In this document: positions 1 to 64,000 of the stretch, piece by piece
Layout of the letters: each line of letters begins with the position of its first letter
Numbering within the stretch: the stretch's first letter is position 1
Origin: Caulobacterales bacterium
GTDB lineage: Bacteria; Pseudomonadota; Alphaproteobacteria; Caulobacterales; Caulobacteraceae
DNA length: 64,000 nt
NCBI GenBank assembly: GCA_947474395.1
Contig: CANJID010000007.1
Coordinates: 1 to 64,000, forward strand
Direction of reading: 5' to 3'
Notes under the pieces: model-generated
The model's input: the letters and a program-made list of their open reading frames with translations, nothing else
What the model was told of the DNA's origin: nothing
The model's database searches: none
Program-made: the position numbers and the translations under genes

Positions 1-2
1 AA

Positions 3-1184
3 CGCAAGCGCCAGGAGCTGGCCCTGATCGAGGCCGAACGCGCCGCCTCGGCGGGCGCGGAGGCCAAGTCCCAGTTCCTAGCCAATATGAGCCACGAGAT
101 CCGCACGCCGATGAACGGCGTCCTGGGAATCCTGAACCTGCTTGAGACCGAGCCCCTGTCTGACGAGGGCCGGGGCATGCTGGTGGAGGCGCGGGCCTGC
201 GGCCAGATGCTGGCCCAACTCCTGAACGACGTCGTCGACATCTCCAAGATCGAGGAACGCCGGCTCGAGCTCTCCCCTGAGCCGACCGACGTGGCCGCCG
301 TGCTCTCCAGCGTGGTCGGCCTGTTGCGCCCGCAGGCGGAGGCCAAGCCGATCGACCTGACCGTGCGGATCGACGGCGGCGACGCCTGGTCGGCGATCGA
401 TCCGGTCCGCCTGCGCCAGGCCCTGTTCAACCTGATCGGCAACGCCATCAAATTCACCGCCGAGGGCGGGGTCGAGGCTCGGCTGCGGGTGATCGATGAG
501 GGCCCCGGCCCGCGCCGCCTGCGCTTCGAGATCGAGGACAGCGGCATCGGCCTGTCCCCCGAGGCGCAGGGCGCCCTGTTCCAGCGCTTCCACCAGGCGG
601 ACGGCTCCACGGCCCGGCGCTTCGGCGGCTCGGGCCTCGGCCTCGTCATCACCCGGGCCCTCGCCGAGATGATGGGCGGCGAGGTCGGACTGGTCAGCGA
701 GGAAGGCAGGGGCTCGACCTTCTGGCTGGACCTCCCGGCCGAGGCGGCCCAGCCGCCGGTGGCGGCCGAGGCCGAGACGCTCGCAGGGCTGCAGGGCCTG
801 CGCGTCCTGCTGGTCGAGGACAATCCCACCAACCGCCTGGTCGCCGGGAAGATCCTGGAAGCCCTGGGTGCAGACGTAGAAACCGCGGAGGACGGCGTCC
901 TCGGGGTGGAAGCCGCCTCGCGAGGCAGCTTCGACGTCGTCCTGATGGACGTGCAGATGCCGCGCATGGACGGGATCGAGGCGACCCGCCGCGTCCGGGC
1001 CGGCGCGGACGACCGGCGCGCCGTGCCGATCATCGGCCTGACCGCCAACGCCATGCCGCACCAGTGGCAGACCTATCGCGACGCGGGCATGGACGGGGTG
1101 GTGGCCAAGCCGTTCACGCCGGTGGCCCTGCTGACCGAGATCGTGCGCGTCCTGACGGCCAAGCCGAAGTCCGCGGCGGCCTGA
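3..1184 (+). CDS. Hybrid sensor histidine kinase, C-terminal part (5' end outside window)
   Basis: The reading frame is open from the window edge, so the sensor region is missing. What remains is a HisKA domain with the H-box MSHEIRTPMNG (phospho-accepting His about residue 31 of the visible part), an HATPase domain with N-box NLIGNAIKF and G-boxes DSGIGL and GGSGLGLVI, and a C-terminal receiver domain (VLLVEDNPTNR, acceptor Asp in VVLMDVQMP, Lys in VVAKPF). Autophosphorylation on His followed by transfer to the attached receiver is expected. The signal sensed and the downstream partner cannot be told from this fragment. Stop TGA at 1182-1184. Confidence 0.95.
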   Translation, partial: RKRQELALIEAERAASAGAEAKSQFLANMSHEIRTPMNGVLGILNLLETEPLSDEGRGMLVEARACGQMLAQLLNDVVDISKIEERRLELSPEPTDVAAVLSSVVGLLRPQAEAKPIDLTVRIDGGDAWSAIDPVRLRQALFNLIGNAIKFTAEGGVEARLRVIDEGPGPRRLRFEIEDSGIGLSPEAQGALFQRFHQADGSTARRFGGSGLGLVITRALAEMMGGEVGLVSEEGRGSTFWLDLPAEAAQPPVAAEAETLAGLQGLRVLLVEDNPTNRLVAGKILEALGADVETAEDGVLGVEAASRGSFDVVLMDVQMPRMDGIEATRRVRAGADDRRAVPIIGLTANAMPHQWQTYRDAGMDGVVAKPFTPVALLTEIVRVLTAKPKSAAA

Positions 1185-1189
1185 GGGCC

Positions 1190-1324
1190 CTACCCTTCGT
1201 AAGGCGTCGGTGGGACGTACATGCCCGTGACGGCCATGGCGAAGCCGCCGTACATGAGCCCAAGGACACTGAGCAGGACCGCCCAGACCAGGATTCCCGG
1301 CATCACTTTTTGAATGATGCTCAT
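1190..1324 (-). CDS. Small single-pass membrane protein, 44 aa
   Basis: This short frame lies between the kinase stop and the next gene and is transcribed towards the kinase. It starts with ATG after the sequence GGAGCGAAAC, a good ribosome binding site. The peptide opens with MSIIQKVMPG, continues with one hydrophobic helix (about residues 10-34, with small residues GGFAMAV) and ends in a short polar tail PPTPYEG. I recognise no family. The Shine-Dalgarno spacing and a helix bounded by polar ends argue that it is a real small protein. Its job is unknown. Confidence 0.55.
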   Translation of the reverse strand: MSIIQKVMPGILVWAVLLSVLGLMYGGFAMAVTGMYVPPTPYEG

Positions 1325-1477
1325 GTTTCGCTCCCCAGCGTTTTGCCGAGGCTAACACATTCTCGCCTTAATCTACCCCGTGCGACATCACGGTCGCGTG
1401 GGCGGCATTTTAGGCTTAGCTACGGCCCAAGGATCAGGCGCCCGCCGGCGGGGCGCGCCACCAAAACGTCCGTTCAG

Positions 1478-2782
1478 CTACTTCTTCGCCGGGTCGACCC
1501 ACTTCTTCTTGGCGACCGGGCGCAGGTAGAGCTCCATGCGCCCGCCCGCCGTGTCGTCCACGGGACGCAGGAAGGGCTTGGTGCCGGGCCAGCCGTTGCC
1601 GCGGCCGTAGGTCTGCACCGCCGGGAAGACCGCCGCGACGCGATAGATCTTGCCGTCGACGAACTTCCAGGCCTCGGAGTTCAGGCCCTCGCCCGGGGCG
1701 TTGGCGTTGGTCCCGCCGGGGATCTTCTGGCCGTTGTAGGTATAGCTGATGATGTGGCCGCGCCGCATGAAGTCGAAGCTGCCGAAGGTCACCTGACGCT
1801 TCACATCCACGAGGTCGATGTGGGCGTCCTCGAAGCCCTGGATGAAGGACACGAACAGGGCGTCGATCTGGGGTCCGCAGCCCATCCGCGTGAAGTCGGG
1901 ACGGGGCGGCGCCGCGGGCGGCGGCGGCGGAAGCGGAGCGGAAGCGGCTGTGGCGGCCGCGGCTGCGACGGCAGCGGCGTCGCCACCCCGCTGTGCTGCT
2001 GCGGCTGCGGCCGCCGCGACAGCAGCCCCGCCACGGTTGGCCGCCGGGGGAGCGCCGCCGCCAGGACCACGGCCGAGGGGAACCACCGGCTTGCCGTTCG
2101 GGGCGATGGCGGTGATGCCGCCGTTCTCGACCCGTTGGCAGTCCTCGTGGAAGTTGCCGATCTTGCCGTCGTGCAGGGCGATCGAGCGCATGTAGTTCAT
2201 GGATGCGTTGATCAGCTCCTTGCGGTTCAGGCGCTTGCCGACCGGCTCCTCGCGGCTCCAGGCCTCGGTCCAGGAGGGATCGATATTGGCCAGGGCCTCG
2301 CCGTTGCGGTTGCCCCGGGAAACGATGGTCTCGATCTCGGTAAGCTTGCCGTCCTTGATCTTCAGGCGGACCGACAGCAGGCCCGGCTGCGGCGTGTCGG
2401 TGAGGTTGTTCTCGGTGTAGGACAGGTACGAGGCGACGCCGCCGGTCTCTTCGTCGAAGAAGTCCTGGCGGTACTTGCCCAGGGCGATGAACTTCACCCA
2501 CAGGGCCTGGCCGATGGGGATGGTCGCGCCGTTCTCGGTGAACTTGTAGTTCTTGGCGAGGGGCAGGCGGCCGGGATCGTTGTCCTGCAGGGCCTGCAGA
2601 TAGTTGTCCATCCAGCCCTTCAGGCAGGCCTCGTCGCACTTGTAGGCCTTCTTGGCTGCCGGCTTGGCGGCGGTAGCCGGAGCGGCCCCCGCGGCCGGAG
2701 CGGCGGGCTTGTCGGCGGCGAGCACCGCGCCAGCGAGCGCGCTGATCGCGACGGCGGCGCAAAGGCCTAGAATCTTACGCAT
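1478..2782 (-). CDS. Exported protein with NTF2/SnoaL-like (DUF8021-type) halves
   Basis: A 434-residue protein starting at the ATG preceded by GGGAGGCACC. A signal peptide (MRKILGLCAAVAISALAGAVLA) of about 22 residues predicts export. The N-terminal half (CDEACLKGWMDNYLQAL, then KFTENG) resembles SnoaL/DUF8021-type folds; the C-terminal half has a second similar segment. The two are joined by a very Ala/Pro/Gly-rich linker of about 70 residues encoded near 1905-2085, where GC reaches an extreme. Upstream open codons in the same frame have no start signal and were excluded. Function is not known; an enzyme or ligand-binding role in the periplasm is possible. Confidence 0.8.
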   Translation of the reverse strand: MRKILGLCAAVAISALAGAVLAADKPAAPAAGAAPATAAKPAAKKAYKCDEACLKGWMDNYLQALQDNDPGRLPLAKNYKFTENGATIPIGQALWVKFIALGKYRQDFFDEETGGVASYLSYTENNLTDTPQPGLLSVRLKIKDGKLTEIETIVSRGNRNGEALANIDPSWTEAWSREEPVGKRLNRKELINASMNYMRSIALHDGKIGNFHEDCQRVENGGITAIAPNGKPVVPLGRGPGGGAPPAANRGGAAVAAAAAAAAQRGGDAAAVAAAAATAASAPLPPPPPAAPPRPDFTRMGCGPQIDALFVSFIQGFEDAHIDLVDVKRQVTFGSFDFMRRGHIISYTYNGQKIPGGTNANAPGEGLNSEAWKFVDGKIYRVAAVFPAVQTYGRGNGWPGTKPFLRPVDDTAGGRMELYLRPVAKKKWVDPAKK

Positions 2783-2921
2783 GTGGTGCCTCCCCTTTTG
2801 CCGGGCACGAAACCCCCGCCCGGTCTTAAAGTCGAGTCTTCCAACGGCCGGAAGCCGAAAGCCGGTCGCTGAGGCGGTGGACGTGTTAGAGGCGGCCTTT
2901 CCACGCGCCGGAGACGTATCG

Positions 2922-3596
2922 ATGATCCCCTGGGTCCACCTCGGCAGCGCGACCATGCCCGGCGGCGGCGGCGAGCTCAGGCTCATGCAGCGCGGCGCGG
3001 AATATTCGATCATGGCCGGGCCGATCGAGCTGATGAACAGCCGGCTCGCGGGCTCCGAGACGGCCCTGGCCACCCTGACCTGCGAGCGGCTGAAGGGGCG
3101 CAAGAACCCGCACCTCCTCATCGGCGGGCTCGGCATGGGCTTCACCCTGCGGGCGGCCCTGGGCGCGCTTGGATCCGACGGTAAGGTGACGGTGGCCGAG
3201 CTGGTGCCCGAGCTGATCGGCTGGGTCCGCGGCCCCCTCGCCGGCGTGGCGGGGGCGAGCCTGGACGATCCGCGGGTGACCCTGGTCACGGGCGACGTGG
3301 GGACGTCGATCCGGACGGCGCGCGCCGCCTATGACGCCATCCTGCTCGACGTCGATAACGGCCCCGAGGGCCTGACCCGCAAGGCCAACGACCGGCTCTA
3401 CGACTCCGAGGGACTGGGCGCCGCCAAGCGGGCCCTGCGTCCGGGCGGCGTCCTGGCGGTCTGGTCGTCCTCGCCCAACCCCGCCTTCACCCGGCGGCTG
3501 CGCAACGGCGGGTATGAGGTCAAGGAGGTCAAGGCGAGAGCGCACGGCGATCGCGGCGCGCGGCACATCATTTGGATCGCCCTCAGCCCAGGCTAG
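2922..3596 (+). CDS. Spermidine-synthase-like methyltransferase-fold protein
   Basis: A 224-residue protein with a Rossmann-type AdoMet/polyamine synthase fold: glycine motif LLIGGLGMGFTLRAAL near residue 65, acidic residue AELVPEL after the next strand, and YDAILLDVDNGPEGL near residue 142. The ATG follows GGAG at a suitable distance. It lacks an obvious partner such as AdoMet decarboxylase, so polyamine synthesis is not proven. A paralogue with matching motifs lies at 51920-52630. The stop codon overlaps the stop of the convergent esterase gene in the tetranucleotide CTAG. Confidence 0.8.
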   Translation: MIPWVHLGSATMPGGGGELRLMQRGAEYSIMAGPIELMNSRLAGSETALATLTCERLKGRKNPHLLIGGLGMGFTLRAALGALGSDGKVTVAELVPELIGWVRGPLAGVAGASLDDPRVTLVTGDVGTSIRTARAAYDAILLDVDNGPEGLTRKANDRLYDSEGLGAAKRALRPGGVLAVWSSSPNPAFTRRLRNGGYEVKEVKARAHGDRGARHIIWIALSPG

Positions 3597-4957
3597 TTCG
3601 CGGCGAAAGCCCGGGCGGCGAAATCCAGGAACCAGGACCAGTTCGGGCCCGGCGTGTGGCCCTGGTCGTGCTGGCGGAAGGCCATGTCCCCGCTATCGGC
3701 GAGACTCATCATCGGGGGCGCCGCCCCACCCAGGGGGCGCTTGCCGAGAAGCCGCCAGACCTGCCCCGCGCTGGCCTCGGCCTTGAACATGCCGGGGGGA
3801 TCAACCCAGCCGTCGCTGGAGGGCAGGCCCGCACCCGTCGTCGAGCGGCCCGCTCCGATGAAGATGGGCCTGGGCGCGACCATGGCGATCACGGCGTTGG
3901 CGTCGACGGGCAGGTCGTTCGCGGTCAGGGGATCGGCGGCGTATTTCAGGAAATTGCCCGCCATCCAGTGGAATTCGTTGGCGGCGGCGACGTTCTCGAT
4001 CTGCTCGCCCCAGTGCCGCCGATAGGGCGCAGCCCCGCCCGCGCCGGACGATGAGATGAAGCCGGTAGCGAAGCGCCGGTCGTAGGCCATGGCGACCAGG
4101 GCCGCCTTGCCGTAGCGGGAATGGCCGAAGATCGCGACCTTGCTCGCATCCGCGTTGGGCTCCACGGCCAGCCGGTCGAGGATGCGGCTCGCGCCCCAGG
4201 CCCAGGCCCGCAGCACGCCCCAGTCGTCCAGGGAGCGCGGCTTGCCCCTGTTGACCAGGCCGATCACGCCGGAAGTCAGTCCCGCGCCGTTGTCGGCCTG
4301 CACCGTGGTCGGATCGAACACCACATAGCTCCAGCCCCGCTCCAGGATCTGCCGGCGGTAGTCCACGCCCGGATCGGCGGGCAATCCAGGCGGGCGGCGG
4401 GCGAAGTCGATGGAGAGGATCACCGGGGTCTTCCGCCTGGCCGTGACCGCCGCCTCGGGCGCGACCAGCAGGGCCTGGATGTGCACCTCGACCGCCGGAA
4501 AGGCGGCGTTATCGAGCCGTCCGTCGAGAAGCTTCGACACCGCAGGGACGCCGAACAGGGTCTCCCGGCGGGTCTCCTTCACCGTCCAGTCGACCCGAGG
4601 CGTGCGCGCCGGCGCCTTACCGTAAAGCGCCTCGTCCATGGCCTTGAGGATCTGCGGGCGCCGCACGCTCCACCACTGGGCGGGGGTCGCGACGCGTCTG
4701 CCGCCGGCGCCTGCCAGGGGGTCGGGCAGAGGATAAGGATTGGCCGTGGCCTCGTCGTAGTTGGCGGCGTTCGGAGCGGCCGGGTTCTGGCCGTCGGCGC
4801 CCCGGCGCATCGCCCCCAGGCCCAGGAGGCCGATCTCGCGGGCCCTCTCCGCTCCCGAAGCCGCCTGGGTCGAATTGGGCTGGGCGGCCTTGCCGACAGC
4901 CGCCGCGACCGACACGGCTGCCAGGATCGCCAGGCCAAGGCTGAGCGCTGCACGCAC
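3593..4957 (-). CDS. CE15-like glucuronoyl esterase / acetyl xylan esterase family protein
   Basis: A 454-residue secreted alpha/beta hydrolase beginning with GTG; a signal peptide covers about residues 1-24. The nucleophile elbow FGHSRYGKAAL has Ser280 and matches the family pattern G-C-S-R-x-G-K-x-A except that Cys is replaced by His. The C-terminal RQHDQGH holds the likely catalytic His434. In CE15 enzymes this triad cleaves esters between 4-O-methyl-glucuronate and lignin alcohols. Activity on plant cell-wall material is therefore an inference. The gene is monocistronic and ends back-to-back with the methyltransferase-fold gene. Confidence 0.8.
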   Translation of the reverse strand: MRAALSLGLAILAAVSVAAAVGKAAQPNSTQAASGAERAREIGLLGLGAMRRGADGQNPAAPNAANYDEATANPYPLPDPLAGAGGRRVATPAQWWSVRRPQILKAMDEALYGKAPARTPRVDWTVKETRRETLFGVPAVSKLLDGRLDNAAFPAVEVHIQALLVAPEAAVTARRKTPVILSIDFARRPPGLPADPGVDYRRQILERGWSYVVFDPTTVQADNGAGLTSGVIGLVNRGKPRSLDDWGVLRAWAWGASRILDRLAVEPNADASKVAIFGHSRYGKAALVAMAYDRRFATGFISSSGAGGAAPYRRHWGEQIENVAAANEFHWMAGNFLKYAADPLTANDLPVDANAVIAMVAPRPIFIGAGRSTTGAGLPSSDGWVDPPGMFKAEASAGQVWRLLGKRPLGGAAPPMMSLADSGDMAFRQHDQGHTPGPNWSWFLDFAARAFAAN

Positions 4958-5099
4958 GACGGACCCCCCCGAATTTTCGTCGAGGAAACGCCGGGACCTC
5001 CGCCCTGTCGAGTCCGCCTGAACGCCGGCGCGATGCGTCGCTCAAGCTGCGTTCATCTGCGAAAGCGCAGTGTGCGGGCTCTGAAAGGGACATTGCGTC

Positions 5100-5525
5100 A
5101 TGAAGAAAGTCGTTGTTTCGGTCCTGGGTTTCGCCGCGCTGGCCGCTCTCGCGGGCCCGGCCGCCGCCCACCACTCGACCGCCATGTACGACTCCGCCCA
5201 CCCGGTCACCGTGAAGGGCGTGGTCAAGGACTTCACCCCCTCCAACCCGCACATGCAGCTGGAGCTGGTCGTCAACAGCGGCAAGGACGCCGGCAAAACG
5301 ATGCAGTTCGAGGGCCAGAGCGTCCAGAACATGTACCGGCTGGGCTTCAAGCGCGGCATGTTCAAGATCGGCGACACCCTGACGGTCGTCTATGCGCCCC
5401 TGCGCAACGGCGAGCCGGGCGGGCTCTTCCAGTCGGTGCAGACCGCCGACGGCAAGTTCGCGGGCCTCAAGACCCCCGGCCCCGTCGCCGCCGCCGGGAC
5501 CAAGCCGGTCACCCCCGCAAAGTAG
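5100..5525 (+). CDS. DUF6152 family periplasmic protein, copy 1
   Basis: A 141-residue exported protein. The signal peptide ends AGPAAA before HHSTAMYD, so signal peptidase I would leave His-His at the mature N terminus. The body carries the family features VTVKGVVKDFTPSNPHMQLEL and YRLGFKRGMFKIGDTLTVVYAP, which read like a small beta-barrel of the DUF6152 family. AAAGGGA precedes the ATG. A close paralogue is at 6274-6693, and a cytochrome c'-like lipoprotein gene lies between them on the other strand. Function is unknown; a metal-binding role is suggested only by the N-terminal histidines. Confidence 0.85.
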   Translation: MKKVVVSVLGFAALAALAGPAAAHHSTAMYDSAHPVTVKGVVKDFTPSNPHMQLELVVNSGKDAGKTMQFEGQSVQNMYRLGFKRGMFKIGDTLTVVYAPLRNGEPGGLFQSVQTADGKFAGLKTPGPVAAAGTKPVTPAK

Positions 5526-5553
5526 CGGAGCCAGGTAGAGGGCGCGTCCCGGA

Positions 5554-6096
5554 TCAGGGCGCGCCCGGATACCAGAAGGCCTTGTGGCAGGCCTCGCAGG
5601 CCTCATCGACCTTGCCCCCGGCTTCCAGCAGGGCGTCGGGGCTGCGCTTGTCGATGGCGACCACCGTCTCGCGGGCGGCGTCCTGCAGGGCGCGGGCGTG
5701 CTTGATGAACTGAGGCCGGTTGGCCTTGATCTTGGCGTCCATCTCGACGGCGGTGAGATTGCCCTGCTGGCCTTCGCCCTCGAGCTTCACCCCCGGCTGG
5801 ACCGTCAGGCGGCCCTCCATCACCAGCAGGTTGGTCGATTCGGCCAGGGCGACCCCGCCCGCCCGGAGGGCCTGCCAGTCGGCTTCCTTGGTCTTGGCGT
5901 CGGGCTGGGGTCCGTCCGGATTGTTCATCCACTCCGGGGACTTCCAGACGGCCGCGGAAGACGGCGCGACCACCGCCTTCATCACCTCCTGCACGCTGTA
6001 GATACGCGTGGGGGCCGACGCCGTGTCGGCCGGCTTGGGACTGCAGGCGGCGAGACCCGCCAGGACGGCGCAGGCGGCCAGGAATTGGAGTCGCAT
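5554..6096 (-). CDS. Lipoprotein with C-terminal cytochrome c'-type haem motif
   Basis: A 180-residue protein. The signal sequence ends in a lipobox LAAC (Cys18), predicting a lipid-anchored periplasmic protein. A single CEACH motif near the C terminus (Cys167-His171) places the covalent haem as in class II cytochromes c'. The helical body (EMDAKIKANRPQFIKHARALQ) fits a four-helix bundle. SD GAGG lies upstream of the ATG. Cytochromes c' bind NO or transfer electrons; neither can be chosen here. It lies between two DUF6152 genes that are transcribed in the opposite direction. Confidence 0.8.
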   Translation of the reverse strand: MRLQFLAACAVLAGLAACSPKPADTASAPTRIYSVQEVMKAVVAPSSAAVWKSPEWMNNPDGPQPDAKTKEADWQALRAGGVALAESTNLLVMEGRLTVQPGVKLEGEGQQGNLTAVEMDAKIKANRPQFIKHARALQDAARETVVAIDKRSPDALLEAGGKVDEACEACHKAFWYPGAP

Positions 6097-6273
6097 CGAA
6101 ATCCTCGGGAATCGCGTCCGGCCAGGCTGCCGTCGCGCTATCACAGCCGACGGTCGCCATTCTGCCTTGATCTGGCGCAATGACGCCGCCCCCGAAGCGC
6201 ACACACTGAAGTTTGGAGCCGCACGGCAGATTCGCCGCCGCGGCCGTACGCCTAGAGCCAGAGGACGCTTGCT

Positions 6274-6693
6274 ATGAAGAAGATCGCCGTCGCCGCCATT
6301 AGCCTCGGCCTGCTGGCCGCCTCGGCCGGCATGGCTTCAGCGCACCACAGCACCGCCATGTACGACTCGACCCATCCGGTCACGGTCAAGGGCGTGGTGA
6401 AGGACTTCACGCCCTCCAACCCGCACATGCAGCTGGAGATCGTGATCAAGGACGGCAAGGACGCGGGCAAGACCCTGCATCTGGAGGGCCAGAGCGTTCA
6501 GAACATGTACCGGCTGGGCTTCAAGCGCGGCATGTTCAATATCGGCGACACCCTGACCGTGGTCTATGCGCCCCTGCGCAACGGGGATCCGGGCGGGCTC
6601 TTCCAGTCGATCCAGACCGCGGACGGCAAGTTCGCCGGGCTGAAGACCCAGAACGCGGCGGCGACGCCCCCGGCCCCCGCGGTCGCCCGCTAA
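6274..6693 (+). CDS. DUF6152 family periplasmic protein, copy 2
   Basis: A 139-residue paralogue of the protein at 5100-5525, nearly identical across the central 90 residues (HHSTAMYDSTHPVTVKG, NPHMQLEIV, GQSVQNMYRLGFKRGMFNI). The signal peptide ends GMASA before HHST, again exposing His-His on export. SD GAGGA lies about 8 bases before the ATG. The C-terminal tail is Ala/Pro-rich and differs from copy 1, so the duplication is not brand-new. Function unknown. Confidence 0.85.
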   Translation: MKKIAVAAISLGLLAASAGMASAHHSTAMYDSTHPVTVKGVVKDFTPSNPHMQLEIVIKDGKDAGKTLHLEGQSVQNMYRLGFKRGMFNIGDTLTVVYAPLRNGDPGGLFQSIQTADGKFAGLKTQNAAATPPAPAVAR

Positions 6694-6700
6694 CCGAAGA

Positions 6701-6814
6701 CTACGCCCGCTCCAGCACGATGTGGCCCACCGCCGTGTTGGACGCGGGGACGTGGTAGAAGCGGTGCAGTTCGCGCACCGACCCGCCGAGGGTGGACGAG
6801 GCCGAGCTCGCCGC
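6701..6814 (-). pseudogene. 3' remnant of an unidentified gene
   Basis: On the minus strand an open stretch of about 38 codons without a plausible start ends with FYHVPASNTAVGHIVLERA and a TAG. It reads like the C terminus of a longer enzyme; I cannot name the family. It runs into the IclR remnant that is read from the other strand, so both genes have lost their 5' parts at the same junction near 6770-6800. Confidence 0.5.
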
Positions 6815-7079
6815 CTACTTCGCCCGTTCCACCCGCCTGCAGTTCACCGACAAGACCATCGTTGAGGAACAGGCGATGCGGCGCGAGATCGAGGGCATCC
6901 GCGAACGCGGCTACACCATCTCCTTCGAGGAGCACTCCCCCGGCGTGGTCGGGGTCGGGGCGCCGCTGGACGACGCCCACAGCCTCAGCGTCGCCATCCC
7001 CTCCCCCCGCTTCGACGCGGAGATGCAGGCCCGCACCATCGCCGCCCTTGAGCAGGCGGTGGGGGCGGTGAAGGGCTAA
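6759..7079 (+). pseudogene. IclR-family regulator, C-terminal effector-domain remnant
   Basis: The frame encodes about 100 residues that match the last part of IclR-type regulators: LTxxT-like region DKTIVEEQAM, IREIEGIRERGYTISFEEH-type segment with GY and EE, GVVGVGAPL and a closing helix. The DNA-binding winged helix and most of the effector domain are absent. A GTG at 6792 could be read as a start, but no intact protein of this family is this short. The likely origin is a divergent regulator-enzyme pair whose shared 5' region was deleted. Confidence 0.65.
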
Positions 7080-7082
7080 ACA

Positions 7083-7135
7083 CCTCTCCCCTCGCGGGAG
7101 AGGTCGGACGACGAAGTCGCCGGGAGAGGGGCCTA
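7083..7135. repeat. Palindromic repeat / possible bidirectional terminator
   Basis: CCTCTCCC and GGGAGAGG form an 8-bp stem with a 5-base loop (7083-7103), followed by a second copy of the CCGGGAGAGGGG half. It sits between the IclR remnant and the convergent hemoglobin gene. Such GGGAGAGG palindromes are common intergenic repeats in GC-rich alphaproteobacteria. No T-run is present, so termination is only possible, not shown. Confidence 0.5.
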
Positions 7136-7140
7136 AGGGC

Positions 7141-7626
7141 CTATCGCTCCACCATCGTGCGCTTCATGGGCGCCAGCTTGGCCAGGAGCCGGTTCTGGTC
7201 GCGGAAGGGCACGCCTTCCTTGTCCATGGCCCACTGCAGGTTCTCGACCAGGAAGTTGAAGTCGGAGGTCTGCAGGCCCTGGTCCTTATGGGCCGCCGTC
7301 ATGTCCCGGCCCGTGTAGGAGACCGGCCCGCCGAGGATGTAGCAGAACTGCTCGGTCAGGGTCCGCTTCAGGCGCTCCAGGTCGGCGGCCTTGAAGATGT
7401 CGGAGATGCGCGGATCGTCGACGTTGCGATCGACCAGGTCCGAGACGATGCGCGCCACGCCCTCGCGGCCGTGAAAGGCCTTGTAGACCGCATCGCCCTG
7501 AATCGGGGTGGTTCCGGCGTTGGCGTCTGAGACGACGTAAGGATCGACCGGCTGCTCCGCGGCGAAGGCCGGAGAACCGGCGGCCAGGAGAACGAAAGCC
7601 AGGATCGGCAGGCGGAAGGCGGTCAT
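7141..7626 (-). CDS. Exported group I truncated hemoglobin-like protein
   Basis: A 161-residue protein. Residues 1-22 (MTAFRLPILAFVLLAAGSPAFA) form a signal peptide, unusual for this family. The rest matches group I truncated hemoglobins: VYKAFHGREGVARIVSDLVD, then LTEQFCYILGGP and MTAAHKDQGL with the likely proximal haem ligand His113, then LVENLQWAMD. A periplasmic haem protein that binds O2 or NO is the expected product. It overlaps no neighbour, and the DUF4170 gene ends 14 bases upstream on the same strand, so co-transcription is likely. Confidence 0.85.
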   Translation of the reverse strand: MTAFRLPILAFVLLAAGSPAFAAEQPVDPYVVSDANAGTTPIQGDAVYKAFHGREGVARIVSDLVDRNVDDPRISDIFKAADLERLKRTLTEQFCYILGGPVSYTGRDMTAAHKDQGLQTSDFNFLVENLQWAMDKEGVPFRDQNRLLAKLAPMKRTMVER

Positions 7627-7639
7627 CCTGCCCTGCGCG

Positions 7640-7846
7640 TTACTGGCAGACGTCGATGGTTTCGTGAGCAATAGAGAAGCGGGCGGTCGCGCGGCTCGAA
7701 CTCTCGCTCGAAAGGCGCTTCCAGGCGGCCTCGGCCTCACAGCGAGCCTCGAAAGGCCCCTCCAACTGCTGGAGGCCGTCGCGAAGGGCCTTGAAGCCCA
7801 GGCAGCTGTAGTCGCCGCCGATCACCCAATAGCGTTCCATGGTCAT
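7640..7846 (-). CDS. DUF4170 domain protein
   Basis: A 68-residue cytosolic protein. The start RYWVIGGDYS, the central GPFEARCEAEAAWKRLS and the end ARFSIAHE follow the alphaproteobacterial DUF4170 pattern. GGAG lies 8 bases before the first ATG; a second ATG two codons later is also possible. Function is unknown. It lies between isocitrate lyase and the exported hemoglobin, all read in the same direction. Confidence 0.8.
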   Translation of the reverse strand: MTMERYWVIGGDYSCLGFKALRDGLQQLEGPFEARCEAEAAWKRLSSESSSRATARFSIAHETIDVCQ

Positions 7847-7865
7847 GATGGTCTCTCCTTCTGGG

Positions 7866-9155
7866 TTAGGCCGGAATCGCCTGCTTCACGAACTGGGCGG
7901 TCTCGGTGGATTCCTGCATGGCGGTGGTGGACGCAGCCCCGCCCGAAATGACGGTGGCGACCTCGTCGAAGTAGCCGGTGCCGACCTCGCGCTGGTGACG
8001 GGTGGCGCTATAGCCGGCGTCTTCCGAGGCGAACTCGGCCTGCTGCAGCTCCGAATAGGCCGCCATCCCGCGGTCGCGGTATCCGCTGGCCAGTTCGAAC
8101 ATCGAGTGATTGAGGGCGTGGAAGCAGGCCAGGGTGACGAACTGGAACCTGTAGCCCATAGCCCCGAGCTCGCGCTGAAAGCTCTCCAGCGCCTCGGCCC
8201 CGAGCTTGGCCTGCCAGTTGAACGAAGGCGAGCAGTTGTAGGCCAGGAGCTTGCCGGGATAGCGCTCGTGCACCGCCTCCGCGAACTGGCGCGCTTCCTC
8301 CAGGTCCGGGTGGGATGTCTCCCACCAGAGCAGGTCTGCGTAGGGCGCGTAGGCGAGGCCCCGGGCGATGCAGTTCTGAAGTCCTGTGCCCGGCTTCAGC
8401 CGGAAGAACCCCTCGGGCGTACGACTGTCGCGTTCGATGAAGCGACGGTCACGCTCATCGACGTCGGAGGTGATCAGGCGGGCCGATTCTGCATCGGTGC
8501 GCGCGACGATCAGGGTGGGCGTGCCCATGACATCGGCGGCGAGGCGCGCGGCGACCAGATTGCGGATGTGGGCGGAGGTGGGGATCAGCACCTTGCCCCC
8601 CAGGTGGCCGCACTTCTTTTCCGAAGCCAGCTGGTCCTCGAAATGCGCGGCGGCGGCCCCGGCCTCGATGAAGGCCTTCATGATCTCGAAGCTGTTCAGG
8701 GGCCCGCCGAAGCCGGCTTCGGCGTCGGCGACGATGGGGACGAACCAGTCCCGCTTTGCCCCGCCCTCGGCGTGCTCGATCTGGTCGGCGCGCTGGAGGG
8801 TACGGTTGATCCGGCGGCAGAGCTCCGGCGCCGCATTGGCGGGATAGAGCGACTGGTCGGGGTACATGGCCGAGGCGGTGTTGGCGTCCGCGGCCACTTG
8901 CCAGCCCGACAGATAGATCGCCTTCAGTCCAGCCTTGACCATCTGCATGGCCTGGTTGCCGGTCACCGCGCCCAGGGCGTGGACGTAGGGCTCCTCAGCC
9001 AGCAAGCGCCACAGGCGGTTGGCGCCGCGTTCGGCGAGGGTATGGCGGATAAAGACCGACCCCCGCAGCCGCTCCACCTCGGCCGCGCCGTAGGGTCGCG
9101 AAATGCCATCGAAGCGGTCGTCAGAAGCGGAAGGGACCAATTCATCGAAAGTCAC
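7866..9155 (-). CDS. aceA: Isocitrate lyase
   Basis: A 429-residue enzyme that splits isocitrate to succinate and glyoxylate in the glyoxylate shunt, allowing growth on acetate and fatty acids. The signature [13 protein letters not shown] has the catalytic Cys (about residue 182); the metal and substrate residues are in [14 protein letters not shown] and YNCSPSFNW. The GTG at 9155 is chosen because AGGAG lies 7 bases before it; an ATG at 9182 lacks such a site. Malate synthase is not in the window. The divergent regulator at 9295 very likely controls it. Confidence 0.95.
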
Positions 9156-9294
9156 AATTTGTCTCCTGTCATGCGCGGCCATGAGTCGAGACGGTAACGG
9201 GCTTATGGAGCCTCCGGTCCATACCGCACCGCAATGGCGGGGTTATTTTGTCATCTCGCACTTGCGAACCGTTGTGAGCTTGTGACAATTTCAC
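9156..9294. promoter_or_regulatory. Divergent aceA / regulator promoter region with TTGTGA repeats
   Basis: This 139-base region must hold both promoters. TTGTGAG and TTGTGAC occur as direct repeats at 9272-9278 and 9280-9286, just before the regulator start; TTGTGAC occurs again in reverse orientation at 9151-9157, across the aceA start. CTTGCGAA at 9261-9268 is a further candidate half-site. These are candidate operators for the ScfR/RamB-type regulator; the assignment is by position only. Confidence 0.4.
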
Positions 9295-10728
9295 ATGATG
9301 GCGATGGGCGAGAAGAAGATGTTCCTGGGCGGCCGCATGAAGCGGCTGCGTCGCGAACTCGGCCTGACCCAGACGCGGATGGCCGAGGATCTCGGGGTCT
9401 CGCCGAGCTACCTGAACCACCTGGAGCGCAATCAACGTCCCGTCACCGCCCAGGTCCTGCTGCGGCTGGCGGAGACCTATGACCTCGACATGCGGGCTTT
9501 CTCAGGCGACGCCGACGCCACGGGAGCCGCCGACCTGAACGAGGCCCTCGCCGATCCGATTTTCCGCGACCTCGCGATCCCCCGCCACGAGATCACCGAC
9601 CTCGCCGAGAACGCGCCCGCTACTGCCGAAGCCCTTGTGCGGCTCTATCGCGCCTATGCCGACGCCCGCCGCCGCCAAGCCGCAGGGATCGCCCCGGAAG
9701 TGTCCGAGGAACATTCCGCCGCACTTTCGCCCACTGACTGGGTCCGGGACTACATCCAGGCGCACCGCAACCATTTCCCCGACCTCGACCTCCTGGGCGA
9801 ACAGATCGCGACGGAGCTGGGAGTCCCCGTCCATGGCTTCGAGACGGCCGCCGCCCAGCGGCTGCTGCAGAAGGCCGGCGTGCAGGTGCGGGTGATGCCG
9901 CTGGCGGTGATGGGCGACTGGGTGCGGCGCTACGATCCGCACCGCCGCCGTCTGATGTTGTCGGAGACCCTCGGCGCTTCCAGTCGCGCCTTCTCGGTGG
10001 TGTACCAGCTGGCCCTGGCCGAAGGGGGCGACCTGCTGAACGCCCTGGTCGAGGCCGCCGCGCCCCCCGACCTGCCCGCCCGCCGGCTCTTGAAGGTATC
10101 GCTGACCAACTACCTCGCCGCCGCGATAATCATGCCCTACGGTCCCTTCCAGGAGGCGGCCGAGCAGAGCGAATACGATGTCGCCCTGCTGAAGGCGCGG
10201 TTCGGCGCCAGCTTCGAGCAGGTGTGCCACCGCCTGACCACCCTCTCGCGCCCGGGCGCCCGCGGGGTGCCCTTCTTCCTGATGCGGGTGGACTGCGCCG
10301 GCAACGTCTCCAAGCGCTTCGCCAGCGAGACCTTCCCCTTCTCCCGCTTTGGCGGCGCCTGCCCGCGCTGGAACATCCACGCCTGCTTCCAATCCCCGGG
10401 GCGAATCCTGACCCAGGTGATCGAGACGATGGACGGGGAGCGCTACTTCACCTTCGCCCGCACGGTGCGCCGACCCGTCGCCGCCTACAGCGACACCGGC
10501 GATTCAGGGCTGGCCCTCGGCCTCGGCTGCGAGCTGAAGCACGCCGGCAGGCTGGTCTACGCCCGTGGTCGCGACCTCGAGGGCGGGGGCGCCACCCAGG
10601 TGGGGCCCGTCTGCCGCCTCTGCGAACGTCCTTCCTGCCGCGAACGGGCCGCCCCGCCGGCCACCCGCACGGTGGTCGTGGAGGAGTGGACTAAGACGGT
10701 CTCCCCGTACCCCTTTTCAGCTCACTAA
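9295..10728 (+). CDS. ScfR/RamB-type XRE-family regulator of short-chain fatty acid / glyoxylate metabolism
   Basis: A 477-residue regulator. Residues about 12-70 form an XRE helix-turn-helix (LRRELGLTQTRMAEDLGVSP, then SYLNHLERNQRPVT). The central part has the IrrE/ImmA-like fold but no HExxH zinc motif (the region reads AFSVVYQLALAEG), and the C-terminal DUF2083 region ends in a Cys-rich segment CRLCERPSCRERA. This architecture is that of short-chain fatty acyl regulators that sense acyl-CoA status. Several ATGs occur in the first 15 codons and none has a strong SD, so the start is uncertain. Divergent from aceA. Confidence 0.88.
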   Translation: MMAMGEKKMFLGGRMKRLRRELGLTQTRMAEDLGVSPSYLNHLERNQRPVTAQVLLRLAETYDLDMRAFSGDADATGAADLNEALADPIFRDLAIPRHEITDLAENAPATAEALVRLYRAYADARRRQAAGIAPEVSEEHSAALSPTDWVRDYIQAHRNHFPDLDLLGEQIATELGVPVHGFETAAAQRLLQKAGVQVRVMPLAVMGDWVRRYDPHRRRLMLSETLGASSRAFSVVYQLALAEGGDLLNALVEAAAPPDLPARRLLKVSLTNYLAAAIIMPYGPFQEAAEQSEYDVALLKARFGASFEQVCHRLTTLSRPGARGVPFFLMRVDCAGNVSKRFASETFPFSRFGGACPRWNIHACFQSPGRILTQVIETMDGERYFTFARTVRRPVAAYSDTGDSGLALGLGCELKHAGRLVYARGRDLEGGGATQVGPVCRLCERPSCRERAAPPATRTVVVEEWTKTVSPYPFSAH

Positions 10729-10831
10729 GAGCGCGCCGCCTCACAATCGCGCGCGTGCCCGGCCTCGTCGCTAGGCTTGTCCCCGCCCGGGTGATACCCG
10801 CAGGGCTCAGAATCGCTGCATTGCTGGGATC

Positions 10832-12895
<2,064 letters not shown>

Positions 12896-12907
12896 ACGTC
12901 AAAACGA

Positions 12908-12924
12908 GTAAGGAATATCCTTAC
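12908..12924. promoter_or_regulatory. Likely autoregulatory operator of the toxin-antitoxin pair
   Basis: GTAAGGA-ATA-TCCTTAC is an inverted repeat with perfect 7-bp arms, ending 4 bases before the antitoxin ATG. It also contains the AAGGA that would serve as ribosome binding site. AbrB/MazE-type antitoxins bind such palindromes at their own promoter, so the position fits autorepression. Confidence 0.55.
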
Positions 12925-12928
12925 CGCC

Positions 12929-13141
12929 ATGATCACCAGCCGGATCACCAGCAAGGCGCAGACTACCGTTCCCCAGCCGGTTCGCGTCGCCTTGGGTCTG
13001 AAGGAGGGCGACGAGATCGCCTACGAGATCAGCGGCGGGCGGGTGATCCTGACCAAGGCTTTCCAAGCCGCCGACGACCCCTTCGCCACCTTCGACGAAT
13101 GGGACTCCGAGGCCGACCGCAAGGCCTATGCCGGACTTTGA
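12929..13141 (+). CDS. AbrB/MazE-family antitoxin
   Basis: A 70-residue protein with a swapped-hairpin AbrB fold: SRITSKAQTTVPQPVRVALG, then LKEGDEIAYEISGGRVILTKA. The acidic C-terminal tail (DEWDSEADRKAYAG) is the part that normally wraps around the toxin. The next gene begins 14 bases before this one ends, the usual translational coupling of toxin-antitoxin pairs. It follows parE by 33 bases on the same strand. Confidence 0.88.
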   Translation: MITSRITSKAQTTVPQPVRVALGLKEGDEIAYEISGGRVILTKAFQAADDPFATFDEWDSEADRKAYAGL

Positions 13142-13475
13142 GCGCGGCGACGTCGTACGCGTCCCGTTTCCCTATACTGATCGGTCCACACGTCAGAGGC
13201 GTCCTGCCCTCGTCGTTTCCTCAGGCGGTGTCGGCGAGCACGGCGCCCTCCTCTGGGTAGTCATGATCACGAGCGCGGAGAACCGCCCGTGGCCGGGGGA
13301 CGTGACGTTCGGAGCCGCCTTTGAGGAGGCAGGTCTGCCGGCGCCGTCGGTCGTGCGGGCGGCCAAAATCGCAACCATCGAGGCCGGTCACGCGGAAAAG
13401 ATCGGTGCGGCCCCTCGCGGGATTCTGACGGATGTCGACCGCATGGTCCGGGCGAACCTCGGCTTCTCCAATTAG
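13128..13475 (+). CDS. PemK/MazF-family toxin (putative mRNA endoribonuclease)
   Basis: A 115-residue protein with the PemK/MazF pattern: ERGDVVRVPFPYTD at the start, RPALVVSS, VVMITSAENRPWPGDV in the middle, and the late VVRAAKIATIEA. Members cleave single-stranded RNA and are held inactive by the antitoxin. It overlaps the antitoxin gene by 14 bases. Its stop overlaps the stop of the convergent MbfA-like gene (13472-13475). No frameshift is visible, so the pair looks intact. Confidence 0.88.
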   Translation: MPDFERGDVVRVPFPYTDRSTRQRRPALVVSSGGVGEHGALLWVVMITSAENRPWPGDVTFGAAFEEAGLPAPSVVRAAKIATIEAGHAEKIGAAPRGILTDVDRMVRANLGFSN

Positions 13476-14605
13476 CTGATCGACACCCCCACCAGCCGCC
13501 CCACCCCATAGGTCACCAGGGCCGCCGCATAGCCGATGGCGACCTGGCGGGTGGCGGAGAAGAGAGCGCTGCGGCCGGTGAAGAGCGAGGTCGCCATCCC
13601 CACCATGGCCAGGGCCACGCCGCTCAGGATCAGGCTCGTGACCACCGCCGCACTGCCCGGCAGGAAGGCGAAGGGCGCGACCGGGAACACCGCCCCGCCC
13701 GCGAACAGCAGGAACGAGACCCCCGCCGCCGCCCAGGCCGAGCCGCCGAGATCGCGCGGATCGATGCCGAGCTCCTCCCGCGCCAGGGTGTCCAGCGCCG
13801 TGGCGGGATCGGACAGGAGCTTGTCGGCCAGGGCCCGCGCCTCGGCCTCGTCCAGCCCCTTGGAGCGGTAGATCAGGACCAGCTCCTCCTTCTCCTCCTC
13901 CGGGGATTCCTCCAGCTCGGCCGCCTCGACGGCGATCTGGGCCTGGAACAGCTCGCGGGCGCTGGTGACCGAAAGCCATTCCCCCATGGCCATGGAGCAG
14001 GCCCCGGCGACGAGGCCCGCGAGCCCCGTCAGCAGGATGGCCTTCTCCGAAACGGCGGCGCCCGCCACCCCCATCACCAGGCTGAGGTTGGAGACCAGGC
14101 CGTCGTTGGCGCCCAGGACCGCGGCGCGCAGCGCATTGCCGCCGGCGCCCCGGTGACGCCCCTCCAGCCGCGCGACCGCGGGGCCGGCCATGCCCTGGCG
14201 CCCCTCGCCGGCGGCGCGGATCAGCCGGGCGTGCGACCGCTCGTCGGCCGCCATGCCGGCGTCCTTCGCATCGGCCTGGGTGTCGTAGTGGCCACTGTCC
14301 CGCGCCTCGCCGGCGCCGACGATGGGCAGGACGACGCCGGGGCCCATCTTGTGGGCGAGCCAGACCAGAGCCTTGGCGCGGAAACTCGGCCTTGTCGGCC
14401 CCCTGGCTCCCGCCGCCTCCAGCTTGCGCCGCCAGAAGCCCGCGTGCTCCTCCTCCACGGCGGCCAGCCGCCCGTAGAGCTGTGAGAGGTTCGGATCGGC
14501 CTCGGCGCCTGCCAGGGCGGCGTAGATCGCCGCCCCGTCTATCTCGTGCTGCAGGTTGTCGGCGTAGCGGCGCACGCCGGAGAGCTGGGATCGCTTCATG
14601 GCCAT
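13472..14605 (-). CDS. mbfA: MbfA-type ferritin-like / VIT1 membrane iron exporter
   Basis: A 377-residue fusion. The N-terminal 140 residues are a rubrerythrin/ferritin-like four-helix domain with metal ligands in HEIDGAAIYAALA, EEEHAGFW and DERSHARLI. The C-terminal half is a VIT1/CCC1 transporter with ALRAAVLGANDGLVSNLSLV, MAMGEWLSV and several transmembrane helices. Related MbfA proteins export iron and protect against peroxide. It is the third gene of the oxidase-porin-MbfA operon, 13 bases after the porin stop. MbfA is often under Irr; no Irr box is seen here, and Fur-like sites lie at the operon head. Confidence 0.87.
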   Translation of the reverse strand: MAMKRSQLSGVRRYADNLQHEIDGAAIYAALAGAEADPNLSQLYGRLAAVEEEHAGFWRRKLEAAGARGPTRPSFRAKALVWLAHKMGPGVVLPIVGAGEARDSGHYDTQADAKDAGMAADERSHARLIRAAGEGRQGMAGPAVARLEGRHRGAGGNALRAAVLGANDGLVSNLSLVMGVAGAAVSEKAILLTGLAGLVAGACSMAMGEWLSVTSARELFQAQIAVEAAELEESPEEEKEELVLIYRSKGLDEAEARALADKLLSDPATALDTLAREELGIDPRDLGGSAWAAAGVSFLLFAGGAVFPVAPFAFLPGSAAVVTSLILSGVALAMVGMATSLFTGRSALFSATRQVAIGYAAALVTYGVGRLVGVSIS

Positions 14606-14618
14606 GGTCGTTCGGGCC

Positions 14619-15890
14619 TTAGAAGGCCCTTCCCTTGGCCAGGCACCGGTTGCAGGTGGTCAGGGTCTGGGTCAGGCGAAAGCCCATATAGACCCCTTCG
14701 CGCCCCGCCACGCCTTCCTTGGCGACGCTGATCGCCGCCACCGTGTCGGACGGCAGGGCGTAGCTGACGGTCGCCGTGTAGAGCCGGTCGCGCTCGGTCC
14801 CCAGCCCCGGGGTCTTGGTCCAGCGCTGGGTGGTGGTCAGGTCGAACACCCAGGGCCCGTAGAGGTATTCGGCCGAGCCCGAGAGGAACTGGCGGGTCTT
14901 GCCGGAGACCCCGTCGAAATTGTCCCGCCGCGCGCCCTCGACGTAGAGCTTCAGCTGCGAGTAGCTGCCGCGCAGGGTGTCTTCCACCGTGCCGGTGAGG
15001 GGGATCGAGATGTCGGCCCCGAGGGTGGTCCACCACTCGCCCTTCTGCGCGCCGTAGGCCCTGCCCCAGCGGATCACGCTGGCCTGGTAGTTCATGTGGG
15101 CCCAGTTCCCCACGGGCTTGTTGTAGACGTCCCAGGTGGCCATGACGTTCTCGGGCAGGCGCGTATTGCCCACCCCGCCGTCGTGGTAGCGGATCCGCCC
15201 CTCGTTGTAGGGGAAGGTCTCGTGCAGGATCGTGCGGTCGATCATGAAGGCCGCGACCGTGATCTGCTGCCAGCCGCCGTCCTCGTTGTCGAAGACGTGC
15301 AGGCGCTCGACCCCCAGCATCTCGGCGGGCTCGTAGCCGTCCTCCGGCTCTTCCGCGAAATCGGTGGCGAAGAGGCCGGGCAGGATGTCCCAGCCGCGCC
15401 CGAAGTCCTGCACGAACTTGCCGAAGCGCCAGTCGCCGTTGCGGACGTAGAGCTCCTTGAACCGCCCGCCGTTGCGACGCCCCGCCCCCTGGTTCGAGAA
15501 GAGGTTGCGGTTGGCGTCCGTGAGCGGCCGGGGCTGCTTGGACTTGTACTGGAACAGGGCGTCGATCTGCAGGGAGTCGTTCAGCTCGATCAGGGCGGTG
15601 GAGTCGAAACGGAAGTCGAGGCTCGCCGGCCGGGCGCGCCCGCTGTCGGGGTTCATGCCGCCGAGTTCAAGCGCGGCGACGGTCTCGAAGCCGATTTTGG
15701 GCCAGCCGCCGACTTCCACATCGCCGTCCTCGGGCGCGGCGGCCGCCGCCTGGGCCTGGCCGGTCGCGCGCGCCTGGCCCGTGGTCAGGGCCGACTGGGC
15801 GAAGGCCTGGGGCGCGGCGACCAGGGCCGCCAGGACGCCCGCGGTCAGCGCCGGCGCGAGACTGCGGGAGCGGCGGTCAGCGGGGCGCAT
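14619..15890 (-). CDS. Outer-membrane porin-like beta-barrel protein
   Basis: A 423-residue protein with a signal peptide (LAPALTAGVLAALVAAPQAFA). The rest is rich in alternating hydrophobic/aromatic strands (e.g. WVFDLTTTQRWTK, LYTATVSYALPSD), as in phosphate-selective (OprO/OprP-like) porins. Unusually it ends in CNRCLAKGRAF, with two Cys close to the terminal Phe. The ATG overlaps the end of the multicopper oxidase gene by 14 bases, so the two are translationally coupled. The substrate is not evident. Confidence 0.72.
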   Translation of the reverse strand: MRPADRRSRSLAPALTAGVLAALVAAPQAFAQSALTTGQARATGQAQAAAAAPEDGDVEVGGWPKIGFETVAALELGGMNPDSGRARPASLDFRFDSTALIELNDSLQIDALFQYKSKQPRPLTDANRNLFSNQGAGRRNGGRFKELYVRNGDWRFGKFVQDFGRGWDILPGLFATDFAEEPEDGYEPAEMLGVERLHVFDNEDGGWQQITVAAFMIDRTILHETFPYNEGRIRYHDGGVGNTRLPENVMATWDVYNKPVGNWAHMNYQASVIRWGRAYGAQKGEWWTTLGADISIPLTGTVEDTLRGSYSQLKLYVEGARRDNFDGVSGKTRQFLSGSAEYLYGPWVFDLTTTQRWTKTPGLGTERDRLYTATVSYALPSDTVAAISVAKEGVAGREGVYMGFRLTQTLTTCNRCLAKGRAF

Positions 15891-17415
15891 TCGGGGTGTC
15901 CATGTTGGCGTGGTTCATGTGGGTCGTGTCGTGGCCCTCGGGCATGGGCCCGACCTTCGGGTCGTAGACCTCGATCTGGGCCATCATGCCTTTGTCCTCG
16001 TGCTCGAGGATGTGGCAGTGGAACATGAACCGGCCGATGATGTTCGGGTCGGTGAAGGCGATGCGGATCTTGACTTCGCCGTGGATCGGCACGCTGACGG
16101 TGTCGACCAGCCCGTCGAAGGGCACGGCCTTGCCGTTGATGGCGATCACCTGGAACGGCGCCTGGTGGATGTGGAACAGGTGCAGCTCGTCCGAGGCGTT
16201 GCGCAGGGTCCATTCCTCGATCGAGCCCAGCGGCACCTTCACGTCGACCCGCTCGTGGTCGAACACCGTGTGATTGATGAAGAAGAGGCCCGTGACCGGG
16301 TCCTCCGAGAAGGCGACCAGCCGGTGCTCGTCGATGTGGTCGCCGGGGATCGGCTTCAGCACGCCGGGGGCGGCGGCGACCGTTCCGAGCGGCGCGGGGG
16401 CAGGGCCGCTCCCGCGGGCGGAGACCATCAGGGCCATGTTCTGCTTGGGGAAGTCGTCCCCCGCCGGTCCCGTCATGGTGCGCTCGGAGACCAGTTTGTA
16501 GGACCCCGCCGGGCCCCCGGTGACGAGCACGTCCACCCGCTCGCTGGGACCGAACATCAGCTCGCGCACCGCCTGGGGATTGGCGACGGGCTGGGAGTCC
16601 CGTCCGACCACGGTGAAGGTGTGTCCCTCCAGGGTCAGGCGGAAATACATGTTCGCGGTCTGGTCGATGAACCGCCACAGCTGGGTCTCGCCCGGCTGGA
16701 TGTCGATGCGCGGCATCAGCTGGCCGTTGATGGTCTTGATGTCGACGTTGTAGGCCTTGGTGACGCGGGCGAGGTTCCCCTGCGGATCGGCCTGGAACTC
16801 CTTCAGGGCGAAGATGCGCTCCTTAAGGGCTTTGGTGGCGGGCACCTTGTCCTGGAAGCCCTCGACGACCAGGGTCCCGCTGAGCCCGCCCATGAGCTGG
16901 CGCTCCGCGAAGCTGTGGGCGTGGGTGTGGTACCAGTAGACCCCCGGCGGGTGGTCCTTGGGGATCGGCACCTCGTAGTCCCAGGTCTCCCCGGGGGCGA
17001 CCATCTTCATCGAGTTGTCGCCGTGGCCCTGCGGACTGACCGCCAGGCCGTGGAAATGCATGTTGGTGGCCTGGGGCAGGTGGTTGACCAGGCGCACGTG
17101 CAGCACGTCGCCGGGCTTCACCCGCAGGACCGGCCCGCCGTAGACCCCGTTATAGGTCGCCGCGTTGATCTCGAACTTGCCGAGCCGGGCCTTCGACTCC
17201 TTGGCCTCGAGCGTCACCCGCAGCTCGCCGTTCTGGCTGTGGAACTCCGGCGGCGAGGTCATGGGCTCGACCGCCGCGCTGGGAGGCAGGTCCGAGGGCG
17301 AGCCGAAAATGGTGTCCAGGGGACCGGCGACCGCGGGGCTCAGGCCCGCCGCCAGGACGACGAGGCCCAGGGCCGTCGCCGCCCCTCTCAGGATACGGGA
17401 AATATGCGGCGACAT
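15877..17415 (-). CDS. Multicopper oxidase
   Basis: A 512-residue periplasmic three-domain oxidase. The signal peptide is about residues 5-31. Copper ligands: HFHG near residue 120, WYHTHAHS near 161, HLFHIHQAPF in domain 3 and FMFHCHILEHED near 463, giving the complete type 1 and trinuclear sites. The C-terminal tail is His/Met-rich (HDTTHMNHANM). A GTG 4 codons upstream is an alternative start. Candidate substrates are Fe(II) or Cu(I); the neighbouring MbfA-like exporter and Fur-like sites favour a ferroxidase role, which is inference. Confidence 0.9.
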   Translation of the reverse strand: MSPHISRILRGAATALGLVVLAAGLSPAVAGPLDTIFGSPSDLPPSAAVEPMTSPPEFHSQNGELRVTLEAKESKARLGKFEINAATYNGVYGGPVLRVKPGDVLHVRLVNHLPQATNMHFHGLAVSPQGHGDNSMKMVAPGETWDYEVPIPKDHPPGVYWYHTHAHSFAERQLMGGLSGTLVVEGFQDKVPATKALKERIFALKEFQADPQGNLARVTKAYNVDIKTINGQLMPRIDIQPGETQLWRFIDQTANMYFRLTLEGHTFTVVGRDSQPVANPQAVRELMFGPSERVDVLVTGGPAGSYKLVSERTMTGPAGDDFPKQNMALMVSARGSGPAPAPLGTVAAAPGVLKPIPGDHIDEHRLVAFSEDPVTGLFFINHTVFDHERVDVKVPLGSIEEWTLRNASDELHLFHIHQAPFQVIAINGKAVPFDGLVDTVSVPIHGEVKIRIAFTDPNIIGRFMFHCHILEHEDKGMMAQIEVYDPKVGPMPEGHDTTHMNHANMDTPNAPR

Positions 17416-17568
17416 GGTCGGACCCACCCAGAGGCGCGTGATTCAATACTGCTTTGGCGGGAAGATATGGGCCGGTATTTAAACATACAAGAGGACGGAC
17501 GGATTCTATCCGGCGATTTCTACTTGTTGCGACAGACTCTCAGGTCGCCGACTGTCCCATTATACCGG

Positions 17569-17591
17569 ATTGATAAGCATTATCATTTGCA
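17569..17591. promoter_or_regulatory. Fur-box-like site 1
   Basis: TTGATAAGCATTATCATTTGCA matches the canonical Fur pattern of interleaved GATAAT/ATTATC hexamers (GATAAG-CATTATCATT). It lies about 155 bases upstream of the oxidase gene and 113 bases upstream of the haem membrane protein gene. The 15-mer GCATTATCATTTGCA recurs exactly 54 bases downstream. Confidence 0.55.
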
Positions 17592-17621
17592 CGATCGGTT
17601 TCGCGGGCGGCATATATACTA

Positions 17622-17645
17622 AAATGAGAGGCATTATCATTTGCA
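17622..17645. promoter_or_regulatory. Fur-box-like site 2
   Basis: AAATGAGAGGCATTATCATTT has dyad arms AAATGA and TCATTT and shares the 15-mer GCATTATCATTTGCA with site 1. It lies 58 bases before the ATG of the MsrQ-like gene. Two sites in one divergent region suggest co-regulation of both transcripts by an iron-responsive Fur repressor. Confidence 0.55.
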
Positions 17646-17703
17646 GGACGCGATCCGCCCGGCCTGGACCGACGGGCGGACTCCCCGTAAGCGTTGCAGA
17701 GCA

Positions 17704-18285
17704 ATGACGCCCGTTCCGCTCCGCCGCCTGATCCTCTGGCTCGTGCTCGCCCTGCCCGGCCTCGGCATAGCGATCCAGTACGCCACCGACGCCATCCCCT
17801 ACGGCCAGGTGATCCACCTGACCGGGGACATCTCGGTCGAACTCCTGATCCTGACCCTGGCGGTGACGCCCCTGCGGCTGGCCTTCCCGCGGGCCGGCCT
17901 GCCCCTCTGGATGCTGAAGCGGCGGCGGGAATTCGGCCTGGCGAGCTTCGGCTACGCCGCCTTCCACCTCGTGACCTACCTGTGGCGGAAGATGGACCTC
18001 GCCCTGATCACCCGGGAGGGCGCGAAGATCGACCTCCTGACCGGGTGGATCGCCTTCGTCCTGTTCGTGGCCCTGGCGGTCACCAGCAACGACGTCTCGG
18101 TACGGCTCATGAGGCGCGCCTGGAAGAACCTCCACCGGCTGGTCTATCCGGCGGCGGTCCTGGCCCTGGCCCACTGGCTGCTGACCGCCTTCGAGCCCCG
18201 CGACGCCATCATCCACGCAAGCGTCCTCGCCGCCGTGGAGGCGACGAGGCTCGTGCTCATGGTTCGGCGGAAGCGCCCTACTTGA
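17704..18285 (+). CDS. MsrQ/ferric-reductase-like haem membrane protein
   Basis: A 193-residue integral membrane protein of the ferric reductase-like domain family, about five to six helices, with the haem-ligand type histidines in YGQVIHLTGD, YAAFHLVTYLW, NLHRLVYPAA and LALAHWLL. MsrQ normally passes electrons to the periplasmic methionine sulfoxide reductase MsrP, but no msrP is nearby, so a role in metal reduction is also possible. The ATG is chosen because the signal-like topology begins there; an upstream TTG at 17641 lies inside the Fur-like site. Confidence 0.75.
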   Translation: MTPVPLRRLILWLVLALPGLGIAIQYATDAIPYGQVIHLTGDISVELLILTLAVTPLRLAFPRAGLPLWMLKRRREFGLASFGYAAFHLVTYLWRKMDLALITREGAKIDLLTGWIAFVLFVALAVTSNDVSVRLMRRAWKNLHRLVYPAAVLALAHWLLTAFEPRDAIIHASVLAAVEATRLVLMVRRKRPT

Positions 18286-18763
18286 CGGTGACGTAGCTGC
18301 GCAGGCGCGCCACTTCGCTCGCGTCGACGTACTTGCCGATCTCGCGGTCGAACTGGGTCAGGTCCTTGTAAGGCCGGTATTCCTCGAACTCGTGGATCAT
18401 CCGGGCGCTCATGCCGGGGATGGTCATCAACTCGTCGTCGGTCCCCGTGTTCAGGTCGATCGGCACGAACACGGCCGCGTAGAGCGCCGGCATCTGGTCG
18501 GCCGGGGCCTTGCCGGCCACGACCTTGGCGAAGGCGCCTTGGGTGGCGTAGGGCCGGCCGCGCACGATCGCCGTGGCCAGGGTCGCGCCCACCTGCGGAA
18601 CGGCGGCGAGCTGGGCCTGGGTGGCGGTATTGGGGTTCAGGTGCGTGGTCGCCATGGGCGTGCCCGCGGGCGGAGCGAGGTTGGGCCGGCCGGCAAGGCT
18701 GGGACCGGCGGCGAGGAGCATGAGGGCGGCCGCGCAGGCGGCTGCGAAGGGAAGCTTGGACAT
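18278..18763 (-). CDS. Exported ComEA-like helix-hairpin-helix protein
   Basis: A 161-residue protein with a signal peptide (MSKLPFAAACAAALMLLAAG). Two helix-hairpin-helix units follow: LNPNTATQAQLAAVPQVGATLA near residue 42 and DLNTGTDDELMTIPGMSARM near residue 105. These hairpins bind DNA backbone in ComEA, the periplasmic receptor for DNA uptake. No other competence genes are in the window. The 3' end overlaps the convergent membrane protein gene by 8 bases. Confidence 0.82.
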   Translation of the reverse strand: MSKLPFAAACAAALMLLAAGPSLAGRPNLAPPAGTPMATTHLNPNTATQAQLAAVPQVGATLATAIVRGRPYATQGAFAKVVAGKAPADQMPALYAAVFVPIDLNTGTDDELMTIPGMSARMIHEFEEYRPYKDLTQFDREIGKYVDASEVARLRSYVTVK

Positions 18764-18856
18764 GGAGTCTCCGATCCTGAGCAGTTGGCGCTTCTATGAC
18801 GCCCCCGATTGCAACGGCCCTCAGCAGGCTCGCCCGTCGCGGGCTCGTCAATTGCG

Positions 18857-19633
18857 CTACTTGATCGCGCCGGACTTGAGCTTGGCGAGGAGGTCGGACA
18901 CCCGCAGCAGCACCTTGCGGCGCCGCTCGGCCTGGTTCTGGATCGCCAGCTGGTTGCTCTCCTGGCGCCAGATCTGGGTCTCCAGCAGGTCCTTGAACCG
19001 GGAATGGATGTAGACCGGGTAGAACCAGCCCAGGGACTGGTCGGCCAGGTAGTTCAGCACGGTGATGTCGAACAGGATGAACCCGGCGGCGACCAGCTCG
19101 GCGTTGATCGCCTGGAAGTCCTCCACGTCGGCCTCGCAGATCACGACGCTGGTTTCGGCGAGGACCTTGGGCGCCCCGCGCAGGGTGGCCAACTCCGCCC
19201 CCTGCACATCGAGCTTGATGAGGTAGGGGCCCTGGAGCTGCAGCTCCTCGGCGATGTCGTCCAGGCGCCGGGCCGGGACCGTCATGCTCTCGGTCGAGAG
19301 CTTGTTGATCCGCTTCCAGTAGGAGTCGTCGGGCGGGCGCAGGGAGCTCCAGTAGGGGTGCTGGGAGTCAGTCAGCACCACCTCGCCGGCAGCGTCCGAG
19401 GTCGCCGCCAGGAGGTAGTGTCCGCCGAGCCCCTCCTGGATGGCGCGCAAGGTCGGCTCATAGACCGGATTGGGGTCGATGTTGACCGGCTTGGCCCCGC
19501 CCCGGAACAGGCCATAGGCGTAGTGCTCGACGAAGAAGTGGCCGTCGGCGCTGCCGATGTCGAACACCGTCGAATATTTCAGTCCCTTGCGGTCGAGCAG
19601 CACAAGGGTCTCGGTGTAGCTGCGGTCGGCCAT
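18857..19633 (-). CDS. FkbM-family methyltransferase
   Basis: A 258-residue AdoMet-dependent methyltransferase. Motif I is VFDIGSADGHFFVEHY near residue 20, followed by KPVNIDPNP and the family-typical YLIKLDVQGAELATLRGAP near residue 137. Such enzymes methylate sugar hydroxyls of surface glycans or small metabolites. It starts 15 bases after the stop of the esterase gene upstream and is probably the last gene of that transcript. Confidence 0.85.
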   Translation of the reverse strand: MADRSYTETLVLLDRKGLKYSTVFDIGSADGHFFVEHYAYGLFRGGAKPVNIDPNPVYEPTLRAIQEGLGGHYLLAATSDAAGEVVLTDSQHPYWSSLRPPDDSYWKRINKLSTESMTVPARRLDDIAEELQLQGPYLIKLDVQGAELATLRGAPKVLAETSVVICEADVEDFQAINAELVAAGFILFDITVLNYLADQSLGWFYPVYIHSRFKDLLETQIWRQESNQLAIQNQAERRRKVLLRVSDLLAKLKSGAIK

Positions 19634-19648
19634 GCTCGGACGGCTCGC

Positions 19649-20584
19649 CTACTTCACGCCGCGGATGAACTTCAGCACCGGGCCCGAGAGGCTCTCGTCG
19701 GGGGTGCCCACGGCGAAGGTCTCGGAGATGTGCGAGGCGCCCGGCAGGGCCCCGATGTAGGTCGGGCAACGGCCGGCCTTGCACAGGGCCGCGTTCAACT
19801 CGTCGGACACGGGCTTGGCGTTGGGCGGGTCGAGCTCGGCGGTGTTGAGGAAGATCGGCGTCTTCCCCTGCACCAGCCCCGGCAGGGCCGAGCGGGCCGT
19901 GAGCTCGGCCGCGTCGTTGGTGCCGTAGTAGGGCGAGGCCGCCGGACCGGGCTTCAAGGCGTAACCGGGACCGGAGCTGAGGATCAGCCCCGACACCTCG
20001 GGCGTCTTGGCGCCGTAGAGCTCGGGATGGCCGCCGTAGTCGGCCACGTGGCCGGCGCCGGCCGAGTGGCCCCACAGGAAGATCTTGTTGGGATCGCCGC
20101 CATAGGCGGCGGCGTGGTCCCTGGCCCAGAGCACCAGGGCCCGCATGTCCTGGATGCCCGAGGGCCACTTGTTGGCCGGCGCCAGGCGGTAGGTGACGTT
20201 GATCCCCACCATGCCGTTCTTCACCGCCCACAGGGGGACGTTATTGTAGAAGGGCCCGGCGCCCATGACCTTGGAGTTGGAGACGAAGCCGCCCCCGGAG
20301 ACGAAGATCAGGACCGGCTTGCCCCGCCCCGGAACGGCCGAGGTGAAGATGTCCAGGGTGTTCTTCGGGTCGCGGCCGTAGGAGATCTCGCGGTTGACGA
20401 CGATGCCCTTGTAGGGCTCGACCTCGATCATCGGGGCGTAGAGGGCGGTCGTCTTGGGGGTCTCGATCCGAGGGCCGATCTCCTTCAGGGCGGCGGCGAT
20501 ATTGGCCGGCACCTGGGCCATGGCGGCCGCGCCGCCCATCAGCCCGGCCAGCGCCACGGCGCCGGCGATGATCCGCATCTTCAT
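19649..20584 (-). CDS. Secreted alpha/beta hydrolase (esterase), copy 2 of tandem pair
   Basis: A 311-residue hydrolase with a signal peptide ending at AAAMA. The oxyanion segment is FVSGGGFV instead of the usual HGGG, the nucleophile elbow WGHSAGAGHVADY has Ser174, and the C-terminal LPGASHISE holds the likely His. It resembles HSL/BD-FAE-type carboxylesterases. SD GGGAG precedes the ATG. The upstream neighbour is a paralogue with the same architecture, 35 bases away, so the pair arose by tandem duplication. Confidence 0.82.
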   Translation of the reverse strand: MKMRIIAGAVALAGLMGGAAAMAQVPANIAAALKEIGPRIETPKTTALYAPMIEVEPYKGIVVNREISYGRDPKNTLDIFTSAVPGRGKPVLIFVSGGGFVSNSKVMGAGPFYNNVPLWAVKNGMVGINVTYRLAPANKWPSGIQDMRALVLWARDHAAAYGGDPNKIFLWGHSAGAGHVADYGGHPELYGAKTPEVSGLILSSGPGYALKPGPAASPYYGTNDAAELTARSALPGLVQGKTPIFLNTAELDPPNAKPVSDELNAALCKAGRCPTYIGALPGASHISETFAVGTPDESLSGPVLKFIRGVK

Positions 20585-20619
20585 GGGTTTCTCCCTGTTC
20601 GTTTCTATGGCGGGGCGGC

Positions 20620-21624
20620 TCAGCGGCCGCTCCTGATGAAGCTCAGCATCGGCCCGGTCAGGCTGTCGTCGGATGTGCCGATCATCGCCCCTTCCGAGAA
20701 GTGGTTGTGGCCCTTCAGCAGCAGCAGGGCCCGCGGCGGCTTGCCCGCCTTGACCAGGGTATCGTTGAGCCGCCGCATGTAGCTCTGGAAGCCCGGCGGG
20801 TCGAACTCCGCATAGGCCAGCAGCATGGGGATCTGGCTCTTTTCCATGCGGGCGAGGGAGGCCTCGGCCGACCACAGGCTCTGGTCCGCGCCGTAATAGG
20901 CGTTCGTCGGCGGCGCCGTCACAGGGACAGCCGTGGCGGGCAACCCGTTGCCGGCGCTCCCGGCGCGAAGCGGCGTGACCCCCTCCACACGACTGTCGGC
21001 GTAGGTCGCCGACTGGATGATCGCCCCGGCCACACCGCCGCGCGGGCCGATATGCAGCTCGGTGTGGGCGACATAGTCGGCGACGTGGTTGGCGCCCGCC
21101 GAGTGCCCCCAGATGTAGATCTTGCCCGGATCGCCGCCGTACCTGGCCGCGTTTGCCCGCGCCCAGGCGATCGCCGAGGCCAGGTCCGCCGCTCCCGCCG
21201 GATAAGGGTCCTTCGGCGCGAGGCGGTAGTTGATGTTCACCCCCACCATGTCGTTGCGGGCGGCCCAGAGCGGGTGGTTGTCCTCGAAGGGCGAGTCCGC
21301 ATTGCCGTGCTTGTCGCCGCGCACGAAACCGCCGCCGTGGACGAAGATCACCACCGGCCGCGTCGCGCCCGCAGCGTTCGGCGGGGCGAAGACGTCGAGC
21401 TTCTGCAGGGGGTCGGTCCCGTAGGCCAGGTCGCGGACCACGGTCACGCCGGTGTAGGGCGGCTTGGGGTGCAAGGGCGCGTACATGGCCATGACGCTGG
21501 CGTCCATCGCCTGGCCCGAGGCCCGGATCTTCGCCGCGATCTCCGCCGGCGGCTCGGCCAGCGCCGCGCCCGCGAGCGCCAGCGCCGCCGCCAGCCCGGC
21601 GCCGAGCATCCAACCCCTGACCAT
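20620..21624 (-). CDS. Secreted alpha/beta hydrolase (esterase), copy 1 of tandem pair
   Basis: A 334-residue hydrolase with a signal peptide (residues 1-23). It has FVHGGGFVRG as oxyanion loop, IWGHSAGANHVADY with Ser175, and LKGHNHFSEG with the likely catalytic His. Same order and spacing as its downstream paralogue. SD AAGGGGAG lies upstream of the ATG. The substrate is not known; short-chain esters are usual for this group. Confidence 0.82.
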   Translation of the reverse strand: MVRGWMLGAGLAAALALAGAALAEPPAEIAAKIRASGQAMDASVMAMYAPLHPKPPYTGVTVVRDLAYGTDPLQKLDVFAPPNAAGATRPVVIFVHGGGFVRGDKHGNADSPFEDNHPLWAARNDMVGVNINYRLAPKDPYPAGAADLASAIAWARANAARYGGDPGKIYIWGHSAGANHVADYVAHTELHIGPRGGVAGAIIQSATYADSRVEGVTPLRAGSAGNGLPATAVPVTAPPTNAYYGADQSLWSAEASLARMEKSQIPMLLAYAEFDPPGFQSYMRRLNDTLVKAGKPPRALLLLKGHNHFSEGAMIGTSDDSLTGPMLSFIRSGR

Positions 21625-21685
21625 GGTTGCGTCTCCCCTTATGGCTTGAACGCTGCGGCGAACCGCGCTCCGGCGCAAGAGCGGG

Positions 21686-22297
21686 TCAGCGCTTCGGCGC
21701 GGGCCGAAGGGTGTCCGAGTCGAAGATCTGGATCTCGCTGCCCCGGTCGATGAAGACCACCACGGTGGGATCGCCCCGTACGGCCTGGAAATAGCGGTCG
21801 CCGACATAGCCGACGCCGAGCGGGCCGCACGGCTCGTCGGGCATGGTGCTGGTCCTCTGGCTCGCGGCCCAGGCCTTGGCCGGAGCGCCTGTCGGCTCCA
21901 GGGCGACGCGGCCCTTGGCCTCCTTCACCGACGGCCAGGGCGCGAAGGCGCAGCGCGGAGTGTAGCGCCCCGGCGACGCGGCCTTCGCCGCCGCCAGCAC
22001 CGATTGCAGCGGCGCCTTGGCGGCCTTGCGGAAGATACGGACCGCCGGTCGGCTACGGTCGCCCTTGCCGTCCTGCTCCACCACGAAGCCGGGAATGCGG
22101 TCGTCGGCGACCAGGCGCAGGTCCGTGGTGTTGCAGCTCCAGATCGACAGGACGCGCCCCCGCACCTCCTCCCATTTACAACCTTGGAAAGTCTCTTGCA
22201 GACCCACGGGCGGCTTCGGCGGCGCGGCGGCGAAGGCTGAGGCCGTCAGCCCGAACGCGACCGCCAGCCCGGCGACGATGGTCCAGTGGTTGTTCAT
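21686..22297 (-). CDS. Exported hypothetical protein
   Basis: A 203-residue protein with a signal peptide (MNNHWTIVAGLAVAFGLTASAFA). Four Cys in the mature part (QGCKWEE, IWSCNTT, PRCAFAP, DEPCGPLG) could form two disulfides in the periplasm. I recognise no family. It precedes the esterase pair by 61 bases on the same strand and is probably the first gene of that transcript. Confidence 0.65.
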   Translation of the reverse strand: MNNHWTIVAGLAVAFGLTASAFAAAPPKPPVGLQETFQGCKWEEVRGRVLSIWSCNTTDLRLVADDRIPGFVVEQDGKGDRSRPAVRIFRKAAKAPLQSVLAAAKAASPGRYTPRCAFAPWPSVKEAKGRVALEPTGAPAKAWAASQRTSTMPDEPCGPLGVGYVGDRYFQAVRGDPTVVVFIDRGSEIQIFDSDTLRPAPKR

Positions 22298-22359
22298 GCG
22301 CCCCTCCCCTTGCCTTCTCCATCCCTGCAATTTTGAATGTGATTGATAGGGGGCCGCCG

Positions 22360-23268
22360 ATGCAACAGTCCGAGATCGCCTGGCCGCGCAAGACGCGCGA
22401 GCTGCAGAACCACCACATGGATTCGACCGTCTGGAACGACTTCGCCTTCCGCGAAGACGACGTGATCGTCGCCACCTACGGCAAGTCCGGCACCACCTGG
22501 ACGCAGCAGATCATCGGCCAGCTGGTGTTCGGGGGCGACGACGAGGTGGCCATCCACGAGGTCTCCCCCTGGCTGGACCTGCGTGTTCCGCCGACTCCGG
22601 TGAAGCACGCCATGATGGCGGCGCAGGAACACCGCCGGATCATCAAGACCCACCTGCCGGTGGACGCCCTCGTCTTCTCGCCAAAGGCCAAATACCTCTA
22701 CGTCGGCCGCGACGGGCGGGACGTGCTCTTCTCGATGTACAACCACCACGTCCAGGCCAACGAGCATTGGTACTCCATGCTCAACGACACCCCCGGCCTT
22801 GTGGGCCCGAAGATGGACAAGCCCGACCCGGACGTGCGGCGCTATTTCCGCCATTGGGTGGAGAACGACGGCGCCCCGCACTGGTCCCTGTGGGACAGCG
22901 TCTCCAGCTGGTGGGCCGTGCGGGACCTCCCCAACGTCAAGCTGGTGCACTTCAACGACCTGAAGGCCGACCTCGCCGGCGAGATGGGCCGCATCGCCGA
23001 CTTCCTGGAGATCGACATCCCGGAGGCGGACTGGCCCGGGATCGTGCACCGCTGCACCTTCGACTACATGAAGGCCAACGCCGACCGCTTCGCCCCCGTG
23101 GGCGGGATCATCTTCGACGGCGGCGGCGCCAGCTTCATCAACAAGGGCGTGAACGGCCGCTGGCGCGACGTGCTGTCGGCGGAGGAGGTCGCCGCCTACG
23201 AGCGGACGGCGGTCGAGAAGCTTGGCCCCGGGTGCGCGCGGTGGCTGGCGACGGGGGAGCTGGCGTAA
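22360..23268 (+). CDS. Sulfotransferase
   Basis: A 302-residue enzyme transferring sulfate from PAPS. The 5'-phosphosulfate loop is TYGKSGTTWTQQIIGQL near residue 40; the PAPS 3'-phosphate region is KYLYVGRDGRDVLFSMYNHH near residue 105. The ATG at 22360 follows AGGGGG at the right distance; a TTG nine codons upstream is rejected. The acceptor is unknown. It is divergent from the exported hypothetical gene and convergent with ndk across a large inverted repeat. Confidence 0.88.
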   Translation: MQQSEIAWPRKTRELQNHHMDSTVWNDFAFREDDVIVATYGKSGTTWTQQIIGQLVFGGDDEVAIHEVSPWLDLRVPPTPVKHAMMAAQEHRRIIKTHLPVDALVFSPKAKYLYVGRDGRDVLFSMYNHHVQANEHWYSMLNDTPGLVGPKMDKPDPDVRRYFRHWVENDGAPHWSLWDSVSSWWAVRDLPNVKLVHFNDLKADLAGEMGRIADFLEIDIPEADWPGIVHRCTFDYMKANADRFAPVGGIIFDGGGASFINKGVNGRWRDVLSAEEVAAYERTAVEKLGPGCARWLATGELA

Positions 23269-23284
23269 GCGCATAACCCCAACA

Positions 23285-23384
23285 CCCGCTCATCCCGGCG
23301 AAAGCCGGGACCCAGGTTTTTTACCTGTAGAGCGAGTGGGTTTCAGAAAAAGCCTGGGCCCCGGCTTTCGCCGGGGTGAGCGGG
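23285..23384. repeat. REP-like nested inverted repeat between sulfotransferase and ndk
   Basis: Two 32-base arms (23285-23316 and 23353-23384) are inverted copies with two mismatches. Each arm is itself a hairpin: CCCGGC-GAAA-GCCGGG on the left and CCCGGC-TTTC-GCCGGG on the right. It separates two convergent genes and could act as a bidirectional terminator or mRNA stabiliser. The layout is that of a paired REP element. Confidence 0.7.
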
Positions 23385-23394
23385 CTGGAGAAAT

Positions 23395-23814
23395 TTAGCC
23401 GACGATCTCTTCGGCCTTGAAGAACTGGGCGATCTCGATCGCCGCGTTGTCCTGGCTGTCGGAGCCGTGGACCGAGTTCTCGCCGACGTTGACGGCGAAG
23501 AGCTTACGGATGGTGCCCTCGTCGGCGTTGGCCGGGTTGGTGGCGCCCATCACTTCGCGGTATTTCGCCACGGCGTTGTCACCTTCGAGCACCTGCACGA
23601 CCACCGGCTCGGAGGTCATGAACTCGACCAGCTCGCCGAAGAAGGGGCGCTCCTTGTGGACGCCGTAGAACTCTTCAGCCAGGGCGCGGCTCATCTTGAT
23701 GCGCTTCTGAGCGACGATGCGCAGGCCCGCTTTCTCGATGACGGCGTTGATGGCGCCGGTCAGGTTCCGCCGGGTGGCGTCCGGCTTGATGATCGAGAAG
23801 GTGCGTTCGGTCAT
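23395..23814 (-). CDS. ndk: Nucleoside diphosphate kinase
   Basis: A 139-residue enzyme that transfers gamma-phosphate between NTPs and NDPs via a phosphohistidine. The active site NSVHGSDS has His116; [11 protein letters not shown] lies at the N terminus and GVHKERPFF near residue 51. Length is normal for bacterial Ndk. It is monocistronic; the ABC-F gene is divergent. Confidence 0.97.
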
Positions 23815-23912
23815 GGGGTGATCGCTCAGGACAATTGGTTTTACAGGGTCGCGGGCTTATAGCGGCGCCTTCCCGTCCCGCCAAGGCGTTCACCGGCTCG
23901 ATTTCCGTACCC

Positions 23913-25790
23913 ATGCTTCAGATCAACGACCTCACGTTCGACGCCTGGGGCCGCCGCTTCTTTGACGGCGCCAGCGTAACCGTGCCCACGGGCACGAAAG
24001 TCGGCCTCGTCGGCCGCAACGGCGTGGGCAAGTCCACCCTGTTCAAGCTGATCAAGGGCGAGCTGGTCGCCGGCGGGGGCGAGATCAACCTCGTCAAGGG
24101 CGCAAGGCTCGGCTCGGTGGACCAGGAGCACCCGGCGACACCGACCTCTCTTATCGACACCATCCTGGAGGCCGACGTCGAACGTCACCGCCTGATGGGC
24201 GAGCTGGACACCGCAGAGCCCGAGCACCTGGGGGAGATCTACGCCCGGCTGATCGAGATCGACGCCGACCGCGCCCCTTCCCGCGCCGCGGAAATCCTGG
24301 CGGGCCTGGGCTTCTCCAACGAGGACCTGTCGCGGCCCATGTCGGAGTTCTCCGGCGGCTGGCGGATGCGGGTGGCTCTGGCGGCGGCCCTGTTCGCCGA
24401 GCCCGAGGTCCTGCTGCTGGACGAGCCGACCAACTACCTCGACCTGGAAGGCGCCCTGTGGCTCGAGGCCCGGCTGAAGAAATACCCCCACACCGCCATG
24501 GTCATCAGCCACGACCGCGAGCTGCTCAACAACTCGGTGGAGGCGATCCTGCACCTCGCCGACGGCAAGCTGGAACTCTACACCGGCGGCTACGACGACT
24601 TCGAGGAGCGGCGCGCCGAGAAGATGCGCCAGCAGGAGGCCTTCCGCGGCAAGATCGAAGCCAAGCGCGCCCACATGCAGGCCTTCGTCGACCGTTTCCG
24701 CGCCAAGGCCTCCAAGGCCACCCAGGCCCAGTCCCGCCTGAAGATGCTGGCCAAGCTGCCGCAGGTGGACGCGGTGACCGAGGGGCGCGTCGCTCCCTTC
24801 ACCCTGCCCTCGCCCCACCGACCCCTGGCCCCACCCCTGCTGCGGCTGGAGGCCGCCACCGTGGGCTACGGCGAGGACCCGCCGGTGTTGCGCCACCTGA
24901 ACCTGCGCCTCGACATCGACGACCGCATCGGCCTCCTGGGCGTCAACGGCGCGGGCAAGTCGACCTTCGCCAAGCTGGTCGCCGGCGCCCTGACCGTGCG
25001 CCACGGCACCATGCACCGGGACCGCCGCATCAAGATCGGCTGGTTCCACCAGCACCAGATCGAGGCCATGGACCCGACCGACACGGGGCTGGAAATTCTG
25101 CGCCGCGCCATGCCTGAGGCGTCCGAGTCCCAGCGCCGCTCCAAGCTGGCGCAGTTCGGCCTCGGCTTCGACAAGGCCGAGACCACCGTCGCCAACCTGT
25201 CCGGCGGCGAGCGGGCGCGCCTGCTGCTCAACATGGTGGCCATGCAGGCCCCGCACCTCTTGATCCTCGACGAGCCGACCAACCACCTGGACATCGACAG
25301 CCGCCGGGCCCTGCTCGACGCCCTGAACGACTACGAGGGAGCGGTGATCCTCATCACCCACGACCGCTCGCTGATGGAGCTGGTGGCCGACCGCCTGTGG
25401 CTGGCCGCCGACGGGGGCATCAAGCCCTTCGACGGGGACATGGACGACTACGCCAAGTTCGTCCTCGACCGCGCCCGCGTCGCCGCCCGCGCCCCCGCCC
25501 AGAACCGCGCCGAGACCGCTCCGGCTCCGCCGCCCAAACCTTCAGGCCCCAAGCCTCAGCCCGGCCCGATGAAGCGCAAGCTGGAGGCGGCGGAAGCCAC
25601 CCTCGCCCGCACCACCCGCACGGTCGAGGAGATCGACGCCCAGCTCGCCGACCCGTCCCTGTTCGTGAAGCACCCCGCCAAGGCGGCCGAGCTCACCGCG
25701 CGCCGGGAAAAGGCGCAGGCCGCCCTGGACGCCGCCGAAGCCGTCTGGATGGCCGCCGCGGAGGCTTACGAGGCCGTGGCGGCGGACTGA
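23913..25790 (+). CDS. ABC-F family ATPase (YheS/Uup-like)
   Basis: A 625-residue soluble protein with two ABC domains and no membrane segment. Domain 1: GRNGVGKST, FSGGWRMRVALA, LLLLDEPTNYLDLEG. The linker (about residues 245-300) is long and charged as in ABC-F translation factors. Domain 2: GVNGAGKST, LSGGERARLLL, LLILDEPTNHLDIDS. The C terminus is a basic/helical coiled coil. ABC-F proteins bind the ribosomal E site and relieve stalls. The start MLQINDLTF matches the family; upstream codons are rejected. Confidence 0.92.
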   Translation: MLQINDLTFDAWGRRFFDGASVTVPTGTKVGLVGRNGVGKSTLFKLIKGELVAGGGEINLVKGARLGSVDQEHPATPTSLIDTILEADVERHRLMGELDTAEPEHLGEIYARLIEIDADRAPSRAAEILAGLGFSNEDLSRPMSEFSGGWRMRVALAAALFAEPEVLLLDEPTNYLDLEGALWLEARLKKYPHTAMVISHDRELLNNSVEAILHLADGKLELYTGGYDDFEERRAEKMRQQEAFRGKIEAKRAHMQAFVDRFRAKASKATQAQSRLKMLAKLPQVDAVTEGRVAPFTLPSPHRPLAPPLLRLEAATVGYGEDPPVLRHLNLRLDIDDRIGLLGVNGAGKSTFAKLVAGALTVRHGTMHRDRRIKIGWFHQHQIEAMDPTDTGLEILRRAMPEASESQRRSKLAQFGLGFDKAETTVANLSGGERARLLLNMVAMQAPHLLILDEPTNHLDIDSRRALLDALNDYEGAVILITHDRSLMELVADRLWLAADGGIKPFDGDMDDYAKFVLDRARVAARAPAQNRAETAPAPPPKPSGPKPQPGPMKRKLEAAEATLARTTRTVEEIDAQLADPSLFVKHPAKAAELTARREKAQAALDAAEAVWMAAAEAYEAVAAD

Positions 25791-26005
25791 GTCACCCCGC
25801 TCGGCAGCGGTCGGCAGGGTTGAGGGCGAAAGCGACCCCTCTCGGTCAGCATGATTGGACGGTTCCAGATAATCCGTCTTGAGATCAATTGGCGGTTGCC
25901 AGAGAGGTAAGTCACGAGCGACGTTTCAGAGCCTGCTCGGGTAGTGGCGTGGTTGGACTATGTGGGGCTCGGGCCGGCTGACCCCCATCCTTCCGAGGAA
26001 AGCCA

Positions 26006-27874
26006 ATGCCCTATACCGCCGCTCAGCTGACCGCCTACTACACGGCCGTGAACTTCGGACAGGCTCCGGACACCGCCACCGCCGCCGCCTTCAACCAGGC
26101 CGCGGCGGCCAACGCCGCCGGGACCCTGTCGGACCAGCAGGCCCTCGCCCTCGCCCTGCAGAACGCCCAGGTCCGCGCGACGACCGACGTGGCGGTGGCG
26201 ATCTACCAGTATTTCAACGGCTCGGCGCCCAGCCAGGCGGGCATCAACTTCCTGCTCAACACCCCCGGCTCGGGGCTGAACACCTCGTACTACAACGGGG
26301 CCACGGGCACGGCGACCAACCCCAGCGCCGGCGGCTTCAACCTGGAGAACCGCTACTACAACCTGGCCATCAGCCAGGCCTTCCAGGGGCCGAACGCGGC
26401 GGCCTTCGCCTCCACCTACGGCGGCCTGACGCTGCAGCAGACGGTCGCCACGGCCTATGAGCAGCTCGTGGGCGCGGCCGTGGTCGGCAGCCCTCAGGCC
26501 ACCGCGGCCATCACCGCGATCCAGGGGTCGATCACTTTCTTCCAGCAGGTGGCGGCCCAGCGGGCGGCGCAGTTCAACCAGGACCTCGCCACCAAGGCCA
26601 TCATCATCGGCTACATCATGGAGGAGTCGATCAAGGCGGACGTGGGCGCCTACGCCCTGGCCGTCGACCAGCACAACGCAGCCATCGCCAACGGCACGGC
26701 CGTCTATAATTCCAACATCCTGACCACCTACGCCCCCGGCCCGCCCGCCTATGGGACCGGGGTCGGCGGCGGGGCCCTGCCCACCTATCTCAGCGGCGGC
26801 ACGGTGGCGCAGCAGCGGCTCAACCTGCCGGCCAACGGCACGGTCATAGCCAACGGAACCGTGCAGGGCGGCACCCAGCTGCAACTCCGGGACGCCTCCG
26901 GTCCGTCGGATATCCTGAACCTCGTGTTCGACAACGGGAACACGGCCAACATAGGGGGCCAGGCCGGCGTCAGCGTCTCGCAGCTTCAGCTCGGCGGAAC
27001 CGCGTCCGCAGGCCAGGTGGAGACCCTGAAGATCGTCTCCGCCGGAAGCTGGACCTCGGGGAACTTCGGCTCCGAGAACGGCATGACGTTCAGCACCGCG
27101 GCCTCGACCCCCAACACCGTGACCATCAGCGGCTCGCAGGCCTTCTTCCTGTTCACCGGCAACTCCAGCCACAACATGCTGATCGACGGCTCCGCCGCGA
27201 CCGCGAGCCTGACCATCCGGGGCGACCCGGCCACGGGGGCGACCGTCTCGATCAACATCAACGGCGGCTCGGCCAACGACACCCTCAGCCCCGGCCTGTC
27301 GACGGCGGCGGTGGCCCAGACCGTCTACGGCGGCGGCGGCGGCGACCTGATTCTCCTGAGCGGCGGCACCGTGACCAACAGCGGCGGAGTCACCGGCTTC
27401 GGCTCGAACCACAAGGCGATCGACACCCTGGTCTACAAGGCGGCGACGGACTCCTACTTCGGTACGGGCGCCGGTGATCCGGGCGCCAACCGGTTCACAG
27501 TCGCCAACACCGGGACCATGGACGCGGTGATGGGATTCATCTCCGGCCAGGACAAGATCGACCTGCGTCAGATGGGCGTGACCCAGGCCCAGCTGACCAT
27601 CGCCGACAAGGGGGTGCTCAATACGCCGGGCGTCGATAACGCCGGGGCGGCCTTCCAGGCGCTGATCGCCGCCGGCACTGTATTCAAGGACAGCGGCGGG
27701 ATAACCCGCGGCGCGTCCCTGCTGCACGCCACCCAGGACGACACCGGCCCGGTCAACGACGTCTACCTCATCATCGACGTCAACAAGAACGGCCTGTTCG
27801 ACGCCAACCTCGACCTCGCCATCGAGATCAGGGGCGTGGCCACGATCCTGCCCAGCGACCTGATCGGGACCTGA
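26006..27874 (+). CDS. RsaA-like S-layer/surface protein with N-terminal LPS-anchor-type domain
   Basis: A 622-residue protein without signal peptide. Residues about 1-230 (PYTAAQLTAYYTAVNFGQAP, VAIYQYFNGSAPSQAGINFL, NRYYNLAISQAF, TVATAYEQLVG) resemble the N-terminal domain of Caulobacter RsaA, which binds LPS O-antigen. The rest is Thr/Ser/Gly-rich beta structure with few charged residues and one degenerate calcium-binding RTX stretch (GGSANDTLSPG, YGGGGGDLILLSGG). The end (IDVNKNGLFDANLDLAIEI) is like type I secretion signals of RTX proteins. SD GAGGA precedes the ATG. No rsaD/E/F-type exporter is nearby, and at this length it is shorter than RsaA. Confidence 0.75.
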   Translation: MPYTAAQLTAYYTAVNFGQAPDTATAAAFNQAAAANAAGTLSDQQALALALQNAQVRATTDVAVAIYQYFNGSAPSQAGINFLLNTPGSGLNTSYYNGATGTATNPSAGGFNLENRYYNLAISQAFQGPNAAAFASTYGGLTLQQTVATAYEQLVGAAVVGSPQATAAITAIQGSITFFQQVAAQRAAQFNQDLATKAIIIGYIMEESIKADVGAYALAVDQHNAAIANGTAVYNSNILTTYAPGPPAYGTGVGGGALPTYLSGGTVAQQRLNLPANGTVIANGTVQGGTQLQLRDASGPSDILNLVFDNGNTANIGGQAGVSVSQLQLGGTASAGQVETLKIVSAGSWTSGNFGSENGMTFSTAASTPNTVTISGSQAFFLFTGNSSHNMLIDGSAATASLTIRGDPATGATVSININGGSANDTLSPGLSTAAVAQTVYGGGGGDLILLSGGTVTNSGGVTGFGSNHKAIDTLVYKAATDSYFGTGAGDPGANRFTVANTGTMDAVMGFISGQDKIDLRQMGVTQAQLTIADKGVLNTPGVDNAGAAFQALIAAGTVFKDSGGITRGASLLHATQDDTGPVNDVYLIIDVNKNGLFDANLDLAIEIRGVATILPSDLIGT

Positions 27875-28279
27875 TCACTCGCAAGCGACGCTGGTCACCA
27901 GGCCGGTCGAGGCGTCGTACTGGATCGTCATCCGCTCGGGGCTGAAGTCCTGGGTCTTGGGGCAGGTGGTGCAGATCACGCGGCGCTTCGACAGGTCGAC
28001 GGGCACCGGGATTTCCGTGCGCGGCTTGCCGACGAGGCCCGCGAGTTCGCGCGCCCCGCACTGGTCCGGCGGCAGGGGCGGGGGCAGCGCCACGCTTCTG
28101 CCGACAACCGGCGGCGGCAGGGGGACCGACTGGGCGTAGACCGGCGGCGGCGGCAGGGCGCCGTTCGCGTAGGGCGAGGCTGCGGGCGTAGGCGCTGAAG
28201 CTGTGACCTTGGGCGTGGACGGCGGGGCCCCGCAGCCGGCGACAGCGACGGCCAGAAGGATGGAGGCGATAGGTCTCAT
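27875..28279 (-). CDS. Lipoprotein with peptidase-inhibitor I78-like domain
   Basis: A 134-residue protein with a lipobox VAGC (Cys16). A Pro-rich spacer (PLPPPVVGRSVALPPPLPP) leads to a C-terminal domain CGARELAGLVGKPRTEIPV, then RVICTTCPKTQDFSPERMTIQYD, ending VTSVACE. The spacing of Cys, the LVGK and the DYxPxRM-like motif match the I78 inhibitor family. It probably guards the periplasm against serine proteases. Its ATG overlaps the holC stop (ATGA), indicating coupling. Confidence 0.68.
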   Translation of the reverse strand: MRPIASILLAVAVAGCGAPPSTPKVTASAPTPAASPYANGALPPPPVYAQSVPLPPPVVGRSVALPPPLPPDQCGARELAGLVGKPRTEIPVPVDLSKRRVICTTCPKTQDFSPERMTIQYDASTGLVTSVACE

Positions 28280-28734
28280 GCCTGCCTTTCCCAAGCCCCC
28301 CGCTCGGTTTGACGCCAATAGGACACCGGGTGGCCGCCGGCCTTGACCGCCTTCCACCTCGCCCGCGCTTCGGCCGTCGCGCTTTCGTCGCGGCCGTCGA
28401 ACAGGAAGATGCAACGCGCGAAAGCCTCCAGCGGTCCCGGCTCGGCCCCGTCCAGCAGGAACAGGGCCTGCGCCCCGTTCGGGGTGTTCGCACCCGTGGT
28501 CAAGAAGATCGGCTGCAATTCCGCGTGAGGCTCGCCCTCCACCCCGTGAGCCAGGAAGGAGTCGTCGCGCCAGCTCCACAGCCAGCCGTCCAGGTGCTCG
28601 ATGCGATTGCGGTCGGGGCTGCGCACCAGGGCGCGCCAGCCCTTGGCGAGGGTCTTCTCCAGGAGTTCCGGCAGGGCCTGGTCGAGCCCGGTCCGCTCCA
28701 GGTGGTAGAACCAGACCTCGCAGGGCTCGGCCAT
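28276..28734 (-). CDS. holC: DNA polymerase III subunit chi
   Basis: A 152-residue protein of the HolC family: CEVWFYHLERTGLDQALPEL at the start, LLEKTLAKGWRALVR, then LDGWLWSWRDDSFLAHG and PIFLTTG near residue 75. Chi links the clamp loader (through psi) to SSB. It lies in the usual alphaproteobacterial place directly after pepA, 7 bases away. Confidence 0.9.
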   Translation of the reverse strand: MAEPCEVWFYHLERTGLDQALPELLEKTLAKGWRALVRSPDRNRIEHLDGWLWSWRDDSFLAHGVEGEPHAELQPIFLTTGANTPNGAQALFLLDGAEPGPLEAFARCIFLFDGRDESATAEARARWKAVKAGGHPVSYWRQTERGAWERQA

Positions 28735-28741
28735 CGCGGCT

Positions 28742-30223
28742 CTAGTCCTCGTATCGCTCGGCCACCAGCCGGTTGAGCAGGCGCACGCCGTAGCCGGTCG
28801 CCCCGTCGGGGATGGTCGGCACGGTCGAAGGCTTTTTCCAGGCGGTCGGGGCGATATCCAGGTGCGCCCAGGGCTTGCCGCTGACGAAGCGCTGCAGGAA
28901 GAGCGCCGCGGTGATCGAGCCGCCGGGACGTCCGCCGACGTTCTTCATGTCCGCCGCCAGGCTGTCGATCTGCTTCTCGTAGGCCGCCGGCAAGGGCAGG
29001 CGCCAAAGCGGCTCGGCCTCGGTCTTGGATGCCTCGAGCAGGGCGTTCGCCAGGGCGTCGTCGTTGGAGAACAGGCCCGCGTAGTCGTTGCCCAGGGCGA
29101 TGATGGCCGCCCCCGTCAGGGTGGCGAGATCGATCATGAACTGCGGCTTGAACCGCTCGTTGCAGTACCAGAGGGCGTCGGCCAGGACGAGGCGGCCCTC
29201 CGCGTCGGTGTTGATCACCTCGACGGTCTGGCCGGACATGGTGGTTACGATGTCGCCGGGCCGCTGGGCGTTCCCGTCGGGCATGTTCTCCACCAGGCCC
29301 AGGACGCCGACCGCGTTGACCTTGGCCTTGCGCCCCGCCAGCACGTGCATGAGCCCGGCCACCGCCCCGGCTCCGCCCATGTCCCACTTCATGTCCTCCA
29401 TGCCGTCGGCCGGCTTGATGGAGATGCCGCCGGTGTCGAAGGTCACGCCCTTGCCGACGAAGGCGATGGGGGCGGCCTTGGAATTGGGGGCGCCCTTCCA
29501 CTGGATCACGGCGAGCTGGCTCTCGCGCACCGAGCCCTGGCCGACGCCCAACAATGCGCCCATGCCGAGCTTGGTCATGGCCTTCTCGTCCAGGATCTCG
29601 ACCTCCAGGCCCAGGCGCTCCAGCGCCTTGACCCGCCGGGCGAACTCTTCCGGGTAGAGGATGTTGGCGGGCTCGGAGACCAGGTCGCGGGTGAAGGCGA
29701 CGCCCTCGGCCAGGGCGGCGGACTCCACATCGGCCTTGCGGGCGGCGGCGACGTTCTCGACGGCGATCTTGACCGTCTCGATCGAGGGCTTGGCTTCAGG
29801 CTTTTCCTTGGTGCGGTACCGGTCGAAGCGATAGGCCGCCAGCCGCACGCCCAGGGCCGCCCGGGCGGCCTGTTTGGGCGACAGGCCGGAGAAACGGATC
29901 ATCAGGGTCTTCAAGCCCGAGGTCTTCAGGGCGCCGTAGGCCGTGGCCGCCGCGTGCTCCAGGGCGAGGTCGTCGAAGGCGGCTTCCGCCCCGGCGCCCA
30001 GCACCAGGAGGCGCGAGCCCTCGCCGCGGGGGGCCAGGAAGTCGAGGGACTGACCCTTGGCGCCGGTGAAACGCCCGGCGCGAATGGCCTGGGACACCGC
30101 CCCGCCCGCCGCCGCGTCGGCCGCACTGGCCGACTCCGACAGCAGCGCTCCTTCGAACGCCAGGACGGCGAGCGCGTCGCCCTCTCCAGCCGCCGCCGAC
30201 GGCGCCACGAATTCGATCTTCAT
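28742..30223 (-). CDS. pepA: Leucyl aminopeptidase (cytosol aminopeptidase)
   Basis: A 493-residue M17 peptidase. The metal-binding signature NTDAEGRLVLADAL is near residue 340; other ligand segments are VGKGVTFDTGGISIKP and KWDMGGAGAV. It removes N-terminal residues from peptides; PepA homologues also bind DNA. SD GGAGCTCGGC precedes the ATG; the longer open frame upstream lacks a start signal. First gene of pepA-holC-I78-like lipoprotein; divergent from lptF. Confidence 0.95.
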   Translation of the reverse strand: MKIEFVAPSAAAGEGDALAVLAFEGALLSESASAADAAAGGAVSQAIRAGRFTGAKGQSLDFLAPRGEGSRLLVLGAGAEAAFDDLALEHAAATAYGALKTSGLKTLMIRFSGLSPKQAARAALGVRLAAYRFDRYRTKEKPEAKPSIETVKIAVENVAAARKADVESAALAEGVAFTRDLVSEPANILYPEEFARRVKALERLGLEVEILDEKAMTKLGMGALLGVGQGSVRESQLAVIQWKGAPNSKAAPIAFVGKGVTFDTGGISIKPADGMEDMKWDMGGAGAVAGLMHVLAGRKAKVNAVGVLGLVENMPDGNAQRPGDIVTTMSGQTVEVINTDAEGRLVLADALWYCNERFKPQFMIDLATLTGAAIIALGNDYAGLFSNDDALANALLEASKTEAEPLWRLPLPAAYEKQIDSLAADMKNVGGRPGGSITAALFLQRFVSGKPWAHLDIAPTAWKKPSTVPTIPDGATGYGVRLLNRLVAERYED

Positions 30224-30327
30224 GCCGAGCTCCTCGCCGGACGTTGTCGCGGCCTTGGCCCGCCGTGTAGAACATCGGACGCGCGGCCCCAACCCGCAAC
30301 TCGGAACAGCGTAAGGCGCGCCGCTTC

Positions 30328-31464
30328 ATGCGATTGATCGACGGCTACCTGTTCCGCCAGATGCTGTTCCCGGCCTTCCTGGCGACGTCCGCCCTGACGG
30401 CGGTGACGCTGCTGAGCCAGTCGCTGACCTTCCTCGATGTCCTGGTGGACCAGGGGCAGACGGTGTTCGTCTTCCTCAAGGTCGTGCTTCTGACCATGCC
30501 GCAGATGCTGGCCCTGGTCATGCCGATCGCCCTGTTCGTCGCGGCCCTCGTCACCCTGAACCGCCTGCACATGGAGCAGGAGATCGTGGTCTGTTTCGCC
30601 GGAGGCATGAGCCGCTGGCGGGTGACCGCCCCCGCCTTCCGCCTGGCAGCCCTGGCGGCGGTCCTGACCCTGTTCCTGCAGCTCTGGGCCCAGCCGGTCT
30701 GCGCGCGGCTGATGCGCGAGGAGCTGTTCAAGATCCGCACCGACCTCGCCGCCAGCCTGGTGCAGGAGGGGCAGTTCAACCAGCAGGCCGGGGGGCTGAC
30801 CGTCTATGCCCAAGGCGCTGATGCGCAAGGCCAATTACGGAACGTCTTCATCTACCAGGGCCGCAACGGCGCGGCGACCACCTACGCCGCCAAGACCGGG
30901 CGCCTGACCAAGCGCAACGGCCAGCCGGTGCTGATCATGCGCAAGGGCTCCAACCAGGCCTATGACGCCAAGGGGGTGCTGAACCACCTGTCCTGGGACG
31001 AGTACGTCTTCGAGCTGTCGCCCTTCGTCAGCCAGGAGGAGGTGCTGCACTACAAGATTCCCGACCGCTTCCTGCACGAGCTGATCTTCCCGGACCTGAC
31101 CCAGCCCTGGGAGGCGCAGAACCGCAAGAAGATGCTGGCGGAGGCGCACTACCGCCTCTCCTCCCCGCTCTACAGCCTGACGCTGATGGCGCTGGCCCTG
31201 ACGGCGGTCCTCGGCGGATCGTTCAGCCGCACCGGCTACGGCCGCAGGATCGCCACAGCGGCGGGGATCGCGGCGGGGGTGCGGCTGCTGGGATTCGCGG
31301 CCCAGTCGGCGTCCTCCTCCACCCCGGCCCTGAACGTCCTGCAGTACCTCGTCCCCATCGTCCCCCTGGGCTTCGCCGCCGCCCAACTCTACCGCAGCCG
31401 CCTGCCCGACCCGCCCAAGGGCCCCGCCGTCGCCATCCCCGCCTATGTGAGGCAGGCGCAATGA
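30328..31464 (+). CDS. lptF: LPS export ABC transporter permease LptF
   Basis: A 378-residue inner-membrane permease of the YjgP/YjgQ family. Six transmembrane helices are visible: three N-terminal (LFRQMLFPAFLATSALTAV, VVLLTMPQMLALVMPIALFV), a periplasmic beta-jellyroll (GGLTVYAQGADAQG onward), and three C-terminal helices. With LptG and the ATPase LptB2 it extracts LPS from the inner membrane. It starts the operon lptF-lptG-lptD-surA-pdxA-rsmA and overlaps lptG by 4 bases. Confidence 0.93.
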   Translation: MRLIDGYLFRQMLFPAFLATSALTAVTLLSQSLTFLDVLVDQGQTVFVFLKVVLLTMPQMLALVMPIALFVAALVTLNRLHMEQEIVVCFAGGMSRWRVTAPAFRLAALAAVLTLFLQLWAQPVCARLMREELFKIRTDLAASLVQEGQFNQQAGGLTVYAQGADAQGQLRNVFIYQGRNGAATTYAAKTGRLTKRNGQPVLIMRKGSNQAYDAKGVLNHLSWDEYVFELSPFVSQEEVLHYKIPDRFLHELIFPDLTQPWEAQNRKKMLAEAHYRLSSPLYSLTLMALALTAVLGGSFSRTGYGRRIATAAGIAAGVRLLGFAAQSASSSTPALNVLQYLVPIVPLGFAAAQLYRSRLPDPPKGPAVAIPAYVRQAQ

Positions 31465-32576
31465 GCCGCCCCATGATCCGCCTGACCCGCATCGAGCGCT
31501 ACGTCATGGTCCGCACCCTCATGGGGGTCGGCGCGGCCCTGGCCGTGATCACCGCGGTGATCCTGCTGATCGACTTCGTGGAGCTGTCGCGCACCGTGGG
31601 CGTGCGGGCCAAGGAGGTGACGCCCTTCGACGTCTTCGGCCTGGCCATGCTGGAATCGCCCTCGGTGATCCTGGTGCTGCTGCCCTTCGCCTTCCTGTTC
31701 GGCGTGCTGGCGGCCTTTGTGAACCTGAACCGGCATTCCGAGCTGGTGGCCATGCGCGCCGCCGGCCTTTCGGCCTGGCGCTTCATCCTGCCCGCGGCCG
31801 GCGCGGCAGTGGCGATCGGGGTGCTGACGGTGGTGGCGCTGAACCCGATCGCCTCGGCCATGAACGCCCGCTTCCAAAGGGTGCAGGGCGACATGATGGA
31901 GGGCTACCTGCCCGAGGCGCAGAAGGCCATCTGGCTGCGTCAGGGGGACGGGCGCACCCAGATCATCATCCGCGGCGACAGCCGCATTCCCGGCGCCCCG
32001 GTGCGGCTGAAGACGGTCTCGATGTTCGTCTACGCCGTGGACGACGACGGGGCCTTGCGCTTCTCGCGCCGGATCGACGCCGCCGAGGCCTGGCTGACCC
32101 GGGGACAATGGCGGCTGACGAAAGCCCGCGAGGCCACGGCCGGGGCGGAGGCGGTGGACTACGACAGCCTGTCGATCCCCACCAACCTCGACGAGCACAC
32201 GGCTCTGCAGCGGACGGCGGCGGCCCAGGCCGTGCCCTTCTGGAGCCTGCCGGGCGTGATCCGCGCCACCGAGGGCGCGGGCTTCTCGGCCACCACCTAC
32301 CGGCTGCAGCTGCACCAGCTCCTGGCGACGCCGGTGCTGTTCGCGGCCATGTCCATCCTGGCGGCGGCCTTCTCGCTTCGCCTGCTGCGGCTGGGGGGGC
32401 TGGCGGCCCTCGCCGGAGCCGGGGTGGCCCTGGGATTTGTGGTCTTCTTCCTCAACCAGTTCTCGATGGCCTTGGGCCGGGCGGACCTGTTGCCGCCGTT
32501 CGTCGCCGCCTGGACCCCGCCCATCCTGGCGCTTTTGGCGGGGGTCACCCTGCTTTGTTACACCGAAGACGGTTGA
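31461..32576 (+). CDS. lptG: LPS export ABC transporter permease LptG
   Basis: A 371-residue partner of LptF with the same topology. The first helices are GVGAALAVITAVILLIDF and LESPSVILVLLPFAFLFGVL, the central domain includes QGDGRTQIIIRGDSR and the last helices lie after residue 280. Start ATG overlaps the lptF stop (ATGA). lptB and lptC are not in the window. Confidence 0.93.
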   Translation: MSRPMIRLTRIERYVMVRTLMGVGAALAVITAVILLIDFVELSRTVGVRAKEVTPFDVFGLAMLESPSVILVLLPFAFLFGVLAAFVNLNRHSELVAMRAAGLSAWRFILPAAGAAVAIGVLTVVALNPIASAMNARFQRVQGDMMEGYLPEAQKAIWLRQGDGRTQIIIRGDSRIPGAPVRLKTVSMFVYAVDDDGALRFSRRIDAAEAWLTRGQWRLTKAREATAGAEAVDYDSLSIPTNLDEHTALQRTAAAQAVPFWSLPGVIRATEGAGFSATTYRLQLHQLLATPVLFAAMSILAAAFSLRLLRLGGLAALAGAGVALGFVVFFLNQFSMALGRADLLPPFVAAWTPPILALLAGVTLLCYTEDG

Positions 32577-32677
32577 CCCGGCCCTTTCGGCGTCGGAGGA
32601 AGCTGCCGCCAGCCTGAAAGCGGGTTAGCCTTGCGGGCCGCCGATTCCGTGCGTCGGGGGAGGGAGCGTTTTTCGTC

Positions 32678-35098
32678 ATGCGCCGTAAGGGCCGCCCGAG
32701 CCTTCTTCGAACGTCGCCCGTACGCGCGCGGCTGCTCGCCGGCGTGGGCGCGCTCGCCCTGACCCTGGCCGCCTGCTCCGTCGCCGACGCGGCCTGGGCC
32801 CAGGATGCGCCGGCGCTGCGCGGCCCCATTTCCCCGACCGCCTCGACGACGGCGCCCGCATCGACCAAGTCCGCCGACGCCGACGTCTATATCGAGGCCG
32901 ACACCCTGGTCGACGATCAGGACACCAAGACCGTCACCGCCGAGGGCTCGGTCGAGGCGCGCCACCAGGGCCGCATCCTGCGCGCCGACCGGCTGGTCTA
33001 CGACACCAACACCGGGGCGGCCCACGCCACCGGCAATGTGGTGATGATCAATCCGGACGGCACGGTCGAATACGCCAAGGAGGTCGAGCTCGACGACCAG
33101 ATGCGGGCGGGGGTGGCCATGGGCTTCTCGGCCCGGCTGCAGAACAACGCCACCATGGCCGCCGGCGCCGCCATTCGGCGCACCGAGACCCTCACCGAAC
33201 TCAACAGCGCGATCTACACGCCCTGCGAGATCTGCACCGAGAAGGGCGATCCCAAGACCCCGAGCTGGTCGATCCAGGCCGGCAAGATCATCCAGGATAG
33301 CGAACACAAGATCATCTACTACCGCAACGCGGTGATCCGGGTGAAAGGCGTGCCCGTCTTCTACGCGCCGGTGTTCTGGACCCCGGACCCCAGCGCGCCT
33401 CGCGCCTCGGGCTTCCTGGCCCCCAAGCTGCAGTACTCGAACCGCCGGGGGGCCTCCTATGAACAGCCCTACCTGTGGGTGATCTCGCCCTACCAGGACC
33501 TGATCATCAGCCCGCAGCTCAACACGGCGGTGAACCCGCTGCTGAACCTGGACTACCGCAAGCGGTTCTATTCGGGGTCGCTGCGGGCGCGGGTCGGCTA
33601 CACCTACGAGCACAACTTCGACAACGCCGGGAAGTACGGCGACGCCACCAACCGCAGCTACATCCTCGCCGACGGGCTCTTCAAACTGGACCCCAAGTGG
33701 GGTTGGGGCTTCGGCCTGGAGCGGGTCTCCGACCCGACCCTCTTCGCCCGCTACAACATCGGCAACGTCTATGTGAACCGCGGGCTGTTCACCACCGACA
33801 CCCTGCGCCTGATCTCCCAGGTCTACGCCACCCGGCAGGACCGGGACACCTACCTCTCGACGGCGGCCCTGGGCTTCCAGAGCCTGCGGGTGGTCAAGGT
33901 CGGGCGGGCCCTGCTGTCCAACGACGACAACGACATCTTCCCCCTGGCCGCTCCCCTGGTGGACAGCCGCTACGACTTCTTCCAGCCGATCCTCGGCGGG
34001 CGCCTGCGGTTCCGCGGCGACGCGGTGGTCCTGACCCGCAACGGCCAGGCGGCCTCGGCTCTGGAACCGGCTTCCCCCGCCCTGATCTCGGTCTCGCGGG
34101 TGCAGCCGGGGACCAACTACCTGGCCTTCTCCGACAGCCGCCGGGCCAGCGCCGAGCTGAACTGGCGCGCGACCTACACCCTGACCAACGGCATCCGCCT
34201 CTCGCCCTTCGCCATCGGCCGCACCGACGCCTATTCCCTGTCGGACGCCAGTTTCCTGAGGGTCAGCGCCACGGGCGTGCAGACCCGGTCCTCGGCGGCC
34301 CACAGCTCGACCTTGCGCACCTCCGGCAACATCGGCCTGGACGCCAGCTGGCCCTTCATCCGCCAGTTCGGCAACGCCAGCGTGATCGTCGAGCCCCTGG
34401 CGCAGATCGTCGTCGCCCCGACCTACAAGCCCGACGCGAACATCCCGAACGAAGACGCCCTGGCCTTCGAGTTCGACGACACCAACCTGTTCAAGGTGAA
34501 CCGCTTCCCCGGCTACGACCGCTACGAGGGCGGGCGGCGGTTCAACCTCGGCGGGCGTGTCTCGGCCGACTGGGGCGGCGGACGGCGGGGCAGCGTCATG
34601 CTCGGCCGCAGCTATCGCACCGACAACGATCCCAACTTCGCCCTCGGCAGCGGGCTGGAAAAGCGCGCCTCCGACTGGGTGACGGCCGCCGACCTGACGC
34701 CCATCGCCGGCCTGACCCTGTTCACCCGCTCGCGCCTCGACAGCGACAATCTCAAGCTGAAGCGCGAGGAAGCGGGGGCCAATTTCAGCCTGCCGAGGAT
34801 GCAGGGGACGGTCCGCTACCTCTACGACGCCCGCAACCTGAGCGGGGCCAAGACCCACTCGGTGCAGATGGGCGCGGTCGCCTGGGTGACCAAGCGCTGG
34901 GGCCTGGGCGTCAATGCGTCGCGGGATTTGCAGCGCGGGGTCTGGCCAGCGGCGCAGTTTTCCCTGATATACCAGGATGATTGCATCCGCATCGACCTAG
35001 TCTATTCCCATGACGGGACTTACGATCGGGCCATCGCGCCTTCGAATTCGGTGTCCATTCGTCTAACCCTCGCCACATTGGGCGGTTCAGGATTCTGA
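32678..35098 (+). CDS. lptD: LPS-assembly outer-membrane protein LptD
   Basis: An 806-residue protein that with LptE inserts LPS into the outer leaflet. A signal peptide covers about residues 1-47. The OstA/beta-jellyroll domain is about 60-180 (EADTLVDDQDTKTVTAEGSV, RADRLVYDTNTG). A Cys pair in TPCEICTEKGD and the following barrel, rich in alternating strands, end with the terminal Phe in LATLGGSGF. It follows lptG by 101 bases and is followed by surA after 48 bases; SurA chaperones LptD folding, so the arrangement is functional. Confidence 0.93.
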   Translation: MRRKGRPSLLRTSPVRARLLAGVGALALTLAACSVADAAWAQDAPALRGPISPTASTTAPASTKSADADVYIEADTLVDDQDTKTVTAEGSVEARHQGRILRADRLVYDTNTGAAHATGNVVMINPDGTVEYAKEVELDDQMRAGVAMGFSARLQNNATMAAGAAIRRTETLTELNSAIYTPCEICTEKGDPKTPSWSIQAGKIIQDSEHKIIYYRNAVIRVKGVPVFYAPVFWTPDPSAPRASGFLAPKLQYSNRRGASYEQPYLWVISPYQDLIISPQLNTAVNPLLNLDYRKRFYSGSLRARVGYTYEHNFDNAGKYGDATNRSYILADGLFKLDPKWGWGFGLERVSDPTLFARYNIGNVYVNRGLFTTDTLRLISQVYATRQDRDTYLSTAALGFQSLRVVKVGRALLSNDDNDIFPLAAPLVDSRYDFFQPILGGRLRFRGDAVVLTRNGQAASALEPASPALISVSRVQPGTNYLAFSDSRRASAELNWRATYTLTNGIRLSPFAIGRTDAYSLSDASFLRVSATGVQTRSSAAHSSTLRTSGNIGLDASWPFIRQFGNASVIVEPLAQIVVAPTYKPDANIPNEDALAFEFDDTNLFKVNRFPGYDRYEGGRRFNLGGRVSADWGGGRRGSVMLGRSYRTDNDPNFALGSGLEKRASDWVTAADLTPIAGLTLFTRSRLDSDNLKLKREEAGANFSLPRMQGTVRYLYDARNLSGAKTHSVQMGAVAWVTKRWGLGVNASRDLQRGVWPAAQFSLIYQDDCIRIDLVYSHDGTYDRAIAPSNSVSIRLTLATLGGSGF

Positions 35099-35146
35099 AG
35101 AATGCGTGTTGACGCGGGCAGGCAGGCCTTAAGGAGGGCCGATACC

Positions 35147-36427
35147 TTGGTGGCTTGTGTGCGTGGATTGACCGCGATCGCCGCGGTTTGCCTGCTGGCC
35201 GGCTCGGCGCAGGCGCAGCAGGCCGGCCTGTCCGAACAGGTGGCCGCGACCGTCAACAATGAGGTGATCTCCTCCTACGACCTGCGCCAGCGCATTCGGC
35301 TGCTGGTCGCGACCTCCGGCGTGCAGGCCACGCCCGAGAACGTCCAGGAGATTCAGACCGAGGCCCTGCGTGGCCTGGTGGACGAGCATCTCCAGGTGCA
35401 GGAAATCCGCGCCGTGGAAGCCCGCCAGGGCGGCGGGCAAAGCCTGCTGCCCGACGACAAGGAAATCGATGAGGAGATCAAGCAGGTCGCCCAGTCGAAC
35501 AACCTGAGCGCCGAGCAGTTCACCGCCCAGCTCCGCGGCTCGAATATCGACGTCACGACCCTGAAGGACCAGCTCCGCGCCGAGATCGGCTGGCGGCGCT
35601 ACATCGGCGCGCGCTTCGGCGGGCGGATCACCATCTCCGAGGACCAGGTCAACGCCTCGCAACGGCGGATCAACGCCGAGTCCTCCAAGCCCCAGTACCT
35701 GGTCTCTGAGATCTTCATCGACGCCCAGCGGGTCGGGGGCCAGCAGGCCGCCGTCGATGGCGCCCAGCGGCTGATCAACACCCTGCAGCAGGGCACGCCC
35801 ATCGCCGGCGTCGCCCGGCAGTTCTCCGACGCCCCGACCGCGGCCAACGGCGGCGACGCCGGCTGGCTGGTCTCGGGCACCATGCAGCCCTACCTGGAGC
35901 AGGCCCTGGAGCAGATGCGTCCGGGCCAGCTCCCCAAACTGGTCGAGGCCCCCGACGGGGTCTACATCCTGGTCCTGCGCGACAAGCGGGCCGGCACCGG
36001 CGCCACCATGGTCGACCTGAAGCAGGCCGCAATCCGCCTGGCGGCCGAGCCCACCCCCGAGCAGCTCGCCAGCGCCCAGGCCCAGCTCACGGCCCTGCGC
36101 GCCAAGATCAATGGCTGCGCCGCCGTCGAGACCGAGTCCGCCAAGGTGGAGGGCGTGGTCGCCGGCGATCTGGGCGAAGCCGACCAGAACGACCTCTCGC
36201 CGGAGTTCCGGCAGGTGGTCGACGGCCTGCAGATCGGCCAGATCAGCACCCCGGTGCGCACCCGGGCGGGGCTGCACCTGATCGCCCTGTGCAGCCGGCG
36301 CGTCGCCGCCGCCAACGCGCCCTCGCGCGACGACATCCAGAGCCTGCTGCAAAACCAGGAACTGCAGATGATCGCCCGCCGCGAGCTCCGCAACCTGCGC
36401 AATTCGGCGAACGTCGCGGTCCGGTGA
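35147..36427 (+). CDS. surA: Periplasmic peptidyl-prolyl isomerase / chaperone SurA
   Basis: About 426 residues. I place the start at the TTG 9 bases after AGGAGG (35132-35137); GTG at 35150 is nearly as good, and a longer ATG at 35102 has no clear SD. Either choice gives a signal peptide (LTAIAAVCLLAGSAQAQ). The SurA N-domain (VAATVNNEVISSYDLRQRI) and one clear parvulin domain (YLVSEIFIDAQRVG, FSDAPTAANGGDAGWL, GVYILVLRDKR) follow, then a degenerate second parvulin-like region. It escorts outer-membrane proteins. Confidence 0.9.
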   Translation: MVACVRGLTAIAAVCLLAGSAQAQQAGLSEQVAATVNNEVISSYDLRQRIRLLVATSGVQATPENVQEIQTEALRGLVDEHLQVQEIRAVEARQGGGQSLLPDDKEIDEEIKQVAQSNNLSAEQFTAQLRGSNIDVTTLKDQLRAEIGWRRYIGARFGGRITISEDQVNASQRRINAESSKPQYLVSEIFIDAQRVGGQQAAVDGAQRLINTLQQGTPIAGVARQFSDAPTAANGGDAGWLVSGTMQPYLEQALEQMRPGQLPKLVEAPDGVYILVLRDKRAGTGATMVDLKQAAIRLAAEPTPEQLASAQAQLTALRAKINGCAAVETESAKVEGVVAGDLGEADQNDLSPEFRQVVDGLQIGQISTPVRTRAGLHLIALCSRRVAAANAPSRDDIQSLLQNQELQMIARRELRNLRNSANVAVR

Positions 36428-37464
36428 CCGCCCCGGGGGCAACCCGGCGTCCCCTCGCCCTCAGCCTCGGAGACCCGGCCGGGATCGGGCCCGAGATCGT
36501 GGTCAAGGCCTGGAGTGAACTCCGCGCCGGCGGCCCGCCCTTCGTCGTCGTCGGCGACCATGACGCCCTGGCGGCGGGCTCCAACAGGGGCGCGGTTCCC
36601 CTGCGCCGGGTCGGCGCCCCTGCCGACGCCCTCGATGTCTTCCGCGACGCCATCCCCGTCCTGGACCTGCCCCTGTCGGCGCCCGTGGTCGCGGGCAAGC
36701 CGTCGCCCCTCTACGCCGGCGCGGTGGTGCGCTGGATCGAGACCGGGGTGGGGCTGGCGCTATCCGGCGCGGTCTCCGGCCTCGTCACGGCCCCCATCGC
36801 CAAGGCCCCGCTCTACGAAGCCGGCTTCGGCTTTCCGGGACATACCGAGTTCCTGGCCGAGCTGACCGCGGGAGCCGCCATGCCCGGCCCCCGCGGTCCG
36901 GTGATGATGCTGACCGCCCGGGATCTGCGCACGGTGCTGGTAACCATCCACATCCCGCTCTCCGCCGTGTTCGGCCAGCTTTCCATCGAGCGGATCGCCG
37001 AGGTGGGCCGCGTGACCGCCTATGCCCTGCGCCAGGATTTCGGCATCGCCAATCCCCGCCTGGCGCTGGCGGGTCTGAACCCCCACGCCGGTGAAGGCGG
37101 GGCGATCGGGCGCGAGGAGCTGGACATCATCTATCCGGCGGCGGTGAAGCTGCGCGCGGAAGGGATCGACTGCTCGAACCCCAAGCCCGCCGACACCCTG
37201 TTCCACGACGAGGCGCGGCGCGCCTACGACGCTGTGATCTGCCTCTATCACGACCAGGCCCTGATCCCGGTGAAGACCCTGGATTTCTGGGGCGGGGTGA
37301 ACGTGACCCTGGGCCTGCCGATCGTGCGCACCTCTCCGGACCACGGGGTGGGCTACGACATCGCCGGGCGCGGCGTCGCCCGCGCCGACAGCCTGATCGC
37401 GGCGATTCTGATGGCCCAGGACATCGCCGCCCGCCGAGGGGCCGCGCAGCCCAAGGCCGCATGA
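36424..37464 (+). CDS. pdxA: 4-hydroxythreonine-4-phosphate dehydrogenase
   Basis: A 346-residue enzyme of pyridoxal 5'-phosphate synthesis that oxidises 4-phosphohydroxy-threonine. Motifs: LALSLGDPAGIGPEI at the start, GLNPHAGEGGAIGREE near residue 218, CLYHDQALIPVKTLDF near 275 and PIVRTSPDHGVGYDIAG near 300; the His residues bind the divalent metal. The GTG at 36424 overlaps the surA stop (GTGA), so the two are coupled. Confidence 0.95.
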   Translation: MTAPGATRRPLALSLGDPAGIGPEIVVKAWSELRAGGPPFVVVGDHDALAAGSNRGAVPLRRVGAPADALDVFRDAIPVLDLPLSAPVVAGKPSPLYAGAVVRWIETGVGLALSGAVSGLVTAPIAKAPLYEAGFGFPGHTEFLAELTAGAAMPGPRGPVMMLTARDLRTVLVTIHIPLSAVFGQLSIERIAEVGRVTAYALRQDFGIANPRLALAGLNPHAGEGGAIGREELDIIYPAAVKLRAEGIDCSNPKPADTLFHDEARRAYDAVICLYHDQALIPVKTLDFWGGVNVTLGLPIVRTSPDHGVGYDIAGRGVARADSLIAAILMAQDIAARRGAAQPKAA

Positions 37465-38294
37465 ACCTTTCCGACCTGCCGTCCCTGCGCGAGAGCCTGA
37501 CCGCGCAAGGCCTTCTGGCCAATAAGGGTTTCGGCCAGCACTTCCTCCTGGACCTGAACATCACCCGCAAGATCGCCCGCCTCGCCGGGCCGCTCGAGGA
37601 TGTCGCGGTAATCGAGGTGGGGCCCGGCCCCGGCGGCCTGACCCGCGCCCTGCTGGAGACCGGCGCGGCCCATGTGATCGCCGTGGAGAAGGACCGCCGC
37701 TTCGTCCCCCTGCTCGCAGAGCTGGGCGAGGCTGCGGAAGGCCGCCTGACCGTGATCGAGGGCGACGCCCTGGCCGTGGACGAGGCCGCCCTCTTGGCCG
37801 CCCATGCGCCGGGCCGCCCGGTACGGATCGTCGCCAACCTGCCCTACAACGTCGCCACGCCGCTCCTGATCAAGTGGCTGACGGGCCAGACCGCCATCGC
37901 CTCCATGACCCTGATGTTCCAGAAGGAGGTGGGGATCCGCATCGCCGCCCGCCCCGGCGACGACGCCTACGGGCGCCTGGCCGTCATAACCCAGGCGGTG
38001 GCCGACGCCTCCATCATCATGACCCTGCCCGGCCGCGCCTTCACCCCCCCGCCCAAGGTGGAGTCCGCCGTGGTGCAGATCGTCCCGCGAGCGAACCGCC
38101 CCGCCCCTGCCCTGCTGGCTGCCCTGGAGCGCGTCACCGGGGCCGCCTTCGGCCAGCGCCGCAAGATGCTGCGCTCCAGCCTCAAGACCCTGGGCGGCGA
38201 GGCCCTGTGCCTTTCCGTCGGCCTCGACCCCAGCGCCCGGGCCGAGGTGATCCCGGTGGAAGGGTTCTTAGCGCTTGCCGAGGCGGTGCTGTGA
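37461..38294 (+). CDS. rsmA: 16S rRNA (adenine1518/1519-N6) dimethyltransferase
   Basis: A 277-residue KsgA/RsmA enzyme dimethylating two adenosines near the 3' end of 16S rRNA. The start has NKGFGQHFLLDLNITRKIA, motif I is VIEVGPGPGGLTRALLETG near residue 52, and the catalytic NLPYNVATPLL lies near 123. The ATG overlaps the pdxA stop (ATGA). pdxA-ksgA coupling is usual in proteobacteria. Confidence 0.96.
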   Translation: MNLSDLPSLRESLTAQGLLANKGFGQHFLLDLNITRKIARLAGPLEDVAVIEVGPGPGGLTRALLETGAAHVIAVEKDRRFVPLLAELGEAAEGRLTVIEGDALAVDEAALLAAHAPGRPVRIVANLPYNVATPLLIKWLTGQTAIASMTLMFQKEVGIRIAARPGDDAYGRLAVITQAVADASIIMTLPGRAFTPPPKVESAVVQIVPRANRPAPALLAALERVTGAAFGQRRKMLRSSLKTLGGEALCLSVGLDPSARAEVIPVEGFLALAEAVL

Positions 38295-38686
38295 CTGCCC
38301 CCGAGGACGCCATCCGCGCCCGGCGCAAGCTGACCAACAAGCTGATCGCCGCCCACGACGCCGCCCGCCTGCGGCCCTTCCTCGACCCGAAGATCAACCT
38401 GATCAGCGGCGACGGCGCCCTGATCGTCGGACTGGAGCCGGTGCTCGCCGCCTATGCCGCCAGCTTCCGCGAGCCGGGCTTCGTCAGCTTCGTGCGCACC
38501 ACCGAGACGGTGATCCTGGACCTGGCCGGCGATCGCGCCGCCGAGACCGGCCGCTGGCTCGGGACCTGGAAGCCGCCCGCCACCCACACGCACCTGTCGG
38601 GGACCTACATGGCCGCCTGGCGCAAGGTGGTCGGCCAGTGGGTGATCGAGTCCGAGCTCTATATGACCCTGGGCGAGGGGAGCTGA
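38291..38686 (+). CDS. NTF2-like (DUF4440-type) protein
   Basis: A 131-residue protein starting with a GTG that overlaps the rsmA stop (GTGA). It shows the cone-like fold pattern of small NTF2/SnoaL domains: a helical start (NKLIAAHDAARLRPFLDP), GDGALIVGLEPVLAAYAASF and beta strands SGTYMAAWRKVVGQWVIESEL. The catalytic role, if any, is unknown. It is the last gene of the outer-membrane operon and ends in a strong hairpin. Confidence 0.7.
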   Translation: MTAPEDAIRARRKLTNKLIAAHDAARLRPFLDPKINLISGDGALIVGLEPVLAAYAASFREPGFVSFVRTTETVILDLAGDRAAETGRWLGTWKPPATHTHLSGTYMAAWRKVVGQWVIESELYMTLGEGS

Positions 38687-38697
38687 CCGCTCCCCTC
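38675..38697. terminator. Hairpin between convergent operon ends
   Basis: GAGGGGAGC and GCTCCCCTC form a perfect 9-bp stem with a 5-base loop, overlapping the stop codon of the NTF2-like gene and 14 bases before the autotransporter stop. No T-run follows, so it is a weak intrinsic terminator at most, but it sits where one is needed for both strands. Confidence 0.45.
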
Positions 38698-38710
38698 TCG
38701 AGGGCCCCGC

Positions 38711-41245
38711 TCAGAACGCCTTCGAGAGGCCGATGGTGACCTGACCGGCGGCCCTGGCGCCGGTGTCGCGGGCCTGCACCGCCGCCCGCCAGCCGAAGCC
38801 GCCCCATTCGCCTTCCAGGGCGAACTGGCCGCTGACGAAGTTCTTGTCTCCGCCGATCAGCCGGATGGTCTGGGCCGAGCCCGCGACCGAGGCGAGGCTG
38901 ACCAGGGCGTTCTTGTCCCCGCTTTCCTTCGCCGCGGTGTAGGCGATCCGGAGCGAGGGCCGAACGTGCCCGGCGTCGCCGAACGTCGCCTCGAAGCCGA
39001 TCGAGGCCTCGGTGCGCTTCAGCTTGCTATCGGGGATCTGTCCGTTGCCGAGCGCGGCTCCGTGCTCGGTGTAGGCGTCCAGGCCAACGTCGTTGTACAG
39101 GACCTCGACGAAGGGACCGAAGCGGGTGGGACCGAACTTCATGGCGTAGCCGGCTTCGCCGTCGACGGACAGGACCGAGCCGTCCGCGTCGCCCCGCGCG
39201 ATCAGGCCGTAAGCGGAGGGCCGGCGCACGCGCAGGTCCAGGCTGGAGTAGCCCACGGACCCCTGGACATAGAGGCCCGAGGCGCCGAACCAGCCGCCGT
39301 AGCCGCTCGCGCCGAAACTGCGGCCGTTCATCCGGAACAGGGAGTTCTTGTCGCCCTCATAGAAGTTGCTCGCGAAGGACACGCCGTAGCGGACCGCGCT
39401 GGTCCCGCCTTCGACGCCCGCCGCCAGTCCGCCGCCTTCCACCGAGCCCATGTTCGGCAGGGACGAGGCCTGGTTGTAGGAACCCTGGGCCCAGGCGCGC
39501 ATACCCGAGATGTCGGCCCCGGCGAAGCGGGCCCGGCGGGCCGTCGCCAGGTTCTGCAGGCTCGTCGTGACCGGAGCAGAGCCCATCTGGGCGCCCACGA
39601 CCCGCGCGCCCGAGATGGCGTAGGGCGCGGCCTCCTTCAGGAAGGCCAGGGCGCGCGGGTCGATGTAGGTCGGCAGGGTCAGGCGGTAGACCAGGATGAC
39701 GTTGTCGTTGTCCCCCGTTCCGGCCGTGGCGCTGCTGAGGGCGGCGTTGGCGTCGATCACCCCAGCCGCGTCGATGTCGTGCGAGACGAAATCGTTGTCG
39801 TTGCCGATCAGCAGGAAGAAGTCCTGCGGATGGTCTTCCTCCAGCACCGGGACAAGGCCCATGGCCTCCCACTTCTCCGACAGGGTGTACTGGGTCGAGG
39901 GGGCGGTCAGGGTGTTTATCCCGAACTTCCCGAGCTGGGCGGCGTTGAGCATGTTCACCAGCTCGACCTGCTGGACCGGGGTGATCGTCGGGGTCAGGGC
40001 GCCCGAGCCGTTGCCCACCGCCGTGGTGGAGATCGGCGTCGGGCTGGTCCCGGTCGAGAAGGCCGTGCCGGCGATGTTGGTCGCCCCGGCGGTGTCCACC
40101 AGCAGGACGCTCTTGAAGGCGATGGCGTTGGCGTTGCCGTTGGTGCCGCGCCCGTTGCCGTCCCGCGACAGCACCAGGAACTGGGTGTTGTTCAGGGCCA
40201 GGACCTCCGACTGGGCGGCGGTGGCGCTGGCCGCGCCCGTCCCCGTGAGGCTGTTGTTATAGACCGGCAGCTGCAGCACATATTCGGAGATCGGCGCGGT
40301 CGGGGTCTTGTTGGTCGAGATGTCGTAGACCAGGACGCGGGTGTTGTTACGGCGGACCGCCACGTTGGTGGGGTTGTCCTGCAAAGTCGCGCTCTGCAGC
40401 ACGGCGAACAGGCGCGTGCCGTCCGGAGAAACCGAGACCCCTTCCATGCCCTGGTTGGAGCGGCGTCCCGTCGAGCCCGCGACCAGGGGCGAGTCATTGG
40501 CGCCGTTGAAATTGATCGCCCCGTTCACGCGCGGCAGCAGGTCGGGGTTGGCCTGGATGGCGCCGATCTGCCTGCCCGTCTTGTCGAAGTAGTAGATCGC
40601 CGCGCCATACTCGTCGCCGACGTAGAAACTGCCGTCGCCCAGGAAACTGACCGCCTCGGCGTCGATGGCGATCTTGCCCGCGCCGGCGTCGCCCGCAGGC
40701 GGGGTCGGATAGGAGATGCCGTCCCGCACGATCACGCCGGTCTGCGGATCGCGGCCGGTGAAGAGCGCGCCGGTGGCGTCGCGGAGCAGGAACCCGCCGG
40801 ACTGGGTCAGCTTGGCCTGCTGGGTCGAGGCGGCGACAGCGCTGGAGCCCGTGTAGGGGTTCAGGGCGAAGGTGAACTGGTTCAGGCGGGCGGCGAAGTT
40901 GGTGGTGGTGAAGCCGCCGATGTTGTTCGGGCCACGATCCGGCAGAGTGAAGATCGTGCCCGTGTAGGAGCCGTCGGCCAGGCGCCGCCAGCTGCTGAGG
41001 TCCATGGCCATGCCCGAGAAGGAGCCCAGGGTCTCGCCGTTGAAGTCGTGCAGGTCAGCCGCCAGCCTCGCCGTGCCGACGAGCCCCTGGTTGACGAAGG
41101 TCGTACCGTTCAGGGTCACCGAGGTGGAGCCGGGGACGGCGATGTAGTTGGGGGCGTTGTAGGCGATGGAGTCGGCCGCGGCGGCGCCAGCGGCGAAGAG
41201 CGCCAGGCCGGCTGCGGCCGTGGCGAGAAGGTGGTGGCGCGACAT
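38711..41245 (-). CDS. Autotransporter with phytase-like (esterase-like) passenger
   Basis: An 844-residue protein. The signal peptide is about residues 1-23. The passenger (about 30-540) matches the esterase-like activity of phytase family: GSFSGMAMDLSSWRR, FTLPDRGPNNIGGF, DAEAVSFLGDGSFYVGDEYG, NQGMEGVSVSPDGTRLFAV. From about residue 580 to the end there is an autotransporter beta-barrel (AWAQGSYNQASSLPN, final strand AAGQVTIGLSKAF with terminal Phe). SD GGGGGA precedes the ATG. A surface-exposed or released phosphate-ester hydrolase is the likely product. Confidence 0.85.
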   Translation of the reverse strand: MSRHHLLATAAAGLALFAAGAAAADSIAYNAPNYIAVPGSTSVTLNGTTFVNQGLVGTARLAADLHDFNGETLGSFSGMAMDLSSWRRLADGSYTGTIFTLPDRGPNNIGGFTTTNFAARLNQFTFALNPYTGSSAVAASTQQAKLTQSGGFLLRDATGALFTGRDPQTGVIVRDGISYPTPPAGDAGAGKIAIDAEAVSFLGDGSFYVGDEYGAAIYYFDKTGRQIGAIQANPDLLPRVNGAINFNGANDSPLVAGSTGRRSNQGMEGVSVSPDGTRLFAVLQSATLQDNPTNVAVRRNNTRVLVYDISTNKTPTAPISEYVLQLPVYNNSLTGTGAASATAAQSEVLALNNTQFLVLSRDGNGRGTNGNANAIAFKSVLLVDTAGATNIAGTAFSTGTSPTPISTTAVGNGSGALTPTITPVQQVELVNMLNAAQLGKFGINTLTAPSTQYTLSEKWEAMGLVPVLEEDHPQDFFLLIGNDNDFVSHDIDAAGVIDANAALSSATAGTGDNDNVILVYRLTLPTYIDPRALAFLKEAAPYAISGARVVGAQMGSAPVTTSLQNLATARRARFAGADISGMRAWAQGSYNQASSLPNMGSVEGGGLAAGVEGGTSAVRYGVSFASNFYEGDKNSLFRMNGRSFGASGYGGWFGASGLYVQGSVGYSSLDLRVRRPSAYGLIARGDADGSVLSVDGEAGYAMKFGPTRFGPFVEVLYNDVGLDAYTEHGAALGNGQIPDSKLKRTEASIGFEATFGDAGHVRPSLRIAYTAAKESGDKNALVSLASVAGSAQTIRLIGGDKNFVSGQFALEGEWGGFGWRAAVQARDTGARAAGQVTIGLSKAF

Positions 41246-41332
41246 GGATATCCCCCGTTCGGTACTGAACAAGGGGCCGTAGCCGCCGCATGTGACGGCT
41301 AAGCTAGGGATTGGCGACAGTTTTGTGGGGGC

Positions 41333-41974
41333 CTAGATCGGCTCGTCCAGCAGCCGCTGAACCACCTCGTTCAGCCAGGGATTGCGCAGGCGCCGGTCCC
41401 GTTCGGCGCGGTAGATGTAGGTCAGCTCGGCATAGACCCGCTCGAAGTCGTCGTTGACCAGCACGTAGTCGTACTCGTTCCAGCGGGCGATCTCGGCCTT
41501 GGCGCGAGCGAGGCGCCGCTCGATCACCTCCGCCGAATCCTGGGCGCGGGCGAACAGGCGCTTGCGCAGCTCGGCCATGGAGGGCGGCAGGACATAGACC
41601 CGCAGCACGTCCTCGGCGCCGGCCGCCCAGATCTGGCGGGCGCCCTGCCAGTCGATGTCGAACAGGATGTCGCGTCCGGCCTCCAGCGCGGCCATGACCG
41701 GAGCGCGAGGGGTGCCGTAGCGGTTGTCGTGCACCTCGGCCCATTCGAGGAAGGCGTCCTCGGCGATCTTGGCGTCGAATTCGGCCCGGTCGATGAAATG
41801 GTAGTCGCGCCCGTCCACCTCGCCGGGGCGCGGCGGCCGGGTGGTGCAGGAGACCGAGAGGTCGATCCCCTGGTGGTCCTCCAACAGGCGCCGTCCCAGG
41901 GAGCTCTTGCCGGCCCCCGAGGGGCTGGAGATCACCAGCATCAGGCCGCGGCGGTGCTCGCGCTCATTCGACAT
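41333..41974 (-). CDS. gmk: Guanylate kinase
   Basis: A 213-residue enzyme making GDP from GMP. P-loop SSPSGAGKSSLGRR near residue 16; GMP-binding segment VSCTTRPPRPGEVDGRDYHF near 39 and DIDWQGARQI near 100. The ATG overlaps the yicC stop by 11 bases. Last gene of the fabD...gmk block; the autotransporter follows on the same strand after 87 bases with its own signals. Confidence 0.96.
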   Translation of the reverse strand: MSNEREHRRGLMLVISSPSGAGKSSLGRRLLEDHQGIDLSVSCTTRPPRPGEVDGRDYHFIDRAEFDAKIAEDAFLEWAEVHDNRYGTPRAPVMAALEAGRDILFDIDWQGARQIWAAGAEDVLRVYVLPPSMAELRKRLFARAQDSAEVIERRLARAKAEIARWNEYDYVLVNDDFERVYAELTYIYRAERDRRLRNPWLNEVVQRLLDEPI

Positions 41975-42848
41975 TCTGCACCTGCTCGCGGAACTGCTCG
42001 ATCACCGCCTTCAGCTCCAGCCCCGTGGTGGTCAGGTCCGCCGCCGCCGACTTGGAGCACAGGGTGTTGGCCTCCCGCATGAACTCCTGGGACAGGAAGT
42101 CGAGGCGGCGGCCCGCGGCGCCCTCCCCCGTCGCCAGGGTGCGGGCCGAGGCCACGTGGGCGGTCAGGCGGTCCAGCTCCTCGCGCACGTCCGCCTTGCC
42201 GGCCAGCATGGCGGCCTCCTGCACGATCCGCTCCTCCATGCCCGCGGTCTCGCCCATCAGCTCGGCCATCCGCTTGGAGAAGCGCTCCTTCAGGGCCGGG
42301 CCCTGAGCCGTGGCCTGGGTTTCGGCGGTGGCCACCAGGGTCTCTATCCGGTCCACCTGGCCCATCAGGACGGGGGCGAGGGCCGTACCCTCCTCCCCTC
42401 GCGCCAGCTTCAGCGCGTCAAGCGCCGCCAGGATGGAGGCGCTCATGGCGGCTTCGAGGGCGGCGCGGGCCTCCGGGTCGGCCGCGTCGTCGGCGACCTC
42501 CATCACGCCGCGCAGGGCCAGGAGGCCGTCGAAGCTGGGCTTGGCCGCGTCGCCCGCGGCCACATAAGGGCGCGAGGCGGCGATCAGCCGTTCAAGCTGG
42601 TCGGTGTTGAGGCGGACAGCGGCGCCGCTCTCGGCCTGGCGGGCGGACAGGCCCACATTGATCTGGCCCCGCTGAAAGCGCGCCTGGGCCCCCTCGCGCA
42701 CCACCCTGTCCAGGGCTTCGAACCCCGGCGGGCCGCGGAAGCGGGCCTCCAGGTTGCGGCCGTTGACCGATCGGGCCTCCACGGCCCAGGTCCACAGTCC
42801 CAGCGCGCCTTCGCGGCGCGCAAATCCGGTCATTCCCGAAAGTGCCAT
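41964..42848 (-). CDS. yicC: YicC-family endoribonuclease
   Basis: A 294-residue YicC/YloC protein: LSGMTGFARREG at the start, VEARSVNGRNLEARFR near residue 20 and the C-terminal REANTLCSKSAAADLTTTGLELK motif. Members have RNase activity on small RNAs. The longer upstream reading frame is the mltG coding region in another frame and was excluded. It follows mltG by 10 bases and overlaps gmk, the common yicC-gmk arrangement. Confidence 0.93.
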   Translation of the reverse strand: MALSGMTGFARREGALGLWTWAVEARSVNGRNLEARFRGPPGFEALDRVVREGAQARFQRGQINVGLSARQAESGAAVRLNTDQLERLIAASRPYVAAGDAAKPSFDGLLALRGVMEVADDAADPEARAALEAAMSASILAALDALKLARGEEGTALAPVLMGQVDRIETLVATAETQATAQGPALKERFSKRMAELMGETAGMEERIVQEAAMLAGKADVREELDRLTAHVASARTLATGEGAAGRRLDFLSQEFMREANTLCSKSAAADLTTTGLELKAVIEQFREQVQNVE

Positions 42849-42858
42849 GACTTGGCTT

Positions 42859-43893
42859 CTAGCGGGCGGGAGCGCTTGGGGGAACCGCCGGCTTCGCGGC
42901 CTTCCGCTCACGCTCGACCTGGCGCCAGTGCGCGACGTTGGTCTCGTGCTCCTCGTAGGTCTCGGCGAAGACGTGGCCGCCCGAGCCATCGGCGACGAAG
43001 TAGAGGTCCCGCGTGGAGGGCGGGTCAAGCACGGCGGCCAGCGACGCCCTGCCCGGATTGCCGATCGGCGTCGGGGGTAGGCCGGGGTTCAGATAGGTGT
43101 TGTAGGGCCCGTCCGCGCTCAGCTCGGACTGCAGCAGGCCCCGGCCGAGGGGCTCGCCGCCGCTGACGCCGTAGACGATGGTCGGGTCGGCCTGCAGGGG
43201 CATGCCCCGGCGCAGGCGGTTGATGTAGACCGCGGCCACCTTGGGCCGCTCCGACGCCAGGGCCGTTTCCTTCTCGACGATGGAAGCGAGCGTCACCGCC
43301 TGGTCCGGGGTCTCGAACGGCAGGTCGGGCTTGCGCTTGGCCCAGAGCTGGGCGAGCAGGCGATCGCGGGCGCCGGTCATGCGCTCCAGCACCGCCCCCC
43401 GGTCGTCGCCGCGGGTCACCTCATAGGTCTCGGGCAGCAGGGCGCCCTCCGGCGGGGTGGGCGCCGAGCCGGTCAGGATATCGGACTTGGAGAGGATGTC
43501 GGCGGCCTGCTGCGAGGTCAGGCCCTCGGCGATGGTGATGTGGTGGTGGACGATGTCCCCGGACTTGATCTTGGCCACGATCCGCGACAGCGAGGCGCGG
43601 CTGGGGAAGGCGTATTCCCCCGCCTTCAACCCCCGCGCCGAGCCGGACAGCTGGGCCGCGGCGAGGAAGAAGGCCGAGGAGCGCACCACGCCCCCCCGCT
43701 CCAGCGCGCCGGCGATCTCGGAAAGCCCGGCGCCCTTCCTCAGGATGACGTTGGTTTCGGCGCCCTTGCGCGCCGCAGGACCCGGGGCGTTGTAGAGCCA
43801 GGCGCCCGCGAGAATGCCGACGAGGACGATGGCGAGGAGGGTGGTCAGCCCGCTTGCGAGCCCTGCCAGCCAGCGCCTCGGCCCCGCGAACAT
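42859..43893 (-). CDS. mltG: Endolytic murein transglycosylase MltG
   Basis: A 344-residue YceG-like protein with one N-terminal transmembrane helix (TTLLAIVLVGILAGAWLYN). The LysM-like part (VILRKGAGLSEIAGALERGG) is followed by the catalytic domain: ITIAEGLTSQQAADIL, LLPETYEV with Glu, ASIVEKET with the catalytic Glu, YNTYLNPGLPPTPIGNPG. It cuts nascent glycan strands and sets their length. It lies 8 bases after fabF. Confidence 0.95.
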   Translation of the reverse strand: MFAGPRRWLAGLASGLTTLLAIVLVGILAGAWLYNAPGPAARKGAETNVILRKGAGLSEIAGALERGGVVRSSAFFLAAAQLSGSARGLKAGEYAFPSRASLSRIVAKIKSGDIVHHHITIAEGLTSQQAADILSKSDILTGSAPTPPEGALLPETYEVTRGDDRGAVLERMTGARDRLLAQLWAKRKPDLPFETPDQAVTLASIVEKETALASERPKVAAVYINRLRRGMPLQADPTIVYGVSGGEPLGRGLLQSELSADGPYNTYLNPGLPPTPIGNPGRASLAAVLDPPSTRDLYFVADGSGGHVFAETYEEHETNVAHWRQVERERKAAKPAVPPSAPAR

Positions 43894-43901
43894 CGCCGAC
43901 G

Positions 43902-45185
43902 TCACTCCGGCTTGACGAAGATCAGCGAGGCGTTGGTCCCGCCGAAGCCGAAGCTGTTGGAAAGCACCGCCTTGATCTCCATCGGCTTGGCCTTGTGCGG
44001 CACGAGGTCGAGGGGAGTCTCCACGGACGGATTGTCGAGATTGATGGTCGGCGGGGCGATCTGGTCGCGAAGCGCCAGGACGCAGAACACTGCCTCCACC
44101 GCGCCGGCCGCGCCCAGAAGGTGCCCGATGGCCGACTTGGTCGAGGACAGGGACTGCTTGCCGGCTGCCTTGCCCATGATCCGCTCCACCGAGCCCAGCT
44201 CCAGCTCGTCGCCCAGCGGCGTCGAGGTGCCGTGGGCGTTGATGTACTGGATGTCGGCCGGGTCCATCTTGGCGTCCCGGAAGGTCGCCTCCATCGCCCG
44301 ATAGCCGCCGTCCCCGTCCGGGCTTGGGGCGGTGATGTGGTAGGCGTCGCCGGACATGCCGTAGCCGACCACCTCGGCGTAGATCTTGGCGCCCCGCGTC
44401 TTGGCGTGCTCGTACTCCTCCAGCACCAGGACGCCCGCGCCCTCGCCCATGACGAAGCCGTCGCGGTCCTTGTCGTAGGGACGCGAAGCCATCTGTGGCC
44501 GGTCGTTGAAGTTGGTGGAGAGCGCCCGGCAGGCGACGAAGCCGGCGATGCCGATGGGGCCGACCGCCGCCTCGGTCCCCCCCGCCACCATCACGTCGGC
44601 GTCGCCGTACTTGATGATGCGCGCCGCGTCGCCGATGGCGTGGGTGCCGGTGGCGCAGGCCGTGACCACCGAGTGGTTCGGGCCCTTGAAGCCGTGGCGG
44701 ATCGAGATCTGGCCCGAGCACAGGTTGATCAGGGACGAGGGGATGAAGAAGGGGCTGATCCGCCGGGGACCCTTCTCCTGCAGCTCGAGCGAGGCGTAGT
44801 AGATGCCGTTCAGCCCGCCGATGCCCGAGCCCACGATCACGCCGGTGCGGCAGCGGTCGTCCTCGGTCTCTGGCGCCCAGCCGGAATCGCGGATCGCCTC
44901 CTCGGCGGCCGCCACCCCGAACAGGATGAAGTCCTCGACCCGGCGCTGGTCCTTCGGCGACATCACCGCGTTGGCGTCGAAGGCGTTCGGATAGTCCGGT
45001 CCGCCACCGCCGCGACCGTCGGTGCGCGGCACCTCGCAGGCCACCTGGCAGGCATATTCGGTGGGATCGAACGCGGAGATGCGACCCGCGCCGGACTGTC
45101 CGGCGAGGAGTCGCTTCCAGCTGGCTTCCGCCCCCCAGGCGAGGGGCGTGACCAATCCTATGCCGGTGATGACGACACGACGCAT
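43902..45185 (-). CDS. fabF: Beta-ketoacyl-ACP synthase II
   Basis: A 427-residue condensing enzyme elongating acyl-ACP. Catalytic Cys177 is in SVVTACATGTHAIG; the two His are in NAHGTSTPLGD (about 317) and KSAIGHLLGAAGAVE (about 352). The N terminus RRVVITGIGLVTPL matches the family, giving confidence in the start. It follows acpP by 93 bases, the standard arrangement. Confidence 0.97.
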   Translation of the reverse strand: MRRVVITGIGLVTPLAWGAEASWKRLLAGQSGAGRISAFDPTEYACQVACEVPRTDGRGGGGPDYPNAFDANAVMSPKDQRRVEDFILFGVAAAEEAIRDSGWAPETEDDRCRTGVIVGSGIGGLNGIYYASLELQEKGPRRISPFFIPSSLINLCSGQISIRHGFKGPNHSVVTACATGTHAIGDAARIIKYGDADVMVAGGTEAAVGPIGIAGFVACRALSTNFNDRPQMASRPYDKDRDGFVMGEGAGVLVLEEYEHAKTRGAKIYAEVVGYGMSGDAYHITAPSPDGDGGYRAMEATFRDAKMDPADIQYINAHGTSTPLGDELELGSVERIMGKAAGKQSLSSTKSAIGHLLGAAGAVEAVFCVLALRDQIAPPTINLDNPSVETPLDLVPHKAKPMEIKAVLSNSFGFGGTNASLIFVKPE

Positions 45186-45278
45186 GAGCGTCTTCCTACT
45201 CCTGATTCCGCGACCGGGAGGACGAGAATCCGCGTCCCGCCCGGGCCGCGTCCCGCCCCGGCGGCCAGGAACCGGAGA

Positions 45279-45518
45279 TCAGGAGCCCAGGCGTTCCGCG
45301 ATGAACTTCACAGCGTCGCCCACCGTCTGGATGTGCTCGGCGGCGTCGTCCGGAATCTCGATGTCGAATTCTTCTTCGAAAGCCATGACCAGTTCGACGT
45401 TGTCGAGGCTGTCGGCCCCGAGGTCGTCGATGAAGCTGGCCTTTTCGGTGACCTTCTCCGGATCGGCGTCGAGATGTTCGATCACGATCTTCCGGACGCG
45501 TTCGAGAATGTCGGACAT
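45279..45518 (-). CDS. acpP: Acyl carrier protein
   Basis: A 79-residue acidic carrier. Ser37 in [15 protein letters not shown] takes the 4'-phosphopantetheine arm. SD AGGGG precedes the ATG. Codon use fits a highly expressed gene. The 214 bases upstream (45519-45732), which separate it from fabG, are longer and less GC-rich than other gaps in this block and probably hold its own promoter; I see no further gene there. Confidence 0.97.
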
Positions 45519-45732
45519 ACGCAACCCCTTTGGTTTGGTTCGACTGCAGCGGCGGACCGGAAGCACGTTCCGTCGTCGCACCCTTATCAGCAAAGGCGCG
45601 CCGCGTTCACGGCGACGCCTATCACACTCCTTTTTAGGACACTAGAGGCGGCCTCGCCCCTAGCGGGCAAAGGGAAAACCAGTTCCCCGCCCCGTCCCGG
45701 CGCTCGCTTCGAGCGCGAATTTGCATCCGGCC

Positions 45733-46470
45733 TCAGACCATCGCCATACCGCCGTTCACGTGCAGGGTCTGGCCGGTGACGTAGGAAGCTTCCTCGCTGG
45801 CGAGATAAACGCAGGCCGCGGCGATCTCGGCGCCCTCGCCCAGGCGCGCGGCCGGGATACGGGTCAGGATGGCGGCCCGCTGCTGCTCGTTCAGCGCATC
45901 GGTCATGGGGCTGGCGATGAAGCCGGGCGCCACGCAATTGACCGTGATGCTGCGGCTGGCGACTTCCTGGGCCAGGGACTTGGAAAAGCCGATCATCCCG
46001 GCCTTGGAAGCCGCGTAGTTGGTCTGGCCCGGGTTGCCGGTGACGCCGACCACCGAGGTGATGCCGATGATCCGGCCCCAGCGGCGCTTCATCATCCCGC
46101 GCATGGCGGCGCGGGACAGGCGGAAGAAGGCTTCCAGATTGACCTGCTGAACCAGGGTCCAGTCCTCGTCCTTCATCCGCATCAGGAGGCCGTCCCGCGT
46201 CAGGCCGGCGTTGGAGACCAGGATGTCCACCGGACCGGCGGCCTCCTCGGCCTTGCCGACCAGGGCGTCCACCGAGGCGCCGTCGGAGAGGTCGGCCACA
46301 GCGATCGAGGTCCGCGTCCCAAGCTCGTCGGCGACCGCCTGCAGGGCGGCCTCGCGGGTGCCGGAGAGGACCACGTGGGCGCCCTGGGCGTGCAGGGCCC
46401 GGGCGACCGCGCCGCCGATGCCGCCGCTGGCGCCCGTGACCAGGGCCGTCTTGCCGGAAAGATCGAACAT
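45733..46470 (-). CDS. fabG: 3-oxoacyl-ACP reductase
   Basis: A 245-residue short-chain dehydrogenase reducing 3-ketoacyl-ACP with NADPH. Cofactor motif LVTGASGGIGGAVARAL near residue 10, NAGLTRDGLLMRMKDEDW near 87 and the active YAASKAGMIGFSKSLA near 150. It starts 10 bases after fabD. The context within the fab cluster supports FabG rather than a generic SDR. Confidence 0.96.
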   Translation of the reverse strand: MFDLSGKTALVTGASGGIGGAVARALHAQGAHVVLSGTREAALQAVADELGTRTSIAVADLSDGASVDALVGKAEEAAGPVDILVSNAGLTRDGLLMRMKDEDWTLVQQVNLEAFFRLSRAAMRGMMKRRWGRIIGITSVVGVTGNPGQTNYAASKAGMIGFSKSLAQEVASRSITVNCVAPGFIASPMTDALNEQQRAAILTRIPAARLGEGAEIAAACVYLASEEASYVTGQTLHVNGGMAMV

Positions 46471-46480
46471 GGCAGTTCCC

Positions 46481-47425
46481 TTACAGGCTGGCCGCGAAGG
46501 CTTCCAGGTCGGCGGGCGTGTTGAGGGCCGAGGCCTGGGCGTCCGGGGCGATGCGCTTGGCCATGCCGGTCAGCACCTTGCCGGTCCCGACCTCGGCGAA
46601 ATGGGTGACGCCGCCCTGCTGGGCCATCCAGACCATGGATTCGCGCCAGCGGACCCGGCCCGTGACCTGCTCGACCAGCAGGCGGCGAAGCTCGGCGGGG
46701 TCGGTCTCGGGGCGGGCGGTGACATTGGCGACCACCGGCGGCTGCGGCGCGGCGATGGCCGTTCCCGCCAAGGCCTCGGCCATGGCCTCGGCCGCCGGCC
46801 CCATCATCGGGCAGTGGAAGGGGGCCGAGACGTTCAGCGGGATCGCCCGCGCCCCCAGGGTCTTGGCCGCCTCGATGGCGCGGTCCACCGCCGCCTTCTC
46901 GCCGGAGATGACGATGTTGCCGAGGTTGTTGTCGTTGGCGACGACGCAGACGCCGACCTTGGCGCCCTCGGCCGCGGCCTGCTCGGCCAACGCCAGGTCG
47001 ACCTTGGGGCCGATCAGGGAGGCCATGGCCCCCTCGCCCACCGGGACCGCCTTCTGCATGGCCTGGCCGCGCAGCTTCAAGAGGCGAGCCGCATCCTTCA
47101 GGCCGATGGCCCGGGCGGCCGCCAGGGCGGAATATTCGCCGAGGGAGTGGCCGGCGACGAAGGACGCGCCCTCCATGCCGACGTGGAAGTCGTTCTCCAG
47201 GGTGCGCGCCACCGCCAGGCTGACCGCCATCAGGGCGGGCTGGGCGTTCTCGGTGAGGGTCAGCTCTTCTTCCGGGCCCTCGCTCATCAGCCGGAACAGG
47301 CGCTGGTTCAGCGCCTCGTCCACCTCGGCGAAGACTTCGCGGGCGCTCTGGAAGGCGTGGGCGAGTTCGACGCCCATGCCGACCGCCTGGCTGCCCTGGC
47401 CGGGGAACAGGAAGGCAAGGCTCAT
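46481..47425 (-). CDS. fabD: Malonyl-CoA:ACP transacylase
   Basis: A 314-residue enzyme loading malonyl groups on ACP. Start MSLAFLFPGQGSQAVGMG; the active Ser94 is in VAGHSLGEYSALAA; His in SAPFHCPMM near residue 200; QVTGRVRW near 270. The open frame upstream of the ATG is not in the family and is excluded. First gene of the fabD-fabG-acpP-fabF-mltG-yicC-gmk block, divergent from the TPR gene. Confidence 0.97.
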   Translation of the reverse strand: MSLAFLFPGQGSQAVGMGVELAHAFQSAREVFAEVDEALNQRLFRLMSEGPEEELTLTENAQPALMAVSLAVARTLENDFHVGMEGASFVAGHSLGEYSALAAARAIGLKDAARLLKLRGQAMQKAVPVGEGAMASLIGPKVDLALAEQAAAEGAKVGVCVVANDNNLGNIVISGEKAAVDRAIEAAKTLGARAIPLNVSAPFHCPMMGPAAEAMAEALAGTAIAAPQPPVVANVTARPETDPAELRRLLVEQVTGRVRWRESMVWMAQQGGVTHFAEVGTGKVLTGMAKRIAPDAQASALNTPADLEAFAASL

Positions 47426-47566
47426 GACCGAATCCTCTTCGCGCCGAAACGCCTGCTTGGGGGCGCCAGCGTTTAGGGGAAACGCACAGGAGCGGCAAGC
47501 GAGGCGCGTCTCGTTCTCTGGACGCAAAACGCGCTATAATGGCCGCCGTCTCTCCGGGAGGCCGCA

Positions 47567-48133
47567 ATGCTAGCCCTTCTGATCGCCGCTGCCCTCGCCG
47601 CGCCGGGTTCGGCCGGCGAAGCCCACGGCGCCGTCATCCAGATCGGCGGCATCGCCGGCGTCTGCTTCGCCTACGCAAGGGCCGGACGCACCGACGCCAT
47701 CGCCATAGAACGCTGCACCCTGGCCCTGATCCGCGATCCCCTGAACGCGCGCGACCGGGCGGCGACCCTGGTCAACCGCGGCGCCATCTACCTGAAGCGG
47801 AAGGACAACACCCTCGCCATGGCGGATTTCGAGGAGGCCGTGAAGGTCTATCCCAAGCTGGGCGAAGCCTACGTGGGTCGGGGCGGCGTGCTCGTCGCCG
47901 AGGAGCAATGGGCGCAAGCCGAGGCGGAGATCACCCACGGCCTCGACCTCGGCGTCGAGCAGCCGGAGAAGGCCTACTACTTCCGCGCCCTGGCCCGCTG
48001 GGGCCAGGAAAACCTTCGCGGGGCCTATTTCGACTTCCGCAAGGCCCAGGAACTGGCGCCCAAGTGGAAGGATCCGGCCGATCAGCTCGTCTACTTCCAG
48101 GTGACCCCGGTGCAGGCCGCGCCAGCCCGCTAG
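47567..48133 (+). CDS. Exported TPR-repeat protein
   Basis: A 188-residue protein with a short N-terminal hydrophobic segment ([17 protein letters not shown]) acting as a signal peptide. TPR-like pairs follow: [74 protein letters not shown] precedes the ATG. TPRs mediate protein contacts; the partner is unknown. It lies 37 bases before queA on the same strand. Confidence 0.75.
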
Positions 48134-48170
48134 GTTGACGCGGGCGCGGGCCTCGCGCCTATGCGCCGCC

Positions 48171-49253
48171 ATGCGCCTGTCGGATTTCGACTTCGAGCTG
48201 CCGGAGGACCGGATCGCGCTGCGCCCCGCGAGCCCGCGCGACGCGGCGCGGCTGATGGTTGTGCGCCCAAAGAGCGATTCCGGCGGGGTCGAGGACCGCG
48301 TCGTGGCCGACCTGCCGGGCCTGCTCTCCCCCGGCGACGCCCTGGTCTTCAACGACACCAGGGTGATCCCGGCGCGGCTGTCGGGGGTGCGCATCCGCGA
48401 CGAGTTCGTGATGCGGATCGAGGCGACCCTGCACAAACGCCTGTCGCCCTCGCGCTGGACCGCCTTCCTCAAGCCCGGCAAACGGCTGAAGCCCGGCGAC
48501 CGGTTGCGCTTCGGCGAGGACGGGGACAACGCCTGCCTGCTGAACGGCCTGGACGCCACCCTGGAGGCCAAGGGCGAGGGCGGAGAGTGCACCCTGGCCT
48601 TCGACCTCTCGGGGCCCGCCCTTGACGAGGGGATCGCCGCCCTGGGGGTCATGCCCCTGCCCCCCTACATCGCCGCCCGCCGAGCCGAGGATGACCGCGA
48701 CCGGCGCGACTACCAGACCGTCTACGCCCGCAACGACGGCTCGGTCGCCGCCCCCACCGCCGGCCTGCACTTCACGCCCGAGCTGCTGGAGGCCCTGCGG
48801 GCGCGCGGCGTCTCCACCCACTTCGTCACCCTGCACGTCGGCGCGGGCACCTTCCTGCCGGTCAAGACCGACGAGGTCGCCGACCACCACATGCACGCCG
48901 AGACCGGCGAGGTGTCGGCCGAAACCGCCGCCGCCCTCAACGCCGTCCGCGCGAACGGGGGGCGCATCGTGCCCGTCGGCACCACCTCGCTTCGCCTGCT
49001 GGAGTCCGCCACGGGCGAGGATGGGGTGATCCGCCCCTTCGCCGGGGACACCGCCATCTTCATCACCCCCGGCTACCGTTTCCGGGCTGCCGACGTGCTG
49101 ATGACCAACTTCCACCTCCCCAAGTCGACCCTGGTGATGCTGGTCGCCGCCTTCGCCGGGCAGGACGCCATGCGGGCCGCCTACGCCCACGCGATCGGGA
49201 GCGGCTACCGCTTCTATTCCTACGGCGACTCCAGCCTGTGGTTCCGGACATGA
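48171..49253 (+). CDS. queA: tRNA preQ1(34) S-adenosylmethionine ribosyltransferase-isomerase
   Basis: A 360-residue enzyme that adds the epoxycyclopentane ring in queuosine synthesis. Start [27 protein letters not shown] near residue 63, [13 protein letters not shown] near 198, [13 protein letters not shown] near 222 and [19 protein letters not shown] near 313. It directly precedes tgt with ATGA overlap, so modification and base exchange are made together. Confidence 0.96.
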
Positions 49254-50365
49254 GCGCCTTCCCCTTCACCATCGCCGCCACCGAAGGCGCCGCCCGCACC
49301 GGGACGATTGAGACCCCGCGCGGGACCATCCGCACCCCCGCCTTCATGCCCGTCGGCACGGCGGCCACGGTGAAGGCCCTGACCGTGGACCAGGTGGCGG
49401 CCACGGGGGCGGACATCATCCTCGGCAACACCTACCACCTGATGCTGCGGCCCACGGCCGAGCGGGTGAAGCGGCTCGGCGGGCTGCATCGCTTCATGCG
49501 CTGGTCGGGGCCTATCCTGACCGACTCCGGCGGCTTCCAGGTCATGTCGTTAAGCGGGATCTCCAAGGTGACGGAAGAGGCCGTGACCTTCGCCAGCCAC
49601 ATCGACGGCTCGCGCCACGTCCTGTCGCCGGAGCGCTCCATCGAGATCCAGGCGGACCTCCTGGGCTCGGACATCGTCATGCAGCTCGATCAGTGCGTCT
49701 CCTGGCCCGCCGAGGAGCCCGCCGCCCGCGCCGCCATGGAGCTCTCGGCCCGCTGGGGCGCCCGTTCGAAAGCCGCCTTCGGGACCCGCGACAGCCAGGT
49801 GCTGTTCGGCATCCAGCAAGGGTCCACCTTCGAAAACCTGCGCCGGGAATCGGCGGATCGGCTGATCGAGACCGGCTTCGACGGCTACGCCCTCGGTGGC
49901 CTCGCCGTCGGGGAAGGCCATGAGGCGATGTGCGCGGTGCTCGACTACGCCCCGGCCATGCTGCCCGCCGACCGGCCGCGCTACCTGATGGGGGTGGGCA
50001 AGCCCATCGACCTGGTGGAGGCCGTCGCCCGGGGCGTGGACATGTTCGACTGCGTCCTGCCCACGAGGGCCGGGCGTCACGGCCAGGCCTGGACCTGGAG
50101 CGGCGCGCTCAACATGAAAAACGCCCGCTTCGCCGAGGACGACGCGCCCCTGGAGCCGGGGATCGCCTGCCCCGCCTCCCGCGACTATTCCAAGGCCTAT
50201 CTGCACCACCTGGTGAAGTCGGGCGAGATTCTCGGCCAGGTGCTGCTCTCCTGGCACAACCTCGCCTTTTTCCAGGCCCTGATGGGCGCCATGCGGGAGG
50301 CCATAGCCGCCGGGCGGTTCGAGGCCTTCCGCCGGGATTTCCACAGCCGTCTCGGCGAAGCCTGA
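49250..50365 (+). CDS. tgt: tRNA-guanine transglycosylase
   Basis: A 371-residue enzyme exchanging G34 for preQ1 in tRNAs with GUN anticodons. Key parts: [16 protein letters not shown] with an active Asp near residue 90, [16 protein letters not shown] with the nucleophilic Asp near 265, and [21 protein letters not shown] at the end. The zinc site is unusual: where C-x-C-x-x-C is normal, the sequence reads I-A-C-P-A-S, so two of the three Cys ligands are replaced while the His is kept. Confidence 0.95.
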
Positions 50366-50424
50366 CCGCGCTTGCCGGAGGGCGGCCCCCTCTCTATGGT
50401 CCGCGCCGCTTCCTTAAGCCCCCA

Positions 50425-50500
50425 GAGCCGGTAGCTCAGTTGGTAGAGCACGTGACTTTTAATCATGGGGTCCCGGGTTCGACCCCCGGCCGGCTCACCA
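50425..50500 (+). tRNA. tRNA-Lys (anticodon TTT)
   Basis: The 76-base sequence folds as a tRNA: acceptor GAGCCGG paired with CCGGCTC, D-arm GCTCAGTTGGTAGAGC, anticodon stem CGTGA/TCATG with loop CTTTTAA, variable GGGTC, T-arm CCGGGTTCGACCCCCGG, discriminator A and encoded CCA. Anticodon TTT reads Lys codons. It follows tgt by 59 bases. The decayed region begins just downstream. Confidence 0.97.
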
Positions 50501-50523
50501 ACACCCCCTGAGGGGCGTTCCGC

Positions 50524-50850
50524 TCAGCGCTGGAACATCATCAGGCCGAGGCGCCACATCCGCTGGAAATGCGCCTTCAGGAACGCCTCGCGGGCCTCAA
50601 GCGGGTGGGCCGCCAGGGCTGGATCGTCGCTCATCTGGCCGATGGTCCGCGATCCGTCGCCCCAGGTGAAGCCGGCCGCCTCCGCCGGATTGACGGTGAA
50701 ATTGATCCCCGACCGGTGGATCCTGAGGCCCTCGGGGGTCTCCAGAAGGTGGGCGCCCGGCATCTTGAACGGACGGTAGCCCAGCCAGTCCGCACCCTCG
50801 AACGAGACGGCATGCACCCGCCAGCCCCGTCGCCTCCGACAGCCGCCGCT
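50524..50850 (-). pseudogene. C-terminal remnant of an unidentified protein
   Basis: On the minus strand an open frame ends in about 100 residues including GWRVHAVSFEGADWLGYRPF, GAHLLETPEGLRIHRSG and a final WRLGLMMFQR. A GTG at 50817 is the only start and has no SD. The sequence has the feel of a conserved protein tail, but I cannot name the family. It joins in a different frame to the ppc remnant near 50820-50835, so it is read as half of a deletion fusion. Confidence 0.45.
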
Positions 50851-51487
50851 TCAGGGCCGGGACCTGCCGCAGGAAGGTGCGGGCGAAGATCGAGACGGCA
50901 TTGTCGATTTCGTCGGTGACCTGCAGCCGGGCCGGCCGCAGCATCCGCGTCTGCCAGAGGATGCGGATCTCTCGCTTGATCGCCGCCTCGATCCGCTCGC
51001 GCCCACGCGCCCTGGTCCCCCGCGCCTCGTGGGCGTCCAGCAGGGCGGCGATCGCCGCCTCGCGGTCCAGGACGGACTTTCGCCGCACCTCGGTCGGGTG
51101 GGCCGTGATCACCGGCGCCAGCAGCGCGCCCTTGAGGAACGCCCGCACCGCGTCCGGATCGAGGGCGCGGCCCGTCTCCATCAGCCGCTCCAGGGGCCGT
51201 CCCCCCTCGTCCCTCGCCTCGCGCCGGGCCGCCTGGTCGTCGGCGATGTTGGCGAGCTGGGAGAAGATCGAGAAGGCGCGGATCAGCACCAGCATGTCGG
51301 GATAGGCGGTCTTGGCCAGTCCCGCGCGCAGGCCCTCGTCGTCCTGCCCGCGGATGTGCTCGCCCACCGAGCGCCGCCGCAGGTCCTCCACCTGCCGGTA
51401 AGGCCCCTGCCCGTGCTGCTCGCGGATCACCTCGCCCAGCAGCCGCCCGAGCAGCCGCACCCCCGCCCTGCTCTGGCCGCCCGCCAT
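50823..51487 (-). pseudogene. ppc: Phosphoenolpyruvate carboxylase, N-terminal remnant
   Basis: About 220 codons from an ATG (51487) with GGCGGAG upstream. The part LLGRLLGEVIREQHGQG, DMLVLIRAFSIFSQLANIADD, LAPVITAHPTEVRRKSVLD and AAIKREIRILWQTRMLRP is clear PEPC N-terminal sequence, including the His-containing TAHPTE active motif. It stops matching after VPALKRRLSEATG near 50826, where a normal PEPC would continue for more than 600 residues. The catalytic core is gone, so oxaloacetate cannot be made by this copy. Confidence 0.8.
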
Positions 51488-51790
51488 AGGGATAATCTCC
51501 GCCACGTGGATTCTAGAGGCCATAACGGGCGCCGCCACGACAAGGGTCCGCCGCTTTGTAGCGCGCTCCGTCCCGGCCGATCCTTCGCAACCGCTCGAGG
51601 GCCGCCCAACCCGCCGTTTCAGCCCAGGAATTGAGCGGCATCGGCAAAGTTTGACCTACCCTTCGCTCTGCATTCTCTTTGCGGAAGGGAGTCGAACGCG
51701 GGGCGTTTAGAGAGCGATTTGCCCACGCGGCCTGATTGCGCGTTTAGACGAACGAACAGCGTAGGCGGCAGGACGGGAGGCCCTAGATCG
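51488..51790. other. Gene-free stretch between ppc and vsr remnants
   Basis: No convincing coding frame, hairpin or RNA gene is seen in these 303 bases. Some parts (51640-51720) are less GC-rich than the surrounding genes. It must contain whatever promoter served the ppc remnant, and may be the residue of an inserted segment. Confidence 0.5.
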
Positions 51791-51910
51791 GTGGCGACGA
51801 AATCCTCGGAGCCTGTCCTGGCTTCGCGCAGAAGAAATATGCAGGCGGTAAGGGGAAAAAATTCGCGCCCTGAAATAACCGTTCGATCAATGTTGCATCG
51901 GCTCGGTTAA
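51791..51910 (+). pseudogene. vsr (very-short-patch repair endonuclease) N-terminal remnant
   Basis: The frame from GTG 51791 gives RRRNMQAVRGKNSRPEITVR followed by SMLHRLG and a TAA. This is the conserved N terminus of Vsr endonucleases (normally R-x-x-N-M-x-x-I-R-x-K-N-T-x-P-E and then LHxxGxRYRLH), ending exactly before the catalytic part. Base composition is AT-richer than its neighbours. Vsr repairs T:G mismatches made by cytosine-5 methyltransferases, and no such methylase is in the window. Confidence 0.68.
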
Positions 51911-51919
51911 CTTCCCCCC

Positions 51920-52630
51920 ATGTCCGCCATGTTCGAAGAGATCGACTACGTTGAGACGCCGCTGGGGGCGATCTCGCTTCGGCGGCGCAGGGTGCTGGCC
52001 CTGGGGCGGGACGTGCATGAGGTGATGCTCGGGGACGAGCACCTGATGTCGAGCCTGTTCACGGAGGGGGAGATCGCCCTGACGACCTTGGGGCTGGCGG
52101 CGGTGGACGCGCCCGCGCTGGACGTGGTGGTTGGCGGCCTGGGCCTCGGCTACACGGCCCGGGCGGCCCTGGACGATCCGCGCACCCGCTCGGTCGTGGT
52201 GATCGAGGCCATGGCGCCGGTGATCGACTGGCACAGGCGGGGGCTGGTCCCGCTGGGAGCGGGCCTCGCCGCCGACCCGCGCTGCGAGCTCGTATGCGGG
52301 GACTTCTTCGCGATGATGGGCGAGGGCGGCGCGGCGGCGCCCCTGGTCCACGCTGTGCTGCTGGACATCGACCACTCGCCCCGGGCCGTGCTGAATGCGG
52401 GCAACGCCGCCTTCTACACCGTGGCGGGGCTGAAGGGCGTCGCGGCGCGGCTGGTCGTCGGCGGGGTGTTCGCCCTGTGGTCGGACGAGGCGCCGGAGCC
52501 CGGGTTCGAGGCCGTCATGGCCGCGGTTTTCGACCACTGCGAGGCGCACGTGGTGGAGTTCGACAATCCCCTGACCGGCGGCCGGTCGAGTTGCACCATC
52601 TATGTCGGGCGGGCGGGGGCCCCGACCTAA
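51920..52630 (+). CDS. Spermidine-synthase-like methyltransferase-fold protein, second copy
   Basis: A 236-residue protein with the same fold and motif order as the gene at 2922: VVVGGLGLGYTARAALDD near residue 72, VVVIEAMAPVIDWHRRG near 94, LLDIDHSPRAVL near 152 and VVGGVFALWSDE near 180. The second ATG, three codons later, is also possible. Polyamine transfer is unproven; an AdoMet-linked transferase is equally likely. It starts only 9 bases after the truncated vsr remnant. The stop overlaps that of the convergent amidohydrolase. Confidence 0.78.
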   Translation: MSAMFEEIDYVETPLGAISLRRRRVLALGRDVHEVMLGDEHLMSSLFTEGEIALTTLGLAAVDAPALDVVVGGLGLGYTARAALDDPRTRSVVVIEAMAPVIDWHRRGLVPLGAGLAADPRCELVCGDFFAMMGEGGAAAPLVHAVLLDIDHSPRAVLNAGNAAFYTVAGLKGVAARLVVGGVFALWSDEAPEPGFEAVMAAVFDHCEAHVVEFDNPLTGGRSSCTIYVGRAGAPT

Positions 52631-53511
52631 GCCAGCCCCAGCATCCTCACCGCGTTGTCCTTCATGATCATCGGCCGGACCTCGGGCTTTATGTTCAGGG
52701 TCTCGAAGTCGGCGATCCAGCGGTCGGGGGTGATCATGGGGAAGTCGGAGCCGAACAGGACCCGGCTCTTCAGGATCGAGTTGGCGTACTGGACCAGGTT
52801 CGCCGGGAAGTACTTCGGCGACCAGCCCGACAGGTCGATGTAGCACTTGGGCTTGTGGGTCGCGACCGACAGCGCCTCGTCCTGCCAGGGGAAGGACGGG
52901 TGCGCCATAACGATAGTGAGATCCGGAAAGTCCGCCGCCACGTCGTCGAGATACAGGGGGTTGGAGTACTTCAGCCGCACCCCCATGCCGCCCGGCGCCC
53001 CGGCGCCGACGCCGGTCTGGCCGGTGTGGAACAGGGCCGGCAGGCCCGCCGCCTCGATCACCTCGTAGAGGGGATAGGCCATGCGGTCGTTGGGATAGAA
53101 GCCCTGGCTCGAGGGGTGGAACTTGAAGCCCCGCACCCCGTAGTCCTCGATCATCCGCCGGGCCTCGCGCACCCCCATCTTGCCCTTGTGCGGGTCGATG
53201 GAGGCGAAGGGGATCAACACGTCGTTGTGCTCGGCGGCGACCTCGGCGACCTCCTCGTTGGCCATGCGGGTCATGCCCATCTCGGCCTCGGAATCGACGG
53301 TGAAAATCACCGCCGCCATCTTGCGCTCGCGGTAGTAGGCGGCGGTTTCGGCGATGGTCGGGCGCGGGGCGGACTTGAAGTAGTTCGCCATGGTCTCGTC
53401 GAAGGCGATCGAGCACGGGTCGCGCGGCTGGCGGGTGGAAACCTCGGCATGGGTGTGGACGTCGATGGCGACGATGGCGTCGAGGTCGATGTTGGATTGG
53501 TACTTCGACAT
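52627..53511 (-). CDS. Amidohydrolase-2 family metal-dependent hydrolase/decarboxylase
   Basis: A 294-residue TIM-barrel protein. Metal ligands: DVHTHAEV near residue 18, GFKFHPSSQGF near 130, ALFHTGQTG near 161, VMAHPSFPW near 200, FGSDFPM near 252. The family includes decarboxylases of aromatic acids (ACMSD, LigW) and lactonases; the substrate is not known. The ATG follows GAGG; a GTG three codons upstream is rejected. The AAHS-type transporter at 55871 may bring a related substrate. Confidence 0.83.
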   Translation of the reverse strand: MSKYQSNIDLDAIVAIDVHTHAEVSTRQPRDPCSIAFDETMANYFKSAPRPTIAETAAYYRERKMAAVIFTVDSEAEMGMTRMANEEVAEVAAEHNDVLIPFASIDPHKGKMGVREARRMIEDYGVRGFKFHPSSQGFYPNDRMAYPLYEVIEAAGLPALFHTGQTGVGAGAPGGMGVRLKYSNPLYLDDVAADFPDLTIVMAHPSFPWQDEALSVATHKPKCYIDLSGWSPKYFPANLVQYANSILKSRVLFGSDFPMITPDRWIADFETLNIKPEVRPMIMKDNAVRMLGLA

Positions 53512-53585
53512 GGTCCTCACGCCTGAACTGCCCGGGGCCGTGTTTAGAGCGAATCCGCACGAGGCGCACGCTCCGCCGGGCGGGG

Positions 53586-55166
53586 TCAGCCGCCCAGAAT
53601 CGCAAAGCCCCAGGGGTCGAGTTGCAGCCCCCCGCCCTCGACCCGCGCCCCTTCGGCGAACAGGGCCTCGCCGGGCGGCGGGGCGCAGGTCCGCGCCTCA
53701 GGCCCAACGTTGAACACCGCCGTGATCCGTCGTCCCTCGCCATCGCGGACGAAGGCGATGACAGGCGCGGGGGCGTCGAGGAAAGCCAGCGTTCCCGCAC
53801 GCACGGCCGGCTCGCCGCGGCGCCAGGCGATCAGGGCGCGGGCGAGGCTTAAGCTCGAGGCAGGGTCGTCGGCCTGGCGGGCGGCGGCGAGGGACGCATG
53901 CGCCGGATCGGCGGGCAGCCAGGGCTCGGCGGTCGAGAAGCCCGCCTGCGGAGCGTCTGCGTCCCAGGGGAACGGTGTGCGGCAACCGTCTCGCCCCTTG
54001 TAGAGGGGCCAGCCGGCCAGCCCCGAAGGGTCGGTCAGGCGCTCATAAGGCACGTCGCTCTCGGGCAGGCTCAACTCTTCGCCCTGGTAGAGGAAGATCG
54101 TCCCCCGCAGGGTCAGCAGCAGGGCCAGGAACATCCGCGCCGCCACCGGGTCGCCGCCGCCCCAGCGGGTGGCGACCCTGGGCACGTCGTGGTTGGAGAA
54201 GGCGAAGCTCGGCCAGGCGCCGAGGGCGTCGTCGTAGGCGCGCACGATCGCCTTGAACCCCTCCGTCCCCGGCCAGTCGCGCAAGTAAGAGAAGGAATAG
54301 GCGGTGTGCAGGCGGCGAGGTCCCTGGGTGTATTCCAGGGCGCGCTCGAGATTGTTGTCGCTGCAGATCTCGGCCACCGCCATCCGGTCGCCGTAGGCGT
54401 CGAGGATGGCGCGGATCGCCTCGACGTGAGCGAGGTTCTCCGGCCGGTCGCAGTTCTTCAGGTGGGCTTGCAGGTCGTGGGGCTTGGCGGGGTGGTCCAC
54501 GGCTTTCGGAGGGTTGTCCCTGAGACTGCGGTCGTGGAGGTAGTAGTTGCAGACGTCGAGGCGCAGGCCATCGACGCCCCTGTCGAGCCAGAATTTGCCC
54601 GCCTCCAGCATGGCTTCGGCCACGGCAGGGCTCCACCAGTTCAGGTCCGGCATGCGGGGGTGGAAGTTGTGCAGGTAGTATTGCCCCCGCGCCGGCTCCC
54701 AGCTCCAGGCGGCTTGCCCGAACCAGCACTGCCAGTTGTTGGGCGGCCCGCCTCCGGGCGCCGGATCGGCCCAGACGTACCAGTCGGCGTAAGGGCCCTC
54801 CCGGGACTTGCGGCTCTGCTCGAACCAGGGATGGGCGTCGGAGCTGTGCGACCAGACCTGATCGAGGATCAGCTTCAGGCCCAGCTTGTGGGCCTGCGCC
54901 AGCAGGGCATCGAAGGCGGCCAGGTCCCCGAACACCGGGTCGATCCCGGCGTAATCCGAAACGTCGTAGCCGTTGTCGACCATGGGCGAGGGGAAGACCG
55001 GCGACAGCCAGATGGCGTCCACGCCCAGCGCCGCGACATAGGGAAGGTGCGCCGTAATCCCCGCCAGGTCGCCCACCCCGTCGCCGTTTGAATCGGCGAA
55101 ACTGCGCGGATAGACCTGATAGACCACGGCCCCTTTCCACCAGGGGTCTTGTCTCAATTGGGCCAC
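53586..55166 (-). CDS. Alpha-glucosidase (GH13)
   Basis: A 526-residue cytosolic GH13 enzyme. It starts WWKGAVVYQVYPRSFADSNG, typical of alpha-glucosidases/oligo-1,6-glucosidases. The nucleophile is Asp204 in GLRLDVCNYY, the acid/base Glu266 in MAVAEICSDN and the stabiliser Asp327 in FAFSNHDVPR. It hydrolyses terminal alpha-linked glucose from maltose-type or sucrose-type sugars. The start is a GTG; no ATG is available nearby. It is divergent from the next gene. Confidence 0.9.
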   Translation of the reverse strand: MAQLRQDPWWKGAVVYQVYPRSFADSNGDGVGDLAGITAHLPYVAALGVDAIWLSPVFPSPMVDNGYDVSDYAGIDPVFGDLAAFDALLAQAHKLGLKLILDQVWSHSSDAHPWFEQSRKSREGPYADWYVWADPAPGGGPPNNWQCWFGQAAWSWEPARGQYYLHNFHPRMPDLNWWSPAVAEAMLEAGKFWLDRGVDGLRLDVCNYYLHDRSLRDNPPKAVDHPAKPHDLQAHLKNCDRPENLAHVEAIRAILDAYGDRMAVAEICSDNNLERALEYTQGPRRLHTAYSFSYLRDWPGTEGFKAIVRAYDDALGAWPSFAFSNHDVPRVATRWGGGDPVAARMFLALLLTLRGTIFLYQGEELSLPESDVPYERLTDPSGLAGWPLYKGRDGCRTPFPWDADAPQAGFSTAEPWLPADPAHASLAAARQADDPASSLSLARALIAWRRGEPAVRAGTLAFLDAPAPVIAFVRDGEGRRITAVFNVGPEARTCAPPPGEALFAEGARVEGGGLQLDPWGFAILGG

Positions 55167-55208
55167 GGGCCGGACCTATCGCTCGCCATGAACCCACGAG
55201 AGCACGGA

Positions 55209-55766
55209 ATGCAGCGCGACAGGAAGGCGGCGGCGGCCGCGACATTGGCCCTCGCCCTCGGCTTGGCCCTACCCGCCGCCGCGCAGAACGACGGGCCGGT
55301 CACCACGCGTCGCGAACCCACCCCGGCCGAGACCGCCGCCATGCCGGCGCCGACCACCGTGAGGGGCGGGCCCAACTACGCCGCCTTCCCCGAGAAGAAC
55401 CCGCGAGCCGTCGCCGACTGGATCCTGACCAATATCGACATCGACAAGCTGACCCTGATCACCTCCGGCCCGACCATGACGGTCTGGATCCTGCCCGACC
55501 GGATCGACCGGGCGAACGCGCCCCGCGTCGGCTTCTGGGAGCGCGGCGAGGTGACCAGCGCCGAGGTCGAGGCCGAGGCGGGAGGCCGCTCCCTGATGGT
55601 GCAGAAGGAGATCGACTGCCAGCGTAAGCTGGTCAGGACGATCTTCACCGCCATCTACAAGGGCAACAACCTGACCGACTACGCCCGCAGCATCGGCGGC
55701 GAGCCCAAGGTCGAGGCCATCACCGACGCCATGCACGAGACGCTGGAGATGGCCAAGGTCTGCTGA
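55209..55766 (+). CDS. Exported hypothetical protein
   Basis: A 185-residue protein. The start ATG at 55209 is preferred over 55188 because a GAGA is at the right distance and a signal peptide follows (AAAAATLALALGLALPAAAQ). The mature part is soluble with a few motifs such as NYAAFPEKNPRAVADWILT and SIGGEPKVEAITDAMHETL, ending in Cys. I recognise no family. It is followed by a palindrome and the MFS gene on the opposite strand. Confidence 0.6.
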   Translation: MQRDRKAAAAATLALALGLALPAAAQNDGPVTTRREPTPAETAAMPAPTTVRGGPNYAAFPEKNPRAVADWILTNIDIDKLTLITSGPTMTVWILPDRIDRANAPRVGFWERGEVTSAEVEAEAGGRSLMVQKEIDCQRKLVRTIFTAIYKGNNLTDYARSIGGEPKVEAITDAMHETLEMAKVC

Positions 55767-55768
55767 CC

Positions 55769-55820
55769 TAGAGCGCGCCAGGCGAAAGTGTGCGCGGTTT
55801 CGCCGCTCGGGCGCGCTCTA
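55769..55820. repeat. Palindromic repeat element
   Basis: TAGAGCGCGCC-A-GGCGAAA on the left and TTTCGCC-GCTCG-GGCGCGCTCTA on the right are inverted arms with a 10-base loop. The AGAGCG...CGCTCT ends recall intergenic repeats of this group. It lies between convergent genes together with a terminator hairpin. No RAYT transposase gene is nearby. Confidence 0.6.
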
Positions 55821-55827
55821 AGATGCT

Positions 55828-55857
55828 AAAAACCGAGCCTTTCCGGCGGAAAGGCTC
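55828..55857 (-). terminator. Intrinsic terminator of the MFS gene
   Basis: GAGCCTTTCC and GGAAAGGCTC form a 10-bp stem with a 3-base loop (55835-55857). In minus direction it is followed by a T-run (AAAAA at 55828-55832 on the plus strand). It begins 13 bases after the MFS stop codon, so it fits that gene. Confidence 0.8.
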
Positions 55858-55870
55858 CGGCCATTCCCCC

Positions 55871-57103
55871 TTATTCGTCGACGGTCGGCCGCCAGATCAG
55901 GGCGACGGCGGCGATCCCGCCCACCAGCACTACCGGAAGCAGCGACTGCAGCACCTCGGTCGAGGTCTTGCCGCCGCTGAGCAGCACCCCGGCCAGCAAG
56001 GGCCCGGCGATGGCGCCGACGCGGCCCACGGCGGTCGCGGCTCCCGCGCCGGTGCCCCGGATGCGGGTGGAGTAGAAGCCGGGATAGAGGCCGTAGAGCA
56101 CGAACTGGCCGCCGACCACGAAGAAGCCCACCGCGATGGCGGCGATGATCGAGGTCACCATCGCCCCTGCCGGGGCTGCCCCCAGGGCGAACAGGCTCGA
56201 GGCCATGCCGATATAGGTCACGAACAGGATCAGGGCGCGGCGGCCCCGGTCCATCAGCCGGCCAAGCACCACGCCGCCCAGCACCGAGCCTCCGTTGAAG
56301 AACATCTGGATGATCATCCCCTGCTCGCGGTTGAACCCCTTGCCGCCCATCAGGAGGGGCAGCCAGTTCAGGAGCAGGTAGAGGATCAGCAAGGTGAAGA
56401 AGCTGGCGATCCAGAGCAGCAGGCTGGTCAGGGCCCGGTTCTCGGCGAAGAGCGCCGAAACGACGCTGGGGCGCACGTCGCCCGCGTCGGCGGCCATGGC
56501 CGCCGTATGTTCCTGGAAGCGGCGGGATTCCGGCAGGTACTTCCAGATTAGGGGCGCGAACAGGATCGGCACAATGCCGCCGATGTAGAAGATGGTCCGC
56601 CAGTCGCCCATCGGCCCCAGGAGGAAGCCGACGTAGCTGACGAGGGCGCCGCCGACCGGCATCCCTGCGAACACCAGGGCCACCGGCGCGGCGGAGGTGG
56701 CGCGCTTGGCCGCCTCTCCGGTCAGGGCGATCAGGTTGGGCGTCGCGCCGCCGAGGCCGAGGCCGGTCAGGACGCGGATGGCGACCAGGGTCTCGTAGCT
56801 CGGGGCGAAGGCGGTGATCAGGGAGAAGACCCCGAAGATGGCGACCGAGCCGACCAGCACGGTCTTGCGGCCCACCATGTCGGCGAGGCGCCCGCCGGCG
56901 ATGGCGCCGAGCAGGAGGCCGAAGGGACTGGCCGCCAGCACGAACTTCATCTGGCCGTCGTCGAGGTGGAAGGCGCCCTTGATTCCCCCTGCGGCGACCC
57001 CGGCCGACTGCAGGTCGATCCCCTCGATCACTGCCGCCAGGAAGCAGAGCAGGATGGTCAGCCCGACCCCCGCCGTTGCCTTGTCCTTGTCCGTCGCCGT
57101 CAT
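55871..57103 (-). CDS. MFS transporter, aromatic acid:H+ symporter (AAHS)-like
   Basis: A 410-residue twelve-helix transporter. The AAHS-type signature in the loop after helix 2 is LLLGAIAGGRLADMVGRKTV near residue 66; the first helix is AGVGLTILLCFLAAVIEGIDL. AAHS members take up benzoate, 4-hydroxybenzoate or similar acids. The substrate is not shown, but the amidohydrolase nearby could act on aromatic acids. Ends with a strong terminator. Confidence 0.85.
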   Translation of the reverse strand: MTATDKDKATAGVGLTILLCFLAAVIEGIDLQSAGVAAGGIKGAFHLDDGQMKFVLAASPFGLLLGAIAGGRLADMVGRKTVLVGSVAIFGVFSLITAFAPSYETLVAIRVLTGLGLGGATPNLIALTGEAAKRATSAAPVALVFAGMPVGGALVSYVGFLLGPMGDWRTIFYIGGIVPILFAPLIWKYLPESRRFQEHTAAMAADAGDVRPSVVSALFAENRALTSLLLWIASFFTLLILYLLLNWLPLLMGGKGFNREQGMIIQMFFNGGSVLGGVVLGRLMDRGRRALILFVTYIGMASSLFALGAAPAGAMVTSIIAAIAVGFFVVGGQFVLYGLYPGFYSTRIRGTGAGAATAVGRVGAIAGPLLAGVLLSGGKTSTEVLQSLLPVVLVGGIAAVALIWRPTVDE

Positions 57104-57268
57104 GTCGTCCCGCCCCTGATTTTCTTATCGAGCCCGCACAATGCACGAGACTTGAGCGTTGGAAAGGCCGAGCTCGGCGGCGCCGACAACCGTGCGGGCT
57201 AGACGCCGCCGACCGAACGGCTAGGCTCCGGCCCGCCGCGCAAAGACGGCGCTTGGGGGGTTACCCGC

Positions 57269-57667
57269 ATGATCTCTGGCATTCTTGAATCCAAGGCGTT
57301 CAACTTCATCGCCCGCCTGGTGCTCACGTCCCCGTTCTGGACCGCCGGCATCACCAAGGTGGTGAACTGGAACGGCGGCATCGCCGAGATGACCCACTTC
57401 GGCCTCAATCCGCCGGCCGCCTACAACGCCGCCACCGCGGTGACGGAGATCGTCGGCTCGCTGCTGGTCCTGTTCGGCCCCTACTGCTGGCTGGGCGCGG
57501 GCTGGCTGGGCATCTTCACCATCCTGACCATCCCCATCGCCCACGCCTTCTGGACCATGCCTGAGCCGGCGCGGACCCTGGAGAGCTACACGGCGATCGA
57601 GCATCTCGCGATGGTCGGCGGCCTGGCCCTGGCGGCGATCCTGCGTCACCGCGACACGCGCCGCTAG
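57269..57667 (+). CDS. DoxX-family membrane protein
   Basis: A 132-residue protein with four transmembrane helices. The first (FNFIARLVLTSPFWTAGITK) contains the conserved DoxX-like F-x-x-A-x-x-K pattern; others are IVGSLLVLFGPYCWLG, LGIFTILTIPIAHAF and AMVGGLALAAILRHR. DoxX proteins occur in various redox complexes. The function here is unknown. It is divergent from the MFS gene. Confidence 0.82.
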   Translation: MISGILESKAFNFIARLVLTSPFWTAGITKVVNWNGGIAEMTHFGLNPPAAYNAATAVTEIVGSLLVLFGPYCWLGAGWLGIFTILTIPIAHAFWTMPEPARTLESYTAIEHLAMVGGLALAAILRHRDTRR

Positions 57668-57771
57668 CACGCCTATCGATCGCGTTTGAAAGAGCTGCGA
57701 GGGCTTTCCGGGAAGGCCCGGGCGGGCGGCGGGGCTAGTCTCCATCGTCCGTCCACTTTCCGGAGACCCTC

Positions 57772-58515
57772 ATGCCGCGTATCGCGGGGGCCGTCCTGGC
57801 CTCCCTTCTGGTCGTCGGAGCCGCCGGCTCTGCCCTCGCCGCCGCCAAGACGCCGCGCCTGACCGGGATCTGGCTGCTCGACCAGCACACCTACGACCGG
57901 CAGGAGGAGTTCCAGCCGCCGCTGAAGGCCGAGGTCAGAACCATGGCCGAGGAGAAGCGGCGCATGCGCGACCAGGGCGGCCAGTCCCTGTCGGACAACA
58001 ACAAGAAGTGCCTGCCCATCGGCATGCCGGGCATGGTCACCAACGAGTTCGCCATGGAGATCCTGGAGACCCCGGGGCGCATCACCATCGCCTCGGAGAA
58101 CAGCCCGCTTATCCGGACCCTCTCCCTGACCCGCAAGACCCATCGCCAGGACGTCGAGCCGAGCTGGAACGGGGACTCCATCGCCCATTGGGAGGGCGCG
58201 ACCCTGGCGGTGGAGACCACCCGGCTGAACGACCGGATGAGCCACTTCCCGTTCGGCTTCGGCGGAGCCCTGACGCTGACGACGAAAATCACCGAGCGTT
58301 ACCGCCTGGCCAAGGGCGGCAAGGACCTGATCAACGTCATGACCTTCGACGATCCGAACGTCATCACCGGACCCTGGACGGTCAGCTACACCTACCACCG
58401 CGCCCCCGCCGCCGCGGAGCTGTGGGAATATGTCTGCGAGGTGGAATCGGCCGGCTGGTCGGAACGCTTCGCCGGAGACCCGCAGTTCCAGAAGGACGGC
58501 GCCCCCAAGCCCTAG
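57772..58515 (+). CDS. Exported hypothetical protein
   Basis: A 247-residue protein with a signal peptide (residues 1-23). The mature part starts KTPRLTGIWLLDQHTY and contains KKCLPIGMPGM, the pattern SWNGDSIAHWEGATLAVETT and a second Cys in YVCEVESAG. This type of secreted protein is frequent in sphingomonads and Caulobacteraceae; its function is not established. The 3' end overlaps the convergent propeller gene by 4 bases (58512-58515). Confidence 0.68.
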   Translation: MPRIAGAVLASLLVVGAAGSALAAAKTPRLTGIWLLDQHTYDRQEEFQPPLKAEVRTMAEEKRRMRDQGGQSLSDNNKKCLPIGMPGMVTNEFAMEILETPGRITIASENSPLIRTLSLTRKTHRQDVEPSWNGDSIAHWEGATLAVETTRLNDRMSHFPFGFGGALTLTTKITERYRLAKGGKDLINVMTFDDPNVITGPWTVSYTYHRAPAAAELWEYVCEVESAGWSERFAGDPQFQKDGAPKP

Positions 58516-60629
58516 CTGAGAAGTCCCGACAGGTCCGCCGCCTGGGCGTCGGTATGGGCGCCGACGACACTGACCAGGGTGTCGTCGTCCGGGGCGACCT
58601 CGCTCAAGGTCGCCTTGCCCTGCAGGTAGGTCCTGGCCGTTTCGTAGTAGAGGCCGACGTGCTGGTCGAAGCCGGTGCTCATCAGGAAACCGATCATGGC
58701 CGCCTTGCCGCCGATGTCCCCGCCGCCGAGGGCCGTGAAATAGGCCTGCTGGCCGACGAGGTATGAGATGGCCTTCTCGACGTCGATCCCCGCGACGATG
58801 GCGTAGCCCTTGCCGATCACCGCGTCATAGGCCTGGCGTACCGCCGCCTCGAAGCTGAGCCCGCCGTAGTTCTGGGCGAACAGCGCGACCGCCGGCCCGT
58901 TCTTGGCCAGGCTGACTCTGAGGTTCATGAACCGCTGCTGCTGGTTGAAGCCCGCGTAATAGCCGTCGGTCAGGTCGGTGGCGTTGCCGGTGGAATCCAG
59001 CAGGTACTGCATCCCCGCGGACGTCGGCGGGGCGCCCGCGAAGAACTTGTAGGTGTCGAAGGCCGCCACCGAGGTCGGCCCCGCCAGGGCGATCAGCTTG
59101 TCCACCGCCTGGGTGAAGTTGATCGCCCCCGACTGGAGCTGAGCCTTGATCTTCAGGGTCTCCTGCTCGGCCAGGAAGATCGGGTTGGCCACCGTCTTGC
59201 CGTCCGGCGTGACCACCGTCGGCGCGGTCGCCTTGGCGGCGGTGAAGCTGATCCCGACGACATTGCCGAAGGTCTTCTCGATGTCCGCCGCGACCGGGAC
59301 GGGCGGCGCGGTCGGGCCGGTCGAGCCGCCGCCGCCGCCGCCCGAGGCGCCGCCGGTCGGGACCGTGTCCGGCAGGACGAATGTAATCACGAAGGCGTCC
59401 TGGTGGCCGCCGGTGTCGTTGATCACCAGGTTGGTCGAGCTCGAATGGAAGGCGAGCTTGTTGTTGTTCAGCCAGGCGCCGGTGGCCGCGCTGTTCCCGC
59501 TGCCTTCGACGCCTTCCTGGTTGGTCGTCACCCGCACCAGTTCGCCGGTGGTCAGGTTCTTGACGAAGACATCCGTGGAGCCGTTGGTGTCGCCCGTCAC
59601 CAGGTTCGAGGCCGAGCTGGTGAACATCACCCGCGTACCGTCCGGCGAGAAGGAGGCAAGGGAGCTGCTCCCGTTGCCCAACGCGCCCGCGCTGCTCGTC
59701 GAGACGAGGGTCGTCACCCCGCTGACCATGTCCTTCACGAACACGTCCGTGACGCCGTTGGTGTCGCCGGCGACCAGATTCGAGGCGGCGCTGGAGAACA
59801 CCACCTTGGTCCCGTCCGCCGAGAAGCTGATCCGGGTGTCGACGCTGTTGCCGTTCGACTGAGCGCCGGCGCTGTCGGTGGAGATGCGGGTGGTGGTCCC
59901 CGCCCCGGCCCCAGACAGGATCTTCACGAACACGTCGATGAAGCCGTTGGTGTCGCCCGCCACAAGGTTGGTGGACGAGCTGAGGAACGCCACCTTGGTC
60001 CCGTCCGGCGAGAGGAAGGGCTGCAGGCTGGTCCCATTGCCCTGGGTCCCGCCGCTGTCGGTGGAGGCCAGCACGACCGCGCCGCTGGTCAGGTTCTTGA
60101 CGAAGACATCCTTGGCCCCGTTGGTGTCGACCCCGACCAGGTTGGTGGCGTTGTCGTCGAAGGCGACAAGATTGCCGTCCCCGGAGATCGAGGCTGACAC
60201 ACTGATCGTGCCGGAATTGGCCTGGACTCCGGCCCCGTCCGTGCTGACCCGAATGGTCACGCCGGTGGACAGGGTCTTCACGAACACGTCCGGGCGGTTG
60301 TTCGTGTCGCCGGCCACTAGGTTGGTGGCGGCGCTGGTGAAAATGATCTTTGAGCTGTCGGCCGAAAAATAGACTGGGCCGGCGCTGGCGTCATTCGCCT
60401 GGGCGCCCGCGGTGTCCGTGGAGATTCGTGTGATCGCCCCGGTCGCCAGATCCTTCAGGAACAGGTCCGTGACGCCGTTGGTGTCGCCGACCACGAGGTC
60501 GTCCGCGTCGCTGGCGAAGACGACCTTGGTCCCGTCCGGGGAAACTACAGGATCGCCGCTGCCGTGATCTCCCCCGAGTCCGCTGCTCGTGGTGGATACT
60601 CGAACGATGGACTGATAGACGACCGGCAT
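58512..60629 (-). CDS. Seven-repeat beta-propeller protein with C-terminal RsaA-anchor-like domain
   Basis: A 705-residue protein without signal peptide. Residues about 25-425 hold seven repeats of the type VFSSAASNLVAGDTNGVTDV, FVKDMVSG, spaced about 60 residues, i.e. a TolB/PD40-like seven-bladed propeller. A Gly/Pro linker (GGASGGGGGGSTGPTAPPVP) follows. From about 440 to the end the sequence (FDTYKFFAGAPPTSAGMQYL, DGYYAGFNQQQRFMNLRVSL, YGGLSFEAAVRQAYDAVIG) resembles the RsaA N-terminal LPS-binding domain, here at the C terminus. The ATG is chosen over a GTG three codons earlier. Export is probably by type I secretion. Confidence 0.75.
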   Translation of the reverse strand: MPVVYQSIVRVSTTSSGLGGDHGSGDPVVSPDGTKVVFASDADDLVVGDTNGVTDLFLKDLATGAITRISTDTAGAQANDASAGPVYFSADSSKIIFTSAATNLVAGDTNNRPDVFVKTLSTGVTIRVSTDGAGVQANSGTISVSASISGDGNLVAFDDNATNLVGVDTNGAKDVFVKNLTSGAVVLASTDSGGTQGNGTSLQPFLSPDGTKVAFLSSSTNLVAGDTNGFIDVFVKILSGAGAGTTTRISTDSAGAQSNGNSVDTRISFSADGTKVVFSSAASNLVAGDTNGVTDVFVKDMVSGVTTLVSTSSAGALGNGSSSLASFSPDGTRVMFTSSASNLVTGDTNGSTDVFVKNLTTGELVRVTTNQEGVEGSGNSAATGAWLNNNKLAFHSSSTNLVINDTGGHQDAFVITFVLPDTVPTGGASGGGGGGSTGPTAPPVPVAADIEKTFGNVVGISFTAAKATAPTVVTPDGKTVANPIFLAEQETLKIKAQLQSGAINFTQAVDKLIALAGPTSVAAFDTYKFFAGAPPTSAGMQYLLDSTGNATDLTDGYYAGFNQQQRFMNLRVSLAKNGPAVALFAQNYGGLSFEAAVRQAYDAVIGKGYAIVAGIDVEKAISYLVGQQAYFTALGGGDIGGKAAMIGFLMSTGFDQHVGLYYETARTYLQGKATLSEVAPDDDTLVSVVGAHTDAQAADLSGLLS

Positions 60630-60739
60630 ACAGAACACCCCCCGACGTTACTGGCGCCGCACTATCACTATGCGCAGCTTGGCCGTACAGAGATTCCAAA
60701 GGGCGGGCGGACCACACGTCAAAGCGCCGCACGGCTGTT

Positions 60740-60754
60740 GTTCCCGTCTTGTTC
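60740..60754 (+). promoter_or_regulatory. LexA (SOS) box upstream of uvrA
   Basis: GTTC-CCGTCTT-GTTC is an exact match to the alphaproteobacterial SOS box GTTC-N7-GTTC. It lies 80 bases before the uvrA ATG, where a promoter is expected. LexA repression and induction after DNA damage follow from the known regulon. Confidence 0.8.
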
Positions 60755-60833
60755 TTGTGTTATCGCCCGGACAAGGCACTACATTGGGAGCTAGCGCCCG
60801 CTCCTCCCGGCGGGCCCCCACGCCTCGGAAAAC

Positions 60834-63743
60834 ATGGTCGATAAGCACAATTTCATCCGCGTGCGCGGCGCCCGCGAGCACAATCTGAAGGGCGTCGACG
60901 TCGACATCCCCCGAGGAGAGCTCGTCGTGCTGACCGGCCTGTCGGGCTCGGGCAAGTCGAGCCTGGCGTTCGACACCATCTACGCCGAGGGCCAGCGCCG
61001 CTACGTCGAGAGCCTGTCGGCCTACGCCCGCCAGTTCCTGGAGCTGATGGGCAAGCCGGACGTGGACCTGATCGAGGGCCTCTCGCCGGCCATCTCCATC
61101 GAGCAGAAGACCACCTCCAAGAACCCCCGCTCCACCGTCGGCACGGTGACCGAGATCCACGACTACATGCGCCTCTTATGGGCGCGGGTGGGCGTGCCCT
61201 ATTCGCCGGCCACCGGCCTGCCGATCGAGAGCCAGACCGTCAGCCAGATGGTCGACAAGGTGATGGCCCTGCCTGAGGGCACGCGTCTTTACCTGCTGGC
61301 CCCCGTGGTCCGCCACCGCAAGGGCGAGTACCGCAAGGAGATCGGCGAGTGGCAGCGCGCCGGCTTCCAGCGGCTGAAGGTCGACGGCGAGTTCTACGCC
61401 ATCGAGGACTCCCCCACCCTCGACAAGAAGTTCAACCACGACATCGACGTGGTGGTGGACCGGGTCGTGGTGAAGGCGGGCATCGAGCAGCGCCTGGCCG
61501 ACTCGATCGAACAGGCCCTGCGGCTGGCCGACGGCCTGGCCACCGCGGAGTTCGCCACCCTCGATGAGGGCGAGACCGAACCGAAGAGGATCCTGTTCTC
61601 CGAGAGGTTCGCCTGCCCGGTCTCCGGCTTCACCATCACCGAGATCGAGCCGCGGCTGTTCTCCTTCAACGCCCCGGCCGGCGCCTGCCCGGCCTGCGAC
61701 GGCCTCGGCCAGAAGCTGACCTTCGACGCCGATCTGGTCATCCCCGAGAAGGACCGGACCCTGCACAAGGGCGCGGTCGCCCCCTGGTCGCGCGGCCCCT
61801 CGCCCCTCTACACCCAGACCCTGCAGGCCCTGGCCCGCCACTACGGCTTCTCCATGGACATGCCGTGGCACGACCTGCCCGAGGACGCCCGCAAGGTGGT
61901 GCTCTACGGCACGGGTTCGGAGAAGGTGAAGTTCGTCTACGACGACAACGCCCGGAAATACGAGGTCTCCAAGCCCTTCGAAGGGGTGCTGCCCAACCTG
62001 GAGCGCCGCTGGCGCGAGACCGATAGCGCCTGGGTCCGCGAGGAGCTGGGCCGCTACCAGTCCGAGACGCCCTGCGACGCCTGCCACGGCGCGCGCCTGA
62101 AGCCCGAGGCCCTGGCGGTCAAGGTCGGCGCCCGCTCCATCGCCGAGGTCTCCGAGCTCTCCATCCGCACCGCCCGCGAGTGGTTCGAGGCCCTGGACGC
62201 GGCCTTCACGCCCAAGCAGGCGGAGATCGGCCGGCGCGTCCTGAAGGAGATCAACGACCGCCTGCGCTTCCTCAACGACGTGGGCCTGGACTACCTGACC
62301 CTGAACCGCCGTTCCGGCACCCTGTCCGGGGGTGAGAGCCAGCGCATCCGCCTCGCCAGCCAGATCGGCTCGGGCCTGACCGGCGTGCTCTACGTCCTGG
62401 ACGAGCCGTCCATCGGCCTGCACCAGCGCGACAACACCCGCCTGCTGGTCAGTCTGCAGGGCCTGCGCGACCTGGGGAACTCAGTCCTGGTGGTCGAGCA
62501 CGACGAGGAGGCGATCCTGACCGCCGACCACGTCATCGACATGGGCCCGGCCGCCGGCGTCAACGGCGGGCGCATCATCGCCGAGGGCAAGCCCGCCGAC
62601 ATCATGGCCTGCGAGGAGAGCCTCACCGGCCAGTACCTGACCGGCGCGCGGGAAATCCACATTCCCGCCCTGCGCCGACCGATCGACAAGAAGAAGATGC
62701 TGAAGGTCGAGGGCGCCCGCGGCAACAACCTCAAGGGCGTCTCCGGGGAGATCCCCGTCGGGGTCTTCACCTGCATCACCGGGGTGTCGGGGGGCGGCAA
62801 GTCCACCTTCACCATCGAGACCCTGTACAAGGCCGCCGCCCGGCGGCTGAACAACGCCTCGGACGCGCCGGCCCCCTACGAGCGAATCGAGGGGCTGGAG
62901 AACTTCGACAAGGTCATCGACATCGACCAGAGCCCGATCGGGCGCACCCCGCGCTCGAACCCGGCCACCTACACCGGCGCCTTCACCTCGATCCGCGACT
63001 GGTTCGCCGGCCTGCCCGAAGCCAAGACGCGGGGCTACGGGCCCGGCCGGTTCAGCTTCAACGTCAAGGGCGGGCGCTGCGAGGCCTGCCAGGGGGACGG
63101 GCTGATCAAGATCGAGATGCACTTCCTGCCGGACGTCTACGTCACCTGCGATGTCTGCAAGGGCAAGCGCTACAACCGCGAGACCCTGGACGTGGTGTTC
63201 CGCGGCAAATCGATTGCCGACGTTTTGGACATGACGGTCGATGAGGCCGCCGACTTCTTCAAGGCGGTGCCGGTGATCCGGGACAAGATGGAGACCCTGA
63301 AGCGGGTCGGCCTCGGCTACGTCAAGGTGGGCCAGCAGGCCACCACCCTCTCAGGCGGCGAGGCCCAGCGGGTGAAGCTGTCCAAGGAGCTGTCCCGCCG
63401 CGCGACGGGGCGCACCCTCTACATCCTCGACGAACCCACCACCGGCCTGCACTTCGAGGATACCCGCAAGCTCCTGGAGGTGCTGCACGAGCTGGTGGAC
63501 CACGGCAACACGGTGGTGGTGATCGAGCATAACCTCGACGTGGTGAAGACCGCCGACTGGATCCTCGACTTCGGCCCCGAAGGCGGCGACGGCGGCGGGC
63601 TGATCGTCAGCCGCGGCACGCCCGAACAGGTCGCCGCCGACAAGACAAGCTGGACAGGGCGCTATCTCGCTGAGCTGTTCGTTCGCCACGAGCAACGCCG
63701 CCTCGGCCGCGCCAGCGCCATCAAGGCGCGGGTGTCGGCCTAG
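60834..63743 (+). CDS. uvrA: Excinuclease ABC subunit A
   Basis: A 969-residue damage-recognition ATPase of nucleotide excision repair. Two ABC modules: Walker [13 protein letters not shown] near residue 33 and [12 protein letters not shown] near 649; signature [18 protein letters not shown] and [17 protein letters not shown]; Walker [16 protein letters not shown] and [14 protein letters not shown]. Zinc fingers show CPACDGLG and CEACQGDG...CDVCKGKRY. The gene stands alone, with an SOS box upstream. Confidence 0.97.
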
Positions 63744-63746
63744 GGC

Positions 63747-64000
63747 TCAGCCCCTCTCCGCGTAGAGGTAGTCCCGGGTCAGCGGCACGGTGTCGACGCG
63801 CTTGGCCAGCTGCAGCTGGAACACCATGTGCCCGCCGTAGCGGAAGCCCAGCTCCGCGCCCGCCAGGTAGAACTCCCACATGCGCCGGAACCGCTCGTCG
63901 TAGAGCGTCGGGATTTCCGGATCGGCCAGGAACCGCCGGCGCCATTCGCGGCAGGTGTCGGCGTAGTGCAGGCGCAGCACCTCGATATCGGTGATCCACA
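63747..64000 (-). CDS. cfa: Cyclopropane-fatty-acyl-phospholipid synthase, C-terminal part (5' end outside window)
   Basis: The frame is open to the window edge, so only the last 84 residues are seen: WITDIEVLRLHYADTCREWR, FRRMWEFYLAGAELGFRYGG and MVFQLQLAKR, which match the C terminus of Cfa synthases. These transfer a methylene from AdoMet to unsaturated acyl chains of membrane lipids. It ends 3 bases after the uvrA stop on the opposite strand. Confidence 0.85.
   Translation of the reverse strand, partial: WITDIEVLRLHYADTCREWRRRFLADPEIPTLYDERFRRMWEFYLAGAELGFRYGGHMVFQLQLAKRVDTVPLTRDYLYAERG

Follow-up and report, generated by a model that had tools for sequence, protein, structure and literature searches.

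Iyer et al. 2008 described gene neighbourhoods that contain Vsr together with cytosine methylases and restriction-fold nucleases (PMC2292703). According to an excerpt of another report (PMC12907096), the vsr genes of Neisseria adjoin methyltransferase genes, sometimes truncated, and in Caulobacter crescentus no cytosine methyltransferase gene is linked to vsrA, which is functionally linked to a methyltransferase gene lying far away on the chromosome. According to an excerpt of a third paper (PMC4176335), it is rare for solitary restriction-modification genes to originate from the decay of complete systems. A literature search on truncated vsr gave a match on another topic only. As far as the excerpt on Neisseria goes, partial loss of vsr-methyltransferase pairs was already described there. 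In that case the methyltransferase is truncated, whereas in the locus reported here vsr is truncated and the methyltransferase is absent. The locus can also be compared with vsr-first cassettes found in two genomes of the family (G206, contig C254, locus L189; G079, contig C16, locus L187) and on the plasmid RHOApd of Rhodovastum atsumiense (locus L160). The N-termini of these three Vsr proteins match the present one at 53-59% over 31-32 residues. Their vsr genes lead the group, are of full length and are followed directly by a cytosine-5 (C5) methyltransferase gene, with restriction-type genes beyond. In contrast, the present frame stops after 39 codons, and the next gene is the spermidine-synthase-like one.

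The DNA analysed is a stretch of 64,000 nucleotides from a Caulobacterales bacterium (contig CANJID010000007.1), called the window hereafter. The features concerned are as follows.

50425..50500, + strand: tRNA-Lys (TTT), the end of a conserved queA-tgt-tRNA-Lys block (ARAGORN)
50524..50817, - strand: C-terminal relic, 97 aa, of a protein of ~398 aa (54-56% identity to frames on contig C58)
50818..51538, - strand: truncated phosphoenolpyruvate carboxylase (PEPC), N-terminal quarter (PF00311, E=8.9e-42, positions 3-225 of 919)
51791..51910, + strand: vsr stump, the N-terminal part of a Vsr mismatch endonuclease (39 codons and TAA; profile matches; GC3 0.538)
51920..52630, + strand: spermidine-synthase-like gene, an open frame (NF002010 at E=0.029 only)

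The vsr stump belongs to a known family and is an ordinary relic. Its GTG start at 51791 has GGGAGG 10 bases on its 5' side, as read from the sequence, and its TAA stop occupies 51908-51910; in the ORF listing the longest open frame over the stump begins upstream, at TTG 51719. Only 9 bases separate the stop from the next ATG at 51920. The frame ends at codon 39, about 25-30 residues short of the place where its relatives have the HG motif. What we take to be the catalytic core of Vsr, namely the PD and HGCFWH-type region seen in full-length relatives, is thus absent. The initial annotation had described the frame as the start of Vsr, cut off before the catalytic core and 9 bases ahead of the next gene, and in these respects it was correct.

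The assignment to Vsr was examined with several searches. In profile searches, positions 7-36 of 119 of TIGR00632 (Vsr) aligned with residues 10-39 of the stump at 25.4 bits (E=1.4e-5 over the whole library), and positions 7-35 of 74 of PF03852 aligned with residues 11-39 at 17.9 bits (E=0.0029). Vsr similarity was therefore found by both profiles. The scores stay under the curated whole-protein cut-offs (97.85 bits for TIGR00632, 27 bits for PF03852), as is expected of a fragment. A custom Vsr profile was built from 32 proteins, 30 from the top-scoring family loci and two from the own genome. With this profile the stump frame ranked first among 1,217 six-frame segments of the window at 16.1 bits, with 7.5 for the runner-up, and it surpassed the control maximum of 10.7 bits from 75,488 segments (50 dinucleotide shuffles and the reversed window). 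Searching the stump against 199 family genomes led to full-length Vsr genes, the best at E=4.6e-7 for one genome with 59% identity over query residues 8-39. Eight phage records also matched at E<=10, the best at 1e-3. On the other hand, the stump was absent from the own-genome matches to PF03852 at E<=0.001, was unmatched in PADLOC, which includes a Vsr model, at E<=1, and found no PDB chain with phmmer at E<=10. A short spurious frame resembling Vsr by chance would agree with the sub-threshold profile scores and with the empty PADLOC and PDB searches; against the E-value over the whole library, the rank above every control segment and the match to a full-length family Vsr, its probability is almost negligible.

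The codon use of the stump looks foreign to its neighbourhood. Its GC3 over 39 codons compares with 0.928 in 12 nearby genes (3,532 codons), and none of the 3,076 39-codon windows of those genes has a GC3 as low, the minimum being 0.718. Unlike the stump, the PEPC stub (GC3 0.936) and the putative methyltransferase tail beside it (0.878) are native-like. The raw GC of 51791-51919, at 0.543, is less special, since 36 of 6,388 non-overlapping windows are equally low, and drift in a dead gene could account for part of the low GC3 over 39 codons.

Vsr is over the cut-off in 159 of the 199 family genomes, the own genome included, so that a broken copy is no surprise. The own genome holds two Vsr matches (PF03852, E<=0.001) on contigs C25 and C32, both near full length. 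The stump shares 52% identity with the C25 protein over 23 residues and 44% with the C32 protein over 27. Within a 27-residue core, compared among sequences that were all picked by likeness to the stump, the two resident genes share 13 and 12 residues with it, the first three family matches 17, 16 and 16, and the Rhodovastum plasmid Vsr 17. Because of these identity figures, derivation from a resident gene is not favoured; the stump is no close copy of either. The C25 Vsr belongs to the same family as the stump, but it is complete, carries another N-terminal signature and is not close kin of the stump.

Both resident vsr genes stand near a C5 methyltransferase, in the order methyltransferase - cysK - vsr on C25 and methyltransferase - vsr - further defence genes on C32. 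Beyond these pairs, the own genome yielded no additional match to Vsr or to a C5 methyltransferase at E<=0.001. The order on C25 (locus L046, 6467-9183) is a repeated family arrangement around a cysteine-synthase-like gene, for which cysK is a putative name assigned in this analysis. Of the 32 loci checked (30 top-scoring family loci and two from the own genome), 31 have cysK no more than 1.5 kb away from vsr. A C25-type C5 methyltransferase lies within the same distance in 20 of the 30 family loci; the figure is 22 of 32 when both own loci are counted. The vsr gene on C32 is enclosed in a DISARM-like defence cluster (locus L047, 689-13887), in which PADLOC matched DrmMII, Vsr, NERD-helicase, DrmA, DrmB and MzaE in this order. 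An 870-aa protein of the cluster, unmatched in PADLOC, has a weak match to the DrmE family (NF038316, E=2.3e-13, below cut-off).

To what genes the nearest relatives of the stump are linked was then counted. At E<=0.01 the stump query gave 46 places in the family genomes. Genomes other than the own one hold 44 of these, and the best 19 of the 44, picked by likeness to the stump, were taken as loci. Their flanks, up to about 6 kb per side and in some cases clipped by contig ends, were searched with tblastn at E<=1e-6. A C5 methyltransferase was found in the flanks of all 19, and the same queries gave 0 of 19 in control stretches (260 kb). The methyltransferase lies upstream on the same strand in 14 loci, upstream on the other strand in one and downstream on the same strand in four. 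In the first and the third family matches (G079 and G206) vsr comes first with the methyltransferase directly downstream; beyond it stand convergent McrBC in one and convergent PD-(D/E)XK (DUF4420) and Z1 genes in the other. In the second match (G182) the methyltransferase is about 4 kb upstream of vsr. Among plasmids, 78 records matched the stump at E<=10 and seven loci were opened. In five of the seven, a C5 methyltransferase is annotated within 5 kb of vsr; in two, none is. The first-listed plasmid match, that of Rhodovastum, shows vsr, the methyltransferase, a DUF3883 gene and then convergent PD-(D/E)XK and Z1 genes. The initial annotation stated in general that vsr genes travel with m5C methyltransferases and restriction enzymes; as regards the methyltransferase, this fits the 19 family loci and both resident genes, but not two of the opened plasmid loci or vsrA of Caulobacter crescentus.

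At the site itself, a Pfam scan of 17 frames around the stump (for two frames, most of the length was covered) detected neither a methyltransferase nor a nuclease besides Vsr itself, and PADLOC detected none in eight of those frames. A nuclease of a family unknown to Pfam and PADLOC would escape such a search. C5 methyltransferase matches of the own genome (E<=0.001) fall on C25 and C32 only, and none at the stump locus. Judged from the comparison with its relatives, a methyltransferase-linked origin of the stump is likely. It is possible that a restriction-modification system once stood at the site. The proposal that such a system was inserted here and then mostly deleted agrees with the foreign vsr stump and with the methyltransferase linkage of its nearest relatives, but there is no methyltransferase or nuclease relic at the site. 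That proposal is plausible, and it goes one step beyond the evidence.

We consider it likely that the stump is the dead 5' remainder of a vsr gene that was acquired horizontally, arrived with a C5 methyltransferase and lost the rest by deletion. The gene would have been acquired together with the cytosine-5 methyltransferase, probably at the head of a vsr-methyltransferase(-nuclease) cassette of the kind seen in some of its closest relatives. A deletion running from vsr codon 40 to just before the spermidine-synthase-like gene would have taken the remainder. Since the methyltransferase is directly downstream of vsr in G079 and G206, one deletion from mid-vsr could remove all else. It also counts against this explanation that the methyltransferase is upstream of vsr in 15 of the 19 relatives and that nothing similar is upstream of the stump. 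It is unlikely, though worth weighing, that the stump is instead the relic of a vsr gene outside any restriction-modification cassette, either solitary or partnered with a methyltransferase elsewhere, which was acquired and later broken. The two plasmid loci with no annotated C5 methyltransferase within 5 kb are in favour of such an origin, as is the distant chromosomal partner of Caulobacter crescentus vsrA given in the excerpt of PMC12907096; Oliveira et al. was also cited in its favour. The methyltransferase near every one of the 19 nearest family Vsr genes examined speaks against it. The stump adds one more example of how methylation-linked genes come and go, here in a probable relative of Caulobacter. 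If the site ever carried a cassette, its decay left only the first part of one gene. The stump by itself changes little.

The stretch between the tRNA-Lys and the stump looks like an eroded junction. The queA-tgt-tRNA-Lys block, in which queA and tgt are putative names assigned in this analysis, is kept in two relatives (G008 and G018), but the sequence after the tRNA is not. Past tgt-tRNA-Lys, no alignment was obtained among G008, G018 and G010 (blastn, E<=1e-10), and an empty site in the relatives is therefore not definable. The family collection of 199 genomes represents the genus by the own genome alone. In the region of the PEPC stub, G008 and G018 have 2.7 kb in common. An island with a duplicated tRNA end was considered and rejected, as no second 25-base tRNA-Lys 3' end occurs in the window with up to three mismatches. 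Direct repeats between 50380 and 58000 are short and imperfect, except for one exact 16-base pair at 56004 and 56895.

On the minus strand at 50524-51538, PEPC is reduced to its N-terminal quarter, which is joined to the tail end of a different gene. The 97-aa tail abuts the PEPC stub on the same strand, and contig C58 carries two complete tandem frames whose C-termini are 54-56% identical to it. The tail has no Pfam match, and its parent of about 398 aa is read from sequence as a putative SAM-dependent methyltransferase. The PEPC stub is the sole PEPC match in its own genome (E<=0.001; genome 99.65% complete). As this sole match is truncated, the organism may have lost PEPC.

Two truncated genes lie between the tRNA and the stump. 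Instead of losing a single module, the stretch may therefore have undergone erosion or rearrangement in general. The three truncated genes within 1.4 kb, in a draft genome of 103 contigs, may also recall an assembly artefact, that is, a false join near 51910-51919 with vsr possibly whole in the cell. This is quite improbable, because nothing corresponding to the missing part of vsr turned up elsewhere in a genome of such completeness, which has only the two near-full-length Vsr matches, and because the stump frame ends in a stop with the next gene beginning 9 bases on.

The stump, as the probable remnant of a deleted vsr gene, is most likely functionless now. It is very improbable that it has been kept as a leader, with the vsr start region giving transcription and ribosome entry and the 39-codon frame coupling translation to the spermidine-synthase-like gene. 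The start of that gene has no purine-rich ribosome site just upstream, as seen in the sequence. No consensus promoter or terminator was found at the stump region, and the RNA of 51660-51935 folds no better than shuffles (z -1.01).

The spermidine-synthase-like gene itself has no Pfam match. The DNA match to the nearest relative (G013) starts at 51919, which is query position 1415. In the six relatives compared, none of the 15 neighbourhood proteins of the window that were tested, other than that of the spermidine-synthase-like gene, is beside the homolog. At E<=1e-40, 14 of the 198 other family genomes have homologs with 54-76% identity, and relatives are also present in records named Streptomyces, Neptunomonas and others. 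This scattered distribution suggests horizontal spread of the gene.

Follow-up and report, generated by a model that had tools for sequence, protein, structure and literature searches.

Layout of the locus

The analysed window, a stretch of 64,000 nucleotides from a Caulobacterales genome (GCA_947474395.1, contig CANJID010000007.1), contains at 58512-60629(-) a single intact open frame that begins with ATG at 60629 and encodes a protein of 705 aa (Table 1). The composition of the frame is coding-like, with a GC3 of 0.918 and similar values in its neighbours. The product contains no cysteine and is acidic (62 D+E versus 36 K+R), and no N-terminal signal peptide was seen on inspection of its sequence.

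The N-terminal part of the protein carries the motif D-T-[NG]-[GN]-x-x-D seven times, at residues 49, 108, 168, 226, 289, 347 and 405, with a spacing of 58-63 aa, and the repeats are assigned to PD40 by Pfam (E 2e-18). The original prediction had described this region as a regular seven-bladed propeller, which is supported by the seven regular repeats and the Pfam assignment, although the blade number is sequence-based and the propeller models are of low confidence: the strands were modelled with moderate to low confidence and gave TolB/S9-type fold matches, and the single-sequence model reached a pLDDT of 35. Closure into a ring of seven blades is predicted from the seven repeats, with the N-terminal strand probably closing the last blade. 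The glycine-rich linker proposed between the repeats and the C-terminal domain is present as a Gly/Pro-rich segment at residues ~418-447.

In another alphaproteobacterium, PD40 arrays of this type are joined to RTX export regions. The fusion of PD40 to the C-terminal domain found here, RsaA_NTD, occurs in one genome only among those searched: 12 related genomes that carry the domain, 79 named loci and the propeller relatives in 289 genomes of the class yielded no orthologue of it. PD40 repeat arrays were also observed in two flagellin-like proteins, L240 (G370:C18; Flagellin_C, E 6e-21) and L234 (G259:C74; Flagellin_N, E 6e-8), for which a propeller-decorated filament is possible.

Table 1. 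Positions of the features of the 705 aa protein and of the second RsaA_NTD protein in the window
Feature	Position	Strand	Basis
Whole ORF, 705 aa, without visible signal peptide, without Cys, acidic	58512..60629	-	Sequence
Array of seven PD40 repeats (residues ~8-417), interpreted as a single seven-bladed propeller	59379..60608	-	Repeat spacing; Pfam PD40 E 2e-18; strands of moderate/low confidence; TolB/S9-type fold matches
Gly/Pro-rich linker, residues ~418-447	59289..59378	-	Sequence; low pLDDT in model
RsaA_NTD module (residues 448-676), all-helical, spanning the entire RsaA N-terminal domain	58602..59288	-	PF19198; 6t72 by sequence and fold; model
Counterpart of the RsaA Ca2+-binding loop 77-100, GMQYLLDSTGNATDLTDGYYAGFN	58944..59015	-	Alignments; loop definition from PMC6978808
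Post-loop helix, RsaA 102-111: E102Q, N103Q, I106M, F108L, S109R, N111S	58911..58940	-	Alignments
C-terminal tail (residues 677-705), where an uncleaved type I secretion signal may lie	58515..58601	-	Position only; very end of low pLDDT
The other RsaA_NTD protein in the window (622 aa), with N-terminal domain and degenerate Ca2+ loop	26006..27874	+	Pfam RsaA_NTD; alignments

Identity of the C-terminal module

By Pfam, sequence and fold alike, the C-terminal domain of the 705 aa protein is genuinely of the RsaA N-terminal type, in agreement with the RsaA-like anchor-type domain originally proposed at this end of the protein. The Pfam family RsaA_NTD (PF19198) matches residues 519-676 with 109-113 bits (E ~1e-32 to 2e-31), about four times the curated Pfam cut-off of 27 bits by which membership was defined. 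Among PDB sequences the module matches 6t72, the cryo-EM structure of the RsaA N-terminal domain with LPS (E 1.3e-25), and the protein has no significant PDB matches other than solved RsaA structures. Since the RsaA_NTD match (109.4 bits) so far exceeds its cut-off and is joined by the match to 6t72, a chance sequence match is excluded.

Comparison of a predicted structure with the RsaA N-terminal domain, proposed as a check, gave the same answer. The AlphaFold model of residues 448-676 is almost all-helical with a pLDDT of 90-98 for nearly all its length, and its best Foldseek match is again 6t72 (E 3.9e-11, TM on target 0.76), with the whole 242-residue target aligned and the fold of RsaA residues ~1-243 recovered. 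In the model the folded module begins near residue 448, ~70 residues ahead of the start of the Pfam match, and therefore covers the whole RsaA N-terminal domain beyond the Pfam core.

The identity named beforehand as speaking against an anchor was that of a generic DUF4214-like cohesion or secretion module without LPS-binding residues, here taken as unrelated to RsaA anchoring. One of 46 relatives does match DUF4214 (PF13946) with E 0.15, but the 705 aa protein gave no match to it, all 46 relatives match RsaA_NTD (best E 7.6e-82) and the top match by both fold and sequence is 6t72. This identity was rejected; it is largely refuted already and its remaining probability is negligible.

The second protein of the window, at 26006-27874(+), has RsaA_NTD at its N terminus according to Pfam, and the two proteins thus carry the domain at opposite ends, as had been noticed. 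The accompanying claim that it is the same domain holds at the level of the family but not of the subclade: the two copies lie in separate well-supported subclades, and close kinship between them was rejected, with a p-AU of 0.0066 for their forced grouping. The nearest kin of the 622 aa protein's domain on the tree is that of an RsaA-like protein of contig C11. The degenerate Ca2+ loop of the 622 aa protein reads LLNTPGSGLNTSYYN, and a 12-residue insert lies ahead of its conserved helix.

Repertoire and distribution of RsaA_NTD

The source genome (3.58 Mb) contains 23 RsaA_NTD matches. Tabulation of position and partners, as had been suggested, placed the domain at the C terminus of 12 intact ORFs and one broken frame, and at the N terminus of nine ORFs and one truncated copy. 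The C-terminal copies are joined to PD40, Calx-beta (2), M10/serralysin-like protease (3), CAP, CHRD (2) and RTX (3), and in relatives to bacterial Ig, beta-helix, Calx-beta, FG-GAP, PPC and long RTX arrays. The damaged copies lie at G000:C5:51298-52038 and G000:C10:59116-59367, the damage being an upstream in-frame TAA in one and truncation after ~64 model positions in the other. Three successive genes with C-terminal RsaA_NTD, encoding two SapA-like M10 proteases and one CAP protein, were observed at bases 6799-12922 of L035 (G000:C57).

Of 102 copies placed on a tree, 70 are C-terminal and 26 N-terminal, and six or seven changes of end are needed; the starred branches of the large quick tree force five, and bootstraps of a smaller, more careful tree give five to six. 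The 58512-60629(-) copy groups with large Ig-like/beta-helix proteins (Caulobacter segnis FS and others) in a C-terminal clade that has 100/98 support. The original view of the domain as a portable module is well supported by the 23 copies in one genome, their occurrence at either end, the many types of partner and the switches of end on the tree, and the presence of 23 such genes in a single genome suggests that the domain is a general surface clip.

The family is taxonomically narrow, being present in 13 of 149 genomes of the family Caulobacteraceae, in one of 385 genomes of a class sample (the source genome itself) and in two of 398 genomes of a phylum sample, both from the same family. Matches outside Caulobacteraceae come from metagenome bins under other names and could reflect misbinning or transfer.

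Export

The 705 aa protein is a candidate type I substrate: no signal peptide is visible and the genome encodes an ABC transporter of the cognate type, while a C-terminal uncleaved signal would lie in the tail by position only. On contig C11, ~8 kb separate the RsaA-like gene from a PrtD-type ABC gene, which is followed by genes for a HlyD adaptor, a NeuD-like acetyltransferase, a sugar aminotransferase and a glycosyltransferase. The neighbours of rsaA-rsaD-rsaE in Caulobacter crescentus include O-antigen genes. The C11 locus is much like the rsaA-rsaD-rsaE arrangement of that species (PMC3034196).

Across the 149 genomes of the family, RsaA_NTD was found in 9 of the 11 with top-scoring PrtD matches (721-797 bits) versus 4 of the 138 others (p 5e-10), the threshold having been chosen post hoc at a score gap (721 down to 663 bits) among related genomes; the co-occurrence of RsaA_NTD with any PrtD match over the cut-off was weak (p 0.15). 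In eight genomes no more than 10 kb separates the ABC gene from an RsaA_NTD gene, and two genomes (G076 and G125) have RsaA_NTD without a strong PrtD match. The co-occurrence of an RsaD-like ABC transporter with RsaA_NTD counts as supportive only.

The C-terminal domain could itself be mainly a type I secretion or folding module that chaperones export, with the protein released and surface retention incidental. This agrees with most C-terminal copies stopping 3-40 residues past the domain, which leaves scant space for a separate signal, and with SapA, which is apparently type I-secreted without a clearly identifiable type I signal (PMC3034196). The domain is N-terminal in RsaA-like proteins, however, where the signal is C-terminal and the proven role of the domain is O-antigen binding, and a primarily secretory function is considered improbable.

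Calcium loop, divergence and ligand

The N-terminal domain of RsaA binds O-antigen in a Ca2+-dependent manner and has a Ca2+ loop that comprises residues 77-100, and RsaA subunits are in contact through Asp30-Lys142 (PMC6978808). The loop of the 58512-60629(-) copy, GMQYLLDSTGNATDLTDGYYAGFN, retains Asp at RsaA positions 83, 90 and 93 in the alignment, and the equivalent of Lys142, which is Lys in 5/5 RsaA-clade sequences, is Ala. The retained loop Asps together with the change of Lys142 to Ala would fit anchoring without lattice contact. Independence from S-layer crystal formation, part of the original prediction, is likewise consistent with the loss of this inter-subunit residue. The features of an S-layer protein (RsaA orthologue) were not found in the 705 aa protein, which has PD40 in place of the lattice-forming C-terminal domain as well as Ala at position 142.

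Of the 102 copies, that of 58512-60629(-) has diverged most: it keeps 67% of the strongly conserved columns, the lowest share of all (median 92%), and no end branch of the tree is longer than its own (1.02). Residue N103, otherwise 99% conserved, is Gln in this copy; the changes at N103 and S109 (Arg) are unique to it, and Met at I106 is seen in no other C-terminal member. O-antigen binding by this copy may be lost or altered because of this divergence and these singular changes. Asp 90 and Asp 93 are both absent in 42 of the 70 C-terminal copies, protease-bearing ones included (L151, L158 and the NNLNS subgroup), and the Ca2+ site is therefore not fixed across the family.

Such divergence could reflect a decaying or little-used fusion, that is, a paralogue drifting after duplication without a surface role, as could the restriction of the architecture to one genome and the broken appearance of two more RsaA_NTD copies in the genome (the frame with TAA and the truncated copy). 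Decay is very improbable in view of the intact 705-codon frame, its coding composition, the seven regular repeats and the well-packed helical model. A folded, homologous module that has lost RsaA-type O-antigen binding and has as its ligand another surface glycan (capsule, holdfast or other LPS form) or fellow RsaA_NTD proteins would agree with the length of the end branch, the low share of conserved columns and the location of E102Q, N103Q and S109R next to the Ca2+/O-antigen loop. O-antigens also differ from strain to strain. This altered ligand is nonetheless rather unlikely, as every Asp of the Ca2+ loop is kept and the predicted fold covers the full RsaA N-terminal domain. Anchoring to LPS O-antigen by the divergent 58512-60629(-) module is a plausible prediction, drawn from its conserved loop and from the presence of an RsaA-like gene with type I secretion and sugar genes.

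Proposed role

The reading favoured here, with somewhat better than even confidence, is that the 705 aa protein is a surface-displayed beta-propeller held to the cell by a predicted C-terminal RsaA-type O-antigen-binding module. It is based on the homology to PF19198 and 6t72, the portability of the clip and the transfer of function from RsaA and SapA, and also on the retained loop Asps, the Ala in place of Lys142, the export and O-antigen-type sugar genes near the RsaA-like gene, the co-occurrence with the ABC transporter and the PD40-RTX fusions elsewhere. Export without a signal peptide would proceed through an RsaDEF-like type I system, the ABC and HlyD genes that adjoin the RsaA-like gene presumably serving the 705 aa protein as well. 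Outside the cell, Ca2+ would fold the helical module and its Asp loop, the loop being conserved and its Ca2+ binding expected from RsaA. The module would then attach to LPS O-antigen without entering the lattice, and the flexible linker would extend the propeller, whose probable target is a ligand, glycan or partner cell. The protein would be one of ~20 in the source genome with a common surface clip and differing payloads.

There is an even chance that some Caulobacteraceae possess an O-antigen-anchored surface proteome, in which dozens of type I-secreted proteins with propeller, protease, CAP, CHRD, Ig or beta-helix payloads have a single RsaA-type clip in common and S-layer proteins are one branch only; it would be the Gram-negative equivalent of the SLH system. 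If so, O-antigen anchoring via the RsaA N-terminal fold would be a general form of Gram-negative surface decoration beyond S-layers. It would define a testable set of surface proteins, help to explain the cell-surface seat of SapA-like enzymes and offer naturally occurring models for C-terminal display tags in Caulobacter.

Comparison with known systems

The module resembles the N-terminal domain of the C. crescentus S-layer protein RsaA (6t72; PF19198) in its family, in its predicted fold throughout and in keeping Asp 83, 90 and 93. It differs in being C-terminal with a PD40 partner, whereas the RsaA domain is N-terminal with a lattice partner, and in having Ala for the inter-subunit Lys142, N103Q and the adjacent changes. 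RsaA similarity in the methanotroph 'hauberk' S-layer proteins omits the LPS-binding part, and these were rejected as carriers of the module.

The C-terminal half of SapA was reported to resemble the N terminus of RsaA in 2002 (reviewed in PMC3034196), and SapA/Sap, an S-layer-associated metalloprotease (NF051884), has its functional domain first and an RsaA-NTD-like domain at the C terminus, as in 58512-60629(-). The C-terminal part of the SapA profile matches residues 487-672 of the 705 aa protein (E 3e-29, 102 bits). This precedent and profile match mean that the principle of a C-terminal anchor was already known, contrary to the original statement that the architecture had no description, while PD40 as a partner and an RsaA_NTD repertoire of this size and variety appear undescribed in the literature and collections searched. 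Neither PF19198 by name nor an RsaA-like domain outside RsaA was found in the literature searched, which was mainly non-subscription. Identity with SapA itself was rejected, the 102 bits comparing with an NF051884 cut-off of 1200 and the M10 protease domain being absent: the payload is an M10 protease in SapA and a propeller here. The SapA-like relatives L151 and L158 differ further in being without the loop Asps that 58512-60629(-) keeps.

The Caulobacter FG-GAP proteins L182 and L204 likewise have propeller-type repeats followed by a C-terminal RsaA_NTD, but these belong to another propeller family and another RsaA_NTD subclade. In Gram-positive bacteria, the SLH domain is a module common to S-layer and non-S-layer proteins that binds a cell-wall polymer, the secondary cell wall polymer. 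By analogy only, RsaA_NTD resembles it as one anchoring module for S-layer and non-S-layer proteins alike, whereas the SLH domain has its own fold and the secondary cell wall polymer, rather than LPS, as its ligand.
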